A stretch of DNA of 64,000 bases from Ruegeria lacuscaerulensis ITI-1157 (GTDB taxonomy: Bacteria; Pseudomonadota; Alphaproteobacteria; Rhodobacterales; Rhodobacteraceae), in the NCBI GenBank assembly GCA_000161775.1, contig GG704596.1, positions 554,631-618,630 on the forward strand. Reading direction: 5' to 3'. Made by a program: the position numbers and the translations under genes. Positions within the stretch are counted from its first letter, which is position 1. The number at the start of each line of letters is the position of its first letter. Shown here piece after piece: positions 1 through 64,000 of the stretch. Under the pieces are notes generated by a model. That model was given only the letters and a program-made list of their open reading frames with translations. It was not told the origin of the DNA and ran no database searches.

Positions 1-66
1 CAACACGTTTGGCGGCATCTTTGATGCTGTCAAACGGGGCGGGAGACCCTTGATCCTGATACGCCG
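1..66. other. Window edge, no gene assigned
   Basis: This short stretch beyond the 3' end of rlmJ is open in a leftward frame that runs out of the window and reads YQDQGSPAPFDSIKDAAKRV. I see no ATG, GTG or TTG start in that frame. It may be the beginning of the next leftward gene, but there is too little sequence to name it. Confidence 0.2.
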
Positions 67-852
67 TCAGATCTTTGCGAACAGGCCGGAAAGACGCGCG
101 GCCTCGTCTTCGATCCCGAAGGGTGCGTTGACCACGAACATGCCAGAACCGATCATCCGATGACCCTCACGGGCAGGCGGGAACCGAACTTCGTGCACGA
201 ACGACTTGGGAAGGTCCAAGCCCTTCAGTGCCGACACCATCGGAACGTGTCGATCGTCGGTCAGGATCGGGTACCACAAGGCGATGAGACCCACGTTCCA
301 CTTGCGGTGATACTTGGAAATCAACCCCGGCAGGCGGCCATAATCCGCCTTTACCTCGTAGCTGGGGTCAATCAACATCACCCCGCGCCGAGGTGTGGGC
401 GGCAGAACCGACTGAGCCAGCTCGAACCCGTCCTGTCTGTACGTCTTGGCATCGAGCCCAGACAGAGCCTGGTTCAGCACCGCGTATTCCTGCGGATGAA
501 GCTCGGCGAAATGCAGGCTGTCCTGCGGTCGCAGCAGGCTTGCCGCAATCAGCGGCGAGCCCGGGTAGGCCGTTTCGCCAAACTGCGCCTGCACCGAGCG
601 CAACGCGCGTGCCAGCGGGTGATCATCGGAAAACCATCCGCTGCTCAGCGCGCGCCCGATCCCTGCCGCCGCCTCTCCGGTCTGCACGGCCTCGGGCGCA
701 TTCAGGTGGTACAGGCCGCGCCCGGAATGGGTCTCGAGATAGCTGATCGGCTTGTCCTTGCGGGTCATGTAGTCCAGCATCCACGCCAACAAGGCGTGCT
801 TTTGCACGTCCGCCAGATTGCCCGCGTGGTAAATGTGTTGATATGAGAGCAT
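67..852 (-). CDS. rlmJ: 23S rRNA (adenine(2030)-N6)-methyltransferase RlmJ
   Basis: RlmJ methylates N6 of A2030 of 23S rRNA using S-adenosylmethionine in the cytoplasm. The 261-residue product starts MLSYQHIYHAGNLADVQKH, matching the conserved N-terminal helix of the family, so I use the ATG at 852 rather than the start 24 bases upstream. A DPSYE segment near residue 165 stands for the (D/N)PP(Y/F) catalytic motif of N6-adenine methyltransferases, with Ser in place of the second Pro. The gene is divergent from mreB across a 156-base gap. Its length is slightly below the E. coli protein (about 280). Confidence 0.9.
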   Translation of the reverse strand: MLSYQHIYHAGNLADVQKHALLAWMLDYMTRKDKPISYLETHSGRGLYHLNAPEAVQTGEAAAGIGRALSSGWFSDDHPLARALRSVQAQFGETAYPGSPLIAASLLRPQDSLHFAELHPQEYAVLNQALSGLDAKTYRQDGFELAQSVLPPTPRRGVMLIDPSYEVKADYGRLPGLISKYHRKWNVGLIALWYPILTDDRHVPMVSALKGLDLPKSFVHEVRFPPAREGHRMIGSGMFVVNAPFGIEDEAARLSGLFAKI

Positions 853-936
853 GTTGCCTTCTAAAGTCCCTGTCAAAGAGGCGGAAAGGTGCTGATTTAC
901 GCGGAATCAGGCCTTTAACCGGGCGTCATGGCACCC

Positions 937-942
937 TATAAG
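937..942 (+). promoter_or_regulatory. Possible -10 element of the mreB operon promoter
   Basis: TATAAG matches the sigma70 -10 consensus at five of six bases and lies 67 bases before the mreB ATG in the rlmJ/mreB divergent gap. The -35 hexamer 17 bases upstream (TTTAAC) is poor, so this is tentative. Confidence 0.3.
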
Positions 943-978
943 TCATCCGTCCCGGAACCGTCGAGTCGCGGGCAGTAG

Positions 979-2055
<1,077 letters not shown>

Positions 2056-2116
2056 GGCGCGCACCCTCTGATCCGAGGGTTCAAGATCGGGCACGAGCAG
2101 CACGGGAAGGAGTCCT

Positions 2117-3022
2117 GTGGCAAAAGACCGGGCACAGCGCGACGACTACACCACTCCCCTGCGCCGCTTGTTCACGGGGATCGTCGTCGTGTGCCTGCTG
2201 GGCATCTTTCTGGTCTGGCGCATCGACAGCCCCCGGGTCGAGCGGTTCCGGGCGCAGGTGGTCGATGCGGTGGTGCCCTCGATGGAGTGGGCCATGGTGC
2301 CGGTAACGGCCGCCGTGAACCTGGTGCGCGACTTCCAAAGCTATCAGCGTCTCAGTGAACAGAACCGCGAATTGCGCAGTGAACTGCGCCGCATGCGCGC
2401 CTGGAAAGAGGCCGCGCTGCAACTGGAGCAGGAGAATGCGCGCCTTTTGGACCTGAACAATGTCCGGCTGGATCCTCGCCTGACCTACATCACAGGCGTG
2501 GTGATGGCCGACAGCGGATCGCCCTTTCGGCAGTCGGTTCTGCTGAACGTCGGCGCGCGGGACGGCATCGTCGACGGCTGGGCAGCCATGGACGGCATCG
2601 GGCTGGTGGGGCGCATCTCGGGCGTGGGGCCGGATACATCGAGGGTCATTCTGCTGACCGACGCCTCCAGCGCGATCCCGGCGGCCATCCAACCTTCGGG
2701 ACAAAAGGCGTTGATCGCCGGCGACAATACGCCATCCCCCGCAGTCGAGTTTCTTGAAAACCGCGAACTGGTTCGACCCGGCGACCGGGTCGTGACCTCG
2801 GGCGATGGCGGCGTGTTCCCGGCCGGCTTGCTGATTGGCCAGATCGCGGCAGACCCGAGCGGTCGCCTGCGCGTGCGTTTGTCGGCGGATTTCGAACGTC
2901 TGGAGTTCCTGCGGGTGCTGCGTTACCAGTCTCCCGAACCAATCCGCGATCCCGGCAGGCTTGTTGGGCCCACACGCCCCGGCGCTCTTGTAACATCAGA
3001 CGAGGAGGGCGCCGATGGATAA
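2117..3022 (+). CDS. mreC: Rod shape-determining protein MreC
   Basis: MreC is the periplasmic scaffold of the elongasome, linking MreB/MreD to PBP2 and RodA. The 301-residue product has one membrane segment at about residues 16-34, a coiled coil at about 65-105 rich in Glu/Arg/Leu, and the C-terminal beta domains expected of the family. The start is GTG at 2117, supported by AAGGAG five bases upstream. Its 3' end overlaps mreD by 8 bases, so the two are probably translationally coupled. Confidence 0.95.
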   Translation: MAKDRAQRDDYTTPLRRLFTGIVVVCLLGIFLVWRIDSPRVERFRAQVVDAVVPSMEWAMVPVTAAVNLVRDFQSYQRLSEQNRELRSELRRMRAWKEAALQLEQENARLLDLNNVRLDPRLTYITGVVMADSGSPFRQSVLLNVGARDGIVDGWAAMDGIGLVGRISGVGPDTSRVILLTDASSAIPAAIQPSGQKALIAGDNTPSPAVEFLENRELVRPGDRVVTSGDGGVFPAGLLIGQIAADPSGRLRVRLSADFERLEFLRVLRYQSPEPIRDPGRLVGPTRPGALVTSDEEGADG

Positions 3023-3551
3023 AGCCGCTTCGCGCCTGTGGCTGATGCGCAGCCTCTACCTGTTCCTTGCCATGTTGGTCATGTTCTTCCACCTGCTGCC
3101 CCTGGACACGAAACCCGACCGCTGGCCGTTTCCGGAACTGCTGATTGGATTGACGTTTGCCTGGGTCCTGCGGCGCCCTGACTTCGTGCCCATTGCCAGC
3201 GTGACTGTTGTCATGCTGATGGCGGATTTTCTTCTGCAAAGACCTCCGGGGTTGCTGGCGGCGCTGGTCGTTTTGGGTACAGCATACCTTCGATCGGACG
3301 GACAGGGCATCCGAGACATCGGGTTCTTGGCGGAATGGACCACCGTTGCCGTGGTCACAATCGTCATCTTCGTCTTGAACCGGCTGATTCTGGCACTGCT
3401 GTCGGTCGAGCAGGCGGCCCTCGGTCCGGTTCTGGTTCAGACGATACTGACGGTTGCCTCGTATCCGCTGGTCGTCCTGTTCAGTCAAAGCGTGCTGGGT
3501 GTCCGGCGGCCCTCGGCAGCTGACAACATGGCCACGGGGGTACACGCATGA
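3015..3551 (+). CDS. mreD: Rod shape-determining protein MreD
   Basis: MreD is a small integral membrane protein of the elongasome that contacts MreC. The 178 residues form about five hydrophobic helices with short loops, as usual for the family. The ATG at 3015 sits inside the end of mreC, preceded by GAGGAGGGC, and the stop overlaps the mrdA ATG as ATGA. The family is poorly conserved, so position between mreC and mrdA is the strongest argument. Confidence 0.93.
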   Translation: MDKAASRLWLMRSLYLFLAMLVMFFHLLPLDTKPDRWPFPELLIGLTFAWVLRRPDFVPIASVTVVMLMADFLLQRPPGLLAALVVLGTAYLRSDGQGIRDIGFLAEWTTVAVVTIVIFVLNRLILALLSVEQAALGPVLVQTILTVASYPLVVLFSQSVLGVRRPSAADNMATGVHA

Positions 3552-5494
3552 AGCGCCCCGCCAAAGGCAAGGGTCTGGCTTACAAGCGCCTGACGCGTCG
3601 CGCTCTTATTCTGGGCGGAATGCAGTTCGCCTTTGTCGGCGGACTGGCCGCGCGCATGCGCTACATGCAGGTGGACCAAGCCGACCAATACCGCCTGCTT
3701 GCCGAGGAAAACCGTATCAATATCCGATTGATTCCCCCGACTCGAGGGCGGATCTACGACCGGAATGGACAGGTGATCGCGCAGAACACGCCTTCGTACC
3801 GGATCGTCATCGTGCGCGAAGACGCCGGCGACGTCGACAAGGTGATTGCCAAATTGGCCCGGCTGATACCGTTGACGGAAGAGGAGATCGAACGCGCCAA
3901 GACCGAAATGCGACGTTCGGCCCCGTTTCTTCCGGTCACGCTGGCCGACCAGGTCACCTGGGAGGATATCTCGAAGATCGCGATCAATGCCCGTGCATTG
4001 CCTGGCGTGACGCCCGAGGTTGGCCTGACCCGGCAATATCCCCAGTACGAGGACTTTGCGCATGTCGTGGGTTATGTCGGGCCGGTCAGCGACTATGACC
4101 TGAGCCAGATGGAAGACCCCGAGCCGGTCTTGATGATCCCGCGGTTCCAGATCGGCAAGGTGGGTCTGGAGGCCAAGAAGGAAAAGCTGCTGCGGGGCAA
4201 GGCCGGCGCCAAGCGGGTCGAGGTGAACGCAACCGGGCGGGTCATGCGTGAGCTTGACAGGACCGAAGGTCAGCCCGGCGCTGACCTGCAACTGTCCGTC
4301 GATGCGAACCTTCAGGAATACACCCAGGCCCGACTGGCCGGAGAAAGTGCCGCAGCGGTCGTGATCGATTGCGAAACGGGGGATATCCGGGCCATCAGTT
4401 CGACCCCCAGCTTTGACCCGAACCTGTTCGTGCGCGGTATTTCAGTGGCTGATTATCAGGCCCTGACACAGGACAAATACCGCCCTCTGGCGAACAAGAC
4501 GGTTCAGGGCACCTACCCGCCCGGTTCGACCTTCAAGATGATCACCGCGCTGGCCGCGCTCGAGGCTGGCGTCGTGGGTCCGGGCAACACCGTCTATTGT
4601 CCTGGTTATCTGAAGGTGGGCAGCCGGCGGTTCCACTGCTGGAAGCGCGGCGGACACGGGATGGTCGATCTGGAGACCTCGTTGAAGCGCAGTTGCGACG
4701 TCTACTACTATGATGTTGCCCTGCGCGTGGGGATCGACAAGATCTCGGACATGGCGCGCAAGTTCGGTCTGGGCGTCAAACACGACCTGCCGATGTCGGC
4801 CGTGGCTGCCGGATTGGCCCCGAACCAGGAATGGAAGCGGCGCGTCCACGGCCAGGAATGGCTGATCGGTGACACAGCCAACGCGTCGATCGGTCAGGGC
4901 TTCATGCTGGCCTCGCCCCTGCAGCTGGCCGTGATGTCGGCGCGGATCGCCACTGGCCGCTCGGTCACGCCGCGACTGATCCGCAGCATCAACGGGGTCG
5001 AACAACCCTCGGGCGCCGGAGAGCCGCTGGACGTGAACCCGCGCAACCTCGAACAGGTCCGCAAGGCGATGTTCTCGGTCTCGAACGACCGGCGCGGCAC
5101 GGCCTATCGCAGCCGCATCATCGCCGATGAGTACCGGATGGCGGGCAAGACCGGCACCAGCCAGGTGCGCAACATCACCAAGGCCGAGCGGGCCGCGGGC
5201 GTCATCCGCAACGAGGACTTGCCTTGGGAGCGCCGCGACCATGCCCTGTTCGTCAGCTTCGCGCCTTATGACAACCCAAAATTTGCCGTGGCGGTGGTCG
5301 TCGAGCATGGCGGCGGCGGTTCCACGGCGGCGGCGCCGGTCGCCCGCGATGTGATGCTCCAGGCGCTGTACGGGGGCACGCCCCCGCTCGAGGCCTATCC
5401 GGTGGCCGACCGAGAGCGCATCAGGGAACAACAAAAAAGGCTGGAGGGTGATCGCCGGCCCAAAGCGCGTCCCAGCGAGAAGGACCGCGCATGA
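3548..5494 (+). CDS. mrdA: Penicillin-binding protein 2 (peptidoglycan transpeptidase)
   Basis: PBP2 cross-links new lateral-wall peptidoglycan together with the RodA polymerase. The 648-residue protein has an N-terminal membrane anchor (about residues 18-38), a dimerisation/pedestal domain with the RGRIYDRNG signature near residue 62, and a class B transpeptidase domain. All three active-site motifs are present: STFK (nucleophile S327), SCD at 382 and KTGTS at 534. Its start and stop overlap mreD and rodA by four bases each, so the set is a tight operon. Confidence 0.97.
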   Translation: MKRPAKGKGLAYKRLTRRALILGGMQFAFVGGLAARMRYMQVDQADQYRLLAEENRINIRLIPPTRGRIYDRNGQVIAQNTPSYRIVIVREDAGDVDKVIAKLARLIPLTEEEIERAKTEMRRSAPFLPVTLADQVTWEDISKIAINARALPGVTPEVGLTRQYPQYEDFAHVVGYVGPVSDYDLSQMEDPEPVLMIPRFQIGKVGLEAKKEKLLRGKAGAKRVEVNATGRVMRELDRTEGQPGADLQLSVDANLQEYTQARLAGESAAAVVIDCETGDIRAISSTPSFDPNLFVRGISVADYQALTQDKYRPLANKTVQGTYPPGSTFKMITALAALEAGVVGPGNTVYCPGYLKVGSRRFHCWKRGGHGMVDLETSLKRSCDVYYYDVALRVGIDKISDMARKFGLGVKHDLPMSAVAAGLAPNQEWKRRVHGQEWLIGDTANASIGQGFMLASPLQLAVMSARIATGRSVTPRLIRSINGVEQPSGAGEPLDVNPRNLEQVRKAMFSVSNDRRGTAYRSRIIADEYRMAGKTGTSQVRNITKAERAAGVIRNEDLPWERRDHALFVSFAPYDNPKFAVAVVVEHGGGGSTAAAPVARDVMLQALYGGTPPLEAYPVADRERIREQQKRLEGDRRPKARPSEKDRA

Positions 5495-6630
5495 GCTATC
5501 TTGAACACACGGTCAAATCAACGCCGACGGGATATCGGAAGTTCCTGTACATGAACTGGCCGCTGACCCTGTTGCTGATCAGCGTCGCCAGCGCCGGGTT
5601 TCTGATGCTGTATTCGGTCGCAGGCGGGTCATGGCGCCCTTGGGCGGAACCGCAAATGGAGCGTTTCGGCCTCGGCCTTGCGGTCATGTTCATCGTGGCG
5701 TTGATCCCGATCTGGTTCTGGCGCAGCATGTCCTTGCTGGCTTATCTCGGCTCTCTTGGCCTGTTGGTGCTGGTCGAACTGTTCGGCACGGTTGGCATGG
5801 GTGCCCAGCGCTGGATCGACCTGGGGTTCATGCGGCTGCAGCCCTCCGAACTGACCAAGGTGACGCTGGTGATGGTGCTGGCCGCCTATTACGACTGGCT
5901 GCCTTCGGAAAAGACGTCGCGACCGCTCTGGGTGCTTCTGCCCGTGCTTCTGATCCTGATCCCGACCGCGCTGGTGTTGAAACAGCCGGACCTCGGAACC
6001 GCGATCCTGCTGCTGGCGGCCGGGGGCGGGCTGATGTTTCTGGCAGGCGTGCATTGGGCCTATTTCGCGGCCGTCATCGCGGCCGGGGTGGGCCTGGTCA
6101 CTGCCGTGTTCAAAAGCCGCGGCACCGACTGGCAGTTGCTGAAAGACTATCAGTTCCGCCGCATCGACACCTTTCTCGACCCCTCAAGCGACCCTCTGGG
6201 TGCCGGGTATCACATCACCCAGTCGAAAATCGCGCTGGGGTCCGGCGGCTGGAACGGGCGCGGGTTCATGCAGGGCACGCAGTCGCGCCTGAACTTCCTG
6301 CCCGAAAAGCACACCGACTTCATCTTCACCACCCTGGCCGAAGAGTTCGGCTTCGTGGGCGGCATCACGCTGCTGACGCTCTACGGGCTGATTCTTGTCT
6401 TCTGCCTGGTCACCGCCCTGTCAGCCAAGGACCGGTATTCATCCTTGGTAACCCTGGGCATTTCGCTGAACTTCTTCCTGTTCTTTGCGGTCAACATGTC
6501 GATGGTCATGGGTCTGGCCCCGGTGGTGGGGGTGCCGCTTCCGATGGTCAGCTATGGCGGCTCGGCCATGCTGGTGCTGATGGCCGCCTTCGGCATCGTC
6601 CAGAGCGCCCACATCCACCGCCCCCGCTGA
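5491..6630 (+). CDS. rodA: Peptidoglycan glycosyltransferase RodA (SEDS family)
   Basis: RodA polymerises lipid II into glycan strands during cell elongation. The 379-residue protein has about ten membrane helices and the SEDS signatures QPDLGTAI and EKHTDFIFTTLAEEFG, the latter holding the essential loop Asp. The C-terminal GVPLPMVSYGGSAML segment is also characteristic. It overlaps mrdA by ATGA and is followed after 15 bases by the hydroxyacid reductase, which may be cotranscribed. Confidence 0.96.
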   Translation: MSYLEHTVKSTPTGYRKFLYMNWPLTLLLISVASAGFLMLYSVAGGSWRPWAEPQMERFGLGLAVMFIVALIPIWFWRSMSLLAYLGSLGLLVLVELFGTVGMGAQRWIDLGFMRLQPSELTKVTLVMVLAAYYDWLPSEKTSRPLWVLLPVLLILIPTALVLKQPDLGTAILLLAAGGGLMFLAGVHWAYFAAVIAAGVGLVTAVFKSRGTDWQLLKDYQFRRIDTFLDPSSDPLGAGYHITQSKIALGSGGWNGRGFMQGTQSRLNFLPEKHTDFIFTTLAEEFGFVGGITLLTLYGLILVFCLVTALSAKDRYSSLVTLGISLNFFLFFAVNMSMVMGLAPVVGVPLPMVSYGGSAMLVLMAAFGIVQSAHIHRPR

Positions 6631-6645
6631 CCCGAAAGGCTTGCG

Positions 6646-7572
6646 ATGTCGATCAAGGTCCTGTTCTCCGCCCGTCCTGCCCTGTGGCCGGTCTATGAAC
6701 CGCTCTTGACCAAGGGGCTGTCGGGGATGGACGTCACCATCGCCACCGATCTTCCGCCGGAACAGGTGGACTATGTCGTCTATGCCCCCAATGGCGGTCT
6801 GCAGGATTTTACCCCGTACACGCGGCTCAAGGCGGTGCTCAGCCTCTGGGCGGGGGTCGAGAAGATCGCCGGAAACGAAACTCTGACCGTTCCGCTGGCG
6901 CGGATGGTCGATCACGGTCTGACCCAGGGCATGACCGAATGGGTGGTGGGCCACGTCCTGCGCTACCACCTGGGCATGGACCGCCACATCACGGTGCAAG
7001 ACGGTGTTTGGGCGCCGGCCCCTCCGCCACTGGCGTCGCAGCGAACGGTCTGCGTGCTGGGGCTGGGCGCGCTGGGGCAGGCGGCGGCCGGGGCGCTGAG
7101 CAGCCTCGGGTTCAACGTCATCGGTTGGAGCCGCACCGCCAAGACCATCCCCGGCGTCAACAGCCTGCACGGGCCGGACGGCCTGCGCCGCGCGCTGACA
7201 CAGGCCGACATCGTGGTTCTGTTGCTGCCCGATACCCCGGCGACCGAAAACACCCTGAACGCCGAGACGCTGGCCCTGTTGCCCAAGGGCGCCCGGATCA
7301 TCAATCCGGGGCGCGGGGCGCTGATCGACGACAACGCCCTGCTGCACGCGTTGGACACGGGCCAGATCGCCCATGCCACGCTGGACGTGTTCCGCACCGA
7401 ACCCCTGCCGCCCCAGCATCCCTATTGGGCGCATCCGAACGTGACGGTCACGCCCCATATCGCCTCGGAAACCCGGCCCGAGACCGCAGCCCAGGTCATC
7501 TGCGACAACATCCGGCGCAACGAGGCCGGTCAGCCGCTGCTGCATCTGGTCGATCGCGACCTGGGCTACTGA
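6646..7572 (+). CDS. ghrA: Glyoxylate/hydroxypyruvate reductase A (D-2-hydroxyacid dehydrogenase family)
   Basis: This NAD(P)H-dependent enzyme reduces glyoxylate or hydroxypyruvate to glycolate or glycerate. The 308-residue product shows a Rossmann motif LGLGALGQAA near residue 140 and the C-terminal catalytic segment PHIASETRPE with the active-site His. The divergent N-terminal third (LFSARPALWPVY) is typical of the GhrA branch rather than the PGDH branch. It lies 15 bases after rodA; no functional link to the wall genes is evident. Exact substrate is inferred from family resemblance. Confidence 0.82.
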   Translation: MSIKVLFSARPALWPVYEPLLTKGLSGMDVTIATDLPPEQVDYVVYAPNGGLQDFTPYTRLKAVLSLWAGVEKIAGNETLTVPLARMVDHGLTQGMTEWVVGHVLRYHLGMDRHITVQDGVWAPAPPPLASQRTVCVLGLGALGQAAAGALSSLGFNVIGWSRTAKTIPGVNSLHGPDGLRRALTQADIVVLLLPDTPATENTLNAETLALLPKGARIINPGRGALIDDNALLHALDTGQIAHATLDVFRTEPLPPQHPYWAHPNVTVTPHIASETRPETAAQVICDNIRRNEAGQPLLHLVDRDLGY

Positions 7573-7630
7573 CGGCGCCGAAACAGCGCCGCATGCCAGT
7601 CTCACCTGGTCGTTCGCCCGGCCAGCAATG

Positions 7631-7653
7631 GGCCGCGCCGGATGGGCGCGGCC
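7631..7653. terminator. GC-rich hairpin between convergent ghrA and dcp
   Basis: GGCCGCGCC and GGCGCGGCC form a perfect nine-base-pair stem around a five-base loop, seven bases from the peptidase stop codon. There is no T-run on either side, so it may block exonucleases or act as a weak bidirectional terminator. Confidence 0.45.
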
Positions 7654-7659
7654 GGTCTG

Positions 7660-9675
7660 TCACGCCGCGATCAGGCCCCGCCCTTTCAGCAAGGCATCGA
7701 CGCCCGGCAAGCGACCGCGGAACGCCAGATACAGATCTTCGGCCTCTTTCGAGCCGCCGGTCGACAGGATGTGGTCTTCCAGCGCCTGCGCCTGTTCGGG
7801 GTCGAACGCACCTCCGGCCTCTTCAAAGGCCGCAAAGGCATCCGCATCCATGACCTCGGACCACATGTAGCTGTAGTAGCCCGAGCTGTAGCCGTCCCCG
7901 GCAAAGACATGCGCGAAATGCGGGGTCGCGTGGCGCATCCCGATCGCATGCGGCATCCCGATCTCGGCCAGAACCTCGGCCTGCCGCGCCATCGGATCGG
8001 CCGGGGCCGGACCGTCGTGAAAGGCCAGATCGACCAGCGCCGAGGCCACATATTCCACCGTCTGGAAGCCCTGATCGAAATTGGCCGCACCCAGAACCTT
8101 TTCCAGCATCTCGGGCGGCATCGGCTCGCCGGTTTCGGCATGGGTCGCGAACTCGGCCAGCACCTCGGGCACTTCCAGCCAATGTTCGTACAGCTGGCTT
8201 GGAAGCTCGACGAAATCCCGCGCGACGCTGGTGCCCGAAATGCTTTCATAGGTCACGTTCGACAGCATCTGATGCAGGGCGTGTCCGAATTCGTGGAACA
8301 GGGTCCGCGCGTCGTCATAAGACAACAGGGCCGGGTCACCCTTGGCGAAATTGCACACGTTGATGACAACCGGCGCCTGCACCTTGGGAAACTTGGCCTG
8401 CGCCCGCATCGCGCTGCACCATGCGCCCGACCGCTTCGAGCCGCGCGCGAAATAGTCGCCGATGAACACGGCCACATGCTGGCCGTTGCGGGTGACCTCC
8501 CAGGCCCGGCAATCGGGATGATACAGCGGCACATCCAGCGGTGCAAACTCCAGCCCGAACAGACGGTTGGCACAAGAGAACGCGGCCTCGATCATCCGGT
8601 CCAGTTGCAGATAGGGCTTCAGCGCCGCCTCATCGAGGTCATGCTCGGCCTTGCGGCGCTTTTCGGCATAGTAGCGCCAGTCCCACGGCTCCAGCGGGCC
8701 ATTGATGCCGTCGGCCTGCATCATCTGCGTCAGTACCGCGGCATCGGCCTCGGCGCGGGCCTTGGCGGGGGTCCAGACCTGCATCAGCAGATCGCGCACA
8801 CGCTGAGGGGTGCGGGCCATCTCGGTCTCCAGCTTGAAGGCCGCAAAATTCTCATAGCCCAGCAGCCGGGCGCGTTCCTCGCGCAGCTTCAGGATCTCGG
8901 CCGCGATGTCGCGGTTGTCGGTCTCGCCCCCGTTTGCCCCGCGTGCCGTCCAGGCGCGATAGGCCTTCTCGCGCAGGTCGCGCCGGGGCGAGAATTGCAG
9001 GAAGGGCACGATCAGCGACCGCGACAGGGTCACGACAGGGCCATCCGCCCCCTTTTCCCGGCCCGCGGCCCGCGCGGCGTCGATCACGAAATCGGGCAGC
9101 CCGTCCAGATCATCCTCGGACAGCGGCATGAACCAGGTGCGCTCGTCCGCCAGCAGGTTCTGGGTGAAGGCGGTGCCAAGGCTGGCCAGACGCGCCTTGA
9201 TCTCCTGCATGCGGGCATCCGCCTTGTCCTGCAGGGCCGCCCCCGAGCGGACAAAGCCGCGATGGGTCAGCATCAGCACCCGCGCCTGTTCCTCGGTCAA
9301 GCCCAGGTCGTCCCGTCGCGCCCACAGGTCCGCCACCCGCCGGAACAGGGCCTTGTTCGACGAGATCGCCGCGAAATGGGCCGCCAGCTTGGGCGAGAAG
9401 TCGCGCTGCAGCGCCTCTCGCGCTGGATTGCTGTCGGCTCCGGCCACGGTGTAGAAAACCGACAGAACCTTGCTCAGACCTTCACCGGCGGCCTCGAGCG
9501 CCTCGATGGTGTTGGCAAAGCTTGGCGCTTCGGGATTGGCTGCAATCGCCGCGATCTGGTCGGTATGCGCCTGCAGCGCCTGTTCGAGCGCCGGGGCGAA
9601 GTCATCATCCGAGATCTCGGCAAAAGGCGCGATTTCAAACGGGGTCGTCCAGTCGGACAGGATCGGGTTGCTCAT
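7660..9675 (-). CDS. M3 family zinc metallopeptidase (oligopeptidase A / peptidyl-dipeptidase Dcp type)
   Basis: A cytoplasmic thimet-oligopeptidase-like enzyme that degrades short peptides. The 671-residue product carries the HEFGHALHQ zinc motif with ligands H461 and H465 and catalytic E462, a third Glu ligand expected about 25 residues later (ESISGTS), and the ...YSSGYYSYMWSEVMDADAF substrate-binding region typical of M3A. Length and motifs fit both PrlC/OpdA and Dcp; they cannot be separated by eye. It lies 82 bases downstream of the rpoH operon on the same strand and may have its own promoter. Confidence 0.92.
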   Translation of the reverse strand: MSNPILSDWTTPFEIAPFAEISDDDFAPALEQALQAHTDQIAAIAANPEAPSFANTIEALEAAGEGLSKVLSVFYTVAGADSNPAREALQRDFSPKLAAHFAAISSNKALFRRVADLWARRDDLGLTEEQARVLMLTHRGFVRSGAALQDKADARMQEIKARLASLGTAFTQNLLADERTWFMPLSEDDLDGLPDFVIDAARAAGREKGADGPVVTLSRSLIVPFLQFSPRRDLREKAYRAWTARGANGGETDNRDIAAEILKLREERARLLGYENFAAFKLETEMARTPQRVRDLLMQVWTPAKARAEADAAVLTQMMQADGINGPLEPWDWRYYAEKRRKAEHDLDEAALKPYLQLDRMIEAAFSCANRLFGLEFAPLDVPLYHPDCRAWEVTRNGQHVAVFIGDYFARGSKRSGAWCSAMRAQAKFPKVQAPVVINVCNFAKGDPALLSYDDARTLFHEFGHALHQMLSNVTYESISGTSVARDFVELPSQLYEHWLEVPEVLAEFATHAETGEPMPPEMLEKVLGAANFDQGFQTVEYVASALVDLAFHDGPAPADPMARQAEVLAEIGMPHAIGMRHATPHFAHVFAGDGYSSGYYSYMWSEVMDADAFAAFEEAGGAFDPEQAQALEDHILSTGGSKEAEDLYLAFRGRLPGVDALLKGRGLIAA

Positions 9676-9757
9676 CGAATTCTCCTTCGAGCGTCAAGCT
9701 AGGAATGGCCGGCCCGATCGTCCAGTGGCGGACGCCAGGTTTCTGGAGGGGCTGCTG

Positions 9758-10804
9758 TCAGCCCAATTGCCCGCAAACGGGGCAATCGGCGCGCTGTGAC
9801 AGCGTGATCTTGCGGCTTTCGCCATAAAGCGCATCATAGATCAGCATCTCGCCGCGCAGCGCCTGCCCGGCACCGGTGATCACCTTGATCGCCTCGACCG
9901 CCATCATCGCGCCCGCCACGCCGGGCAGCGGCCCGATCACCCCGGCCTCGGCGCAGGATGGCGCAAGACCCGGGGCCGGAGCCTCGGGAAAGATGCACTG
10001 GTAACAGGGTGCGCCGCTGGCCGGATCGAACACGCTCAGCTGCCCCTCCCACTGCGACAGCGCGCCCGAGATCAGCGGTTTGCCCAAGGCCACGGCGGTG
10101 CGGTTGGCCAGATAGCGGGTGTCGAAATTGTCGGTGCCATCCAGGATCAGGTCATAGTCGGAAAACAGCTCGGCGGCGATCTCCTCGGTCAGGCGGCGGT
10201 GATAGGGGCGCACGATGACGTTGGGGTTCTGCGCCACCATCGCCCGCTGCGCGGAAAACACCTTGGGCATGCCGATGTCGGTATCGCGATGGATCACCTG
10301 CCGCTGCAGATTGGCGTTTTCGACCACGTCGTCGTCGATCACCCCGATCGTGCCGACACCCGCGGCGGCCAGGTATTGCAAGGCCGGCGCGCCCAGCCCC
10401 CCTGCGCCGATCACCAGCACCCGCGCCGTCTTCATGCGTTTCTGGCCCGGTCCGCCCAGCTCGCGCAGGACGATGTGACGGGCATAGCGCTCCAGTTCGG
10501 TCTGGCTGAACTGCCCGGCCAGGGCGGGCGCAGGCTCGGCCTGTACGGAATGGGCACGACGGCGCAACGCTTTCACGATTGCGCCATACCCCGCTGCCAA
10601 AGCCGCCGCCCCTATCAGAATCAACCACATCGCCGCCGACCCGCCGGTGGCCAGGCGGACCGGGTGGCCATCGGGCAGCACCAGATGCGACAGCACGACC
10701 CCCGCCATCAGAACCAGAACCGAGACCCATCGCGCGGCGCGGGACGCGCCGGCCAGATAGCCCAGGCCCCACAACCCCGCCGCCAGGATCAGGACCAACA
10801 GCAT
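9758..10804 (-). CDS. ThiF/MoeB-family adenylyltransferase with N-terminal membrane helices
   Basis: HesA/MoeB/ThiF proteins adenylate the C-terminus of a ubiquitin-like sulfur carrier (MoaD or ThiS). The E1-like domain (about residues 100-348) shows the ATP-binding GAGGLGAPALQ, the DDDVVENANLQRQ stretch, and two CxxC pairs (CYQC and the C-terminal CPVC) that would hold zinc. Residues 1-85 instead form two or three hydrophobic helices, an addition that plain MoeB lacks. I use the ATG at 10804, which overlaps the dut TGA by one base, not the TTG one codon upstream. Partner carrier genes are not in the window. Confidence 0.85.
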   Translation of the reverse strand: MLLVLILAAGLWGLGYLAGASRAARWVSVLVLMAGVVLSHLVLPDGHPVRLATGGSAAMWLILIGAAALAAGYGAIVKALRRRAHSVQAEPAPALAGQFSQTELERYARHIVLRELGGPGQKRMKTARVLVIGAGGLGAPALQYLAAAGVGTIGVIDDDVVENANLQRQVIHRDTDIGMPKVFSAQRAMVAQNPNVIVRPYHRRLTEEIAAELFSDYDLILDGTDNFDTRYLANRTAVALGKPLISGALSQWEGQLSVFDPASGAPCYQCIFPEAPAPGLAPSCAEAGVIGPLPGVAGAMMAVEAIKVITGAGQALRGEMLIYDALYGESRKITLSQRADCPVCGQLG

Positions 10805-11259
10805 CAACTGCGCCCGGTGGATCCGAACCCACCGGCTCCGCGTTGCGTCTGCCGCAGGCGGCCGGTCAGCTCGAACCGGGCCTGCACGACCGGTGCGACG
10901 ACCAGCTGCGCGATCCTGTCGCCATGGGCGATCTCGAACCGGTCCTGCCCCGCGTTCAACACGATCACCCCCAGCGGACCGCGATAGTCGCTGTCGATCG
11001 TGCCCGGCGCGTTGGGCAGCGTGATCCCATGTTTCAAGGCAAGCCCCGAACGCGGGCGGACCTGCACCTCATAGCCATCCGGTATCTCGATCCGCAGGCC
11101 GGTCGGCACCAGGGCGCGCTCTCCGGGCATCAGAACGATTTTGCCCCGATCCGGCAGGTTGGCCCGCACGTCCGCACCGGCGGCGCCGGCCGTTTCATAG
11201 GACGGCAATGCAACCGCCGGATCGGCCCCGTCTTCCCGGATCACCCGAATTTCCACCAT
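10804..11259 (-). CDS. dut: Deoxyuridine 5'-triphosphate nucleotidohydrolase (dUTPase)
   Basis: Dut hydrolyses dUTP to dUMP and pyrophosphate, keeping uracil out of DNA and feeding dTMP synthesis. The 151-residue product has the trimeric dUTPase motifs in order: [21 protein letters not shown] with the catalytic Asp and stacking Tyr, GDRIAQLVV, and the C-terminal P-loop-like [10 protein letters not shown]. The ATG at 11259 has a GAGGGG Shine-Dalgarno; a start seven codons upstream lacks one. It lies between coaBC and the MoeB-like gene, as in many alphaproteobacteria where dut follows coaBC. Confidence 0.95.
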
Positions 11260-11304
11260 CGCTGCCCCCTCGTTTTCCAACTGCGTGCACCTGCAACGGG
11301 CCGG

Positions 11305-12501
11305 TCACCCGGCCAAAGCCGCCGCGATCCGTTCCGCCAACTGCGCGGCGACCGCGTCCTTGCCCATGCGCGGCCATTCCTCGGCGCCCTGGTCCGTGAT
11401 CAGCACAACCGCGTTCTCGGCCCCGCCCATGATCCCCGTCGCCGGGCTGACGTCATTGGCCACGATCCAGTCACACCCCTTGCGCGCCCGTTTGGCGGTT
11501 GCATGGGCGATCACGTCGTCAGTCTCGGCGGCGAAACCCACGACCAGGGCGGGCCGGCCAGCACCCATGTGCGACACCCGCTTCAGGATGTCCGGGTTTT
11601 CGGCAAACTCCAACGCGGGCGTGCCATCGCGGCTTTTCTTCAGCTTCCGGTCCGAGGCCCCGTCAACGCGCCAGTCGGCCACCGCGGCGGCGAACACGCC
11701 CGCATCCACCGGCAAGGCGGCATCCACCGCATCCGACATCTGCTGCGCGGTCTCGACACGCACCACCTGCACGCCATCGGGCGGCGGCACCTCGGCGGGA
11801 CCGGTGACAAAGACCACCTCGGCCCCCAACGCCGCCAGAGCACGTGCAATCGCGGCGCCCTGCGCCCCCGAGGACCGGTTGGCGATGTACCGCACCGGGT
11901 CGATCGGCTCGTGCGTCGGCCCCGAAGTCACCAGAATCCGCTTGCCCGTCAACGGACCGTCCGCCAGCGCCGCCTCGACCGCCGCGACGATCTCCAGCGG
12001 TTCGGACATTCGCCCGGGCCCGTATTCGCCGCAGGCCATGTCGCCATCGTTCGGCCCCACGAACCGAACCCCGTCAGCGATCAACTGACGGTGGTTGCGT
12101 TGGGTCGCCGGGTGGGTCCACATCCGCACGTTCATCGCCGGCGCGCACAGAACCGGCGTGTCCGTCGCCATCAACAGGGTCGAGGCCAGATCGTTGGCCA
12201 GCCCCCCGGCCATCTTGCCCAACAGATCGGCCGTCGCGGGCGCGACCACCACCAGATCGGCCGAACGCGACAGCTGGATGTGCCCCATCTCGGCCTCATC
12301 CGTCAGGTCGAACAGATCGCGATAGGCCTTTTCCCCGGCCAGAGCCGCCACCGAAAGCGGTGTCACGAATTCTTCGGCCGCGCGGGTCAGGACCGGAGTG
12401 ACCGAGGCGCCCCGCTCGCGCAGGCGGCGGATCAGGTCGAGCGACTTGTAGGCCGCGATGCCTCCGCCGATGATCAGGAGAATCCGTTTGGATGCCAGCA
12501 T
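11305..12501 (-). CDS. coaBC: Bifunctional phosphopantothenoylcysteine decarboxylase/synthetase (CoaBC)
   Basis: CoaBC joins cysteine to 4'-phosphopantothenate and decarboxylates the product to 4'-phosphopantetheine in coenzyme A synthesis. The N-terminal flavoprotein half (about 1-185) has the GGGIAAYK start, a catalytic His in EMGHIQLSR, the PAMN motif and the ACGEYGPGRM Cys loop. The C-terminal CoaB half begins about residue 190 with ILVTSGPTHEPID and contains the RYIANRSSG nucleotide-binding motif. The 398-residue length is standard. It sits 64 bases after chaN and 45 before dut in the rpoH operon. Confidence 0.96.
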   Translation of the reverse strand: MLASKRILLIIGGGIAAYKSLDLIRRLRERGASVTPVLTRAAEEFVTPLSVAALAGEKAYRDLFDLTDEAEMGHIQLSRSADLVVVAPATADLLGKMAGGLANDLASTLLMATDTPVLCAPAMNVRMWTHPATQRNHRQLIADGVRFVGPNDGDMACGEYGPGRMSEPLEIVAAVEAALADGPLTGKRILVTSGPTHEPIDPVRYIANRSSGAQGAAIARALAALGAEVVFVTGPAEVPPPDGVQVVRVETAQQMSDAVDAALPVDAGVFAAAVADWRVDGASDRKLKKSRDGTPALEFAENPDILKRVSHMGAGRPALVVGFAAETDDVIAHATAKRARKGCDWIVANDVSPATGIMGGAENAVVLITDQGAEEWPRMGKDAVAAQLAERIAAALAG

Positions 12502-12565
12502 GTTCAGCCTTTCCCGGTCGCAGTCGGACCCGACACTATGCCACGCATGGCCCGAGTTCCAGCGG

Positions 12566-13390
12566 TTAATCCTGAGTCTCGAACGCCTTGCAGGGATCCT
12601 CGCGTTCGGTGGCGGGGCTGTCGATCACCGCATCGAATTCACCGGTCAGCGCACCATCCTCGGACTGCCCAAGCACGAACAGTTTCAGCCCCGGACGCAG
12701 GCGTGCCAAAAAGGTTGGAACGCCCTGATCCTTGCGCGCATGGCCATTGCCGGTGATCACGGCCACCGGACCGTCGGTCTCATCCATGGCACGCAGGATC
12801 GCACGGGCCAGAACCGCATCGCGCAGACGCTGGATGGCGACCAGCTGCGGCAAAATCTCGGCGGGCATGGCATTGCAATGCGCCGCCTGCTGCTCGGCCT
12901 CGCGCGCGGCCTGATCTTCGGGGGCAAGCGGCACGGTAAGGCCGTATCGCGCCGCATCCGCGCCCAGCGCGGTCGCGGCCCCGCGCTCCATGGCGGCCCG
13001 AGCCGCAGCACGCGGTACCATCGCCCCATAGACCGGAGCGTTCGACGCCCGAAAAACCGGATAATACATGCTGAGTGGCGGCCAGCCGGATTCGGCCCAG
13101 CGCAGGATGCGAGACAATTCCTCGGGATCGGACGCAGCGGTCTGCGCCAGACGCTGCGCAGCCTCTTCGGTTACCATTTCCCATACCACGGCCCTCGGCT
13201 GGATCGCCGCAATCGCCTCGGTCTGTACAAGGTGGTGGCGCGGGTTGTCATGAACCTCGCCCAGAATGACGACGTCGGCCCCCTTCATCCGGGCCAGAAC
13301 GTCGTCGGGGATGAATTCGCCGGCCACTGCAGGCTGCATCACGCCGGAGAGGAAAACGGCCACCGCCGCCAGAATCGCAAGAAATCTCAT
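12566..13390 (-). CDS. ChaN family haem-binding/Tiki-like exported protein
   Basis: ChaN proteins bind haem in Campylobacter and belong to the EreA/ChaN (Tiki-like) fold; the role in Rhodobacterales is not established. The 274-residue product has an N-terminal signal sequence (about 1-23, ending AVA-G) without a lipobox Cys, followed by VVILGEVHDNPRHH with the conserved Glu and His residues and a late GNGHARKDQGVP segment. The ATG overlaps the rpoH stop codon as ATGA, so it is translationally coupled to the sigma factor gene. Confidence 0.85.
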   Translation of the reverse strand: MRFLAILAAVAVFLSGVMQPAVAGEFIPDDVLARMKGADVVILGEVHDNPRHHLVQTEAIAAIQPRAVVWEMVTEEAAQRLAQTAASDPEELSRILRWAESGWPPLSMYYPVFRASNAPVYGAMVPRAAARAAMERGAATALGADAARYGLTVPLAPEDQAAREAEQQAAHCNAMPAEILPQLVAIQRLRDAVLARAILRAMDETDGPVAVITGNGHARKDQGVPTFLARLRPGLKLFVLGQSEDGALTGEFDAVIDSPATEREDPCKAFETQD

Positions 13391-14265
13391 GCGAGGAAGT
13401 GTTGCACCTCGCGCGATTGCCCTTCAAGGCTCTTGCGCATTTTCGCGAAAGCCGCCGCCTCGAGCTGGCGCACACGCTCTTTCGACAGGCCCAATTCCTG
13501 ACCGAGGCTTTCCAGCGTCCGCGCCGGGTCGCGCAGCTTGCGCTCGCGCACGATGAACCGCTCCCTTTCGTTCAGCGCCTGCATCGCCGTGATCAGCCAT
13601 TCCCGCAATTGGCGGGTGTCGTGCCCGTGTTCCACCAGTTCGGCGGCCTGCGCGCTGTCATCCTCCAGCGCGTCGATCCATTCGCGGCCATCCTCGTCGG
13701 CCGACTGCACCGCATTCAGGGAAAAATCGGACCCGGCCAGACGGCCATGCATCATTTCGACGTCTCGCAGCGGAACACCAATCTCGGCGGCGATCATCTG
13801 GTGCAGCTGGTGTCGGTCCAGTTCCACGCCGTCGGACGCGGCTTCGCGCTCCAGCCGCGCCTGCACGCGACGCATGTTGAAGAAGAGCGATTTCTGGGAC
13901 GAGGTCGAACCGGTCCGCACCATCGACCAGTTGCGCATCACGTAGTCCTGGATGCTGGCCTTGATCCACCACACCGCATAGGTCGAAAAGCGAACCCCGC
14001 GATCCGGGTCGAATTTGTCAGCGGCCTTCATCAGGCCCAGCCCGGCCTCTTGGATCAGGTCATTCATCGGTGCGCCATAGCGTTTGAACTTGGCCGCCAT
14101 TGAAATGGCCAGACGCATATAGGCCGTTATCAACCGGTGAAGGGCCTGTTCGTCGCGCTCGTCGCGCCAGGCATAGGCCAGGCGCAATTCGGTTTCCGCA
14201 TCCAGCAATTCGGCTTTCATAGCCTGCCGGGACATCGAGAAGTCGTTCGGGTTATCCAGTGCCAT
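13387..14265 (-). CDS. rpoH: RNA polymerase sigma-32 factor, RpoHII type
   Basis: An alternative sigma factor of the heat-shock family; in Rhodobacter, RpoHII mainly serves the singlet-oxygen and stress response. The 292-residue product begins MALDNPNDFS at an ATG with GGGAG upstream; an open frame continues 71 codons further upstream but lacks family similarity. Region 2 has RLITAYMRLAISMA, DLIQEAGLGLMKAA and VRFSTYAVWWIKASIQDYV; region 4 has LGLSKERVRQLEAAAFAKMR. Resemblance to RpoHII rather than RpoHI is from recalled sequence, so the paralogue assignment is less sure than the family. Confidence 0.92.
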   Translation of the reverse strand: MALDNPNDFSMSRQAMKAELLDAETELRLAYAWRDERDEQALHRLITAYMRLAISMAAKFKRYGAPMNDLIQEAGLGLMKAADKFDPDRGVRFSTYAVWWIKASIQDYVMRNWSMVRTGSTSSQKSLFFNMRRVQARLEREAASDGVELDRHQLHQMIAAEIGVPLRDVEMMHGRLAGSDFSLNAVQSADEDGREWIDALEDDSAQAAELVEHGHDTRQLREWLITAMQALNERERFIVRERKLRDPARTLESLGQELGLSKERVRQLEAAAFAKMRKSLEGQSREVQHFLA

Positions 14266-14366
14266 GCAGCTCTCCCATCTGTCGTAGGCGCCGCCGGTCT
14301 TGCCTTGCCGACGTATGGTCGATACGCAAGGGCGCACCGGGTGGATCACTGTAAAGGTAGTAAAAA

Positions 14367-14888
14367 ATGCATCCCGATTTAACCTTTGTGCTGGGTGGCG
14401 CGGCATCGGGAAAATCTGCATTTGCCGAACAACTTGCTGTTTCAACAGGGAAAACCCGCGTCTACCTGGCAACATCACAAGTGTTTGATGATGAGATGCG
14501 CCTAAAAATCAGGCGCCATGTGGACCAAAGAGGCGACGGCTGGGCCACGATCGAAGCCCCGATGGACCTGCGCCCGGCGCTGGCGGGGCTGAGCCGGGAT
14601 CAGGTCTGTCTTATCGATTGCGCCACGATGTGGCTCAGCAATCATTTGCTTGCGGACAGCGATCTTGAACAGGAACAGGCCGCCCTTTTGGCCGCGCTGC
14701 GGGCCTGCCCCGCGCAGGTCGTGATCGTCTCGAACGAAGTGGGGCACGGTATCGTCCCCGACAATGCGCTGGCCCGCAAATTCCGCGAGGCGCAGGGGCG
14801 GTTGAACATCGCCCTCGCCGCCCAAGCCGACCTTGTGGTTCAGGTCATCGCGGGACTGCCGCAGGTTTTGAAAGGCCAGTTGCCGTGA
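14367..14888 (+). CDS. cobU: Adenosylcobinamide kinase/adenosylcobinamide-phosphate guanylyltransferase
   Basis: CobU (CobP) phosphorylates adenosylcobinamide and transfers GMP to it late in cobalamin nucleotide-loop assembly. The 173-residue protein has a P-loop GGAASGKS at residues 10-17, the GTP-linked His in the RRHVDQRG region, and EVGHGIVPDNALARKFREAQGRLN, a strong CobU signature. It is divergent from rpoH, and I see no cobalamin riboswitch in the 101-base gap. Its TGA overlaps the GTG of the next gene as GTGA. Confidence 0.95.
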   Translation: MHPDLTFVLGGAASGKSAFAEQLAVSTGKTRVYLATSQVFDDEMRLKIRRHVDQRGDGWATIEAPMDLRPALAGLSRDQVCLIDCATMWLSNHLLADSDLEQEQAALLAALRACPAQVVIVSNEVGHGIVPDNALARKFREAQGRLNIALAAQADLVVQVIAGLPQVLKGQLP

Positions 14889-15463
14889 CCCGGTTGCATC
14901 TTGTCCGCCACGGCCCGACCCATGCCAAGACGATGGTGGGCTGGTCAGACATTCCCGCCGACCTGAGCGACCACGCGGCCCTCGCGCGCCTGCACGATCA
15001 CCTGCCGCGGGATGCGCTGGTCATTTCGTCGGACCTGTCGCGCGCTGCGGATACGGCCACGGCCATTCAGGGCACGCGCCGTCGGCTGCCGCACCATCCC
15101 GACCTGCGCGAGATCCATTTCGGCACCTGGGAAATGCGCGCATTCGCCGAGATCGAGGCCGAAGACCCCGAACTGGCCTTTGCCTATTGGGACAGCCCCG
15201 GCGACGTGCGCCCGCCCAACGGCGAAAGCTGGAACGCGGTCCGCGCGCGGGTCGACGCGGCGATCGACGGGTTGATCGGAAAGTATACCGGCGCCGATCT
15301 GGTCATCGTGGCCCATTTCGGCGTGATCCTGACCCAGGTGCAGCGCGCCTTGGATCTGGACGCGCAACAGACCTTCGCCCATCGCATCGACAACCTGTCG
15401 GTGACCGATCTGGCCTTTGACGGCAAAACCTGGTCGGTCGGGCGGATCAATCATCTTCCGTGA
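14885..15463 (+). CDS. Histidine phosphatase family protein, probable alpha-ribazole phosphatase (CobC-like)
   Basis: A phosphoglycerate-mutase-like phosphatase. The RHG motif (LVRHGPTH, residues 6-13) holds the phospho-accepting His, and VAHFG near residue 141 carries the second catalytic His. The GTG start overlaps the cobU stop, and since CobC removes the phosphate from alpha-ribazole-5'-phosphate in the same pathway, that role is likely. Nothing in the sequence alone excludes another small phosphate ester. The 192-residue length is normal for the family. Confidence 0.8.
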   Translation: MTRLHLVRHGPTHAKTMVGWSDIPADLSDHAALARLHDHLPRDALVISSDLSRAADTATAIQGTRRRLPHHPDLREIHFGTWEMRAFAEIEAEDPELAFAYWDSPGDVRPPNGESWNAVRARVDAAIDGLIGKYTGADLVIVAHFGVILTQVQRALDLDAQQTFAHRIDNLSVTDLAFDGKTWSVGRINHLP

Positions 15464-15521
15464 ACACGGCGCGCACAATTCAGCGTTTTACTGATATCGG
15501 GCGTTCGGCCATCCTCGGGCC

Positions 15522-16400
15522 ATGACATACGACCTTTTCATCGGGGACCGCCTGTTTTCAAGCTGGTCCATGCGCGGCTGGCTGATGCTGGAAAAATTCG
15601 GCCTGCCTTACACGACCCACATGATCGGCTTGTATTCGGGCACGATGGCCCGGGACATGCAGCCGCTGGCCCCGGCCCGTCTGGTCCCCGCGCTGCGCCT
15701 GCCCGACGGCACGGTGGTCGGCGAAAGCCTCGCCGTGGCCGAGACGCTGGCCGAACGCCACCCCGATGCCGGGCTTTGGTCGCAAGACGCTGCTGCCCGC
15801 GCAACCGCCCGTTGGCTGTGTTCCGAGATGGTCGCTGGGTTTCATGCATTGCGGTCGGCCTGCCCCATGCAACTCAAACACCGCTGGAAAGGGTTCGAAC
15901 CGTCCGACGAAACCCGCGCCGATCTGACCCGGATCGAGACCCTGTGGGCGCATGCCCGCAAAATCTCGGGCACGACGTCCGGCCCGTTGTTCGGCAGCTA
16001 TTCGCTGGCCGATGTGTTCTATACGCCGGTCGCGGCCCGGATCATCGGCTACGGTCTGCCCGTGTCCGCGCAGAACCATGACTATTGCATGGAATTGTTG
16101 TCGGACCCGGCGGTTCGGCAATGGCGCGCGATGGGGCTGACGGTCGACTACGACCCGTTCCCCTATGAACAGCCGCTCGACGCAGAGCCCTGGCCGATCG
16201 GCGGGGCCTCGACAGCCCGCGCAGTTGAGGCGGGGCCGTCGGTCAATGACCTCTGCCCCTATTCCGGCAAGCCGGTGACCGCATTCCTGGAACTGGATGG
16301 CAAAAGATGGGGCTTCTGCAACACCTTCTGCCGCGACAAAACCGTGGCCGACCCTGGCGCATGGCCGAAATTCACGCAAATGATCCGGCAAGCGGTGTGA
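15522..16400 (+). CDS. Glutathione S-transferase family protein with a C-terminal cysteine-rich tail
   Basis: The N-terminal thioredoxin-like domain (about 1-80) contains the SSWSMRGWLML active-site region and the ESLAVAETLAERHP glutathione-binding segment; an alpha-helical GST domain follows to about residue 205. Unusually, residues 245-290 add a separate block, CPYSGKPVTAFLELDGK then FCNTFCRDKTV, with three Cys arranged like a small metal-binding treble clef. The 292 residues exceed a standard GST by roughly 70. It lies between cobC-like and comM without close coupling. Substrate unknown. Confidence 0.85.
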   Translation: MTYDLFIGDRLFSSWSMRGWLMLEKFGLPYTTHMIGLYSGTMARDMQPLAPARLVPALRLPDGTVVGESLAVAETLAERHPDAGLWSQDAAARATARWLCSEMVAGFHALRSACPMQLKHRWKGFEPSDETRADLTRIETLWAHARKISGTTSGPLFGSYSLADVFYTPVAARIIGYGLPVSAQNHDYCMELLSDPAVRQWRAMGLTVDYDPFPYEQPLDAEPWPIGGASTARAVEAGPSVNDLCPYSGKPVTAFLELDGKRWGFCNTFCRDKTVADPGAWPKFTQMIRQAV

Positions 16401-16403
16401 CCG

Positions 16404-16419
16404 TTAACCATTCCTAAAC
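16404..16419 (+). promoter_or_regulatory. Near-consensus CtrA site upstream of comM
   Basis: TTAA, seven bases, TAAAC matches the CtrA consensus TTAA-N7-TTAAC except at one base, 46 bases before the comM ATG. A second GTTAACCA half-site lies at 16443-16450. CtrA control of competence genes is known in relatives such as Rhodobacter capsulatus and Dinoroseobacter, so the position is sensible, but binding is inferred. Confidence 0.4.
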
Positions 16420-16464
16420 CGGCGCCATGGCAGCAAGGTCCTGTTAACCAAGAACAGGATCGCC

Positions 16465-17979
16465 ATGGTCGCCCGCGCTCATACCGTTGCCTTTCAGGGG
16501 GTCGAGGCCCGCCCGGTCGAGGTGCAATGCGCCGTCTCCCCCGGGCTGCCTGCTTTTTCAATCGTCGGCCTGCCGGACAAGGCCGTGTCCGAGGCCCGCG
16601 AACGCGTGCGCAGTGCGCTCAGTGCGATGGCCATTGCGCTGCCATCCAAACGCATCACGATCAACCTGTCGCCCGCCGACCTGCCCAAGGAAGGCAGCCA
16701 TTTCGACCTGCCGATCGCGCTTGCCCTGCTCTGTGCCATCGACATCCTGCCCGCCGACGCCGCAGAAGGCACCATGGCTCTGGGCGAGCTTTCGCTGGAC
16801 GGCTCATTGGTACCCGTGGCCGGCGCCCTGCCCGCCGCGATGACCGCCGCGGCCGAGGGCCGCACGCTGCTGTGCCCGCGCGCGTCAGGTGCCGAGGCGG
16901 CCTGGGTCGACGCGACCCAGGTGATCGGGGCAGCGTCCTTGGCCGACGTCGTGCGCCATTTTAACGGCCAGTCGGCCCTGCCGGTCGCCCAGCCCGGCGA
17001 GGTCAGGTTGGAACCCTCGACCCGCGACCTGCGCGACGTCAAAGGGCAGGAACGGGCAAAACGCGCACTGGAAATCGCAGCGGCCGGCCGTCACCACATG
17101 ATCATGATCGGCACGCCGGGATCGGGCAAATCCATGCTCGCCGCCCGCTTGCCCGGCATTCTGCCGCCGCTGACGCCCACCGAAGCGCTCGAGACCTCGA
17201 TGATCCAATCGCTGTGCGGCATGCTGGACGAAGGCGGCATCAGTCGGACCCGCCCTTTCCGCGAACCGCATCACACGGCGTCGATGGCCGCGATCGTGGG
17301 CGGCGGAAAAGGCGCGAAACCTGGCGAGATTTCCCTGGCCCACAACGGCGTCCTGTTCATGGACGAATTCCCCGAGTTTCCGCGAACGGTTCTGGAAACC
17401 CTGCGTCAGCCCATCGAGACCGGCGAGGTTATGGTCGCCCGCGCCAACGCCCATGTGAAATACCCCTGCCGGTTCATGCTGGTGGCGGCGGCGAACCCCT
17501 GCAAATGCGGATATCTCAGCGACCCGTCCCGCGCCTGCTCACGCGCCCCCGTCTGCGGCGAGGACTATCTGGGCCGCATCTCGGGGCCGCTGATGGACCG
17601 GTTCGATCTGCGGATCGAGGTGCCGCCCGTGGGCTTCACCGACCTTGACCTGCCGCCATCCGGAGACAGCTCGGCCACCGTCGCCGCGCGGGTGCAACAG
17701 GCGCGCGGTGTTCAGGCCCGGCGCTTTCAGGACACGCCCGGCATTCGCCAGAACGCCGATATCGAGGGCAATCTGCTGGAAGAGGTCGCCGCACCAGACG
17801 CCGAGGGCAAGGACCTGCTGGTCAAGGCGGCCGAGCGGTTCGGCCTGTCGGCGCGGGCCTACCACCGCATTCTGCGCGTGGCCCGCACCATTGCCGATCT
17901 TGAGGGCGCGCCCGATGTGCGCCGCCCCCACGTGGCCGAGGCGCTGAGCTACAGGATCAGCGCCCGGGTTGCAGCTTAG
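16465..17979 (+). CDS. comM: YifB/ComM family Mg-chelatase-like AAA+ ATPase
   Basis: ComM is a hexameric branch-migration helicase that widens recombination tracts during natural transformation. The 504-residue product has an N-terminal Lon-protease-like domain (about 1-165), the AAA+ core with Walker A GTPGSGKS near residue 215 and Walker [11 protein letters not shown] near 295, a zinc-like Cys cluster (PCKCG...[10 protein letters not shown]) near 345, and a C-terminal Mg-chelatase helical domain. It overlaps gshB tail-to-tail by four bases (TTAG). CtrA-like sequences lie upstream. Confidence 0.93.
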
Positions 17980-18908
17980 ACCTTGGCCTCGATCGCCTGC
18001 CAGATCTTTTCGGCAATGTTGGTTCCGTTGAACCGCTCCAATTCCTGGATTCCGGTGGGCGAGGTCACGTTGATTTCGGTCAGATAGTCGCCGATCACGT
18101 CGATACCCACAAAGATTTGGCCCTTTTCCCTCAGCAGCGGACCGATGGCCGCGCAGATCTCAAGATCGCGGTCGGTCAGCCCGATCTTTTCGGGGCGGCC
18201 GCCCACATGCATGTTCGACCGCGTCTCACCCTCGGCCGGAACGCGGTTGATCGCGCCGACCGGCTCACCATCGACCAGGATCACCCGCTTGTCGCCGTTG
18301 CGCACATCCGGCAGGAATTTCTGAACTATCAGCGGCTCTCGCGAGAAGCCCGTGAACAGCTCGTGCAACGAGGTCAGGTTGCGGTCATCGGCATCCAGCC
18401 GGAACACGCCAGCCCCGCCATTGCCATAGAGCGGCTTGAGGATGATGTCGCCGTGCTTTTCCTTGAACGCCTTGATGGTCCGCAGATCGCGGGCGATCGT
18501 GGTGGGCGGAGTCAGGTCAGGAAAATCCAGAACCAGCAGTTTTTCCGGATAGTTGCGCACCCAGAACGGATCATTCACCACCAGAGCCTGCCCACGCAAC
18601 CGATCCAGCAGGTGGGTTGAGGTGATATAGTGCATATCAAACGGCGGGTCCTGCCTCAGCCAGACGACATCGAAATCCGCCAGATCAACCTCGCGCTCGG
18701 GCCCCAGAACCGCCGGCTGGTCCGCAACCCGCTGCACCGTCATGTCGTGACCGCGGGCGGTGATGCGCCCCTCTTGATAGGCCAGTTGATCGGGTCCGTA
18801 GTAAAACAGCTGGTGCCCACGGGCCTGGGCTTCTTCGGCCAGCCGGAACGAGCTGTCTGCATTGATGTCCACGGCCCCGATCGGGTCCATCTGAAAGGCG
18901 ATTTTCAT
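17976..18908 (-). CDS. gshB: Glutathione synthase
   Basis: GshB joins glycine to gamma-glutamylcysteine with ATP to make glutathione. The 310-residue ATP-grasp protein begins [20 protein letters not shown], the classic bacterial GshB start, and shows [27 protein letters not shown] and the C-terminal [12 protein letters not shown] metal/ATP-binding segment. GAGGGA precedes the ATG. It is the last gene of rsmI-yraN-gshB, 61 bases after yraN, and converges on comM. Confidence 0.97.
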
Positions 18909-18969
18909 GGCGTGTCCCTCGTAGTCACGCCAGATACATGGCCCAGCGGCGACGGGTGTTCAATGGCGA

Positions 18970-19341
18970 TCAGCCCTGACCAAAGGCGTTTTCGACGATT
19001 TGCACTGCGCCCGTTGCATCCACCAGAGCCGCATCGAACCGGACATCGGTCAGCTGCCCGCCCGGTTCCTGCGCCAAATACTGCGCCGCCGAGGCGCATA
19101 TCCGGTCGATCTGACGCTTGCTGATCCGCGCGGCGGCGCTGTCAACGGTTTGGCTTTTCTTGACCTCGACGAACACTAGGCCCTGCGCATCCCGAACGAT
19201 CAGGTCGATCTCACCCCCTGCGCCGCGCCAGCGCCTGTGGCAGACCTCGAACCCTCGGCTTTCGTAGTCGGCAGCGACGCTGTGTTCGGCCGCCTGCCCG
19301 GCGTGATAGGAAACCGAGCCCTTGGCCGACCGTCGCGCCAT
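18970..19341 (-). CDS. YraN family (UPF0102) nuclease-fold protein
   Basis: A 123-residue member of UPF0102, a family with a restriction-endonuclease-like fold and no settled function. The conserved core is visible: AEHSVAADYESRGFEV, then GGEIDLIVRD and LVFVEVKKSQ, giving the E-x-D...ExK nuclease pattern. It follows rsmI by one base, a pairing widespread in proteobacteria, which adds weight to the call. Confidence 0.9.
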   Translation of the reverse strand: MARRSAKGSVSYHAGQAAEHSVAADYESRGFEVCHRRWRGAGGEIDLIVRDAQGLVFVEVKKSQTVDSAAARISKRQIDRICASAAQYLAQEPGGQLTDVRFDAALVDATGAVQIVENAFGQG

Positions 19342-19342
19342 G

Positions 19343-20200
19343 TCATCCCTTTCCTATCTTTAGGGCCTTCTGGTAGATCGGCCGCCTTGGCAAATCATAC
19401 ATCCTGGACACCAGATCCGCCGCATCCCGTACCGAGTGCGTTTCCAGAGCCTGTCGCAGCGCCTCTTCTACATCTGAATCGTTAACGGCTTGTGAATGGG
19501 CACGGTCCACCAGCACGACGATCTCTCCCTTCACGGTTGCATCTCGATACTGCTCGGACAGCTCTGCAAGGCTAGCCCGCCGGACTTCTTCGAACTTCTT
19601 GGTCAGCTCACGACAGACCGCGGCCTGACGCTCGCCACCCAGAACCTGCGCCAGATCCGACAGGCACGCCCCTAAACGCTTGGGGGATTCGTAGAACACC
19701 AGCGTCCCGGGAACATCCCGCAACGCCTCGATCCGTGTTCGGCGCGAGCCGGACGCATTCGGCAGGAATCCGGCGAAAAAGAAGGCGTCCGTCGGCAAGC
19801 CCGCCAGGGTCAGCGCCGTCACGACGGCTGACGCTCCGGGGGCGCAGGTCACGCAGAACCCGGCCTCGGCCGCCTGCTTGCCCAGGTCGTATCCCGGATC
19901 GGCGATCAGCGGCATCCCCGCCTCGGAGGCGTAGGCCACCGACTTGCCCTGGGCCAGTTCGGCCATGATCCGCTCGCGTGCGCCCGTGCCGCTGTGATCG
20001 TGATAGGACAGAATGCGCCGCCCTTCGAGCGGCACGCCGTGAATCTCCATCAGTCTGCGCAGGCTGCGCGTGTCTTCCGCAGCGATCACATCCGCCGAGG
20101 CCAGAATGTCCAGCGCCCTGAGCGTGATATCGCGCGCCGTTCCGATCGGAGTGGCAACAAAATACAGCCCCCCAGCCAATCTTACCTTTTGGAAATTCAA
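19343..20200 (-). CDS. rsmI: 16S rRNA (cytidine(1402)-2'-O)-methyltransferase RsmI
   Basis: RsmI methylates the ribose of C1402 in the decoding centre of 16S rRNA. The 285-residue protein has the tetrapyrrole-methylase fold signatures LYFVATPIGTARDITLRA, AAEDTRSLRRLM and YASEAGMPLIADPG, plus LVFYESPKRL. The start is a TTG at 20200, supported by GAGGG seven bases upstream; no ATG exists in frame before the conserved core. It is divergent from the LpoA-like gene. Confidence 0.95.
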   Translation of the reverse strand: MNFQKVRLAGGLYFVATPIGTARDITLRALDILASADVIAAEDTRSLRRLMEIHGVPLEGRRILSYHDHSGTGARERIMAELAQGKSVAYASEAGMPLIADPGYDLGKQAAEAGFCVTCAPGASAVVTALTLAGLPTDAFFFAGFLPNASGSRRTRIEALRDVPGTLVFYESPKRLGACLSDLAQVLGGERQAAVCRELTKKFEEVRRASLAELSEQYRDATVKGEIVVLVDRAHSQAVNDSDVEEALRQALETHSVRDAADLVSRMYDLPRRPIYQKALKIGKG

Positions 20201-20288
20201 AGCTGGACCCTCGCAGCGTGACGTTTATTATCGCGGCGTGATAGAACAGCAGCGTTCTTTGCCGCCGGATCAGGGAGTTTTCATTTAG

Positions 20289-21449
20289 ATGTTTACCGTT
20301 TGCAAGCCCGTTCGCAAACTGGCGAAAATAGCCATCGGCCTGGCCGCCGCTGCCTTTCTGGCCGCCTGCGAGCCGGGCGCGACCGGCCGGGGCCCCTCGA
20401 TCGATACGTCCGAGCCGATCCCCGTTGCGCTGCTGGTGCCTCAGTCCAGCGATCCGTCGCTGGCCCGAAGCCTCGAGAACGCCGCGCGCCTGGCGATGGC
20501 AGATCTCAAGAACGCCAAGATCGACCTGAGGGTCTATGACACGGCCGGAAATCCGAACACCGCGGCCGCATCGGCGCAGCAGGCGGTTTCCGATGGCGCC
20601 AAGGTCATTCTGGGCCCCGTCTATGCCCAGGCCGCCAACGCGGCGGGGCTGGCGGTTCTGAACAAGAACGTCAACGTGCTTTCGTTTTCGAACAACACCA
20701 GCATCGCGGGCGGCAATGTCTTCGTGCTGGGGCCGACCTTCGACAACACGGCCCGTCGGCTGGTCAATTTCGCGGGCCGGCAGGGCAAAACGAAGATGGT
20801 GGTCGTCTATAGCAACGACGCCGCCGGGCAGTTGGGGCGCACCGCCATCGCCAATGCGCTGAGCGGCAGCCGGGTCGCCAATGTGGGCGAGGTCGGTTTC
20901 GACCGATCGCAGCAGGGCGTGATCAACGCCGTTCCGCGGGTCAAGGCCACCGTGGACCAGACCGGAGCGGATTCGATGTTCCTGACCGCCACGACGGCCG
21001 GCGCGCTGCCATTGTTCACGCAATTGCTGCCCGAAGCCGGCGTGTCCCCGGCCATGGTGCAATATATCGGCCTGACCCGGTGGGACATCCCGGCGCAGAC
21101 TCTGGAATTGCCCGGGGTCCAAGGCGGATGGTTCGCCCTGCCCGATCCGGCCAAGGCCCAGGCCTATCGGCAGCGCTACAACGCGACCTATGGCGAGGCC
21201 CCGCACCCGATCAGCGGCTTGGCCTATGACGGTATCGCGGCCATCGGCGCATTGGCCAGCAAAGGGAAGTCAAACGCCCTGACAGGGGCCGCGCTGACCC
21301 AGAACGCCGGGTTCCAGGGGGTGGGCGGCATCTTCCGTCTGCGGCCTGACGGCACGAATGAACGCGGTCTGGCGGTTGCCACGATCCAGAACAAACAGGT
21401 GGTTGTGATTGACCCTGCCCCACAAAGCTTCTCTGGCGCCGGTTTCTGA
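20289..21449 (+). CDS. Penicillin-binding protein activator, LpoA/LppC-like lipoprotein
   Basis: A probable outer-membrane lipoprotein that would activate a class A PBP. The signal peptide ends in a lipobox, FLAAC, with the modified Cys near residue 29. The rest is a type I periplasmic-binding fold (PIPVALLVPQSS onward), as in the C-terminal domain of LpoA, but without LpoA's long N-terminal TPR domain, which is usual in alphaproteobacteria. It is 386 residues and its 3' end overlaps glnD by 41 bases. Confidence 0.85.
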   Translation: MFTVCKPVRKLAKIAIGLAAAAFLAACEPGATGRGPSIDTSEPIPVALLVPQSSDPSLARSLENAARLAMADLKNAKIDLRVYDTAGNPNTAAASAQQAVSDGAKVILGPVYAQAANAAGLAVLNKNVNVLSFSNNTSIAGGNVFVLGPTFDNTARRLVNFAGRQGKTKMVVVYSNDAAGQLGRTAIANALSGSRVANVGEVGFDRSQQGVINAVPRVKATVDQTGADSMFLTATTAGALPLFTQLLPEAGVSPAMVQYIGLTRWDIPAQTLELPGVQGGWFALPDPAKAQAYRQRYNATYGEAPHPISGLAYDGIAAIGALASKGKSNALTGAALTQNAGFQGVGGIFRLRPDGTNERGLAVATIQNKQVVVIDPAPQSFSGAGF

Positions 21450-24228
21450 ACCGCTTGCGCGGGTTCCCGCGGCCGCAGGCCCGCTGATTTGCGAAGCCAC
21501 CGAGATTTTCGACAGCAGCGCGGTCGATGCGAGGTTGTCCGAGGCCCTGTCGGATACCTCCGACACTGCATCGGCCCGCGCCGCCGCGGTGGGTGTTCTG
21601 CGCGAGGTGCAGAAGGCCGGCCGCAAGGCCATAGCCGAGGCCTTTGCCGCGCGCCCCTTCGATGCGCGGGCACTGACCCGGTCCTATACCTATCTGACCG
21701 ACGGGCTGGTCTGCACCACCATGCAGGTCGCCAGCACCCGTCTGCATCCGCTGGCCAACCCGACCCAAGGCGAAAAGATCGCCGTGATGGCGGTGGGCGG
21801 GTATGGCCGTGGGGAAATGGCGCCGTTCTCGGATGTCGATCTGCTGTTCCTGACCCCGTACAAGATCACCGCCTGGGCCGAGAGCGTGATCGAATCCATG
21901 CTGTACATGCTGTGGGACCTGCGGCTGAAGGTCGGGCATTCATCGCGCACGATCCGAGATTGCCTCCGGCTGGGGGAAGATGATTTCACGATTCGTACGG
22001 CGATGCTCGAGCAGCGGTTTCTCGCAGGGGACCCGGATCTGGCCGCCGAACTGGAAAACCGTTTGCAATCCGAGCTTTTCAAGGGGTCGGAACGCGAATT
22101 CATCGAGGCCAAACTGAACGAACGCGACGAACGCCACCTGAAGCAGGGCGAGCGCTACATGGTCGAGCCCAACGTGAAGGAGGGCAAAGGCGGCTTGCGC
22201 GACCTGCAATCGCTGTACTGGATCGCCAAGTATATCTACGGCGTGCAGGATGTGGCCGAACTGGTGCCTCTGGGCCTTTTTGCGGCGGACGAACTCAAAA
22301 CCTTCTCCCAGGCCGAAGAGTTCCTGTGGGCAGTGCGTTCGCATCTGCATCTGATTACCGGCCGGGCGACCGAAAAACTGACATTTGACCTTCAGGTCGA
22401 AGTGGCCGAGCGCATGGGCTATGAGGACCGCGCGGGCCGGCGTGGGGTCGAGATCTTCATGCAGCGCTACTTCCGCGAGGCGACCCGGGTGGGTGAGCTG
22501 ACGCGGATTTTCCTGACCAAGCTCGAAGCGGCGCACATGAAAAGCGCGCCGCTGCTGGAACGTATCTTCAGCCGCAAACCAAGGGTCAAGCCGGGCTACA
22601 GGGTCGTTCACGGCCGCCTGGACGTGGCCGACCCGACGAGCTTTCTGGCCGACAAAGTCAACCTGCTGCGCCTGTTCGAAGAAGGGCTGCGCACCGGGAT
22701 GCTGATCCATCCCGACGCGATGCGGCTGGTCACGGCCAACCTTCATCTGATCGATGACGAGATGCGCAACGACAAGGAAGCGCAGCGCATCTTTCTGGAT
22801 CTGATGTTGAAGCACGGCAACCCCGAGCGCGCGTTGCGGCGCATGAACGAGTTGGGCGTCCTGGCGGCCTTCATCCCCGAGTTCGAGCCCATCGTGGCGA
22901 TGATGCAGTTCAACATGTATCACAGCTATACGGTGGACGAGCACACGATCCAGTGCATCGTCAACCTGGCGCAGATCGAACGGGGCGAACTGGTCGAGGA
23001 ACTGCCGCTGGCCTCGTCGATCCTGGAACGCGGCGTGAACCGGCGGGTTCTGTATGTCGCGCTGCTGCTGCACGACATCGGCAAGGGCCGCGCCGAGGAT
23101 CACTCGATTCTGGGCGCCCGGATCGCCCGCACGGTGGCACCGCGGCTGGGATTGAACCGGTCGGAGTGCGAAACGGTCGAATGGCTGGTGCGCTATCATC
23201 TGCTGATGTCTGACATGGCGCAGAAACGCGACATCTCGGACCCGCGCACCGTGCGGGATTTCGCCAAGGCGGTCAAAACCGTCAAGAGGCTGGACCTGCT
23301 GACGGTTCTGACGGTCTGTGACATCCGCGGGGTCGGCCCGAACACCTGGAACAACTGGAAGGCCACCCTGTTGCGCGCGCTGCACGCCGAAACCAAGCGG
23401 GCGCTGGAAACCGGGATGGAGGATCTCAACCGCGCCAATCGCGGGGCCGAGGCCAAGAAGGCGCTGCGCGAGGCGCTGGCGGATTGGTCCAAGGCCGATC
23501 TCAAGGCTGAAACCGCGCGCCACTATGACCCGTATTGGCAGGGCCTGAATCTGGACACGCATGTTGAATTCGCCAAAATGCTGCGCGCTCTGGAACACAG
23601 CGGCGACCCGGGCGAAATGGAAATTCACCTGCATCCAGACGAGGATCGCGACGCTACCCGCGCCTGTTTCGCGATGGCCGACCACCCCGGTATCTTTGCC
23701 CGCATCGCCGGCGCGCTGGCCTTGGCGGGGGCCAATGTCGTCGACGCCCGCAGCTATACCACCAAGGATGGCTATGTGACCGACGCTTTCTGGATTCAGG
23801 ACGCAGACGGCCACCCGTTCGAGGCCGCGCGCCTGCCGCGCCTGAAGCAGATGATCCACAAGACCCTGAAGGGCGAAGTGGTCGCCCGCGATGCGCTGAA
23901 GACCCGCGACAAGATCAAAAAGCGGGAAAAGGCCTTCAATGTGCCGACGCATATCACCTTCGACAATGACGGGTCCGAGATCTACACCATCATCGAAGTC
24001 GATACCCGCGACCGTCCCGGCCTGCTTTACGATCTGGCCCGAACCCTTGCGGCGGCCAATGTCTATATCGCCAACGCGGTGATCGCGACCTATGGCGAAC
24101 AGGTGGTGGACACCTTCTATGTCAAGGACATGTTCGGGCTGAAATACTATTCCGAATCCAAGCAGCGCACGCTTGAGGCCAAGTTGCGCAAGGCCATCGC
24201 CGAAGGCGCCGAGCGGGCGGCCTCATGA
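21409..24228 (+). CDS. glnD: Bifunctional [protein-PII] uridylyltransferase/uridylyl-removing enzyme GlnD
   Basis: GlnD senses glutamine and adds or removes UMP on PII proteins to control nitrogen assimilation. The 939-residue product has the nucleotidyltransferase motif GGYGRGEMAPFSDVDLLF near 130, an HD hydrolase motif LLHDIGKGRAEDHS near 553, and two C-terminal ACT domains starting near 750 (HPGIFARIAGALALAGANV) and 866 (RPGLLYDLARTLAAANVY). The annotated TTG start lies inside the preceding gene; the first ~35 residues are not conserved by eye, so the true start could be slightly downstream. Confidence 0.95.
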   Translation: MTLPHKASLAPVSEPLARVPAAAGPLICEATEIFDSSAVDARLSEALSDTSDTASARAAAVGVLREVQKAGRKAIAEAFAARPFDARALTRSYTYLTDGLVCTTMQVASTRLHPLANPTQGEKIAVMAVGGYGRGEMAPFSDVDLLFLTPYKITAWAESVIESMLYMLWDLRLKVGHSSRTIRDCLRLGEDDFTIRTAMLEQRFLAGDPDLAAELENRLQSELFKGSEREFIEAKLNERDERHLKQGERYMVEPNVKEGKGGLRDLQSLYWIAKYIYGVQDVAELVPLGLFAADELKTFSQAEEFLWAVRSHLHLITGRATEKLTFDLQVEVAERMGYEDRAGRRGVEIFMQRYFREATRVGELTRIFLTKLEAAHMKSAPLLERIFSRKPRVKPGYRVVHGRLDVADPTSFLADKVNLLRLFEEGLRTGMLIHPDAMRLVTANLHLIDDEMRNDKEAQRIFLDLMLKHGNPERALRRMNELGVLAAFIPEFEPIVAMMQFNMYHSYTVDEHTIQCIVNLAQIERGELVEELPLASSILERGVNRRVLYVALLLHDIGKGRAEDHSILGARIARTVAPRLGLNRSECETVEWLVRYHLLMSDMAQKRDISDPRTVRDFAKAVKTVKRLDLLTVLTVCDIRGVGPNTWNNWKATLLRALHAETKRALETGMEDLNRANRGAEAKKALREALADWSKADLKAETARHYDPYWQGLNLDTHVEFAKMLRALEHSGDPGEMEIHLHPDEDRDATRACFAMADHPGIFARIAGALALAGANVVDARSYTTKDGYVTDAFWIQDADGHPFEAARLPRLKQMIHKTLKGEVVARDALKTRDKIKKREKAFNVPTHITFDNDGSEIYTIIEVDTRDRPGLLYDLARTLAAANVYIANAVIATYGEQVVDTFYVKDMFGLKYYSESKQRTLEAKLRKAIAEGAERAAS

Positions 24229-25766
24229 AGCAGATCCGCCTGTTCGCGGGCTTGTTCACGGTCGGGTTCTGGACCCTTGCCAGCCGCCTCCTGGGATTTC
24301 TGAGGGAAATCCTGCTGGCCGCGTATATCGGTCCGGGTCCGGTCATGGACGCTTTTGTCGCGGCCTTTCGCCTGCCCAACATGTTCCGCAGGTTCTTTGC
24401 CGAGGGTGCCTTCAACGCGGCCTTCGTTCCGATGTTCTCGAAACGGCTGGAAGGCGGCGAAGACGCCCAGGGTTTCGCGCAGAACGCGTTCAACCTTTTG
24501 GCCGCCGCGGTTCTGGCGCTGGTCGGGTTGGCTATGGTCTTCATGCCTGGGCTGGTCTGGCTGACAGCCGAGGGCTTTTATGGCGACGAGCGGTTCGATC
24601 TGGCGGTCGGCTACGGCTATGTCGTGTTTCCGTACATCTTTTTCATGTCGCTCTCGGCGCTGTTTTCCGGCGTGCTGAACGCCACCGGCCGGTTTGCCGC
24701 TGCCGCAGCAGCGCCGGTTCTGCTGAACATCTTCGCCTGCACCGCGCTGATTGCAGGCGCGGCCGCGGGCGGCGAGGTCATCCGCTGGCTGATCGCGGTC
24801 ATTCCCCTTGCCGGAATCGCGCAACTGGTGCTGGTTTGGGTCGCCACCGAACGCGCGGGAATCCGCATCCGCGTGGGACGCCCCAGGCTCAGCCCTGAAA
24901 TGCGGAAAATGGTCCGTATCGCGGTGCCAGCCGCGCTGGCGATGGGGGTGACGCAGGTCAATCTGGTGGTCGGGCAGCTTGTTGCGTCACAGACCGAAAA
25001 AGCCATCAGCTGGCTGTTCGCCGCCGACCGGCTGTATCAGCTGCCGCTGGGCGTGGTCGGCATCGCCGTGGGCATCGTGCTGTTGCCCGACCTGTCGCGC
25101 CGCCTGCGCGCCGGTGACGGCGATGGCGCGCGCAATGCCTTTTCCCGCGCCGGAGAGTTCACCCTGCTGATGACCATTCCGTCCACCGTGGCCTTCGTGA
25201 TCATTCCCGTCCCGCTGGTCTCGGTCCTGTTCGAACGAGGCCAATTCACACCCGAGGATACCGCCGCCACCGCGCTGGCCGTGGCGGTCTATGGCATCGG
25301 CCTGCCGGCTTTCATGCTGCAAAAACTGCTGCAACCGCTGTTCTTCGCGCGCGAGGACACCCGCGCACCCTTCCGGTATGCCGTGGTGGCGATGGTCATC
25401 AACGCCGTTCTGGCCTTTGGGCTCTACCCGCTGGTCGGCTGGATCGCCCCGGCCATCGCGGCCTCGGCCGCAGGGTGGGGCATGGTGGTGCTGTTGGCAC
25501 TGGGCGCAAGGCGCATGGGCGACGAGGCCCGCTTCGACGACCGGTTCAAACGCCGCGCGCCCAGGATATTGGCCGCCTCAATAGGAATGGGCGTGGTGCT
25601 GATCGCGGCGATGCAGCTGTTCGGTTGGACGTTCGAGGTTCAGGGCTGGCGCTATCTGGCCTTGCTGGGTCTGATCGTGGTCGCCGCGGTATCTTACTTC
25701 CTTCTCGGCCACCTGCTGGGCGCATTCCGTCTGTCCGAATTCCGGTCCGCCCTGCGAAGGTCCTGA
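24225..25766 (+). CDS. murJ: Lipid II flippase MurJ
   Basis: MurJ (MviN) moves lipid II to the outer face of the inner membrane for peptidoglycan polymerisation. The 513 residues form about 14 membrane helices with the signatures GFWTLASRLLGFLREILLA, MDAFVAAFRLPNMFRRFFAEGA and FYAREDTRAP-like FFAREDTRAPF. It overlaps glnD by ATGA. Grouping with the LpoA-like gene upstream gives a small envelope-synthesis neighbourhood split by glnD. Confidence 0.96.
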   Translation: MKQIRLFAGLFTVGFWTLASRLLGFLREILLAAYIGPGPVMDAFVAAFRLPNMFRRFFAEGAFNAAFVPMFSKRLEGGEDAQGFAQNAFNLLAAAVLALVGLAMVFMPGLVWLTAEGFYGDERFDLAVGYGYVVFPYIFFMSLSALFSGVLNATGRFAAAAAAPVLLNIFACTALIAGAAAGGEVIRWLIAVIPLAGIAQLVLVWVATERAGIRIRVGRPRLSPEMRKMVRIAVPAALAMGVTQVNLVVGQLVASQTEKAISWLFAADRLYQLPLGVVGIAVGIVLLPDLSRRLRAGDGDGARNAFSRAGEFTLLMTIPSTVAFVIIPVPLVSVLFERGQFTPEDTAATALAVAVYGIGLPAFMLQKLLQPLFFAREDTRAPFRYAVVAMVINAVLAFGLYPLVGWIAPAIAASAAGWGMVVLLALGARRMGDEARFDDRFKRRAPRILAASIGMGVVLIAAMQLFGWTFEVQGWRYLALLGLIVVAAVSYFLLGHLLGAFRLSEFRSALRRS

Positions 25767-25771
25767 CCGCC

Positions 25772-26458
25772 TCAGTCCCGCCGGATACGCCCCACCAGCC
25801 GCGCCCATCCGCCCGGCGCCACGAAGAACGACAGCCCGAACCCGGTCGCGAACCCGCCCAGATCGGCCACCCAATCCGAGGTGCCGCCGAAGATCAGCCC
25901 AAACAGAAGTTGGATGCCCATCAGCACCGCGATCAACTGGAACGCCCGCGCCTGGTTCTCTCCGACCAGCGACAGCCTGCGCCACAGCAGCCAGGTGAAC
26001 GCACCGATCAGGCCGTAGACCGGCGGGAAGCCCCCGACCAGCGGATAGCGCGGGTCCAGCAGCACCGCATAGGCCAGCGCCCCGCCCACACCCGACAGCA
26101 CGAAGATCACCAGCATCGCAAAACCGCCAAAAACCTCGCCCACCATCTTGCCCATCGCCAAAACGAAGACGCAGACAAAAAGCGCCTGGGTAAAGCTGCC
26201 TGACACGAAGGGGTAGGTGAAGAACCGGATCACATGCTCGACCGGCCAACGCCCGTTCATCACCATCCAGTCGAAGATGTCGGCCGAGAAGGAATAGCGC
26301 TGGATCGCCTCCAGCCGCCAGCCCACCGCGCCCGGTCCGCCGACCAGGCCGCGCGTGCCGAGTATGAAGGCCAGTTCGATCCCCATGATGAACAAGACCA
26401 GCGCCACCACCACGGGTGGCAGGGGGTTCACGGGGGGTGTGTAATGCTCGCTGCTCAT
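25772..26458 (-). CDS. Rhomboid-like membrane protein, probably without protease activity
   Basis: A 228-residue polytopic protein with six or so helices and the overall rhomboid layout. In active rhomboids the catalytic Ser lies in GxSG, followed by a YGLIG-like stretch; here the segment reads GGFPPVYGLIGAF, so Ser is replaced. The catalytic His of the last helix (AHxxG) is Asp in ADLGGFATGF. Both dyad residues are therefore missing, and the protein would be a rhomboid pseudoprotease. It is monocistronic, converges on murJ five bases away, and is divergent from trpS. Confidence 0.8.
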   Translation of the reverse strand: MSSEHYTPPVNPLPPVVVALVLFIMGIELAFILGTRGLVGGPGAVGWRLEAIQRYSFSADIFDWMVMNGRWPVEHVIRFFTYPFVSGSFTQALFVCVFVLAMGKMVGEVFGGFAMLVIFVLSGVGGALAYAVLLDPRYPLVGGFPPVYGLIGAFTWLLWRRLSLVGENQARAFQLIAVLMGIQLLFGLIFGGTSDWVADLGGFATGFGLSFFVAPGGWARLVGRIRRD

Positions 26459-26544
26459 TGGGCGGGCCTTTCGCGGCTGTTGACGTCCCTTTGCCTCATG
26501 GGTAAGCGACGGAGGCTTATTTTTCCAGACGGGAGTTCCCTTCC

Positions 26545-27573
26545 ATGACCGAGACCAAGTTCACGCCGCGCGTGTTTTCCGGCATTCAGCCCTCGGGAAA
26601 CCTGCATCTTGGCAACTACCTTGGTGCGCTCAAGCGTTTTGTGGATATGCAGGGGCCGGAGATGGAGACCGTGTACTGCATGGTCGATCTCCACGCGATC
26701 ACCGTCTGGCAGGACCCCAAGGAACTGGCGCATTCCACACGCGAGCTGTGCGCGGGCTTCATCGCCGCCGGCATCGACCCGGAACAGTCGATCCTGTTCA
26801 ACCAGTCCCAGGTGCCCGAACACGCGCAACTGGCCTGGATCTTCAACTGTGTCGCGCGCATGGGCTGGATGCAGCGCATGACCCAGTGGAAGGACAAGGC
26901 CGGCAAGAACCAGCAGAACGCCTCGCTGGGCCTGTTCGCATATCCCTCGCTGATGGCGGCCGACATTCTGGTCTATCACGCGACCCATGTGCCGGTGGGC
27001 GACGACCAGAAACAGCATCTTGAGCTGACCCGCGACATCGCCATCAAGTTCAACCACGACTATGGCGTCGATTTCTTCCCGATCACCGAGCCGGTGATCG
27101 AGGGCGCGGCGACCCGCGTGATGAGCCTGCGCGACGGAGCCAAGAAGATGTCCAAGTCGGACCCCTCCGACATGAGCCGGATCAACATGACCGACGATGC
27201 CGACACCATCGCCAAGAAGATCCGCAAGGCCAAGACCGACCCCGACGCCCTGCCCTCAGAGTTGGACGGGCTGGAAGGCCGCCCCGAAGCGCGCAACCTG
27301 GTCAACATCTATGCCGCGCTCAGCGATCAGACGGTCGAGCAGGTTCTGGCCGAGGTCGGGGGCAAGCAGTTCGGTGAATTCAAGCCGATGCTGGCCGATC
27401 TGGCGGTCGCAAAACTGTCGCCGATCTCGACCGAGATGGCACGGCTGATGGGCGATCAGGCCGAGATCGACAGGATTTTGGACCGTGGCGCGGAACGGGC
27501 CCGGGAAATCGCGGCTCCGATCCTCAGCCGCACCTACGAGATCGTGGGGATGGTGGGCGCCGGCCGCGCCTGA
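26545..27573 (+). CDS. trpS: Tryptophanyl-tRNA synthetase
   Basis: Class I aminoacyl-tRNA synthetase charging tRNA-Trp. The 342-residue protein has the HIGH-type motif [13 protein letters not shown] with HLGN near residue 20 and the KMSKS loop KKMSKSDPS near residue 200, with [13 protein letters not shown] between them. Length is standard. It ends in a clear intrinsic terminator. Confidence 0.97.
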
Positions 27574-27593
27574 GCACCATACAGAAACTGCAG

Positions 27594-27622
27594 CGCCGCC
27601 CCCGATCGGGGGCGGCGTTTTT
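27594..27622 (+). terminator. Intrinsic terminator of trpS
   Basis: CGCCGCCCCC, GATC, GGGGGCGGCG makes a perfect, self-complementary 24-base hairpin followed directly by TTTTT, 20 bases after the trpS stop. The convergent ldh stop lies ten bases further on; no T-run exists on that strand. Confidence 0.92.
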
Positions 27623-27631
27623 CGTTGCAGG

Positions 27632-28681
27632 TCAGGCGGCCTGCGGGTGCAGTTTTTCCTCGACGATGGATTCGGCCACCGCATGGGGGCTGACGCCATC
27701 GACCTTGGCGCGGGTCAGGATGCGGTCCATCGTCCGCTCCAGCGCCTCGAGCCGCTGGCCGACCCAGGCTTCGCGGTCCTTGATCTTCAGGATCTCGGTC
27801 GCGACGTTCACGATCCCGCCGCCATTGGCCACGAAATCCGGAGCATAGAGGATGCCGCGGTCATGCAGGCGCTGCGCGTCCGCATCGGTCGCCAACTGGT
27901 TGTTGGCCCCTCCGGCCACCGCGCCGACTTTCAGCAGCGGAATGCTGGTTTCGTTCAGGATGCCGCCGATGGCGCAGGGCGCGAAAATATCCGCCTGGGC
28001 CGCATAGATCGCATCGGGCGCGACGGCCTGCGCCGCGAACCGATCCGCCAGCCGGGCGGTCTGGCCCGCATCGATGTCGGTGATCACCAGTTTCGCCCCT
28101 GCGTCATGCAACAGCGCGCACAGATGTTCGCCCACATGGCCCAGCCCCTGCACCGAGACGGTCTTGCCGCTCAGGTCCCCGGACCCGAACCGATGCCGCG
28201 CGGTGACGCGGATGGCATTGAAGATCCCGCGGGCGGTGACGGGCGACGGGTCGCCGCTGGCGAACGGACCATCGGGCAGACCGGCGACAAATTCGGTTTC
28301 GGTGCCGATCTGGGCCATGTCGGCCGGGGTCATCCCCATGTCCTCGGCCGTCCAGTATTGGCCGCCGAGGCTCTGGACCACGCGACCGAAGGCCTGCAGC
28401 AGCCGGGGCGTCTTGTCCGCACTCGGGTCGCCGATGATCACGGCCTTGCCCCCGCCCAGCGGCAGATCGGCCGCGGCGTTCTTGTAGGTCATGCCCCGCG
28501 ACAGGCGCAGCGCATCGTCCAGCGCCTCGGACGGGTGGCCATAGGTGCGCATCCGCACGCCGCCCGCTGCGGGCCCCAATTGCGTGGAGTGGATCGCCAC
28601 AAAGCCCGAAAGCCCGCTGGCGGCGTCTTTGAATTCGACCACACGCTCGTGATCTGGCGCGTCAATCGTGGTTATTTCCAT
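27632..28681 (-). CDS. ldh: Leucine dehydrogenase (Glu/Leu/Phe/Val dehydrogenase family)
   Basis: NAD-dependent oxidative deamination of leucine and other branched-chain amino acids to 2-oxo acids, or the reverse. The 349-residue product has both catalytic lysines of the family, K67 in GMTYKNAA and K79 in PLGGGKAVI, the Rossmann motif GLGHVGEH near 180, and PDFVANGGGIVNVA. GGAGGAG precedes the ATG. It is divergent from an Lrp regulator and close to a branched-chain aminotransferase, which fits leucine turnover. Confidence 0.88.
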   Translation of the reverse strand: MEITTIDAPDHERVVEFKDAASGLSGFVAIHSTQLGPAAGGVRMRTYGHPSEALDDALRLSRGMTYKNAAADLPLGGGKAVIIGDPSADKTPRLLQAFGRVVQSLGGQYWTAEDMGMTPADMAQIGTETEFVAGLPDGPFASGDPSPVTARGIFNAIRVTARHRFGSGDLSGKTVSVQGLGHVGEHLCALLHDAGAKLVITDIDAGQTARLADRFAAQAVAPDAIYAAQADIFAPCAIGGILNETSIPLLKVGAVAGGANNQLATDADAQRLHDRGILYAPDFVANGGGIVNVATEILKIKDREAWVGQRLEALERTMDRILTRAKVDGVSPHAVAESIVEEKLHPQAA

Positions 28682-28699
28682 TTTGCTCCTCCGGAAAGA

Positions 28700-28712
28700 C
28701 AGACTGAGTCTG
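28700..28712. promoter_or_regulatory. Palindrome CAGAC-TGA-GTCTG in the ldh/lrp gap
   Basis: A perfect 5-3-5 palindrome 19 bases upstream of the ldh ATG. It is a candidate operator for the divergent Lrp-type regulator, overlapping the region expected for the ldh transcription start. Confidence 0.35.
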
Positions 28713-28730
28713 CCACATCCGACCGAGCGA

Positions 28731-28774
28731 TTTTCGCCAATACATGCTGGTCAACACATGCCTCTTGGCGATAA
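28731..28774. promoter_or_regulatory. Inverted repeat TTTTCGCCAA / TTGGCGATAA in the ldh/lrp gap
   Basis: Ten-base arms matching at nine positions (CGCCAA/TTGGCG core) are separated by 24 bases midway between the divergent genes. The spacing suits two dimers of an Lrp-family protein wrapped on one DNA face. Binding is inferred from position only. Confidence 0.4.
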
Positions 28775-28810
28775 TGATACTCTGAGCCGACCATTTTAGG
28801 GATTTTCTCC

Positions 28811-29272
28811 ATGGACCAGATCGACCGCAAGATCGTGCGCGCGCTGCAGCAGGACGGGCGCATGACCGTTCTGGACCTGGCCGAAAAGGTGGGCCTGTCG
28901 CCCACACCCTGCGCGCGACGCCTGGACCGCCTGCGCCGCGACGGGGTGATCACCGGATATTCGGCCCAGGTCGACCCCGAGAAACTGGGCTTTGGCGTCA
29001 CGATTTTCGTGTCGGTTGAACTGGAGAAACAGGACCGCAACGCCATCGACGCTTTCGAACGCGCCATCCTGCGCTATGACGAGGTGATGGAGTGCTACCT
29101 CATGACAGGCTCGCGCGACATCCTGCTGCGCGTCGTGGCGCGCGACCTGACCGCCTTTGATGCGTTTCTGGAAAACCGGCTGATGCAGATTCCCGGCATC
29201 CGCAACCTGCGTTCCAACTTCGCCCTGCGCGCGATGGTCAAGCGCGACGTGTTGCCTATGGCGACGGGATAA
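28811..29272 (+). CDS. Lrp/AsnC family transcriptional regulator
   Basis: A 153-residue regulator with an N-terminal winged helix-turn-helix (DQIDRKIVRALQQDGRMTVL, then KVGLSPTPCARRLDRL) and a C-terminal RAM ligand-binding domain (TGSRDILLRVVARD). Proteins of this type form octamers that respond to amino acids. Being divergent from leucine dehydrogenase, it most likely controls that gene in response to a branched-chain amino acid, and itself by autoregulation. Confidence 0.92.
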   Translation: MDQIDRKIVRALQQDGRMTVLDLAEKVGLSPTPCARRLDRLRRDGVITGYSAQVDPEKLGFGVTIFVSVELEKQDRNAIDAFERAILRYDEVMECYLMTGSRDILLRVVARDLTAFDAFLENRLMQIPGIRNLRSNFALRAMVKRDVLPMATG

Positions 29273-29330
29273 TCTGCTGGACCTCCGGCGCGCGCGCTCC
29301 TACGGTTCGGCGGAATTGACGGAGGGCACA

Positions 29331-30194
29331 ATGGCAGTCGGCAAGAATATCCGCACCTATTTCGATGGCACATGGCACGATGGAGATGCCCCGATCATGC
29401 GAGCCGCGGACCACGGGGCCTGGCTGGGATCATCGGTGTTTGACGGCGCGCGCTATTTTGACGGAATGGCACCCGATCTGGCGGCGCATTGCGACCGCGT
29501 GAACCGCTCGGCCGAGGCGCTGATGCTGACCCCGACGGTGTCCACGGAACGGATGGTCGAGCTGGTCCAGGAAGGGCTGGCGACCTATCCCAAAACCGCG
29601 GCCGTCTACATCCGCCCGATGTATTGGGGCATCGACGGCGACGCGACCGCGATCGTGCCGCAGGAGGGCAGCACCGGGTTTGCCATCTGCCTGGAAGAGA
29701 TCCCGATGGCTCCTGAGACGGCCTCGGCCACCCTGACCACCACGCGGTTCCGCCGTCCGGTTCTGGAAAACGCCGTTGTCAACGCCAAGGCCGGGTGCCT
29801 GTATCCGAACAACGCGCGCATGCTGAACGAGGCCCGCTCCAAGGGGTTTTCCAACGCGCTGGTGGCCGATGCCCTGGGCAACGTGGCCGAAACCGCAACC
29901 GCCAACATCTTCATGGTCAGGGATGGCGAGGTCTTTACCCCCATCCCCAACGGCACCTTCCTTGCGGGCATCACCCGCGCGCGTCACATCGACAACCTGC
30001 GCCGCGACGGGGTGACCGTGCATGAAACGGTGCTGACCTTCGACGATTTCCATGCGGCGGACGAGGTGTTCATGTCCGGCAACATGAACAAGGTTACGCC
30101 GGTGACGGCCTTTGACGACACCCAGTACCAGGTCGGTCCCGTCACGCGTCGGGTGCGGTCACTGTACTGGGACTGGGCCGCCAGCGCCCGGTAA
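29331..30194 (+). CDS. ilvE: Branched-chain amino acid aminotransferase (class IV PLP enzyme)
   Basis: Interconverts leucine, isoleucine and valine with their 2-oxo acids using pyridoxal phosphate and glutamate. The 287-residue product has the PLP lysine in VVNAKAGCLYPNNARMLNEA and the GNVAETATANIF loop of class IV transaminases. The ATG at 29331 has ACGGAGGG ten bases upstream; an upstream TTG is less likely. Its location next to ldh and Lrp supports a branched-chain substrate, though D-amino acid transaminases share the fold. Confidence 0.88.
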   Translation: MAVGKNIRTYFDGTWHDGDAPIMRAADHGAWLGSSVFDGARYFDGMAPDLAAHCDRVNRSAEALMLTPTVSTERMVELVQEGLATYPKTAAVYIRPMYWGIDGDATAIVPQEGSTGFAICLEEIPMAPETASATLTTTRFRRPVLENAVVNAKAGCLYPNNARMLNEARSKGFSNALVADALGNVAETATANIFMVRDGEVFTPIPNGTFLAGITRARHIDNLRRDGVTVHETVLTFDDFHAADEVFMSGNMNKVTPVTAFDDTQYQVGPVTRRVRSLYWDWAASAR

Positions 30195-30261
30195 TCGGCC
30201 CGACCGAGTTGCCAGACTGCGACCGCTCGGGCATGATCGCCAAAATCTTGAGAGGACAGTC

Positions 30262-30717
30262 ATGCGCAAGTTCCTTGTAGTTCTGGATGACAGCCGCGAA
30301 TGCCTGAACGCCATGCGCTTTGCCGCCATGCGGGCGGCGCATACGGGCGGCGGCGTAACCATTCTGTCGGTCATTCCGCCGGATGAGTTCAATCACTGGA
30401 TCGGCGTGTCCGAAGTGATGCGCGAAGAAGCCCGCGAACGCATCCACGCCCATTTCGAGGTGTTCGCGAAATGGATGCGCGACAAGCAAGGGATCGAACC
30501 CGAACTGGCGATCCGCGAAGGCGAGCCGGTGGCGCAGATCATCGAGCATATCCGCTCGGACCCTGAAATCGGGGTTCTGGTTCTGGGCGCGGGCACGGGC
30601 AAGAAGGGACCCGGGCCACTGGTCACGCAACTGACCCGCAACGCCGGCGGCCTGCCGATTCCGATCACCATCGTGCCGGGCGACCTGAGCAAGGAGAAGC
30701 TCGAAGAGATCACCTGA
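30262..30717 (+). CDS. Universal stress protein (UspA family)
   Basis: A 151-residue cytoplasmic protein of the Usp fold starting MRKFLVVLDDSRECLNAMRFA, with a LVLGAGTGKKGPGPLV segment resembling the ATP-binding G-2x-G-9x-G(S/T) motif. AGAGGA precedes the ATG at 30262; an open frame 50 codons upstream looks non-coding. Its TGA overlaps the next ATG by one base, so the two are cotranslated. Function in stress survival is by family only. Confidence 0.9.
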   Translation: MRKFLVVLDDSRECLNAMRFAAMRAAHTGGGVTILSVIPPDEFNHWIGVSEVMREEARERIHAHFEVFAKWMRDKQGIEPELAIREGEPVAQIIEHIRSDPEIGVLVLGAGTGKKGPGPLVTQLTRNAGGLPIPITIVPGDLSKEKLEEIT

Positions 30718-31310
30718 TGGCCGCCACCCTGCACTTCTGGTTCGATTTCGCCTCGACCTATTCCTACCTGAGCGCCATGCGCGTCGAACGGGATGCCGCG
30801 CGGCGCGGGGTCCGCGTGAAATGGCAGCCGTTTCTGCTGGGTCCCATCTTTGCCGACCAGGGCTGGACCACCTCGCCCTTCAACATCTACCCGGCCAAAG
30901 GCCGGTACATGTGGGGCGACATGGAGAGGTTGTGTGCCTTGCGCAACCTGCCGCTGACCCGTCCGGACCCGTTTCCGCAAAACAGCCTGAAAGCGGCGCG
31001 CCTGGCGCTGGCGCTTCCAGACTCCGGCCCACGGGCCGCGTTTGCGCGGGCCGTCTTCTCGGCCGAATTCGGGGACGGCCGCGACATATCCGACGACATG
31101 GTTCTGCAGGATGCGCTGTCCCAGGCAGGCGCCACGCCCGAGATGCTGGACCGGCTGTCAGATCCGGCCATCAAGACCGCCCTGTTCGAACAGGTCGACC
31201 AGGCCAAGGCATTGGGCCTGTTCGGCGCGCCCAGCTTCGTGGTCGGCTCGGAACTGTTCTGGGGTGACGACCGCCTGGACATGGCGATCGAACAGGCAGC
31301 CTTAGATTAG
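30717..31310 (+). CDS. 2-hydroxychromene-2-carboxylate isomerase family (DsbA-like, kappa GST)
   Basis: A 197-residue thioredoxin-fold protein beginning with HFWFDFASTYSYLSAM, the typical kappa-class/HCCA isomerase start with the active-site Ser, and ending with LGLFGAPSFVVGSELFWGDDRLDM. There is no CxxC, so it is not a disulfide oxidoreductase. The named reaction belongs to naphthalene degradation; no other aromatic-degradation gene is nearby, so the physiological substrate is unknown. Confidence 0.85.
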   Translation: MAATLHFWFDFASTYSYLSAMRVERDAARRGVRVKWQPFLLGPIFADQGWTTSPFNIYPAKGRYMWGDMERLCALRNLPLTRPDPFPQNSLKAARLALALPDSGPRAAFARAVFSAEFGDGRDISDDMVLQDALSQAGATPEMLDRLSDPAIKTALFEQVDQAKALGLFGAPSFVVGSELFWGDDRLDMAIEQAALD

Positions 31311-31379
31311 AATCGTTCCAAATCTTGACTTCCCGGCGCCCGGCGCGCATATCAGACGCAAGCGATACGGAGCGCCGCC

Positions 31380-31943
31380 ATGTTCATCCAGACCGAATCC
31401 ACGCCGAACCCGGCAACTCTGAAATTCCTGCCCGGCCAGACTGTGCTCGAGGCGGGCACTGCGGATTTCCCGACGGCCGAAGCCGCCGAAAACTCGCCGC
31501 TGGCCAAACGCATCTTTGCGGTGAAGGGCGTGACGGGTGTGTTCTTCGGCAATGACTTCGTGACCGTCACCAAGGATGACGACGTTCAGTGGGACCACAT
31601 CAAACCCGCGATCCTGGGCGCGGTGATGGAGCACTACCAGTCGGGCCAGCCGATCATGGGCGACGGCGCGGATGCGGCCTCGGGCCATGCGGAACACACC
31701 GGAGAAGATTCGGAAATCGTCAACCAGATCAAAGAACTGCTGGACAGCCGCGTCCGCCCCGCCGTGGCGCAGGACGGCGGCGACATCACGTTCCACGGAT
31801 TTGATCGTGGCGTTGTCTACCTGCACATGCAGGGGGCCTGTGCGGGCTGTCCGTCCTCGACCCTGACCCTGAAGATGGGGATCGAGAACCTGCTGCGCCA
31901 CTACATCCCCGAAGTGACCGAGGTTCGCCCCGTTGCCGTCTGA
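31380..31943 (+). CDS. NifU family Fe-S cluster scaffold/carrier (Nfu)
   Basis: Nfu proteins carry 4Fe-4S clusters to apo-enzymes. The 187-residue protein has the N-terminal Nfu_N domain (MFIQTESTPNPATLKFLPG, about 1-90) and a C-terminal NifU-like domain with the cluster-binding CAGCPSS motif near residue 157. Its last codons overlap tsaB by 11 bases. The domain order is that of mitochondrial NFU1 and alphaproteobacterial homologues. Confidence 0.93.
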   Translation: MFIQTESTPNPATLKFLPGQTVLEAGTADFPTAEAAENSPLAKRIFAVKGVTGVFFGNDFVTVTKDDDVQWDHIKPAILGAVMEHYQSGQPIMGDGADAASGHAEHTGEDSEIVNQIKELLDSRVRPAVAQDGGDITFHGFDRGVVYLHMQGACAGCPSSTLTLKMGIENLLRHYIPEVTEVRPVAV

Positions 31944-32523
31944 GCCCAAGGTTCTGGCCTTTGACACATCGGCCGCGCATTGCGCGGCCGCTTTGATTTG
32001 CGGCACGGACATCATCGCCAGCCGCGCCGAGCCCATGGCCCGCGGCCAGGCCGAACGATTGATGCCCTTGCTGCAGGACATCCTGACCGAGGCCGGGCTG
32101 GACTGGTCCGGGCTGGACGCGATCGGCGTCGGAACCGGGCCGGGAAACTTCACCGGCATCCGCATCTCGGTCTCGGCCGCGCGCGGCCTAGCGTTGGGCC
32201 TGAACAAGCCCGCCGTCGGGGTGTCGGGCCTCGAAGCCCTGGCCGCGCTGGCCCCTTCGGGCCATATCCCCGCCATCCCCGCCCCGCGGGACCAGGTCTA
32301 TCTGCAACAGCCCGGTGCTGCACCGCAGGTTCTGCCTCGGGATCAGGCAGAATCACTGGGGGCGCTGTTCACCCACGACGACCCAGAGCAGCTGGCCTGC
32401 GCGATCGCGCGCATCGCCGCGCAACGCCGGACCCTGCCGCACACTCCGCCCGCGCCGTTGTATCTGCGCCCGGCCGATGCCGCGCCGTCGCGCGACGCGC
32501 CGCCGGTCTTGCTGGACCCATGA
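31933..32523 (+). CDS. tsaB: tRNA threonylcarbamoyladenosine biosynthesis protein TsaB
   Basis: TsaB is the structural partner of TsaD and TsaE in making t6A at position 37 of ANN-decoding tRNAs. The 196-residue protein has the LAFDTSAAHCAAAL ASKHA-fold start, then GVGTGPGNFTGIRISVSAARGLALG, the clearest TsaB signature. The only usable start is the TTG at 31933, inside the nfu gene. It overlaps rimI by ATGA, a common pairing. Confidence 0.93.
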   Translation: MPSEPKVLAFDTSAAHCAAALICGTDIIASRAEPMARGQAERLMPLLQDILTEAGLDWSGLDAIGVGTGPGNFTGIRISVSAARGLALGLNKPAVGVSGLEALAALAPSGHIPAIPAPRDQVYLQQPGAAPQVLPRDQAESLGALFTHDDPEQLACAIARIAAQRRTLPHTPPAPLYLRPADAAPSRDAPPVLLDP

Positions 32524-32933
32524 CGCCACAGGAGATGGCCGAAATCCATGCTGCGGCCTTTACCCAGTCGCGCCCGTGGACCGCATCCGAGTTTGCCGAT
32601 CTGACCGCAGGCCGCTTCACGCACGTGCTTGGAAAACAATCCGCTTTTGCCCTGTTCCAGGTCATCGGCGACGAGGCCGAACTGCTGACCATAGCAACCC
32701 ATCCCAACCACCAGAGGCAGGGGTTGGCGCGGGCGCTCATGCAGGGCTGGCAGACGCGCGCCTGCGCTCTGGGCGCGCGCCGCGCCGTTCTGGACGTGGC
32801 GGCCGACAACATTCCGGCCATTGCACTTTATCAAGGTTGCGGCTATGCGCCCTGCGGTCTGCGCCGGGCCTACTACGGGCGTCCCGGGGCGAACAATGTC
32901 GATGCAATTGTGATGGAGCGCACGCTGCCCTGA
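32520..32933 (+). CDS. rimI: GNAT N-acetyltransferase, RimI-like ribosomal protein S18 acetyltransferase
   Basis: A 137-residue GNAT protein with the acetyl-CoA loop HPNHQRQGLARALM and the C-terminal ALYQGCGYAPCGLRRAYY segment seen in RimI. The ATG overlaps the tsaB stop, the usual tsaB-rimI arrangement, which supports acetylation of S18 or a related N-terminus. Confidence 0.88.
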   Translation: MTPQEMAEIHAAAFTQSRPWTASEFADLTAGRFTHVLGKQSAFALFQVIGDEAELLTIATHPNHQRQGLARALMQGWQTRACALGARRAVLDVAADNIPAIALYQGCGYAPCGLRRAYYGRPGANNVDAIVMERTLP

Positions 32934-33089
32934 CGAAAGCCGGGCGATTCCGGGACCAATCGGTCAGAAAGCGGTTGACCATACCAGTTTCAGACGGCCT
33001 TAATTGCCGCTATCACAGCAGTTCTGCTCGCTCTGAGCGGGGCTGGGCGCAAGACCCGGTCCCGAAGTCATAAAAAACAACGGGAGTAT

Positions 33090-34091
33090 ATGATGACCCT
33101 GATGAAATCCTTGATGGGCGCAGCCGCCGCCTTTGCACTGACGGCTGGTGCCGCCATCGCCGAACCGGCAATCATCTTCGATCTTGGCGGCAAGTTCGAC
33201 AAATCGTTCAACGAAGCGGCCCATAACGGCGCGCAACGCTGGGCCAACGAAACCGGCGGCACCTATCGCGAGATCGAGCTGCAGTCGGAAGCGCAGCGCG
33301 AACAGGCCCTGCGGCGCTTTGCCGAAGCCGGCGCCAACCCGATCATCACCATGGGCTTTGCCATGGCTGATCCGCTGGCCGCCGTTGCGCCGGATTACCC
33401 GGACACGAAATTCGTCGCCGTCGATGTCAGCTGGCTGGACGCGCCGAACATCCGTCAGGTTTCCTTCGCCGAGCATGAAGGCTCGTACCTGGTCGGCATC
33501 ATGGCGGCCATGGCTTCGAAAACCGGCACCGTCGGCTTCATCGGCGGCATGGATATTCCGCTGATCCGGCACTTTGGCTGCGGCTATGCCCAGGGCGCCA
33601 AATCGGTGAACCCCGATATCAATGTCGTGGCCAACATGACCGGCACCACCCCGGCGGCTTGGAACGACCCGGTGAAAGGCTCGGAACTGACCAAGGCGCA
33701 GATTAGCCAGGGCGCTGACGTGATCTATGCCGCGGCCGGCGGCACCGGCGTGGGCGTTCTGCAGACCGCGGCCGACGAAGGCATCCTGTCGATCGGCGTG
33801 GACAGCAACCAGAACCACCTGCACCCAGGCAAGGTTCTGACCTCGATGCTCAAGCGCGTGGATGTCGCGGTGTATGACGCGATGAAGGCCGGCGAAAACG
33901 TCGAAACCGGCAAGTTCACCATGGGCCTGGCCGAAGACGGCGTGGGCGTCGCCATGGACGAGAACAACGCGCCGCTGGTGACCGACGAAATGATGGCCGC
34001 CGTGGAAAAAGCACGTCAGGACATCATCGACGGCAAGGTCAAGGTCGTAAGCTACTACGAGAACGACAGCTGCCCGGCACTGCAGTTCTGA
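33090..34091 (+). CDS. BMP-family ABC transporter substrate-binding protein
   Basis: A periplasmic binding protein of the basic membrane protein (PnrA/Med) family, which bind nucleosides. The 333-residue precursor has a signal peptide ending AAIAE at about residue 23, then IIFDLGGKFDKSFNEAAHNGA, a family hallmark, with GFIGGMDIPLIRHFGCGYAQGA further in. GGGAG lies four bases before the ATG. It begins a four-gene transporter operon; a hairpin after it may raise its mRNA level over the ATPase. Confidence 0.93.
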   Translation: MMTLMKSLMGAAAAFALTAGAAIAEPAIIFDLGGKFDKSFNEAAHNGAQRWANETGGTYREIELQSEAQREQALRRFAEAGANPIITMGFAMADPLAAVAPDYPDTKFVAVDVSWLDAPNIRQVSFAEHEGSYLVGIMAAMASKTGTVGFIGGMDIPLIRHFGCGYAQGAKSVNPDINVVANMTGTTPAAWNDPVKGSELTKAQISQGADVIYAAAGGTGVGVLQTAADEGILSIGVDSNQNHLHPGKVLTSMLKRVDVAVYDAMKAGENVETGKFTMGLAEDGVGVAMDENNAPLVTDEMMAAVEKARQDIIDGKVKVVSYYENDSCPALQF

Positions 34092-34097
34092 TATCGC

Positions 34098-34126
34098 GCG
34101 GGGCGGGGGAAGGCCTCCCGTCCCGC
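34098..34126 (+). terminator. Stem-loop between binding-protein and ATPase genes
   Basis: GCGGGGCGGG pairs with CCCGTCCCGC (one G-U) around a nine-base loop, seven bases after the binding-protein stop. No T-run follows. Such intercistronic hairpins usually stabilise the upstream mRNA so that the binding protein outnumbers the membrane components. Confidence 0.5.
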
Positions 34127-34204
34127 ATCCACTCATGCCGCTGTTTCGCAACGACCCGATGATCGCGAGTTCAGCGCAGCTTTTTCGGCAATCGAGGACA
34201 AGAC

Positions 34205-35734
34205 ATGACAGTCCCCGCCATCGAGCTCAAAGGGATTTCCAAAGCCTTTGGGCCAGTTCAAGCGAACAAGGACATCTCGATCAGCGTCGCCCCCGGCACG
34301 ATCCACGGGATCATCGGTGAAAACGGTGCGGGCAAATCCACGCTGATGAGCATTCTGTACGGCTTCTACAAGGCCGACAAAGGTGAGATCTGGATCAACG
34401 GCAAAAAGACCGACATCCCCGACAGCCAGGCCGCGATCGCCGCGGGCATCGGCATGGTCTTTCAGCATTTCAAGCTGGTCGAGAATTTCACCGTTCTGGA
34501 AAACATCGTTCTGGGCGCCGAGGATGGCGGGCTGCTGGCCCCCTCGCTGGCCAAGGCCCGGAAAGAGCTCAAAGAGCTCGAGGAAGAATACGAGCTGTTC
34601 GTGGACCCCGACAAGCGTATCGACGAGATCGGCGTGGGCATGCAGCAGCGGGTCGAAATTCTCAAGGCGCTGTACCGCAAGGCGGAAATCCTGATTCTGG
34701 ACGAACCCACCGGGGTGCTGACCCCGGCCGAGGCCGACCAGCTGTTCCGCATCCTCGACCGGCTGCGCGCCGAAGGCAAGACCATCATCCTGATCACCCA
34801 CAAGCTGCGCGAGATCATGGAGGCCACCGATACCGTATCGGTGATGCGCCGCGGCCAGATGACCGCCACGGTCAAGACCGCCGAGACCAACCCCGAAGAG
34901 CTTGCCGAGCTGATGGTCGGGCGCAAGGTTCTGCTGCGCGTCGACAAGGTTCCGGCCAAACCCGGCAAGCCGATTTTGGAAATCGAGAACCTGCGGGTGA
35001 CGGATTCGTCAGGCGTCGAGCGCGTCAAGGGCATCGACCTGACCGTCCGCGCGGGCGAGATCGTGGGCATCGCAGGCGTCGCCGGAAACGGTCAGTCCGA
35101 ACTGCTCGAGGTGTTGGGCGGTATGCGCCCCGGATCGGGCACGGTCAGGATGAACGGCGTTCCGCTGGCGCTGAGCGGGCCGGGGTCCGATGGGCAGGCA
35201 CGCCGCGCCCAGGGTATCGCCCATGTGCCCGAGGACCGGCAGCGCGAAGGCCTGATCATGGATTTTCACGCCTGGGAAAACGTGGCCTTCGGCTATCACC
35301 GCGACCCGGCCTATCAGCGCGGGATCTTCATGGACAACGCCGCCCTGCGCGCCGACACCGAACGCAAGATCGAGAAATTCGACGTGCGCCCGCCGAATGG
35401 CTGGCTGGCGGCCAAGAACTTCTCGGGCGGGAACCAGCAGAAGATCGTCGTGGCGCGCGAGATCGAGCGCAACCCCGACCTGTTGCTGGTGGGCCAGCCC
35501 ACGCGCGGCGTGGATATCGGCGCGATCGAGTTCATTCACAAACAGATCGTCGCCCTGCGGGACCAAGGCAAGGCGATCCTGCTGGTCTCGGTCGAGTTGG
35601 AAGAAATCTTCTCGCTGTCCGACCGGATCGCGGTGATGTTCGACGGACATATCATGGGCGAGCGCCTGCCCCATGAAACGGATGAAAAAGAACTGGGCCT
35701 GTTGATGGCCGGTGTTGCGGGGGAGGCCGCGTAA
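34205..35734 (+). CDS. ABC transporter ATP-binding protein (nucleoside/BMP type, duplicated ATPase)
   Basis: A 509-residue protein with two fused ABC domains, as in sugar and nucleoside importers. Domain 1 has Walker A GENGAGKST near residue 38 and Walker B LILDEPT; domain 2 (from about 255) has the degenerate Walker A GVAGNGQSE and signature SGGNQQK near residue 400. In domain 1 the signature is replaced by GVGMQQRVEI. GAGGAC precedes the ATG. It drives the two permeases that follow. Confidence 0.94.
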   Translation: MTVPAIELKGISKAFGPVQANKDISISVAPGTIHGIIGENGAGKSTLMSILYGFYKADKGEIWINGKKTDIPDSQAAIAAGIGMVFQHFKLVENFTVLENIVLGAEDGGLLAPSLAKARKELKELEEEYELFVDPDKRIDEIGVGMQQRVEILKALYRKAEILILDEPTGVLTPAEADQLFRILDRLRAEGKTIILITHKLREIMEATDTVSVMRRGQMTATVKTAETNPEELAELMVGRKVLLRVDKVPAKPGKPILEIENLRVTDSSGVERVKGIDLTVRAGEIVGIAGVAGNGQSELLEVLGGMRPGSGTVRMNGVPLALSGPGSDGQARRAQGIAHVPEDRQREGLIMDFHAWENVAFGYHRDPAYQRGIFMDNAALRADTERKIEKFDVRPPNGWLAAKNFSGGNQQKIVVAREIERNPDLLLVGQPTRGVDIGAIEFIHKQIVALRDQGKAILLVSVELEEIFSLSDRIAVMFDGHIMGERLPHETDEKELGLLMAGVAGEAA

Positions 35735-35735
35735 C

Positions 35736-36830
35736 ATGGACAAGATGCCAAAATGGGCCGACGTCATTTTGATCCCGCTGATCAGTCTGATCCTGGCCGC
35801 AATCCTGTCGACGCTGGTCATTCTGGCCATCGGCGAAAACCCGGTCGAGGCGGTGAACCTGATGGTCACCGGCGCGCTGGGGTCGACCTATGGCTGGGGC
35901 TATACGCTGTATTATGCCACCAATTTCATGTTCACCGGTCTGGCGGTCGCGGTGGCCTTCCACGCGCGCCTGTTCAACATCGGTGGCGAGGGTCAGGCCA
36001 TGCTGGGCGGACTGGGCGTCGCCATGGTGTGCCTCTATGTGCCGTGGCCGCACTGGAGCATCGCCTTGCTGGCCGCGATGGCCGCCGCGATGCTGTTCGG
36101 CGCGGCCTGGGCGGCGATTCCGGCCTATCTGCAGGCCAAGCGCGGAAGCCACATCGTGATCACCACGATCATGTTCAACTTCATCGCCGCCGCGCTGTTG
36201 AACTACATGCTGGTCAACGTGATGCGGCCCGCCGGCTCGCAGGATCCGGCCACGGCCCGTTTCCCCGAGGCCGTGCACCTGCCTACCCTGCACGAGATTC
36301 TGGCGCCGATCGGAATCAATTTCTCCAAGGCGGCCCCGGCCAACATTTCGCTGATCGTGGCGCTGTTGGCCTGTGTCGTGGTCTGGGCGCTGATCTGGCG
36401 CACCCGGCTGGGCTATGAGATCCGGGCCTATGGGCATTCGGAGACCGGTGCGGTCTATGCCGGTATCTCGCCGGTACGCATCACCATCGTGGCGATGCTG
36501 ATCTCGGGCGCTTTGGCGGGTCTGATGGCGATCAACAACGTCATGGGCGAGGCCGAGCGACTGGTTATGAACTCGACCGAGGGCGCAGGTTTCATCGGCA
36601 TCGCCGTGGCCCTGATGGGCCGCTCGCACCCGTTCGGCGTGTTCCTGGCGGCCATCCTCTTCGGGTTTCTCTATCAGGGCGGCGCGGAACTGGCGCTGTG
36701 GACCTCGATCCCGCGCGAGCTGATCGTGGTCATCCAGGCGCTGGTGATCCTGTTCACCGGGGCGCTGGACAACATGGTGCGTATGCCGCTTGAAAAGCTG
36801 TTCTTGGCCCTGCGCAAGGAGGCAAACTGA
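35736..36830 (+). CDS. ABC transporter permease (nucleoside type), subunit 1
   Basis: A 364-residue inner membrane permease of the BPD_transp_2 family with about ten helices and the conserved FNIGGEGQAMLGG and GAGFIGIAVALMGR segments. The ATG at 35736 lies two bases after the ATPase stop and is preceded by GGGGGAGG, which decides against a start eight codons upstream inside the ATPase gene. It forms a heterodimer with the next product. Confidence 0.94.
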   Translation: MDKMPKWADVILIPLISLILAAILSTLVILAIGENPVEAVNLMVTGALGSTYGWGYTLYYATNFMFTGLAVAVAFHARLFNIGGEGQAMLGGLGVAMVCLYVPWPHWSIALLAAMAAAMLFGAAWAAIPAYLQAKRGSHIVITTIMFNFIAAALLNYMLVNVMRPAGSQDPATARFPEAVHLPTLHEILAPIGINFSKAAPANISLIVALLACVVVWALIWRTRLGYEIRAYGHSETGAVYAGISPVRITIVAMLISGALAGLMAINNVMGEAERLVMNSTEGAGFIGIAVALMGRSHPFGVFLAAILFGFLYQGGAELALWTSIPRELIVVIQALVILFTGALDNMVRMPLEKLFLALRKEAN

Positions 36831-37798
36831 TGGACTCCTTCCTGACACTCATTCAGGTCTTGGATTCGACCGTTCGCCTGGCCACGCCGCTGCTGCTGGC
36901 CTGTCTGGCCGGGCTGTATTCGGAACGCGCCGGCATTTTCGACATCGGCCTGGAAGGCAAGATGCTGATGGCCGCGTTCTTCTCGGCGGCGGTTGCGGCC
37001 GTCACCGGATCGGTCTGGCTGGGCCTGCTGGCCGGGATCGCGGCGTCGTTGGTGCTGTCGGCCCTGCACGGGCTGGCTTCGATCACCTTCCGCGGCAATC
37101 AGCTGATCTCGGGCGTGGCGATCAACTTTCTGGCGGCGGGCCTGACCGTGCTGATCGCGCAGGACTGGTTCCAGCAGGGCGGCCGCACGCCGTCGCTGTT
37201 TGCTGGCGGCCGGTTCGAACCGATCACATTCCCCTTTTCCGAGGCGCTGAGCGGCGTCCCGATCATCGGCCCCATCTATTCCGAGCTGTTGTCGGGCCAT
37301 TCGATCCTTGTTTATGTGGCGTTTCTGATGGTTCCTGCCACGTGGTGGGTGCTGTTCCGCACCCGGTTCGGGCTGAGGCTGCGTGCGGTCGGGGAAAACC
37401 CCGCCGCCGTTGATACCGCAGGGGTCTCGGTGGTCGGGCTGCGCTATGCCGCCGTGGCCATCTGCGGCGTTCTGTGCGGTATCGCCGGGGCCTATCTGGC
37501 AACCGGATTGCAGGCCGGGTTCGTCAAGGACATGACGGCCGGCCGCGGGTTCATCGCTCTGGCGGCCCTGATCTTCGCCAAGTGGCGGCCATGGCATGCC
37601 ATGTGGGCCTGCCTGTTGTTCGGGCTGCTGCAGGCAGTTGCGCTGCGGTTCCAGAACATCGATCTGGGCGGCGTAGTGATCCCGGTGCAGGCCATGGACG
37701 CGCTGCCCTACATCCTGACGGTCGTGATCCTGGCCGGTTTCGTCGGCAAGGCCATTCCGCCAAAGGCCGGGGGCGAGCCCTACGTCAAGGAGCGATAA
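36830..37798 (+). CDS. ABC transporter permease (nucleoside type), subunit 2
   Basis: A 322-residue permease paralogous to the preceding one, with FDIGLEGKMLMAAF and GRGFIALAALIFAKWRPW as conserved cytoplasmic-loop motifs. ATG and upstream TGA share one base. Together with the binding protein and ATPase it completes a purine-nucleoside-like importer; which nucleoside is transported cannot be told from sequence. deoD, 12 kb away, could process such a substrate. Confidence 0.94.
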   Translation: MDSFLTLIQVLDSTVRLATPLLLACLAGLYSERAGIFDIGLEGKMLMAAFFSAAVAAVTGSVWLGLLAGIAASLVLSALHGLASITFRGNQLISGVAINFLAAGLTVLIAQDWFQQGGRTPSLFAGGRFEPITFPFSEALSGVPIIGPIYSELLSGHSILVYVAFLMVPATWWVLFRTRFGLRLRAVGENPAAVDTAGVSVVGLRYAAVAICGVLCGIAGAYLATGLQAGFVKDMTAGRGFIALAALIFAKWRPWHAMWACLLFGLLQAVALRFQNIDLGGVVIPVQAMDALPYILTVVILAGFVGKAIPPKAGGEPYVKER

Positions 37799-37885
37799 GG
37801 CCAGTTCAGGGCTGATTGCCAGTCCTGTTCGCTGCAAGGCGGCATGCAGAGTTGATTTTGCATGCCGCAACCGTTCTAAAGGGGT

Positions 37886-38809
37886 ATGCACGTCTACCTT
37901 CCCATCGCCGAAATATCTGTGAGTCCCTTCCTTTTGCTGGGGATCGGAATCGCGGTCGGATTCCTGTCGGGAATGTTCGGCGTGGGCGGCGGTTTCCTGA
38001 TAACCCCGCTTTTGTTTCTGATCGGCATTCCGCCGGCCGTCGCCGTGGCGACCTCGGCCAACCAGGTGGTGGCATCGTCGTTTTCAGGCGTTCTGGCACA
38101 TCTCAAAAGAAGAACCGTCGATCTGAAAATGGGGTCCGTTCTGCTGGGCGGGGGCCTGTTGGGCGCAACGATAGGAATGATCGCCTTCAACGCTCTCAAG
38201 GAACTGGGCCAGGTCGATCTGGCGGTCCAGCTCTGCTATGTTGTCTTTCTGGGCCTGATCGGCAGCTTGATGTTCGTGGAAAGTGTAATTGCCATCCGAC
38301 GCACCAGGCAAGGGGGCGGGACCGTTACCGCAGCGCGCCGTCGGCGCGGCTGGATCCACGCCGTGCCGTTCAAGACCCGCTTCCGGACCTCGAACCTCTA
38401 TATTTCGATCATCCCGCCGGTGATGGTGGGCTTCGGCGTCGGGGTTCTTTCGGCGGTCATGGGGGTGGGCGGTGGCTTCATCATGGTTCCGGCGATGATC
38501 TACATTCTGGGAATGCCGACCAAGGTCGTAATCGGTACCTCGCTGTTCCAGATCATCTTCGTGGCGGGCTTCACGACCATGATCCACGCCTCGACCAATT
38601 TCAGCGTCGATATCGTCCTTGCGCTTTTCCTGTTGATCGGGGGCGTGATCGGTGCCCAGTTCGGAACCGGTCTGGGCGCCCGTCTGAAGGCCGAGCAGCT
38701 GCGCATCCTTCTGGCGGTGATGGTCATGATCGTCGCCGCGAAGGTCGGGCTGGAACTTACCATTGAACCGACCGAATACTACAATCTGTCAGAGTTTCTT
38801 GGAAAATGA
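37886..38809 (+). CDS. TauE/SafE family sulfite/organosulfonate exporter, first tandem copy
   Basis: A 307-residue membrane protein with about eight helices and the duplicated TauE motif GMFGVGGGF (near residue 30) and AVMGVGGGF (near 190). Family members export sulfite, sulfoacetate or related anions. An AAAGGGG lies directly before the ATG. It is closely similar throughout to the next gene, which starts with nearly the same residues (MHVYLPIAEISV versus MHIYLPIAEVSV), so the pair is a tandem duplication. Confidence 0.92.
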   Translation: MHVYLPIAEISVSPFLLLGIGIAVGFLSGMFGVGGGFLITPLLFLIGIPPAVAVATSANQVVASSFSGVLAHLKRRTVDLKMGSVLLGGGLLGATIGMIAFNALKELGQVDLAVQLCYVVFLGLIGSLMFVESVIAIRRTRQGGGTVTAARRRRGWIHAVPFKTRFRTSNLYISIIPPVMVGFGVGVLSAVMGVGGGFIMVPAMIYILGMPTKVVIGTSLFQIIFVAGFTTMIHASTNFSVDIVLALFLLIGGVIGAQFGTGLGARLKAEQLRILLAVMVMIVAAKVGLELTIEPTEYYNLSEFLGK

Positions 38810-38935
38810 GTATGATCCGGCACCGCCCCTGCAACCCAAACTGGAATAACCCCGGATGCGCTGGCGTCCCCCCAGCGGTGCCCCCAAGTCTTGCGCCCGG
38901 TCATGCCCACGCAGCCACTGGAGCATTCTGAGCAC

Positions 38936-39856
38936 ATGCATATCTATCTGCCGATCGCCGAAGTCTCCGTGAACGCCTTTCTTTTGCTGGGCCTCGGCGG
39001 GATGGTGGGCATCCTGTCGGGCATGTTCGGCGTCGGCGGTGGCTTTCTGATGACGCCGCTGCTGTTTTTCATCGGCATCCCGCCAGCCGTCGCGGTCGCC
39101 ACCGAGGCCAACCAGATCGTGGCGTCCTCGTTCTCGGGAGTGCTGGCGCATTTCCGACGAAAGACGGTCGATCTGAAGATGGGCTGCGTTCTGCTGGTGG
39201 GGGGCCTGTTGGGGGCCGCGCTGGGTGTGGTGGTGTTCAACTACCTCAAAAGCCTCGGCCAGGTCGATCTGCTGGTCAAGCTCTGCTACGTGGTCTTCCT
39301 GGGCGTCGTCGGCGGCCTTATGTTCGTCGAGAGCTTGAACGCGCTGCGCAAGTCCCGCAAGGGCGGCGGGCAGGTGGCCAAGCGCCGTCAGCGCGGGTGG
39401 ATCCATGCCCTGCCCTTCAAGATGCGGTTCCGGACCTCGGGCCTGTATATCTCGGTGATCCCGCCGGTTCTGGTGGGCCTGTGTGTCGGCGTCCTGTCGG
39501 CCATCATGGGGGTCGGCGGCGGCTTCATCATGGTGCCTGCGATGATCTATCTGCTGGGCATGCCGACCAAGGTGGTCGTGGGGACATCGCTGTTCCAGAT
39601 CATCTTCGTCACTGCCTTCACCACCATGCTGCATGCCACCACGAACTATACCGTGGATATCGTGCTGGCGGTGCTGCTGCTGGTGGGAGGTGTGATCGGC
39701 GCGCAGGTCGGCACCGTCATCGGATCGCGCATGCCCGCCGAACAGTTGCGCGTGCTGCTGGCCGCGCTGGTTCTTGCGGTCTGCGGCAAGCTGGCGCTGG
39801 ACCTGCTTCTGCAACCGGCCGAACTGTATTCGCTTGGCACTGACGGAGGGCACTGA
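38936..39856 (+). CDS. TauE/SafE family sulfite/organosulfonate exporter, second tandem copy
   Basis: A 306-residue paralogue of the preceding permease with the same motifs (GMFGVGGGF, AIMGVGGGF) and the same central RRGWIHALPF-type loop. I use the ATG at 38936 because similarity to the first copy begins there; the frame is open 15 codons upstream. The 126-base gap from the first copy is enough for a separate promoter. It is followed at once by the TIGR02186 gene. Confidence 0.92.
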   Translation: MHIYLPIAEVSVNAFLLLGLGGMVGILSGMFGVGGGFLMTPLLFFIGIPPAVAVATEANQIVASSFSGVLAHFRRKTVDLKMGCVLLVGGLLGAALGVVVFNYLKSLGQVDLLVKLCYVVFLGVVGGLMFVESLNALRKSRKGGGQVAKRRQRGWIHALPFKMRFRTSGLYISVIPPVLVGLCVGVLSAIMGVGGGFIMVPAMIYLLGMPTKVVVGTSLFQIIFVTAFTTMLHATTNYTVDIVLAVLLLVGGVIGAQVGTVIGSRMPAEQLRVLLAALVLAVCGKLALDLLLQPAELYSLGTDGGH

Positions 39857-39860
39857 CGTG

Positions 39861-40622
39861 ATGCGCTGGATTCTCGCCCTACTGTTGTTGTCTCTGCCCG
39901 CGGCGGCGGCTGAGGAACAGGTCGTTCTTGGCCTCAGCCAGGACCGGGTCGCCATCACCGCCGATTTCGACGGTTCCGAAATCCTGATCTTTGGCGCCAT
40001 CAAACGCGAGGCGCCCATTCCCGACGGGCCGCCGCTTGAGGTGATCGTGGCCGTGGCCGGCCCGTCCGAACCGGTCACGGTCCGCCGAAAAGAGAAGAAA
40101 TTCGGCATCTGGGTCAACACCGACAGCGTTCTGGTCGATTCCGCGCCCAGCTTTTATGCCGTAGCCACCAGCGCCCCGTTCAAACAGATCATCAGCGACA
40201 CCGAGGACCTGCGGTATCGGATCTCGATCAAGCGCGCGATCCGCTCGGTCGGGGCCGCGATGCATATCCGGCAGGCCCAGGATTTCGCCGAGGCGGTCGT
40301 CAGAATCCGCGAGGCCGAGGGCCTGTATTCCATCCGTGAAAACACCGTTGCCGTAGACGAACAGACACTGTTCCGCACCTCGATCGACATGCCCGCGGAC
40401 CTGACCGAGGGCGATTATCTGACCCGTATCTTCCTGATCCGGAACGGTCAGGTGATTTCGGAATTCGAAACCACCATCGACGTACGAAAGGTGGGGCTGG
40501 AGCGGTTCCTGTACAACATGTCCCGACAGCAGCCTGTCTGGTACGGGCTGATGTCGCTGGTAATCGCCATCGCGGCGGGATGGGGCGCATCCACGGCCTT
40601 CCGGCTGCTGCGCGAAAGCTGA
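39861..40622 (+). CDS. TIGR02186 family membrane-anchored exported protein
   Basis: A 253-residue protein with a signal peptide (to about residue 17, AAAAEE), a long extracytoplasmic beta-rich region, and one C-terminal membrane helix (about 225-245). It matches TIGR02186, a conserved family of unknown role that I recall beside TauE-like permeases in alphaproteobacteria. The ATG is preceded by GGAGGG; a GTG one codon earlier is equally placed. It begins four bases after the second permease, suggesting a joint export function. Confidence 0.8.
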   Translation: MRWILALLLLSLPAAAAEEQVVLGLSQDRVAITADFDGSEILIFGAIKREAPIPDGPPLEVIVAVAGPSEPVTVRRKEKKFGIWVNTDSVLVDSAPSFYAVATSAPFKQIISDTEDLRYRISIKRAIRSVGAAMHIRQAQDFAEAVVRIREAEGLYSIRENTVAVDEQTLFRTSIDMPADLTEGDYLTRIFLIRNGQVISEFETTIDVRKVGLERFLYNMSRQQPVWYGLMSLVIAIAAGWGASTAFRLLRES

Positions 40623-40625
40623 GGC

Positions 40626-41354
40626 CTAGCCGCGGCCGATATAGGGCATCGTGGTTGCCATGACGGTCATGAACTGAACATTTGCCTCGGGCGGCAGGCT
40701 GGCCATGTGCAGAACCGACCGCGCCGCATCCTCGACCGCCATCGTCGGGTCCGCCTCGCGCCCTTCGGCAATGGCCCGTTCGACCAGAGCCTGCACCATC
40801 GGCGTACGCGCGTTGCCGATGTCGATCTGACCGCAGGCAATGCCAAAGGCCCGCCCGTCCAGGGACAGGCTGCGCGTCAAACCGGTTATGGCATGTTTGG
40901 TGGCGGTGTAGTGCACCGAATTCGGACGCGGCACATGCGCCGCGATCGAGCCGTTGTTGATGATGCGTCCACCTTGCGGGCTCTGCCGCCGCATCGCGCC
41001 GAACGCGGCACGGGCGCACAGAAACATCCCGTTCAGGTTCACGTTGACGCTCTGATACCAGTCGTCCAGCGCGATTTCGTCGATCGTGCCTGCAGGGGCG
41101 AAAATACCCGCGTTGTTGAACAGAACGTCCAACCGTCCGGCTTTTGCCTGAAATTCATCGAAGACCCCTGACACCGCTTGGGGGTCGGTCACGTCGGCCA
41201 CCAGCGGAACGGCGTTCGCGTGTCCCGTGGCCATCTGGTTCAGCTTGTCCGCGCTGCGCGCCAGCAGGCCGACCTTCCAGCCCTGATCCAGAAACAGTTC
41301 GGCGGTGGCTCGCCCGATGCCCGAACTCGCGCCGGTTACGATGATCGTGTTCAT
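40626..41354 (-). CDS. Short-chain dehydrogenase/reductase (SDR) family oxidoreductase
   Basis: A 242-residue classical SDR with the cofactor motif TGASSGIG at residues 7-14, NNAG near 86, the catalytic Ser in NNGSIAAH and YTATK (Tyr-x3-Lys) near 155. Substrate is unknown; the absence of an acidic residue right after strand 2 makes NADP a fair guess. Its ATG overlaps the helicase stop by four bases, so the two are coupled although no functional link is evident. Confidence 0.9.
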   Translation of the reverse strand: MNTIIVTGASSGIGRATAELFLDQGWKVGLLARSADKLNQMATGHANAVPLVADVTDPQAVSGVFDEFQAKAGRLDVLFNNAGIFAPAGTIDEIALDDWYQSVNVNLNGMFLCARAAFGAMRRQSPQGGRIINNGSIAAHVPRPNSVHYTATKHAITGLTRSLSLDGRAFGIACGQIDIGNARTPMVQALVERAIAEGREADPTMAVEDAARSVLHMASLPPEANVQFMTVMATTMPYIGRG

Positions 41355-42883
41355 GACTCCTCCGCCTCCAGCTTGAGCGTCGCGGCCGGGACGGCGCGCA
41401 GGTCGTCCACGCGCAGGGGGTGGCTGGGCTTGGCGAGCCGGTTGCGCACGACCCAGATCAGCCGCTCTTGCGCGCGGGTGATGGCCACGTAGGCCAGCCG
41501 TTTCCACAGGGGTTGCCCGGCCTCGGTCCGGCCCATGCGGGCGGCGGCGTAAAGGTCTGGGGCAAAGACCTGAACCGTGTCCCATTGCGACCCCTGCGCC
41601 TTGTGGATCGTCACGGCGGCCCCATGCAGAAACGTGGCCCCCATGCGTGCGGCAAAGGGGATGAAGGGCTCTTCCTCGTCCGGTTTTTCGATCTGAACGA
41701 TCGACGCGGCGCTGACCTGCGGGTCTTCGGCCCCCATGACATGCAGCCGCGAAAACCCCGGCTTGCGCCCTGGCCCCAGATAGATCACCTGCGCGCCCTT
41801 GATCAGCCCGCGCGCCTCGAGATCCAGCCGCTTTTTCCTATGCTTTAGCGGCAGCTCGATCCCGTCGCAGATCAGTGGCTCCCCAGCCAGCAACTCGGTT
41901 TCGGGGGCCCCATGCACCTGCCGGAAGGCCTGGATCAGCCGGATGCGCGTCGCGTTGCGCCAGACCAGAACCGGGCTGCGGGCCATCAGGTCAACCTCGA
42001 CCCGCTGGCCCCAGACCACGCGGTCGTCCGTGCGGGCGGTCTGCTCGACAAGGCGTTCGAAATCCTCGAACCCCAGGGCCGGATCGGCCAGCGCATGGGC
42101 CAGATCCAGGATGGGGTTGTCGGCCTCCTGCCGATGCACCCGGTTCAGGATCAGTTTACGCGGTTCGGGCAAAGCATCGAACACCATCGACCCGGACTGA
42201 TTCACCGGTGCCAACTGCGCCGGATCACCGAACAGCAGCAGGGTCGGAAAGATCTCCTTGAGATCCTCGAACTGGCGGTCGTCCAGCATCGAGGCCTCAT
42301 CGACGAACCCGATATCCAACGGCTCGTCGCGCCGTTTCCAGCCGGTGATGAAATCCGAACCGCGCAGGCCGGCGGCAGCCAGGGCGCCGGGGATGGACTT
42401 GTTGTTGGCATAGAACGCGGCCGCGCGGTCCAGCGCCTCGTCGGTCAGGCCTTCGACCTCGGGGCGGTCGTCATTGCCCGCCAGCCATTCGGCGATCCGT
42501 TCGTATTCCGGATCATAGACGGGCGTATAGAGAATTCGGTGAATGGTGGTGGCGGGAACGCCGCGCAACCGCAACACGCTGGCGGCCTTGTTGGTCGGGG
42601 CCAGAATGGCAAGACTGCGCTTATCCTTCGATTTGCGGCTTTCATAGTCGCCCGAGACGATCTGAACTCCGGTCTCGGCAAGGGCCTTGTAAAGCTCGGC
42701 CAGCAGCAGGGTCTTGCCCGAACCGGCCTTGCCGATCACCGCCATGACGCCCGATTCGCCTTGGCCGGGCAGCTTGAGCAGCGCATCGTCTTCCAGGTCC
42801 ACGCCTGCGGTTTTCAGCATCTGCGCGATGCTGTCGAAGGCGGCGGCCTGATCTTCGGAAAATGTGACCTTGGGCAGAGACAT
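41351..42883 (-). CDS. Superfamily 1 DNA helicase (RecD/Dda-like)
   Basis: A 510-residue ATP-dependent helicase of the UvrD/RecD superfamily. Motifs in order: Walker A GKAGSGKT near residue 52, Ia LAPTNKAA, Walker B FVDEASML, III GDPAQLAPV, a TIHKAQGSQW motif V and VAITRAQERL motif VI. The small size and lack of nuclease or UvrD-2B domains resemble phage Dda and RecD2 cores. It probably acts in repair or fork restart. Confidence 0.9.
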   Translation of the reverse strand: MSLPKVTFSEDQAAAFDSIAQMLKTAGVDLEDDALLKLPGQGESGVMAVIGKAGSGKTLLLAELYKALAETGVQIVSGDYESRKSKDKRSLAILAPTNKAASVLRLRGVPATTIHRILYTPVYDPEYERIAEWLAGNDDRPEVEGLTDEALDRAAAFYANNKSIPGALAAAGLRGSDFITGWKRRDEPLDIGFVDEASMLDDRQFEDLKEIFPTLLLFGDPAQLAPVNQSGSMVFDALPEPRKLILNRVHRQEADNPILDLAHALADPALGFEDFERLVEQTARTDDRVVWGQRVEVDLMARSPVLVWRNATRIRLIQAFRQVHGAPETELLAGEPLICDGIELPLKHRKKRLDLEARGLIKGAQVIYLGPGRKPGFSRLHVMGAEDPQVSAASIVQIEKPDEEEPFIPFAARMGATFLHGAAVTIHKAQGSQWDTVQVFAPDLYAAARMGRTEAGQPLWKRLAYVAITRAQERLIWVVRNRLAKPSHPLRVDDLRAVPAATLKLEAEES

Positions 42884-42934
42884 GGCGCGACCCTACAAGG
42901 CCGCGCCAGCCTGCGCCAGATGCGGAATCCAACG

Positions 42935-43573
42935 TCAGGCAGACAGTGCGAACCGGTGCCGGGCCGTCGGTCCGAAGGCCGTTCGGAACCATAGCCGCGA
43001 CAGCTCGCGCGGGATGCCCGCCCGCTCGGCCACACGGTTGCAATCCTCGGCCGAATAGGGCCACAGCCCCACCGAGATCTGGTCGCGCCCGGTTCCCTCT
43101 GACCCCAGCACGATCGGAGACGACCCGATCAGGCGATAAATGCGAATCATGCGCGCATCGAAAACCCCCGCGATGTGGGTCAGACCAAAGCCCTCCATGA
43201 TCTCTCCCCCGCTCAGCATGATGGCGCCGGCCGTGTGCGGGCTGGCCCCGCGCGACAGGCAGAACCGTGTCACTTCCCAGATCAGAGGGCTGCGAATCGG
43301 CTGACCGCCGGTCAGATGCCCGAACACGTCATTTACCATGACCGGGCCAGTTGTCGGCAGGATCCGCATTGAACCGCCATGGCTGCCATCCTGTTCCTCC
43401 CAAATCACATACAGCGGGTTCAATTCATCATACTGGTCCCGCTCCTCGCCTTTTTCGTTGACGTGAACGTCCCACCCCAGGCGGGTCTTGAATTGATCGG
43501 CACGGTCGCGAAACATCCCCGCGGCCAATTTCGGAAATTTATGAAGTTCGTCAGCGTATAGGTAACGCAGCAT
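42935..43573 (-). CDS. luxI: Acyl-homoserine-lactone synthase (LuxI family)
   Basis: Makes an N-acyl-homoserine lactone signal from S-adenosylmethionine and an acyl carrier. The 212-residue product has the invariant residues R24, F28 and W34 of the family, the acidic pair in DQYDELNP (D46, D49), SMRILPTTGPVMVNDVFG and the EVTRFCL Glu/Arg pair. A Thr rather than other residues near position 130 cannot settle acyl chain length. It lies 82 bases downstream of luxR on the same strand with its Shine-Dalgarno inside a hairpin. Confidence 0.95.
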   Translation of the reverse strand: MLRYLYADELHKFPKLAAGMFRDRADQFKTRLGWDVHVNEKGEERDQYDELNPLYVIWEEQDGSHGGSMRILPTTGPVMVNDVFGHLTGGQPIRSPLIWEVTRFCLSRGASPHTAGAIMLSGGEIMEGFGLTHIAGVFDARMIRIYRLIGSSPIVLGSEGTGRDQISVGLWPYSAEDCNRVAERAGIPRELSRLWFRTAFGPTARHRFALSA

Positions 43574-43580
43574 GACTGTT

Positions 43581-43612
43581 CCCCTTGTCGTCCAGTGCTG
43601 GACCGAAAGGGG
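43581..43612 (-). promoter_or_regulatory. Stem-loop covering the luxI ribosome binding site
   Basis: CCCCTT pairs with AAGGGG and GTCCAG with CTGGAC, separated by a symmetrical three-base internal loop, in the transcript just before luxI. The AAGGGG arm is the luxI Shine-Dalgarno, seven bases before the ATG, so the folded RNA would hide it. The inner palindrome could instead be a DNA operator for LuxR. The pairing is seen; the regulatory role is inferred. Confidence 0.55.
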
Positions 43613-43655
43613 TACGAAGACATGGTTAATTAACGGTGCTTGGGGCGCGCGTGCC

Positions 43656-44375
43656 TTAAACCACTATTAATCCTCGGCTGAGCGCCGTCGCAATGGCATG
43701 CGTTGTGTTCAACGCGCCCAGCTTGGCGCGCGCGCTTTCTATGTAGACGCGCAGCGTATGCTCGGAAATCGAGAGCGAATGGGCAACCTGTGCGCGGCTG
43801 TAACCCAGCGCCAGCAAAGTCATTGCGTCGATTTCGCGCGGGGACAACGCGCGAGGTGAGTCCGGACGGCGGTTCTGCTCGAACTCCAGGGCTTTGCGAT
43901 TGAAATAGTGCGCGATGAGAATCAGATCGCGCCCGTATTTGGCGATGAAATTCTGCCATTCCGCATCGCTGCAGCTGTGGTTTGCCGTGAACAGCGCAAA
44001 CTGTCCATTCGGACCACGGATCGGGATGGAAAAACCTTGATTGCCAACACCGTGCTCCAACGCATCCTGCAAGAAGGCCCTGACAGCTTTGCCCGACCAA
44101 TCCAGCGACTTCCAATCAACGGGGTGAAACCTTTGAAAGCAGCCCAGAATGACGGGATCTATACGGTGGTAGTTGCGTTCCCGATAGCGCTGAGCCCAGG
44201 AATCAGAATAGGTCGTGCATCCGTATTGATCCCCGGCTCCGTCGACCCAGTGATATACGATGTTGTCGATCTTCAAGGCGTTGCGCAGCCGCTCGGCGAC
44301 AGCGCCGAGTTCGTCAAGCGTGCTGCTGTTTTCCAAGTCCTCCAGAACCTGGCTCAAATCGAACTGTTTTCCCAT
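43656..44375 (-). CDS. luxR: LuxR family autoinducer-binding transcriptional regulator
   Basis: A 239-residue quorum-sensing regulator. The N-terminal autoinducer-binding domain holds the conserved Trp/Tyr/Asp pattern (YHWVDGAG, RYRERNYHRIDPVI) and the C-terminal GerE-type helix-turn-helix has LSPREIDAMTLLALGYSRAQVA and TLRVYIESARAKLGALNTTHAI. The start at MGKQFDL is chosen; a start seven codons upstream is possible. It overlaps the 3' end of a small gene and precedes luxI, its likely cognate synthase. Confidence 0.93.
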   Translation of the reverse strand: MGKQFDLSQVLEDLENSSTLDELGAVAERLRNALKIDNIVYHWVDGAGDQYGCTTYSDSWAQRYRERNYHRIDPVILGCFQRFHPVDWKSLDWSGKAVRAFLQDALEHGVGNQGFSIPIRGPNGQFALFTANHSCSDAEWQNFIAKYGRDLILIAHYFNRKALEFEQNRRPDSPRALSPREIDAMTLLALGYSRAQVAHSLSISEHTLRVYIESARAKLGALNTTHAIATALSRGLIVV

Positions 44376-44532
44376 CCGAAGGTGTCCGCGCCTCATCCTT
44401 GAGGGACGCAATCTCGGCCGCTGCAATCAGCTTTGTGTCGTCAAGCTGTTCCGCCAGTGCCGTAAGCCCGTTGGCAACTGCGAAGGCGTTGAGGTCCGAC
44501 AGTACGTCCAGTATCCACTCATTCTGCGCCAT
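44314..44532 (-). CDS. Small protein encoded upstream of and overlapping luxR
   Basis: A 72-residue acidic, Ala/Leu-rich protein (MAQNEWILDVLSDLNAFAV then LTALAEQLDDTKLIAAAEIA) predicted as two or three amphipathic helices, with no signal peptide. GGAG eight bases before the ATG gives it a better ribosome site than luxR. Its 3' end overlaps the luxR start by about 60 bases, implying cotranscription and possible coupling. I recall similar short proteins beside Roseobacter luxR genes but know no function. Confidence 0.65.
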   Translation of the reverse strand: MAQNEWILDVLSDLNAFAVANGLTALAEQLDDTKLIAAAEIASLKDEARTPSDGKTVRFEPGSGGLGKQQHA

Positions 44533-44551
44533 CAGGGTCGCTCCGAAACAG

Positions 44552-44567
44552 TTAACGAAGGGTTAAC
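44552..44567. promoter_or_regulatory. Full CtrA-type box upstream of the small-ORF/luxR unit
   Basis: TTAA, seven bases, TTAAC matches the CtrA consensus exactly and reads the same way on both strands (GTTAAC at each end). It lies 20 bases upstream of the small gene's ATG. CtrA-quorum sensing cross-talk is documented in Dinoroseobacter and Rhodobacter; occupation here is inferred. Confidence 0.55.
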
Positions 44568-44595
44568 ACAACCATAGCATGTGTGTGGTTTTGTT
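44565..44595. promoter_or_regulatory. Inverted repeat AACACAACCA / TGGTTTTGTT upstream of luxR unit
   Basis: Ten-base arms agreeing at nine positions are separated by 11 bases and overlap the CtrA box by three bases. This is a candidate operator for LuxR or another dimeric regulator. It does not show the CTG-N10-CAG pattern of classical lux boxes. Confidence 0.4.
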
Positions 44596-44680
44596 GCATA
44601 TTCGCTGCTTTCTACTCCCCAAAAATGGCGGGTCGTTCATTCCCAAGCTGCTGAAATCAAACACCGCACGTCGAAACGGA

Positions 44681-44716
44681 AAACGCCCGCGCGCCGCCGG
44701 AGCGATTCGCGGACGT
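44681..44716 (-). terminator. Intrinsic terminator of ccr
   Basis: On the leftward strand ACGTCCGCG pairs with CGCGGGCGT (one G-U) around a 16-base loop and is followed by TTTTCC, starting 21 bases after the ccr stop. It separates ccr from the luxR unit. Confidence 0.7.
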
Positions 44717-44737
44717 TGACTTGAAACTGCCGTGGGC

Positions 44738-46024
44738 TCAACCGCGGGCGTCCAGGACCTCCTCGAGAGTGCGCAGCCCGGTGCGCGGCGCCTGAACCAG
44801 AACCGACATGTTGCCGGGTTTGTGCTCGTTGCGCAGCATCTTCATGTGGGCTGCGGGCAGTTCGTTCCAGGGGAACACCTCGGACATGCAAGGATCCAGC
44901 CGCCGTTCCAGCATCAGACGGTTCGCGGCCGACGCCTGCTTGAGATGCGCAAAGTGCGAGCCCTGCAGACGCTTCTGGTGCATCCACATGTAGCGCACGT
45001 CAAAGGTCAGGTTGTAACCGGTGGTGCCGGCACAGATGACCACCATGCCACCCTTTTTCACCACGAAGGTCGAGACAGGGAAGGTCGCTTCGCCGGGGTG
45101 CTCGAACACCATGTCGACATTCACACCCTTGCCGGTGATGTCCCAGATCGCTTTGCCGAACTTGCGGGCCTCTTTGAACCATTCGGCGTATTCGGGCGTG
45201 TTGACCGTGGGCAATTGCCCCCAGCAATTGAAATCCTTGCGGTTGAGGACACCCTTGGCACCCAACCCCATGACGAAGTCGCGCTTGCTTTCGTCCGAGA
45301 TCACGCCGATCGCATTGGCACCGGCCGTGTTGATCAGCTGGATCGCATAAGAGCCCAGACCACCCGAAGCCCCCCAGACCAACACGTTCTGGCCCGGCTT
45401 CAAATCATGCGGCTCGTGCCCGAACAGCATCCGATAGGCGGTGGCCAATGTCAGGGTATAGCAGGCGCTTTCTTCCCAGGTCAGGTGCTTGGGGCGCGGC
45501 ATCAGTTGCTGGGCCTGCACATTGGTAAATTGCGCAAATGACCCGTCCGGCGTCTCATAGCCCCAGATACGCTGGGTCGGCGAATACATCGGATCACCAC
45601 CGTTGCATTCCTCGTCGTCGCCGTCGTCCTGGTTGCAGTGAATGACAACCTCGTCGCCGACCTTCCAGCGTTTCACCTTGTCGCCCACGGCCCAGACGAT
45701 GCCCGACGCGTCGGAACCAGCGATGTGATACGGCGCCTTGTGACCATCAAACGGGCTGATCGGTTTGCCCAGCGCGGCCCAGACACCGTTGTAGTTTACA
45801 CCGGCCGCCATCACCAGAACCAGCACCTCGTGGCTGTCCAGCTTGGGGACATCAACCACCTCCAACTGCATGGCCGTATCGGGTTCGCCATGGCGTTCCT
45901 GGCGGATGGTCCATGCATACATCTTCTTGGGCACATACCCCATCGGCGGGATCTCACCCATCTCGTAGAGGTCTTTTTCCGGTGCCTCGTAGGACGCGAT
46001 GCCGCTGTCGGTGTCCAAAGCCAT
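44738..46024 (-). CDS. ccr: Crotonyl-CoA carboxylase/reductase
   Basis: Ccr reductively carboxylates crotonyl-CoA to (2S)-ethylmalonyl-CoA with NADPH and CO2, the key step of the ethylmalonyl-CoA pathway for acetyl-CoA assimilation. The 428-residue MDR-family enzyme has the cofactor motif VWGASGGLGSYA near residue 215, the CNQDDGDDEECNGGDPM loop typical of Ccr, and FEHPGEATFPVST. GGGAGG precedes the ATG at 46024; the frame is open 29 codons further without similarity. It is transcribed toward luxR and luxI and lies downstream of the acyltransferase. Confidence 0.96.
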   Translation of the reverse strand: MALDTDSGIASYEAPEKDLYEMGEIPPMGYVPKKMYAWTIRQERHGEPDTAMQLEVVDVPKLDSHEVLVLVMAAGVNYNGVWAALGKPISPFDGHKAPYHIAGSDASGIVWAVGDKVKRWKVGDEVVIHCNQDDGDDEECNGGDPMYSPTQRIWGYETPDGSFAQFTNVQAQQLMPRPKHLTWEESACYTLTLATAYRMLFGHEPHDLKPGQNVLVWGASGGLGSYAIQLINTAGANAIGVISDESKRDFVMGLGAKGVLNRKDFNCWGQLPTVNTPEYAEWFKEARKFGKAIWDITGKGVNVDMVFEHPGEATFPVSTFVVKKGGMVVICAGTTGYNLTFDVRYMWMHQKRLQGSHFAHLKQASAANRLMLERRLDPCMSEVFPWNELPAAHMKMLRNEHKPGNMSVLVQAPRTGLRTLEEVLDARG

Positions 46025-46096
46025 TGTGGCCTCCCTTGTCAGATTCGTTCGCCGCGATGCAGAATCGGCGGCCTCACAGGTTGGAATATTGGGGCC

Positions 46097-46112
46097 TGCG
46101 CAATTATGCAAT
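46097..46112. promoter_or_regulatory. TTGC direct-repeat element in the ccr leader
   Basis: The leftward strand reads ATTGCATAATTGCGCA, two ATTGC units eight bases apart, 73-88 bases before the ccr ATG. An ScfR-family regulator (RamB in Paracoccus, PccR in rhizobia) controls this pathway and uses TTTGC/GCAAA-type sites, so this is a candidate site. Confidence 0.35.
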
Positions 46113-46137
46113 AGTTTTTGGTTGTTCTTTTGTAATT

Positions 46138-47520
46138 TTATGACCCAGCAGCCGCAGAAATTTCTTTTGCCTCCGCAGCATCACCTGGTTCGCCCCCCAA
46201 AGGAGCCGAGGCGGCATAATACCTCAAAAGGTCCGCCCGGCTTCCCGAAGCCTCCAACATCCCATTGTTCCTGCGCAGGATTCTCCGCTCGACCAGTTGG
46301 TCGATGGCCTCGGACACGGCAACATCATCTTCGGGCTGACTAGCTTTTCGCATTAACGCCGTCACCTGCGACTTCACGCGAGCTTCAGGCATCGCGCCGT
46401 ACTCTCTGATCAACCAACACGCCGCAGGAGCCGGTACCAACGGAATCGCCTGTCCGATGCGCTGCATCAAAGCGCGCGCCAGATCCGTCGTCAGGTCCCG
46501 GCGATCCTTGTCACGAAACGCGTTCAGCGAGATCGGAACGCCATACCGCACCGATGCCAACCCGAACCGCCTGTACTTGCCAATCAAGCGCCGCCAAAGC
46601 TGCTTCAGACTCCACCACGCGATGACCCCGATCCGAGCGCGGAACCGCCGTTCGCTGCCCAGGGCGGCGGCGGTCAGGATGGTATCCTCCAACACCCGGT
46701 CATAGTTCAGGGCAACCGGCACGAACACCACATCCCGACCGCCGGACGATGTTCCATCGATGATGTATTTGAGCAGACCCAGCTTGGGCCGCCCCAACGC
46801 ACCGGTCAGGCTCAGACCACCCTCGGGGAACATCGCCTGCGTGACGCCGGCGTTGGTGGCCAGGCGAACATAACTGGCCAGAACCTGCCGGTACAACTCG
46901 CTGCCGGATCTGCGCCGGATGAAATAGGCGCCCATCGCGCGGATCAGCCGGCTGAGCGGCCAGACCCGCGCCCATTCGCCGACTGCATAGGACAGCGCCG
47001 AATGCTGTGCGGCCAGGTAGGTCACCAGAACATAATCCATGTTGCTGCGGTGGTTCATCACGAACACGACCGTCGCGTCCGGGTCGATACTCTTGATCGC
47101 CTGTTCATCCGCATAGCTGAGGCGCACATTGTAGAACGCGTTGCTGAGCCACCGGGCCACCCGGATGGCAAAGCCGAAATAGGTGAAGGCGGAAAACGAC
47201 GGCACGATCTCGCGCGCATAGCGGCGCGCCTGTTCGAACGCCACCGCCTCGGGCACCCCGTGTTCCTTTGCGTGCTGCTGAACCGCCTGCCCCACCTGCG
47301 GGTCGTAGATCAGGCGTTGGATCATGTCATGCCGCCGCGCCAGTTTGAACGGCTGGATCGGTCGTTGAAGACGCTGGTTCAGCTGTTCAACAGCCCGTTC
47401 AAGCCGACGGCGAAAGAACCAGCGCACCGACGGGAACAGGAAATGCGACGCGAAGGTGACCGCGGCGAACACCACGATCAGAACGAACAACCAAATCGGC
47501 AACTCAACAGTCTGCGTCAT
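46138..47520 (-). CDS. PlsB-like glycerol-3-phosphate/lysophosphatidate acyltransferase
   Basis: A 460-residue membrane-associated acyltransferase of the LPLAT superfamily. One N-terminal helix (about 8-30) is followed by the catalytic motifs NHRSNMDYVLV (H-x4-D), GAYFIRR, MFPEGGLS and VPVALNYDRV, in that order. The C-terminal 100 residues are unassigned. It is shorter than E. coli PlsB (about 800) but has the same motif set. It lies 113 bases upstream of ccr and is divergent from ecm. Confidence 0.85.
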   Translation of the reverse strand: MTQTVELPIWLFVLIVVFAAVTFASHFLFPSVRWFFRRRLERAVEQLNQRLQRPIQPFKLARRHDMIQRLIYDPQVGQAVQQHAKEHGVPEAVAFEQARRYAREIVPSFSAFTYFGFAIRVARWLSNAFYNVRLSYADEQAIKSIDPDATVVFVMNHRSNMDYVLVTYLAAQHSALSYAVGEWARVWPLSRLIRAMGAYFIRRRSGSELYRQVLASYVRLATNAGVTQAMFPEGGLSLTGALGRPKLGLLKYIIDGTSSGGRDVVFVPVALNYDRVLEDTILTAAALGSERRFRARIGVIAWWSLKQLWRRLIGKYRRFGLASVRYGVPISLNAFRDKDRRDLTTDLARALMQRIGQAIPLVPAPAACWLIREYGAMPEARVKSQVTALMRKASQPEDDVAVSEAIDQLVERRILRRNNGMLEASGSRADLLRYYAASAPLGGEPGDAAEAKEISAAAGS

Positions 47521-47590
47521 GCCGGCACAGTGCCATCAAACCGGCGCGCTCACAATCAGCAGAAAGAAGGGTATGCCGCAACGCAGCGAA

Positions 47591-47619
47591 TTGACATGTG
47601 CTGAAAATTGCGCTTTAGA
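47591..47619 (+). promoter_or_regulatory. Candidate ecm promoter with AATTGCGC in the spacer
   Basis: A perfect TTGACA (-35) at 47591 is followed 18 bases later by a weak TTAGAA. AATTGCGC, also present in the ccr leader and the sdh promoter region, lies between them at 47606-47613, where a bound protein would affect polymerase directly. The -10 is poor, so this needs activation or is misplaced. Confidence 0.4.
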
Positions 47620-47666
47620 ACCATCTTGAGAAATATTGTTACCCATCGACGCATGAGGCTCTGACC

Positions 47667-49634
47667 ATGACGCAGACGCAGAAAGACCGCCCCTGGCTCA
47701 TCCGAACCTATGCCGGTCATTCCACGGCCAAGGCCTCGAACGCGCTGTACCGGTCAAATCTGGCCAAAGGGCAGACCGGCCTGTCGGTGGCCTTCGATCT
47801 GCCGACACAGACCGGATACGACAGCGATCACACCCTGGCGCGGGGCGAGGTCGGCAAGGTCGGCGTGCCGGTCTGCCATCTGGGGGACATGCGGGTGCTG
47901 TTCGACCAGATCCCGCTGGAGCAGATGAACACCTCGATGACGATCAACGCCACCGCCCCCTGGCTGCTGGCATTGTATATCGCGGTGGCCGAAGAACAGG
48001 GTGCTGATGTGTCCAAGCTGCAGGGCACGGTGCAGAATGACCTGATCAAGGAATATCTCAGCCGTGGTACCTATGTCTGCCCGCCCAAGCCCTCGCTGAA
48101 GATGATCGCGGACGTGGCCGAGTACTGTTATTCGAACGTACCGAAATGGAACCCGATGAACGTGTGTTCCTATCACCTGCAAGAGGCCGGCGCGACGCCC
48201 GAGCAGGAGCTGGCCTATGCGCTGGCCACCGCCATCGCCGTGCTTGACGAGCTACGCCCCCGCGTTCCGGCAGAGGATTTTCCGGCGCTGTGCGGCCGCA
48301 TCTCGTTTTTCGTGAATGCGGGCATCCGATTTGTCACCGAAATGTGCAAAATGCGGGCTTTTGTCGATCTTTGGGATGAAATCCTGCAACAGCGTTATGG
48401 CGTGGAGAACCCCAAATTCCGCCGGTTCCGCTATGGCGTTCAGGTCAACTCTCTGGGCCTGACCGAGCAGCAGCCCGAAAACAACGTCTATCGCATCCTG
48501 ATCGAGATGCTGGCCGTGACCCTGTCGAAAAAGGCACGCGCCCGGGCGGTGCAACTGCCAGCGTGGAACGAGGCGCTGGGCCTGCCGCGCCCGTGGGACC
48601 AGCAATGGTCGATGCGGATGCAGCAGATCCTGGCCTATGAGACCGACCTGCTTGAATATGACGACCTGTTCGACGGCAACCCGGTGGTCGACGCCAAGGT
48701 CGAGGAACTGAAGCAGGGCGCCCGGGCTGAACTGGCCAACCTGGACTCGATGGGCGGTGCCGTTGCGGCGATCGACTACATGAAATCGCGGCTGGTGGAT
48801 TCCAACGCCGAGCGGCTGAACCGGATCGAGCGGAACGAGACCATCGTCGTCGGCGTGAACCGCTGGACCGAGGGTGAGCCCTCGCCCCTGCAGACTGAGG
48901 ATGGCGGGATCATGGTCGTTGATCCGGCGGTCGAACAGGAACAGATCGCGCGCCTGAACGACTGGCGTGCCGCCCGCGACGAGGCCGCCGTGGCCGCGGC
49001 TCTGGCCGATCTGCGCGCCGCCGCGCAATCGGGCGCCAACATCATGGAGCCGTCGATCGCCGCGGCCAAGGCCGGTGTCACCACCGGCGAATGGGCCGAA
49101 GAGATGCGCCGCGTCTTTGGCACCTATCGCGGCCCGACGGGGGTTTCGGGCTCGGTCTCGAACAAGACCGAAGGCTTGGACGACCTGCGCGCGGCGGTAG
49201 ATGCAGTCAGCGACCGATTGGGGCGTCGTCTGAAATTCCTAGTGGGCAAGCCAGGGCTGGACGGCCATTCCAACGGTGCTGAGCAGATCGCCTTCCGCGC
49301 CCGCGACTGCGGCATGGACATCACCTATGACGGCATCCGCCTGACCCCCGAGGAAATCGTGACGTCGGCCATCGATCAGCAAGCCCATGTGATCGGCCTG
49401 TCGATCCTGTCGGGCAGCCACCTGCCGTTGGTACAGGACGTCATGACCCGCCTGCGCGAAGCTGGCTTGGGTGATATTCCCGTTGTCGTCGGGGGCATCA
49501 TTCCCGACGAAGACGCGGATCGCCTCAGGTCGATGGGGGTTGCCAAAGTGTATACGCCCAAGAATTTCGAATTGAACACGATCATGGCTGATATCGTGGC
49601 CTTGGCCGATCCGAAAACGCTGGCAGCAGAATAA
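47667..49634 (+). CDS. ecm: Ethylmalonyl-CoA mutase (B12-dependent)
   Basis: Ecm converts (2R)-ethylmalonyl-CoA to (2S)-methylsuccinyl-CoA, a step after Ccr. The 655-residue protein fuses the methylmalonyl-CoA-mutase-type TIM barrel (TYAGHSTAKASNALYR, FDLPTQTGYDSDH near residue 45) to a C-terminal cobalamin-binding domain with KPGLDGHSNGAEQ (D-x-H-x2-G) near 530 and VGLSILSGSHLPL-like GLSILSGSH. Length and the DLPTQTGYDSD segment fit Ecm (formerly MeaA) rather than methylmalonyl-CoA mutase (over 700). Confidence 0.95.
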   Translation: MTQTQKDRPWLIRTYAGHSTAKASNALYRSNLAKGQTGLSVAFDLPTQTGYDSDHTLARGEVGKVGVPVCHLGDMRVLFDQIPLEQMNTSMTINATAPWLLALYIAVAEEQGADVSKLQGTVQNDLIKEYLSRGTYVCPPKPSLKMIADVAEYCYSNVPKWNPMNVCSYHLQEAGATPEQELAYALATAIAVLDELRPRVPAEDFPALCGRISFFVNAGIRFVTEMCKMRAFVDLWDEILQQRYGVENPKFRRFRYGVQVNSLGLTEQQPENNVYRILIEMLAVTLSKKARARAVQLPAWNEALGLPRPWDQQWSMRMQQILAYETDLLEYDDLFDGNPVVDAKVEELKQGARAELANLDSMGGAVAAIDYMKSRLVDSNAERLNRIERNETIVVGVNRWTEGEPSPLQTEDGGIMVVDPAVEQEQIARLNDWRAARDEAAVAAALADLRAAAQSGANIMEPSIAAAKAGVTTGEWAEEMRRVFGTYRGPTGVSGSVSNKTEGLDDLRAAVDAVSDRLGRRLKFLVGKPGLDGHSNGAEQIAFRARDCGMDITYDGIRLTPEEIVTSAIDQQAHVIGLSILSGSHLPLVQDVMTRLREAGLGDIPVVVGGIIPDEDADRLRSMGVAKVYTPKNFELNTIMADIVALADPKTLAAE

Positions 49635-49697
49635 AGCGGAAATGCGCGCAGCTTTTTCCCGCATGCGATAGAAAAGATTGGAAAATTGGAAAGTTCT

Positions 49698-49739
49698 CCG
49701 TACCGTTCGACAATTCGCAACGGAAATGGACAGGTACGG
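49698..49739 (+). promoter_or_regulatory. Inverted repeat CCGTACC / GGTACGG in the H-NS-like gene leader
   Basis: Perfect seven-base arms 28 bases apart. The right arm runs straight into the GGGG that serves as Shine-Dalgarno for the ATG at 49745, so the RNA form could limit initiation. A DNA operator is equally possible. Confidence 0.35.
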
Positions 49740-49744
49740 GGAAA

Positions 49745-50062
49745 ATGGCAATCAATCTTGAAAAAATGTCGCGTAAGGAACTTCTGGAATTGCGTGATCA
49801 AATCGACAGAGCCTTGGAGAATGCCGAGGCCCGCGAGCGCGAAGAGGCCCTGAAAGCGGCCGAACAGGCCGTGGCGGCTTATGGGTTCTCGCTGTCAGAG
49901 CTTACTGTTAAGACTCCTCGATCTGGGAAAAACAGCAAAGCCAGAGCGAAATACCGGAACCCGGCTGACCCTTCGCAGACCTGGACGGGACGCGGGCGCA
50001 AACCAAAATGGGTACACGACGCGCTGAAAGCCGGAGCAGATATAACCGATCTCGAAATCTGA
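49745..50062 (+). CDS. H-NS histone family nucleoid protein (HvrA/Spb-like)
   Basis: A 105-residue DNA-binding protein. The N-terminal half (about 4-45) is a charged coiled coil for dimerisation (KELLELRDQIDRALENAE) and the C-terminal domain carries YRNPADPSQTWTGRGRKPKW, the H-NS minor-groove-binding loop in its alphaproteobacterial form. HvrA and Spb in Rhodobacter regulate photosynthesis genes; the target genes here are unknown. Confidence 0.92.
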   Translation: MAINLEKMSRKELLELRDQIDRALENAEAREREEALKAAEQAVAAYGFSLSELTVKTPRSGKNSKARAKYRNPADPSQTWTGRGRKPKWVHDALKAGADITDLEI

Positions 50063-50080
50063 TTGAGGGTTTGTACCAAA

Positions 50081-50791
50081 ATGACAATTCACATTAGTGC
50101 CGAAAAAGGTGAAATTGCCGAAACCGTGCTTTTGCCCGGCGATCCCTATCGCGCGAAATGGGCGGCGGAAACTTTCCTGAGCAATGTCCGCCAGATAAAC
50201 GACGTGCGCGGAATGCTGGGATTCACCGGCGAATGGAAAGGCAATCCGGTCACCATTCAGGGCAGCGGCATGGGAATGCCCTCGCTGTCGATCTACGTCA
50301 ATGAGTTGATCCGCGACTATGGGGCCAGGACTCTGATCCGCATCGGGTCATGCGGTGGCATGCAGGAAAACGTCAAACTGCGCGACGTGATCATTGCGAT
50401 GACGTCAACGACGCTCAGCACCCCATCACGGGGCATCATGAGAGAACTGAACTTTGCGCCTTGTGCCGATTGGTCCTTGTTGCAAGCAGCCGTACAGGCG
50501 GCCGAGGTCAAAGGCACCCCGACGCATGTCGGCGGTATCTACTCGTCGGACGTGTTCTATGACGAACGCCCCGACCTGAACGAGCAGATGGTGCGCCACG
50601 GCATACTGGGTGTCGAGATGGAGGCCGCCGAGCTGTATATCCTGGCCGCGCGGCACAAATGCCGCGCTCTGGCGGTTCTGACCGTGTCCGATCACCTGCT
50701 GACCGGCGAGGCCCTGCCCTCGTCCGAACGCCAGAGCAGCTTTGGCGACATGGTGGAAATTGCGCTGCAGGCTGCCTTCCCGGACGCCTGA
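50081..50791 (+). CDS. deoD: Purine-nucleoside phosphorylase, DeoD type
   Basis: Cleaves purine (deoxy)nucleosides with phosphate to free base and ribose-1-phosphate. The 236-residue hexameric-type enzyme starts [26 protein letters not shown] and has [32 protein letters not shown] and the catalytic Asp in VSDHLLTGE near residue 203. The ATG at 50081 is the family start; an upstream in-frame codon is not needed. It would work on nucleosides such as those carried by the BMP-type importer. Confidence 0.95.
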
Positions 50792-50799
50792 AGCCAACC

Positions 50800-50821
50800 G
50801 GCCCGGGGCAATCCCCGGGCC
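50800..50821. terminator. Bidirectional hairpin between deoD and the DUF1989 gene
   Basis: GGCCCGGGG, CAAT, CCCCGGGCC forms a perfect nine-base-pair stem exactly filling the gap between two convergent genes, abutting the DUF1989 stop codon. No T-run on either side. Confidence 0.6.
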
Positions 50822-51667
50822 TCAGCGCCCGTGCGACCGGTCATAGCCATTGGGCGCCGGGCTTTGCCATCCGGTCAACGCACCTTTGGCAGGCGCGAAC
50901 ACCTCAACCAGCAAAGGATAACAGGCCGCGCTGTCCGATGAATGCTCGGCCGAGCAATCCCCGCCGGGGCAAGCGCTGAGGTCGCCCAGCAGATCGATTT
51001 CAGCGAAAAACTCCAGATAGTCGCCCGGACGCACCGGCGACGCCTTCATGAAATACTGCCCGGTATCGCGGGTGAAGCCGGTGCACATGAAAACGTTCAG
51101 CACGTCGTGGACGGCCGCCTCGGCCTCGGCCCGCGAAAGGTCCAGATGATCGGCCAGCGCCCGGGTCAGGTTGGAATGGCAGCACTGGTGATATTGCGTG
51201 CCCGACAGCAGATTGCCGGTGTAGGGGTCGCAGCGCGTTCCGATCACATCGTGCACCGACCCGCCATATTCGTCGATTCCATACCAGTCCAGCGTGTCGG
51301 CCACGATCGTCGCCATGGGGCGCAGATGGGGAAAGCTGGACCACAGCCGCTCGCCCGTCGTCACATGGGTTCCGTGCAGCGCGCGGGTCTTGCCCGAATA
51401 GAAACGCTCGGACAGGTCGTGCAGGTTCCACAGGTTCAGATCACCGACCTGCGGCCCCTCGACCGAGGTGATCCGAAAGAAATGCCCGGCCGGAACCTCG
51501 AAACACCGCGCGTCGCGTGGCGGAACCAAAACCTCGTCCGTTTTGCGCGCGGTTGACCGGGCCGCCGCAAGCAGCTGCATGTCGGGCGCCGGAAGGCTGT
51601 CATTGGGATAGCAGATTACCGGAGCGATGGCCCGGCGGGCGGCGGCGTCGGGTGGTGGGTTCGTCAT
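50822..51667 (-). CDS. DUF1989 / urea carboxylase-associated family protein
   Basis: A 281-residue protein of the family found beside urea carboxylase (UcaA-associated) and in aminomethyltransferase-linked loci; activity is not settled. Visible segments are VPPRDARCFEVPAGHFFRITSV, GDLNLWNLHD, HQCCHSNLTRAL and DVLNVFMCTGF, with several Cys and His that may bind metal. The ATG at 51667 is chosen; another five codons upstream has no ribosome site. No urea carboxylase gene is in the window. Confidence 0.82.
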   Translation of the reverse strand: MTNPPPDAAARRAIAPVICYPNDSLPAPDMQLLAAARSTARKTDEVLVPPRDARCFEVPAGHFFRITSVEGPQVGDLNLWNLHDLSERFYSGKTRALHGTHVTTGERLWSSFPHLRPMATIVADTLDWYGIDEYGGSVHDVIGTRCDPYTGNLLSGTQYHQCCHSNLTRALADHLDLSRAEAEAAVHDVLNVFMCTGFTRDTGQYFMKASPVRPGDYLEFFAEIDLLGDLSACPGGDCSAEHSSDSAACYPLLVEVFAPAKGALTGWQSPAPNGYDRSHGR

Positions 51668-51747
51668 GCTGCGTCCGTCCATGTTTTCGACAGAGTGACG
51701 CAGATCGCGGCGGCGGGAAACCCCAAGGAGTCGCTGGCGCCGAAATG

Positions 51748-51939
51748 TCAGGTTCCGGTTCGCGCGCACCGGTTCGGCTGCGCCTCGGATCGGGACACGG
51801 CTCCGCAGAATGCACAGCTCCAGATTCCGTCCTTCCGGTGTCGCCGCCACCGACAGTCGCGCGTCAGCGCGGACGTGCGCGAACGCCAGAAGAAATAGGC
51901 GAATACACCGGCGGCGAGCAGAAGCAGAAGAACAGGCAT
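51748..51939 (-). CDS. Small membrane protein with a possible zinc ribbon
   Basis: A 63-residue product: one hydrophobic helix (PVLLLLLAAGVFAYFFW) followed by a basic stretch RDCRWRRHRKDGIW and CAFC plus a later Cys, giving a C-x~12-CxxC-x~13-C pattern that could hold zinc. Short roseobacter proteins of this layout are familiar to me but unnamed. The AGAGG before the ATG is very close, so initiation is uncertain. It faces the same way as its neighbours. Confidence 0.5.
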   Translation of the reverse strand: MPVLLLLLAAGVFAYFFWRSRTSALTRDCRWRRHRKDGIWSCAFCGAVSRSEAQPNRCARTGT

Positions 51940-51992
51940 GCCTCTGCTTCGCTCACATCGCGCCGGTGTTCAAGCCCGACCCGCGCCGCACA

Positions 51993-52139
51993 TCAGGCCG
52001 CGTTGGCGTATTCGAACAGTTCGGGTTCCTTGTCTTCGGCGTGGTCCGCCGGCTCGGGCGTGTAATAGGCCCAAGCCTGCTCCAACAACTTCAGGGCTTC
52101 GGCTGCATCGGTTTTGGCGGTGCTGTTTTCGGTTTTCAT
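51993..52139 (-). CDS. Small conserved acidic protein (48 residues)
   Basis: MKTENSTAKTDAAEALKLLE followed by QAWAYYTPEP and ending FEYANAA. It is hydrophilic with one amphipathic helix and no signal peptide. AGGA eight bases before the ATG is a good ribosome site, and the composition is protein-like. I recall a Rhodobacterales family of this kind without function. It sits between the zinc-ribbon ORF and the sdh operon's 3' end. Confidence 0.6.
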   Translation of the reverse strand: MKTENSTAKTDAAEALKLLEQAWAYYTPEPADHAEDKEPELFEYANAA

Positions 52140-52140
52140 C

Positions 52141-52170
52141 GGAGTGATCCTGTTTCCAATCCGTCACTCC
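52141..52170 (-). promoter_or_regulatory. Inverted repeat around the ribosome site of the 48-residue gene
   Basis: GGAGTGA and TCACTCC are perfect seven-base arms separated by 16 bases, ending one base before the ATG at 52139. The AGGA ribosome site lies at the loop edge, so folding could modulate translation. Confidence 0.4.
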
Positions 52171-52234
52171 TCCCCAATGCCGAACATAAGCCCGACCGGG
52201 GCGGCGCACATCCGATGATTTCGCATGTGGGCCA

Positions 52235-52261
52235 TGCACTTGCCGCAACGCGGCAAGTGCA
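52235..52261 (-). terminator. Hairpin at the 3' end of the sdh operon
   Basis: TGCACTTGCCG, five bases, CGGCAAGTGCA forms a perfect 11-base-pair stem beginning 12 bases after the sdhB stop. No T-run follows, so it may protect the mRNA end or act with Rho. Confidence 0.6.
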
Positions 52262-52273
52262 CTTCTTGAGAAA

Positions 52274-53053
52274 TCAGACGGTGCGTTCGACCATCAGCTT
52301 CTTGATCTCGGCAATCGCCTTGGCCGGGTTCAGACCCTTGGGGCAGGTCTTGGCGCAGTTCATGATCGTGTGGCAGCGATACAGCTTGAACGGATCCTCA
52401 AGCTCATCAAGACGCTCGCCCGTGGCCTCGTCACGGCTGTCGATGATCCAGCGATAGGCATGCAGCAGCGCGGCGGGGCCAAGATAGCGGTCGCCGTTCC
52501 ACCAATAGCTGGGGCACGAGGTCGAACAGCTGGCGCACATCACACACTCATACAGGCCGTCCAGCTTCTTGCGGTCCTCGATCGACTGCCGCCACTCTTT
52601 TTCGGGCGGGTTGGTCTTGGTTTCCAGCCAGGGCATGATGCTGGCATGCTGCGCATAGAAATGCGTCAGGTCGGGGATCAGGTCCTTGACCACCGGCATG
52701 TGCGGCAGCGGATAGATCTTCACGTCGCCCTTGATCTCGTCCATGCCGTAGATGCAGGCCAAAGTGTTGATCCCGTCGATGTTCATCGCACAGGAGCCGC
52801 AGATCCCCTCGCGGCACGACCGGCGGAAGGTCAGCGTGGGGTCGATCTTGTTCTTGATGTAGATCAGCGCATCCAGAACCATCGGGCCGCAATCGTCCAT
52901 GTCGACGAAATAGGTATCGACCCGCGGGTTCTGTCCATCGTCCGGGTTCCAGCGATAGATCTGGAACTTGCGCACGTTGGTCGCCCCTTCGGGCTTGGGC
53001 CAGGTCTTGCCCGTGGTGATGCGCGAATTCTTGGGGAGGGTCAGTTGTACCAT
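52274..53053 (-). CDS. sdhB: Succinate dehydrogenase iron-sulfur subunit
   Basis: Electron-transfer subunit of complex II. The 259-residue protein has the 2Fe-2S ligands CREGICGSC with a later Cys (NTLAC), and the 4Fe-4S/3Fe-4S motifs [13 protein letters not shown] and [20 protein letters not shown] precedes the ATG. Order sdhC-sdhD-sdhA-sdhB is the usual alphaproteobacterial one. It ends with a hairpin. Confidence 0.97.
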
Positions 53054-53065
53054 GTGTTCCTCTCC

Positions 53066-54871
53066 TTAGAAGGTCCGCGCCTTGGGCGCGATCTTTTCAA
53101 GGCTGATGCCGCCCTGTTCTTCGGGCGTCAGCGGATCGACGATGACCGGGCGATAGCTCAACTCGACCGAGTTGCCCTCGACCCGCGCCACGGTGTGCAC
53201 GCGCCAGTTTTCGTCGTCGCGTTCGGGGAAATCCTCGTGCGCGTGGGCGCCGCGGGATTCCTTGCGCGCCTCGGCGCCGACGATGGTGGCCAGCGCGTTG
53301 GGCATCAGGTTGGTCAGCTCCAGCGTCTCCATCAGGTCGCTGTTCCAGACCAGACTGCGGTCGGTGACCTTCAGGTCGTTCAGCTTGGCGGCGATCGCGG
53401 TCATCTTCTCGACGCCCTGCGCCAGCGTTTCGGCGGTGCGGAACACGGCTGCGTCTTCCTGCATGGTCTTCTGCATTTCCAGCCGCAACTCGGCGGTCGG
53501 GGTCGAACCATTGGCGTTGCGCAGCGCGTCGAACCGGTCGAAGGCCTTGTCGACCGACGCCTTGTTCAGCACCGGGTTCGGCGCCTCGGGGTCCACCACC
53601 TTGCCGGCGCGGATCGCGGCGGCCCGGCCGAACACCACCAGGTCGATCAGCGAGTTCGAGCCCAGACGGTTCGCGCCGTGCACCGAGGCGCAGCCCGCCT
53701 CGCCCACGGCCATCAGGCCGGGCACCACGGCGGTGGGGTTGTCGGCGGTCGGGTTCAGCACCTCGCCCCAATAGTTGGTCGGAATGCCGCCCATGTTGTA
53801 ATGCACCGTCGGCAGAACCGGGATCGGCTCCTTGGTCACGTCGACGCCGGCAAAGATCTTGGCCGATTCCGAGATCCCCGGCAGCCGCTCGGCCAGCGCC
53901 TCGGCCGGCAGGTGCGACAGGTTCAGGTGGATGTGGTCCTTGTTCTTGCCCACGCCACGGCCTTCGCGGATCTCCATCGTCATGCAGCGGCTGACATAGT
54001 CACGCGGCGCCAGGTCCTTGTAGTGGGGCGCGTAGCGCTCCATGAACCGTTCGCCTTCCGAGTTGGTCAGATACCCGCCCTCGCCGCGCGCACCTTCGGT
54101 GATCAGACAGCCCGAGCCGTAGATGCCGGTCGGGTGGAACTGCACGAATTCCATGTCCTGCAGCGGCAGACCCGCGCGGGCCACCATGCCACCGCCGTCG
54201 CCGGTGCAGGTATGCGCCGAGGTCGCGCTGAAATAGGCGCGGCCATACCCGCCCGTGGCCAGCACCACCATCTTGGCGTTGAAGACATGCATGGTGCCGT
54301 CGTCCAGCTTCCAGCAGACGACGCCCTGGCACTGCCCATCCTCGGACATGATCAGGTCGATCGCGAAATACTCGATGTAGAATTCCGCGTTGTTCTTCAG
54401 CGACTGACCATACAGCGTGTGCAGGATGGCGTGGCCGGTCCGGTCGGCCGCGGCGCAGGTGCGCTGCACCGGCGGGCCTTCACCGAATTCGGTGGTGTGG
54501 CCGCCGAAGGGCCGTTGATAGATCTTGCCTTCCTCGGTCCGGCTGAAGGGCACGCCATAGTGCTCCAGCTCATAGACGGCCTTGGGTGCCTCGCGCGCCA
54601 GGTATTCCATCGCGTCGGTGTCACCCAGCCAGTCCGAGCCCTTGACGGTGTCGTACATGTGCCACTGCCAGTGGTCGGGGCCCATGTTCGACAGCGATGC
54701 CGCGATGCCCCCCTGCGCCGCGACGGTGTGCGAGCGAGTTGGGAAAACCTTGGTCACGCAGGCCGTGCGCAGGCCCTGCTCGGCCATGCCCAGCGTGGCC
54801 CGCAGCCCGGCCCCACCGGCGCCGACGACAACCACGTCATATTCGTGCGTTTCGTATTCGTATGCAGCCAT
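53066..54871 (-). CDS. sdhA: Succinate dehydrogenase flavoprotein subunit
   Basis: Oxidises succinate to fumarate using covalently bound FAD. The 601-residue product has [12 protein letters not shown] near residue 17, [13 protein letters not shown] with the FAD-linked His, [11 protein letters not shown] and REGRGVG of the active site. The ATG at 54871 gives the conserved [19 protein letters not shown] start; the frame is open 23 codons upstream without similarity. Twelve bases separate it from sdhB. Confidence 0.97.
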
Positions 54872-54890
54872 TTCTTTCAGCTCCGGGGTG

Positions 54891-55262
54891 TTAGAGGGCG
54901 ATGCGGGCGATGGCAAAAATGCCAACTGCGGCCGCGCCATAGGACAGACAGGTCACGAGGATGATCAGAACCTTCTCAAGCGTGCCGTGCACATAGTCCT
55001 CGATCATCACCTGCGCGCCATCGGCAAAATGCTTGAAGCCGACGGCCAGCGTCAGCGCCGCAACGATGGCCGGGAACGGGCGCGAATAATAGTCCAGCAT
55101 CACGTCATAGGGCTGGCCCAGGGTCGGCCCGAAGGTGAAGACGAACAGCGGCACGAGGATCAGCAAGGCAACCGAGCTGACCTTCATCGCCCAGAAATGC
55201 TGGGTGCCGGACTTGGCCGAGCCCAGGCCAAGGGCGCGCTTGCGGTCGGTAAGGTAACGCAT
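54891..55262 (-). CDS. sdhD: Succinate dehydrogenase membrane anchor subunit
   Basis: A 123-residue three-helix protein anchoring SdhAB and helping bind haem b and quinone. It starts [20 protein letters not shown] and ends with two helices around [17 protein letters not shown], where the His and DY residues are typical haem/quinone contacts. GGAGG seven bases upstream fixes the start at 55262. Confidence 0.93.
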
Positions 55263-55275
55263 GTCAGGCCTCCGG

Positions 55276-55662
55276 TTATGCAACGATCAAAAGGGTGACG
55301 AGGGTCAGAACGACCGATCCGATCACGACGGCCCAGCCCAGCTTGTAGGCGGTGGGCAGGTCCAGCCCGACGGCGCTGTCCCAGATCAGGTGACGGATGC
55401 CGGCCAGGGTGTGGTACCACAGCCCCCACAGCGACAGCGCCATCACCAGGTCGCCCAGCAACGAGGTGATCACAGCATTGGCAGTCGCATAGGCCTCGGG
55501 CGAGGTCGCCGCGGCCAGGAACCACCACACGATCAGCAGCGCCGCCACCAACATGGCGTTGCCGGTGATCCGCGTGAGGATCGAAGTGACAGAGGTCAAC
55601 TGTGGACGATAGATCGACAGATGCGGCGAAAGCGGGCGGTTCCCCCGATTGACATCGGCCAT
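55276..55662 (-). CDS. sdhC: Succinate dehydrogenase cytochrome b556 subunit
   Basis: A 128-residue membrane subunit with three helices. RPLSPHLSIYRPQLTSVTSI is the family signature and includes the quinone-site Ser/Arg region; the haem ligand is probably the His in WYHTLAGIRHL. It is the first gene of the operon; the 215-base leader carries three GTGATCAC palindromes. Confidence 0.96.
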   Translation of the reverse strand: MADVNRGNRPLSPHLSIYRPQLTSVTSILTRITGNAMLVAALLIVWWFLAAATSPEAYATANAVITSLLGDLVMALSLWGLWYHTLAGIRHLIWDSAVGLDLPTAYKLGWAVVIGSVVLTLVTLLIVA

Positions 55663-55744
55663 GGCGGCTCCTTTTTGGGTTGGCTACCGAAGGTTTTACT
55701 GCTTTTTACATCTCTGTCACGCGCCGCAGGTGCAAAAAAGAGCA

Positions 55745-55756
55745 AATTGCGCGCAA
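55745..55756. promoter_or_regulatory. AATTGCGCGCAA element upstream of sdhC
   Basis: A TTGCGCGCAA palindrome preceded by AA, so it includes the AATTGCGC octamer also found before ccr and ecm. It lies 83-94 bases before the sdhC ATG, between the start and the GTGATCAC sites. Confidence 0.3.
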
Positions 55757-55777
55757 ATGACCCTATTGGCCGATTTT

Positions 55778-55806
55778 GTGATCACGCAAAATAATCTCGT
55801 GATCAC
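55778..55806. promoter_or_regulatory. Paired GTGATCAC operator upstream of sdhC
   Basis: Two perfect GTGATCAC palindromes at 55778-55785 and 55799-55806 are separated by 13 bases (21-base repeat, two helical turns), flanked by TTTT on one side and AAA on the other. They lie 116-144 bases before the sdhC ATG. The same arrangement occurs before sucC. Binding protein unknown. Confidence 0.65.
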
Positions 55807-55855
55807 AAATCCCGCCGCCGCCCGTCAATGTTAGCGTTTTCAGTCCGCAAGCGAT

Positions 55856-55863
55856 GTGATCAC
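55856..55863. promoter_or_regulatory. Third GTGATCAC site upstream of sdhC
   Basis: A further TGTGATCACG palindrome 57 bases beyond the pair, 15 bases from the stop codon of the VWA protein gene. It could allow DNA looping or be a leftover site. Confidence 0.5.
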
Positions 55864-55877
55864 GAATCTTTTTTCCG

Positions 55878-56540
55878 TCACTTGAACCTGGCCGTCTGAC
55901 GGGTGACTTCGCGCAGCAGCTTCTTGCGGATGCGTTCGGGATAGTCCTCGAAACCCGCAGCCGAGACCACGAAAGCGCCTTCGCCTACGATGACGTTTTC
56001 ATAGAAATAGGCGGTCAGGTCTGGCTCGCTTTCCTCGATGGCGATGGCGTTCACGGTGATCCCCTGACGGCGCAGCAGGTCGTGTATCTCGGTCGGCTCG
56101 ACGCCTTCGTTCGACACCCCGTCGCCCGAGATGTCGATCAGGCGGCGCTTGCAGTCTGGTACGTCCAGAAAACTGTTCACGGTCATTTCCAACGCCTCGC
56201 CGATCGCGGTCGAGAAGTTGCGCCACACGCGCGGATCTGTCGCCACCTGTTCCGCAAATGCGTCCACCGCGGCGAACCCGTCGATGCGGGTCCAGGGGAT
56301 GGTGATACGCTGCCGCGACGCGCCAGTCCATTGCACCAGCATCAACCGGGCCTGGCCGCGCACCAGCGCCTCGGACACGACCGGGTCGCGCAACCCGGCC
56401 GCCAGGCCATCCATCTGGATGCGGTATTCCGAACTGTCGACCGAGCCGGACACATCCACGGCCAGCGCCAGCGCCAGATCGCAGGCCGACGCCGGGCGGG
56501 CAAGACACAGCGCAGTAGCAAGGATACGCAGAAAAGACAT
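55878..56540 (-). CDS. Exported DUF1194 protein with a von Willebrand factor A domain
   Basis: A 220-residue protein with a signal peptide (about 1-19, cut after ASA) followed by a VWA fold. The MIDAS metal site is intact: DVSGS near residue 29, a Thr region (WTGASRQ) and DISGDGVSNEG. It matches DUF1194, of unknown function, probably periplasmic protein-protein contact. The ATG follows a strong hairpin directly, with no Shine-Dalgarno visible. It lies between mch and sdhC in the same direction. Confidence 0.85.
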   Translation of the reverse strand: MSFLRILATALCLARPASACDLALALAVDVSGSVDSSEYRIQMDGLAAGLRDPVVSEALVRGQARLMLVQWTGASRQRITIPWTRIDGFAAVDAFAEQVATDPRVWRNFSTAIGEALEMTVNSFLDVPDCKRRLIDISGDGVSNEGVEPTEIHDLLRRQGITVNAIAIEESEPDLTAYFYENVIVGEGAFVVSAAGFEDYPERIRKKLLREVTRQTARFK

Positions 56541-56566
56541 GGGCCGAACCTAGCACGGTTCGGCCC
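56541..56566 (-). terminator. Hairpin abutting the VWA gene start codon
   Basis: GGGCCGAACC and GGTTCGGCCC make a perfect ten-base-pair stem with a six-base loop, immediately before the ATG of the VWA gene and 36 bases after the mch stop. It may terminate the mch operon (a TCTTTT follows the ATG) or block the ribosome. Confidence 0.55.
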
Positions 56567-56601
56567 GGTCGGGATCACAAGACTGTGGGGGGCCAGCCCG
56601 C

Positions 56602-57630
56602 TCAGATCGGCATCAGCGCCCAATAGTCCAGATCCAGCAGGACGTCGGGGCTGTATTTTCCATCCGGGCCGCGCAGCGCAAAGGGCTCGCCGCCCTTGGT
56701 CGCCACCAGTCGCAACCGGATCGCACCCACGCCGGGTACGCCGGTTTCGGCCTTGTCCAACACCTCGGACCACGCCTTGATGGTGTCGCCCGCGAAACAG
56801 GGGTTGGCGTGGGCCCCGCCGTTCAGGCCGACGATCATCTGCGCATTGGCCAGCCCGTTGAACGACAGCGCGCGCGCCATCGAGATCACGTGGCCGCCAT
56901 AGATCAGCCGCCCATCGGGGCGGAAGGTCAGGTCGAAATGCACCTTGGCGGTGTTCTGCCACAGGCGGGTGGCCAGCATGTGCTCGGCCTCTTCCACGGT
57001 CACGCCGTCGACATGGTCGATGGTTTCGCCGATCTGGTAGTCTCCCCAGCGGTGCGGTTCACCGGCCAGAGCAAAGTCGTATTTGCTGAAATCCAGCCCG
57101 CTCGGCACCACGAGGTCGCCGGGCTCCAGCGCCTTTTTCAGGTCCGGCACCACGGTTTCGGGCGCCGGCGCATCGAGGTTCGATTTCCGCACCATCACCC
57201 AGCGCACGTATTCGATCACCACCTCGTCGCGCTGGTTCAGCCCGCGCGTGCGCACCCAGACCACGCCGGTCTTGCCGTTCGAGTTCTGCTTGAGGCCGAT
57301 GACCTCGGAGTCCGACCGCAGGGTGTCACCGGGATAGACCGGTTTCAACCAGCGCCCCTCGGCATAGCCCAGGTTCGCGACCGCGTTCAGCGAGATGTCG
57401 GGCACCGTCTTGCCGAACACCACATGGAACGCCGCCAGATCGTCGATCGGGCTTTGCGGCAGACCGCAGCTCCGGGCGAACTCGTCCGAGGAATAGAGCG
57501 CGTGGCGTGCGGGATAGAGCGCATGATAGAGCGCGCGCTCGCCCACCGTCACGGTGCGCGGCACCGCGTGGTGCAGCACCTGCCCGATGGAGTAATCCTC
57601 GAAAAAGCGGCCCGGATTGGTCTTTGCCAT
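56602..57630 (-). CDS. mch: Mesaconyl-CoA hydratase (2-methylmalyl-CoA dehydratase), MaoC family
   Basis: Hydrates mesaconyl-CoA to beta-methylmalyl-CoA in the ethylmalonyl-CoA pathway. The 342-residue protein carries two MaoC-like hot-dog units (about 10-150 and 185-335), beginning GRFFEDYSIGQVLHHAVPRT and including SPIDDLAAFHVVFGKTVPDISLNA. The length equals the Rhodobacter enzyme (343). Its ATG shares one base with the DUF1737 stop. Neighbouring malyl-CoA thioesterase strongly supports the call. Confidence 0.93.
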   Translation of the reverse strand: MAKTNPGRFFEDYSIGQVLHHAVPRTVTVGERALYHALYPARHALYSSDEFARSCGLPQSPIDDLAAFHVVFGKTVPDISLNAVANLGYAEGRWLKPVYPGDTLRSDSEVIGLKQNSNGKTGVVWVRTRGLNQRDEVVIEYVRWVMVRKSNLDAPAPETVVPDLKKALEPGDLVVPSGLDFSKYDFALAGEPHRWGDYQIGETIDHVDGVTVEEAEHMLATRLWQNTAKVHFDLTFRPDGRLIYGGHVISMARALSFNGLANAQMIVGLNGGAHANPCFAGDTIKAWSEVLDKAETGVPGVGAIRLRLVATKGGEPFALRGPDGKYSPDVLLDLDYWALMPI

Positions 57631-57836
57631 TACTGCTGTCCCAGTTTCATGTCAGGAGAATAATCGGCCGCGACCTCCTTGGTCACGGCCTGCGCACAGC
57701 GCATTTTGTTGGTGGACGGGTCGAACGCATAGGCCGGAGAGCCGTGCAGCTCCCACCCTTTGGCCAGCGCCTCGGACACCTTGTGGCAAAAGTCCAAGGT
57801 GTCCTCTTCGGTCAGCAGTCGATAAAGTTTCGCCAT
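57630..57836 (-). CDS. DUF1737 small protein
   Basis: A 68-residue protein starting MAKLYRLLTEEDTLDFCHKV, with KGWELHGSP in the middle, matching DUF1737, a family of short proteins of unknown function. ATG at 57836 has AGGTGA upstream. It is translationally coupled to mch (TAATG) and lies 12 bases after nnrU, so it is part of the pathway operon; a role in acyl-CoA handling is only a guess. Confidence 0.85.
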   Translation of the reverse strand: MAKLYRLLTEEDTLDFCHKVSEALAKGWELHGSPAYAFDPSTNKMRCAQAVTKEVAADYSPDMKLGQQ

Positions 57837-57848
57837 CACATCACCTGC

Positions 57849-58403
57849 CTAGCCCGGGAACGGAGACGGGCCGACCAGCCCGTGAATGTAGCCGATGATG
57901 CCCAGCAGCACGATCGAGGCCACGAAGAACATCGCGTCCTTGCCCAGCGTTCCGGGCTCGCCCGGGGTCCAGTCGGGCTCGGACTTGTTGATCACGATCA
58001 CTTCGACCACGGCCCAGGCCAACAGGCCACCGAACAGGATGATCGACGCCAGATCACCATTGACCAGCAGATGCGCAAAAGCCCAGAGCTTGAACCCGCC
58101 CAGCATCGGGTGACGCACCTTGTTCAGCAGTCGACCCTTGGTTCCGGCCGGGCTCATAAGCCAGATGGCGATCAGCACCAGCAGGTTGTTGATGTGGATC
58201 ATGAAGCTGGGCGGTGCCCAGACATGGATGAAATCGGTCATGCGATAGCCGAAGATCATCAGCAGGATCGACACGACCAGCGCGCCCGCGACGGCGCCCT
58301 TTCCGGCATCGCCCATGGCCGCGCGGCGCGCGGGCATCAGACGTTTGAACAGATGTGCGAACGCCCAAAGCGCCACACCGAGAATAAGAAGAACGAAGCC
58401 CAT
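57849..58403 (-). CDS. NnrU family membrane protein
   Basis: A 184-residue polytopic protein with about five helices, starting MGFVLLILGVALWAFAHLFKR and containing KVRHPMLGGFKLWAFAHLL, the conserved NnrU core with its histidines. NnrU was named from denitrification loci, and a plant homologue (Z-ISO) is a haem-dependent isomerase. No denitrification gene is near; it sits between malyl-CoA thioesterase and mch, six bases from the former. Confidence 0.9.
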   Translation of the reverse strand: MGFVLLILGVALWAFAHLFKRLMPARRAAMGDAGKGAVAGALVVSILLMIFGYRMTDFIHVWAPPSFMIHINNLLVLIAIWLMSPAGTKGRLLNKVRHPMLGGFKLWAFAHLLVNGDLASIILFGGLLAWAVVEVIVINKSEPDWTPGEPGTLGKDAMFFVASIVLLGIIGYIHGLVGPSPFPG

Positions 58404-58409
58404 GCTGGC

Positions 58410-59267
58410 TTACCCCGCTTGCAAAGCTGATATCGCCTCTGCTTTTGCCAGAATTTCGCGGGCAGTTACAACGTGCAGGTTTTCCACGATCTTGCCATCG
58501 ACCACGGCAACGCCCTGCCCTTGGGCCTGAACCTCTTCGAAGGCGGCGATCTGGCGGCGGGCCAGGTCGATCTCGGCCTCGGAAGGGGCGAAGGCGGTGT
58601 TGGCGGTCTCGATCTGCGCGGGGTGGATCAGGGTCTTGCCGTCAAAGCCCATGTCGCGGCCCTGCGCGCATTCAGCGGCCAGACCTTCGGTATCCTTGAA
58701 GGCGTTGTAGACGCCGTCGACGATCACCAGCCCCTCGGCCTTGGCGGCCAGCAGGCACAGGCCCAGCGAAGTCATCAGCGGCAGGCGGTCGGGGCGGAAG
58801 CGGGTCTGAAGCTCTTTCGCCAGATCGTTGGTGCCCATGACAAAGCCCGCCATCAGCGGGTGCGCCGCGATCTCGGCCGCGTTCAGCATCCCGCGCGGGG
58901 TCTCCATCATCGCCCAGATCGGAAGGTCGCCGGTGATCGCGGCCAGCGCATCCACGTCGGCGGCCGAGTTGACCTTGGGCAGCAGCACCACGTCGGCATC
59001 CATCTCGCGCACGGCCTCGGCATCGGCGCGGCCCCAAGGGGTGTCGAGACCGTTGATTCGCACGATCTTGACGCGCGGACCATAACCGCCCGTCACCAGC
59101 GCGGCCTTGAGCGTTTCGCGCGCGTTCTCTTTTTCATCGGCGGCGACGGCATCTTCGAGGTCAAAGATGATGGCATCGACCGGCAGCGTGCGCGCCTTGT
59201 CGAGCGCCCGCTCCTTGGAGCCGGGGATATACAAAACGGATCGGTAGGGGCGCTGGCGCGGGTCCAT
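58410..59267 (-). CDS. mcl2: (3S)-malyl-CoA thioesterase (Mcl2-type, CitE-like lyase family)
   Basis: Hydrolyses (3S)-malyl-CoA to malate and CoA at the end of the ethylmalonyl-CoA pathway. The 285-residue TIM-barrel protein starts MDPRQRPYRSVLYIPGSKER and has the metal/substrate motifs IFDLEDAVA, VRINGLDTPWG and MMETPRGML. The short length and the PYRSVLYIPG start fit Mcl2 rather than the roughly 318-residue Mcl1 lyase. GAGAGG precedes the ATG; the open frame 111 codons upstream is not coding. First gene of mcl2-nnrU-DUF1737-mch. Confidence 0.88.
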   Translation of the reverse strand: MDPRQRPYRSVLYIPGSKERALDKARTLPVDAIIFDLEDAVAADEKENARETLKAALVTGGYGPRVKIVRINGLDTPWGRADAEAVREMDADVVLLPKVNSAADVDALAAITGDLPIWAMMETPRGMLNAAEIAAHPLMAGFVMGTNDLAKELQTRFRPDRLPLMTSLGLCLLAAKAEGLVIVDGVYNAFKDTEGLAAECAQGRDMGFDGKTLIHPAQIETANTAFAPSEAEIDLARRQIAAFEEVQAQGQGVAVVDGKIVENLHVVTAREILAKAEAISALQAG

Positions 59268-59435
59268 GGGAACCTCTCGTTGAAATAAAGTTGCGCAGAA
59301 TGGGGCATTTTTTGCCGGAAACTTCAAGGCCAAAATCGCCGCATTGCAGCATGTGACGCAACGCGCGGTGGCTTTACCGCATTTGCAGCGGGTTCCGGCA
59401 GCCTTGATCCCATCAACAGGCAAAGGGGGCCGGAG

Positions 59436-59741
59436 ATGAATCAGTGGTTGTTTCAGATGACGATGGGGCTGGGCATCATGGTGCTGGCGGCGCAGCAGGT
59501 ACAGGCGCAAACACCGAACTGTGCGCCCCGGCCGGACGTGCTGCAACGGCTGGCCGAGACCTATGGCGAGACCCGGCGCGGCATCGGCATGGCGCGGCAA
59601 GGTACGGTCATGGAGGTCTTTGCCTCGGACGAAACCGGCACTTGGACGATCATCGTGACACTGCCCAACGGGTTGACCTGTCTGGTGGCTGCGGGCGAGG
59701 CCTATGAGACGCTGGCCGAGGCGCTGCCGCCGAACACCTGA
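59436..59741 (+). CDS. Small exported protein of unknown function
   Basis: A 101-residue protein with a signal peptide (about 1-24, ending VQAQ) and two Cys (NCAPRP near 28, LTCLVAAG near 81) that could form a periplasmic disulfide. RQGTVMEVFASDETGTWTII suggests a beta hairpin. GGGGGCCGGAG precedes the ATG. Similar short proteins occur in related genomes as hypotheticals. It converges on the TauE gene three bases away. Confidence 0.75.
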   Translation: MNQWLFQMTMGLGIMVLAAQQVQAQTPNCAPRPDVLQRLAETYGETRRGIGMARQGTVMEVFASDETGTWTIIVTLPNGLTCLVAAGEAYETLAEALPPNT

Positions 59742-59744
59742 GCG

Positions 59745-60500
59745 TCAGGTCAGCGCGTCCCAGATCAGTTTTGACCCGGTCAGGGTCAGCAGCACATAGG
59801 CGATGCCGAAGAACAGCCGCTCGGACATCATCCAATGGGCGCGCACGCCCAGCCAGGCGCCGAGGATGGCAAAGGGGGTCAGCAGCAGGTCGGCCCAGGC
59901 GGTCTGCAGGGTGAACATGCCCAGATAGGCATAGGGGACAAACTTGGCGATATTGATGACCCAAAAGACCAGCACGGTGGTGGCCTGGAACTCGGTTTTC
60001 GTCAGGCGCTGGGACAGCAGGTAGACGGCGGCGGGCGGGCCGCCGGCATGGCTGACGAAGCTGGTGAACCCGGCGACCAGCCCCGCGAACAGCCCGGCCG
60101 GGGGCGGCAGGCGGTTGGCGAAACCGCGCACCCAGCCGCGGGTTTGGGCGATGTGCCAGATCACGAAGCCCACCGAGATGCCCCCGATCAGCAGGCGCAG
60201 CAGGTCTTCGTCGGTCGCCCGATAGAGCCACGCGCCCAGCACCACGCCCGGCACCGCCCCCAGCATCAGCAGCCGCGCGTCGGGCCAGCTCCACCGTTTC
60301 CAGTAGGGGCGCAGGGTGGCCAGGTCGATCACCATCAGGATCGGCAACATCAGCGCCAGCGCCTGCCCCGGATCAAGGATCAACGCCAGAATCGACGACG
60401 ACGCAAAGGCCACGCCCGAGCCGAAGCCGCCCTTGGAAATGCCCGCAAAGATCACGGCCGGGATCGCCACGGCAAAAAACATCAGGTTCAATTCAACCAT
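59745..60500 (-). CDS. TauE/SafE (TSUP) family permease, third copy in the window
   Basis: A 251-residue membrane protein of about eight helices. GISKGGFGSGVAF near residue 20 and VAGFTSFVSHAGGPPAAVYL near 142 are the duplicated TSUP motifs. It belongs to a different branch from the tandem pair at 37.9-39.9 kb (shorter, no long central loop). Substrate unknown; sulfite or organic acid export is the family norm. It is divergent from mdh. Confidence 0.9.
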   Translation of the reverse strand: MVELNLMFFAVAIPAVIFAGISKGGFGSGVAFASSSILALILDPGQALALMLPILMVIDLATLRPYWKRWSWPDARLLMLGAVPGVVLGAWLYRATDEDLLRLLIGGISVGFVIWHIAQTRGWVRGFANRLPPPAGLFAGLVAGFTSFVSHAGGPPAAVYLLSQRLTKTEFQATTVLVFWVINIAKFVPYAYLGMFTLQTAWADLLLTPFAILGAWLGVRAHWMMSERLFFGIAYVLLTLTGSKLIWDALT

Positions 60501-60615
60501 GCGGCGGCCCCGAAACGGCTTGTCCTGTGGGTGGTTTAGCGCAACCGGCGGGGGGCAGGCAAACGGTATGCGGTCGCATGCCGCGCTGCAGAACCCTTGC
60601 GCAACGGCGTTTTAG

Positions 60616-61623
<1,008 letters not shown>

Positions 61624-61675
61624 AACCCGGCTCGGGTTACCGGGGCTCCGGTGACCCTGTCAAAGACGCGATCGT

Positions 61676-61706
61676 CGCCCCGCTGGTGCCCACCGGCGGG
61701 GCGTTT
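61676..61706 (+). terminator. Intrinsic terminator of mdh
   Basis: CGCCCCGC pairs perfectly with GCGGGGCG, with an inner GGT/ACC pairing, followed by TTT. Two smaller hairpins (61624-61638 and 61639-61652) precede it directly after the stop codon. Confidence 0.75.
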
Positions 61707-61721
61707 CGATTGACGGGACGG

Positions 61722-62726
61722 TCAGCGAAACATCCCCAGCCAACGCGCCACCAGCAGCAGCACCCCTCCCAGGGCGACCAGCAGTACACAAACAATCCAG
61801 AAGGCATTCGGATCGTCGGCCCCGGGGATGCCGCCGACGTTGATCCCCAGCACGCCGGCCACCAGACCCAGCGGCAGAAATACGGCGCTGACCACTGACA
61901 ACACCAGCATACGGCTGTTCATGCGTTCGGCACGCTCATCCATCAATTGTTCGTGGATGATCTGAACCCGTTCGCGCACGGCCGCCAGATCTTCGCCAAT
62001 GCGATAGATGCGCTCCGAGGCTTCGCGCAACCGCGACCGGTCATGGGGCTGCAGCCAGGGCAAATCCTCGATCTCGAGCGTCGTCAGGGCATCGCGCTGC
62101 GGCACCAGGTACCGTCGCAGAACGATGGATGACCTGCGGATCGCCGCCAGCTCGGCCCGGGAAATCTCGGCGTTCGGCTCCAACAGCAACTCCTCGAGGT
62201 CATCCACGCGTTCGTTCAGATCGGTGATGGCGGGCTCGGCCCGGTCGGCCAACCGCAAGGCCAGCCGTGCCACGAAGTCACCCGGCGATTTCGGGGCCTG
62301 CCCGCGGTCGATTGCCGCCAGCATGTCCGCAACCGCATCCAGTGGACGGCGCCAGACACCGATGATCTTTGTTTCCGTCAGCCACAGCCGGACCGAGATC
62401 ATGTCCTCGGGCGGCTGCCCCTCAAACAGGTTCACGCCCCTCAAGTTAAGAATGACGCCGTCGCCATGCACGGTGCAACGCGGCCGGGTTTCGCCGGCCA
62501 TCAGCGCATCGATCACGAACTCATCCAGCCCGGCGGTACGGAGCAGCGCAACCGTGCCTTCTCCTTCAAGGCGCAGGTGCTGCCAGGCAAACTGGCCATC
62601 CGTACCGCTGGGTGACCAGGCGGCAAAGGCATCGGCATCCAACGGCTGCGCGTTCCCGGATCCATCGAAGATCATGGTCAGCGTGTCGGGAAGGGAAGGA
62701 GTGGTCACTGTCATCCGCGCAGTCAT
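61722..62726 (-). CDS. zntB: CorA/ZntB family divalent cation transporter
   Basis: A 334-residue inner-membrane transporter. A long cytoplasmic region (about 1-265) ends in two membrane helices with the pore signature GINVGGIPG in place of CorA's GMN, the form seen in ZntB, which moves Zn2+. The C-terminus is basic (ARWLGMFR). Zinc uptake versus efflux cannot be decided here. It converges on mdh; its start is 357 bases from sucC. Confidence 0.9.
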   Translation of the reverse strand: MTARMTVTTPSLPDTLTMIFDGSGNAQPLDADAFAAWSPSGTDGQFAWQHLRLEGEGTVALLRTAGLDEFVIDALMAGETRPRCTVHGDGVILNLRGVNLFEGQPPEDMISVRLWLTETKIIGVWRRPLDAVADMLAAIDRGQAPKSPGDFVARLALRLADRAEPAITDLNERVDDLEELLLEPNAEISRAELAAIRRSSIVLRRYLVPQRDALTTLEIEDLPWLQPHDRSRLREASERIYRIGEDLAAVRERVQIIHEQLMDERAERMNSRMLVLSVVSAVFLPLGLVAGVLGINVGGIPGADDPNAFWIVCVLLVALGGVLLLVARWLGMFR

Positions 62727-63083
62727 TTTGTTCTTCGGCCCAAATATCTTGACGGATCAAGACAGGTCCGGACAGGTTAGCGGCCAAGCGCGCCAGCGCC
62801 AAGTCATTCGATTTCGGCGAGGCCCGAAACTCCACCGCGGCCCAAGCCAGTACTGTTGGCGCAAACGGCGCTGAAAGCTGCTCTTGAATGTATTTTTGCG
62901 ACAGATTCTCGGCGGGTCGAATCAACATCAACCAACCCACATTTTGTGATCACACCCTAAAATGCCGTGATCACAAAAGCGGAAAATCCTCGGCAAAAAC
63001 CTTCTTCCGGTAAGAAAACCCTTTAATTTTGCCCGTTAGACACCCCTATAACGATCCAATCGTAGTCAGACGGGACAGTTTCG
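62727..63083. other. 357-base zntB/sucC divergent intergenic region
   Basis: No gene is recognised. A leftward open frame of 124 codons covers part of it but has no family resemblance and no ribosome site. It contains the paired GTGATCAC operator at 62946-62974 and a TATAAC -10-like hexamer at 63047, 37 bases before the sucC ATG, which fits a sucC promoter reached by an activator about 75-105 bases upstream. Confidence 0.6.
62946..62974. promoter_or_regulatory. Paired GTGATCAC operator upstream of sucC
   Basis: Perfect GTGATCAC palindromes at 62946-62953 and 62967-62974, 13 bases apart, with TTTT before and AAAA after, 110-138 bases before the sucC ATG. Spacing, flanks and distance reproduce the sdhC arrangement almost exactly. 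Confidence 0.65.
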
Positions 63084-64000
63084 ATGAACATTCACGAATA
63101 TCAGGCCAAGGCCCTTCTTCGCAGCTACGGCGCGCCGGTTTCGGACGGCCGCGCGGTTCTGCGCGCGGAAGAGGCGAAAACCGCAGCCGGCGAACTGGAC
63201 GGCCCGCTTTGGGTGGTCAAGGCGCAGATCCACGCAGGGGGCCGCGGCAAGGGGCATTTCAAGGAACCCGACGCCGGCGACAAGGGCGGCGTGCGTCTGA
63301 CCAAATCGGTGGAGGAAGCCGCCGAAGAAGCCAAGAAGATGCTGGGCCGCACGCTGGTCACGCACCAGACCGGCCCCGAAGGCAAGCAGGTCAACCGCGT
63401 GTATATCGAGGCCGGATCGGGCATCGAGCGCGAGCTGTACCTGGCCCTGCTGGTCGATCGTCAGACTAGCCGCATCTCGTTCGTGTGCTCGACCGAAGGC
63501 GGCATGGACATCGAGGAAGTGGCCGCCGCGACGCCCGAGAAAATCCTGTCTTTCTCGGTTGACCCGGCCACCGGCTATCAGCCGTTCCATGGCCGCCGCA
63601 TCGCCTTCTCGCTGGGTCTGGAAGGCGCGCAGGTCAAGCAATGCGTGCGCCTGATGGGCATCTTGTACAAGGCCTTCGTCGAGAAGGACATGGAGATGCT
63701 GGAGATCAACCCGCTGATCGTGGCCGAAGGCGGCGACCTCAAGGTGCTGGACGCCAAGCTGAGCTTTGACGGCAACGCGATCTATCGCCACCCCGACATC
63801 GCCGAGCTGCGCGACACCACCGAGGAAGACCCCAAGGAGCTGGAAGCCAGCAAATACGACCTGAACTACATCGCGCTGGATGGCGAGATCGGCTGCATGG
63901 TCAACGGCGCGGGCCTGGCGATGGCGACGATGGACATCATCAAGCTGTATGGAGCCGAGCCGGCCAACTTCCTGGACGTGGGCGGCGGCGCCACCAAAGA
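63084..64000 (+). CDS. sucC: Succinate-CoA ligase (ADP-forming) beta subunit, 3' end beyond window
   Basis: With SucD it converts succinyl-CoA to succinate with substrate-level phosphorylation. The first 305 residues are present of about 397. [20 protein letters not shown] is the standard start; the ATP-grasp region has [16 protein letters not shown] near residue 45 and LEINPLIV near 208 for metal binding, and the segment [13 protein letters not shown] near 272 begins the CoA-ligase-fold part. The expected downstream genes (sucD, sucA) lie outside. Confidence 0.97.

Follow-up and report, generated by a model that had tools for sequence, protein, structure and literature searches.

The sdh and suc operons of Ruegeria lacuscaerulensis ITI-1157 share an upstream element formed by two perfect copies of the palindrome GTGATCAC separated by 13 bp, and comparison with related genomes indicates that this pair is almost certainly the binding site of a known regulator, AkgR. 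It is very likely that the pair works as an AkgR operator, on which two dimers placed on the same face of the DNA would aid RNA polymerase at sdh and suc, and that a single copy of the palindrome at akgR itself would serve for autorepression. The initial annotation of this DNA had already proposed a two-site operator shared by the two operons, and perfect pairs are present at both; the same annotation offered no named regulator for the motif, for which a name does exist, that of AkgR, a member of the GntR family.

The stretch of DNA analysed (64 kb, referred to here as the window) contains the following features:

52274–55283, minus strand: sdhD (54891–55283), sdhA (53066–54940) and sdhB (52274–53053), identified with Pfam
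55276–55662, minus strand: sdhC, head gene of the sdh operon (PF01127; ATG at 55662)
55693–55698, minus strand: -10 element (TAAAAC) inferred for the sdhC promoter, separated from the -35 by 16 bp
55715–55720, minus strand: -35 element (GTGACA) inferred for the sdhC promoter, part of a conserved core, 57 bp beyond the pair
55778–55806, no strand: predicted two-site operator for AkgR at the sdh operon, GTGATCAC-N13-GTGATCAC, of the same form in 31 aligned sdhC promoters
55778–55785, no strand: sdh-proximal palindrome, centred at approximately -97 from the inferred transcription start
55799–55806, no strand: sdh-distal palindrome, centred at approximately -118; 21 bp, or two turns, separate it from the proximal one
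55856–55863, no strand: third, single copy of GTGATCAC, just past the stop of a DUF1194 gene
62946–62974, no strand: predicted two-site operator for AkgR at the suc operon, GTGATCAC-N13-GTGATCAC, of the same form in 39 aligned promoters
63047–63052, plus strand: TATAAC, a tentative -10 element for suc, where the -35 is not clear
63084–64000, plus strand: sucC, start of the suc operon, which leaves the window (assigned from its sequence and its homology to the sucC of relatives)

The sdh pair lies 115 bp from the sdhC start codon and the suc pair 109 bp from the sucC ATG (63084). Perfect GTGATCAC-N13-GTGATCAC arrangements occur exactly twice in the 3.52-Mb genome, before sdhC and before sucC, against an expectation of approximately 0.0024 for a single fixed spacing (probability of two or more, approximately 3e-6). 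The palindrome itself is found 92 times in the genome, mostly as single copies. In the window there are 11 copies, as against 1.1 expected from dinucleotide shuffles; the intergenic ones are the five of the operator regions, and the remaining copies, such as the one at 55466 within sdhC, look coding.

Position of the pair and predicted mode of action

The positions of the promoters were inferred from sequence conservation; a scan with the sigma-70 consensus gave no useful result. The alignments used (31 sdhC and 39 sucC promoters) include only loci that have the pair, and they describe its form, not its frequency. When the sdhC promoters are aligned at the pair, a core of the form GTGACA-N16-TATNAN is conserved, and the position of this core in the window (55720–55715 and 55698–55693) places the sdh palindromes at approximately -97 and -118. 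The distance from the pair to the -35 is 57–60 bp in 22 of the 26 promoters scored, and the exceptions (48, 68, 71 and 80 bp) can be read as shifts near one or two helical turns. At suc, the TATAAC at 63047 suggests positions of approximately -88 and -109, a placement less firm than that of sdh. In both genes the A/T content of the DNA between the pair and the promoter follows a 10-bp period with an amplitude of 5.4 (at most 1.3 in shuffled sequences), which is much weaker on the far side of the pair. The T-rich and A-rich outer flanks that the initial annotation described are real and are conserved in the aligned promoters.

A -35 element found at 57–60 bp, or displaced from there by about one or two turns in the exceptions, suggests a face-specific activation from approximately -97 and -118. 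The activator-like distance claimed in the initial annotation is thus upheld, since the pair lies some 90–120 bp upstream of the inferred transcription start and in phase with the promoter, and the same can be said of its two dimers on one DNA face, given that 68 of the 75 places listed in a search over spacings of N3–N33 had N13 or N12. A known parallel is the class I activation by CRP from distal sites, in which a dimer is located near -90 to -110 on the face of the polymerase and changes of distance by whole turns are tolerated. The present case differs in the protein family and in the site, and also in that two sites are held two turns apart.

The mechanism that can be proposed is as follows. 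AkgR, a dimeric regulator of the FCD subfamily of the GntR family, would bind as one dimer per GTGATCAC (in extended form, TTTGTGATCACAAA), and two dimers, perhaps cooperatively, would occupy sites 21 bp apart on the same face of the DNA. From approximately 90–120 bp upstream they would aid RNA polymerase at the weak, sigma-70-type promoters of sdh and suc, with the DNA bent for this contact by the phased A/T tracts that separate the operator from the promoter. Consecutive steps of the TCA cycle, from 2-oxoglutarate to fumarate, would in this way be switched jointly, and through the single copy beside the start codon of akgR the regulator would keep its own synthesis in check. The effector is probably a carboxylic acid. 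That all these elements make up one two-dimer device (sites two turns apart, phased A/T tracts, whole-turn shifts, activation of the TCA operons and self-repression of akgR) is a proposal with even chances of being right or wrong.

The notion that AkgR acts on the pair in the opposite sense, repressing sdh and suc until an effector frees it, is unlikely. Regulators of the GntR family are often repressors, and the single site of akgR, beside the start codon, does occupy a repressor-like position. The sdh pair, however, stops approximately 57 bp short of the inferred -35. That is too great a distance upstream for the promoter simply to be blocked, and the pair stays in helical phase with it; AkgR is, moreover, termed a transcriptional activator in PMC6365646.

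The third copy of GTGATCAC was also pointed out in the initial annotation, and it is indeed present at 55856, but it is not a conserved part of the design. An extra copy within reach is found in 6 of the 31 sdhC promoters, at scattered distances, and since extra copies are not conserved, the one at 55856 is probably incidental or auxiliary.

AkgR and its own site

AkgR reportedly was the subject of a paper on R. sphaeroides by Imam, Noguera and Donohue in 2015. In that species, sucCD, sdh and odh are predicted targets of the GntR regulator RSP_0981 (PMC4344238), and the AkgR motif contains GTGATCAC, according to PMC6365646. From the matching family, targets and locus, together with the title of the 2015 paper, we infer that RSP_0981 is AkgR. 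The AkgR regulon of Rhodobacter (Cereibacter) sphaeroides and the system described here are alike in the GntR family of the regulator, the GTGATCAC motif and the suc, sdh and odh targets. The genome of R. sphaeroides 2.4.1 (G051 in our set, recognised by 100% identity to its plasmid records) has N13 pairs before suc and before sdh, and its ortholog is 77% identical to the AkgR of R. lacuscaerulensis, both proteins having GntR and FCD domains. The two species differ in the location of the gene, which directly follows the sdh genes in R. sphaeroides, whereas in R. lacuscaerulensis it is approximately 1.1 Mb away from sdh and has an operator at its own start codon.

The R. lacuscaerulensis protein has 215 residues (L048:1249–1896). 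It is one of eight FCD-type regulators encoded in the genome, and its gene has GTGATCAC before its own start, 9 bp from the ATG. The extended half TTGTGATCAC is found at three loci in the whole genome, namely the sdh pair, the suc pair and akgR, and the regulon in this genome may be as small as these three. Of 110 ortholog loci, 109 have GTGATCAC at most 60 bp upstream of the start codon, and in most of them the distance is about 10 bp; these loci come from two collections in which a few genomes may be counted twice. In R. sphaeroides, no exact site was found close before the akgR start within the stretch examined. The location of a single site at the start codon suggests autorepression.

Pair and gene also go together across genomes. 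In a sample of 149 Rhodobacteraceae genomes, nearly one per genus, and with orthologs accepted from 48% identity upwards, the pair and akgR are both present in 130 genera and both absent from 13; 3 have only the gene and 3 only the pair (Fisher P 2e-13). This value overstates the evidence because the genera are related and not independent, but the association itself is clear. One of the three genomes with the gene but no exact pair (G040) has pairs with 1 mismatch, of which one precedes sucC; the remaining two genomes are incompletely assembled. In the three with the pair only (G019, G096 and G114) no akgR ortholog was found at this threshold.

It could also be thought that the palindromes are sites for some other protein that regulates central metabolism (CceR, one of CRP/FNR type, NtrC or an unnamed one), as the sdh genes of R. 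sphaeroides are predicted targets of both CceR (RSP_1663) and NtrC as well (PMC4344238). This is very improbable, as the palindrome tracks the GntR gene both in its presence and at the gene's own start, and sites for CceR and of the CRP/FNR type are missing from both intergenic regions. The CceR consensus [AGT]GTT-N6-8-AAC[ACT] has no match in the sdh or suc intergenic region (among the relatives it occurs in 2 of 31 sdhC promoters and 4 of 39 sucC promoters), and neither region matches the simple CRP/FNR patterns TGTGA-N6-TCACA or TTGAT-N4-ATCAA, in agreement with the initial annotation, which had argued against CRP.

Four residues in the FCD domain of the R. lacuscaerulensis AkgR (N136, H140, H183 and D205) are invariant in 14 aligned orthologs. 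By resemblance, they may be the counterpart of the site at which FCD regulators hold their metal and ligand, with two of the usual residues changed.

Conservation in the Rhodobacteraceae

In the family sample, where a pair was defined as two copies of GTGATCAC separated by N3–N33, the pair was found in 133 of 149 genera, mostly twice per genome, and a reversed control pattern gave zero matches in the same genomes. The 75 places listed comprise 64 with N13, 4 with N12 and 7 with other spacings. The N12 and N13 pairs at the family loci examined precede sdhC or sucC, with two exceptions of one genus each, both at genes of the TCA cycle: an N13 pair before fumC (L101:1501–1529, genome G042) and another between mdh and odhA (L255:1501–1529). 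Both would fit as further targets of AkgR, and in the former the presumed regulon is extended to the next step of the cycle. The initial annotation would have been contradicted by the absence of the pair from the sdh and suc promoters of relatives, or by its being equally frequent elsewhere, and neither was seen. The remaining explanation, that GTGATCAC recurs by chance or through codon usage, is in line with the single state of most of its 92 genomic copies and with the coding appearance of those outside the operators of the window, but is already refuted by this conservation, in addition to the two perfect pairs, both before TCA operons, where hardly any was expected.

Outside the family the pair is scarce. 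A class-wide draw of 387 genomes contained N11–N15 pairs in only 12, six of which are Rhodobacteraceae, and these few matches make the pair essentially a trait of the family. The pairs found outside it are rare and of mixed kind, and with one exception look coding. The exception (L125:992–1020) is an N13 pair of GTGATCAC directly before a different GntR-FCD gene, and to judge from it, paired palindromes of this kind may have a broader distribution in the FCD subfamily. Within the family, among genera with a single intact pair, the 10 further cases examined with a matched gene all have it at sucC, which implies that the sdh pair is the one that decays.

Two pairs of other spacing were also observed. 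In the AT-rich genome G136, an N23 pair (31 bp, three turns) precedes a gene of the TauE/SafE family (L266:1043–1081). A pair spaced by 42 bp in R. lacuscaerulensis (C1:765559–765608; L097:1060–1109), between a TetR-type gene and its divergent neighbour, was rejected; one of its copies is within a longer repeat, GAGTGATCACTC, and it looks like an unrelated TetR operator.

Related systems and genomic context

The regulator, its core motif and its targets are already known from R. sphaeroides. The literature examined contains no two-turn pair, no phase with the promoter, no contrast with a single-site akgR and no family-wide spread, although the 2015 AkgR paper may already describe part of this; what is added here, with the same reservation about that paper, is the phased two-site design and its conservation throughout the family. 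A motif first spotted in the sequence has thereby been given its regulator, and in nearly all Rhodobacteraceae, a family dominant in the sea, succinyl-CoA synthetase and succinate dehydrogenase would be controlled jointly by way of a two-turn operator. With its constant spacing, its natural shifts by one turn and an akgR gene with one site, the system offers a ready comparative test of face-specific activation by a regulator of GntR-FCD type.

The same palindrome has been described for the GntR regulator PS417_07240 of the deoxyribonate cluster of Pseudomonas simiae, with GTGATCAC located 40–47 bp before its own gene; this protein is 32% identical to AkgR, but it belongs to a local catabolic cluster, and a two-site design is not reported for it in the available part of the source (PMC6365646). 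The closest solved structure by sequence profile is that of McbR (YncC), a GntR-FCD protein (PDB 4p9f; E 5e-22), which has another regulon and is a structural relative only.

Between the sdh and suc operons (55878–62726), the window contains the DUF1194 gene, a MaoC gene similar to mesaconyl-CoA hydratase, an HpcH/HpaI-type lyase, a TauE/SafE transporter and a CorA transporter. Hydratase-like and TauE genes are likewise located between suc and sdh in R. sphaeroides.
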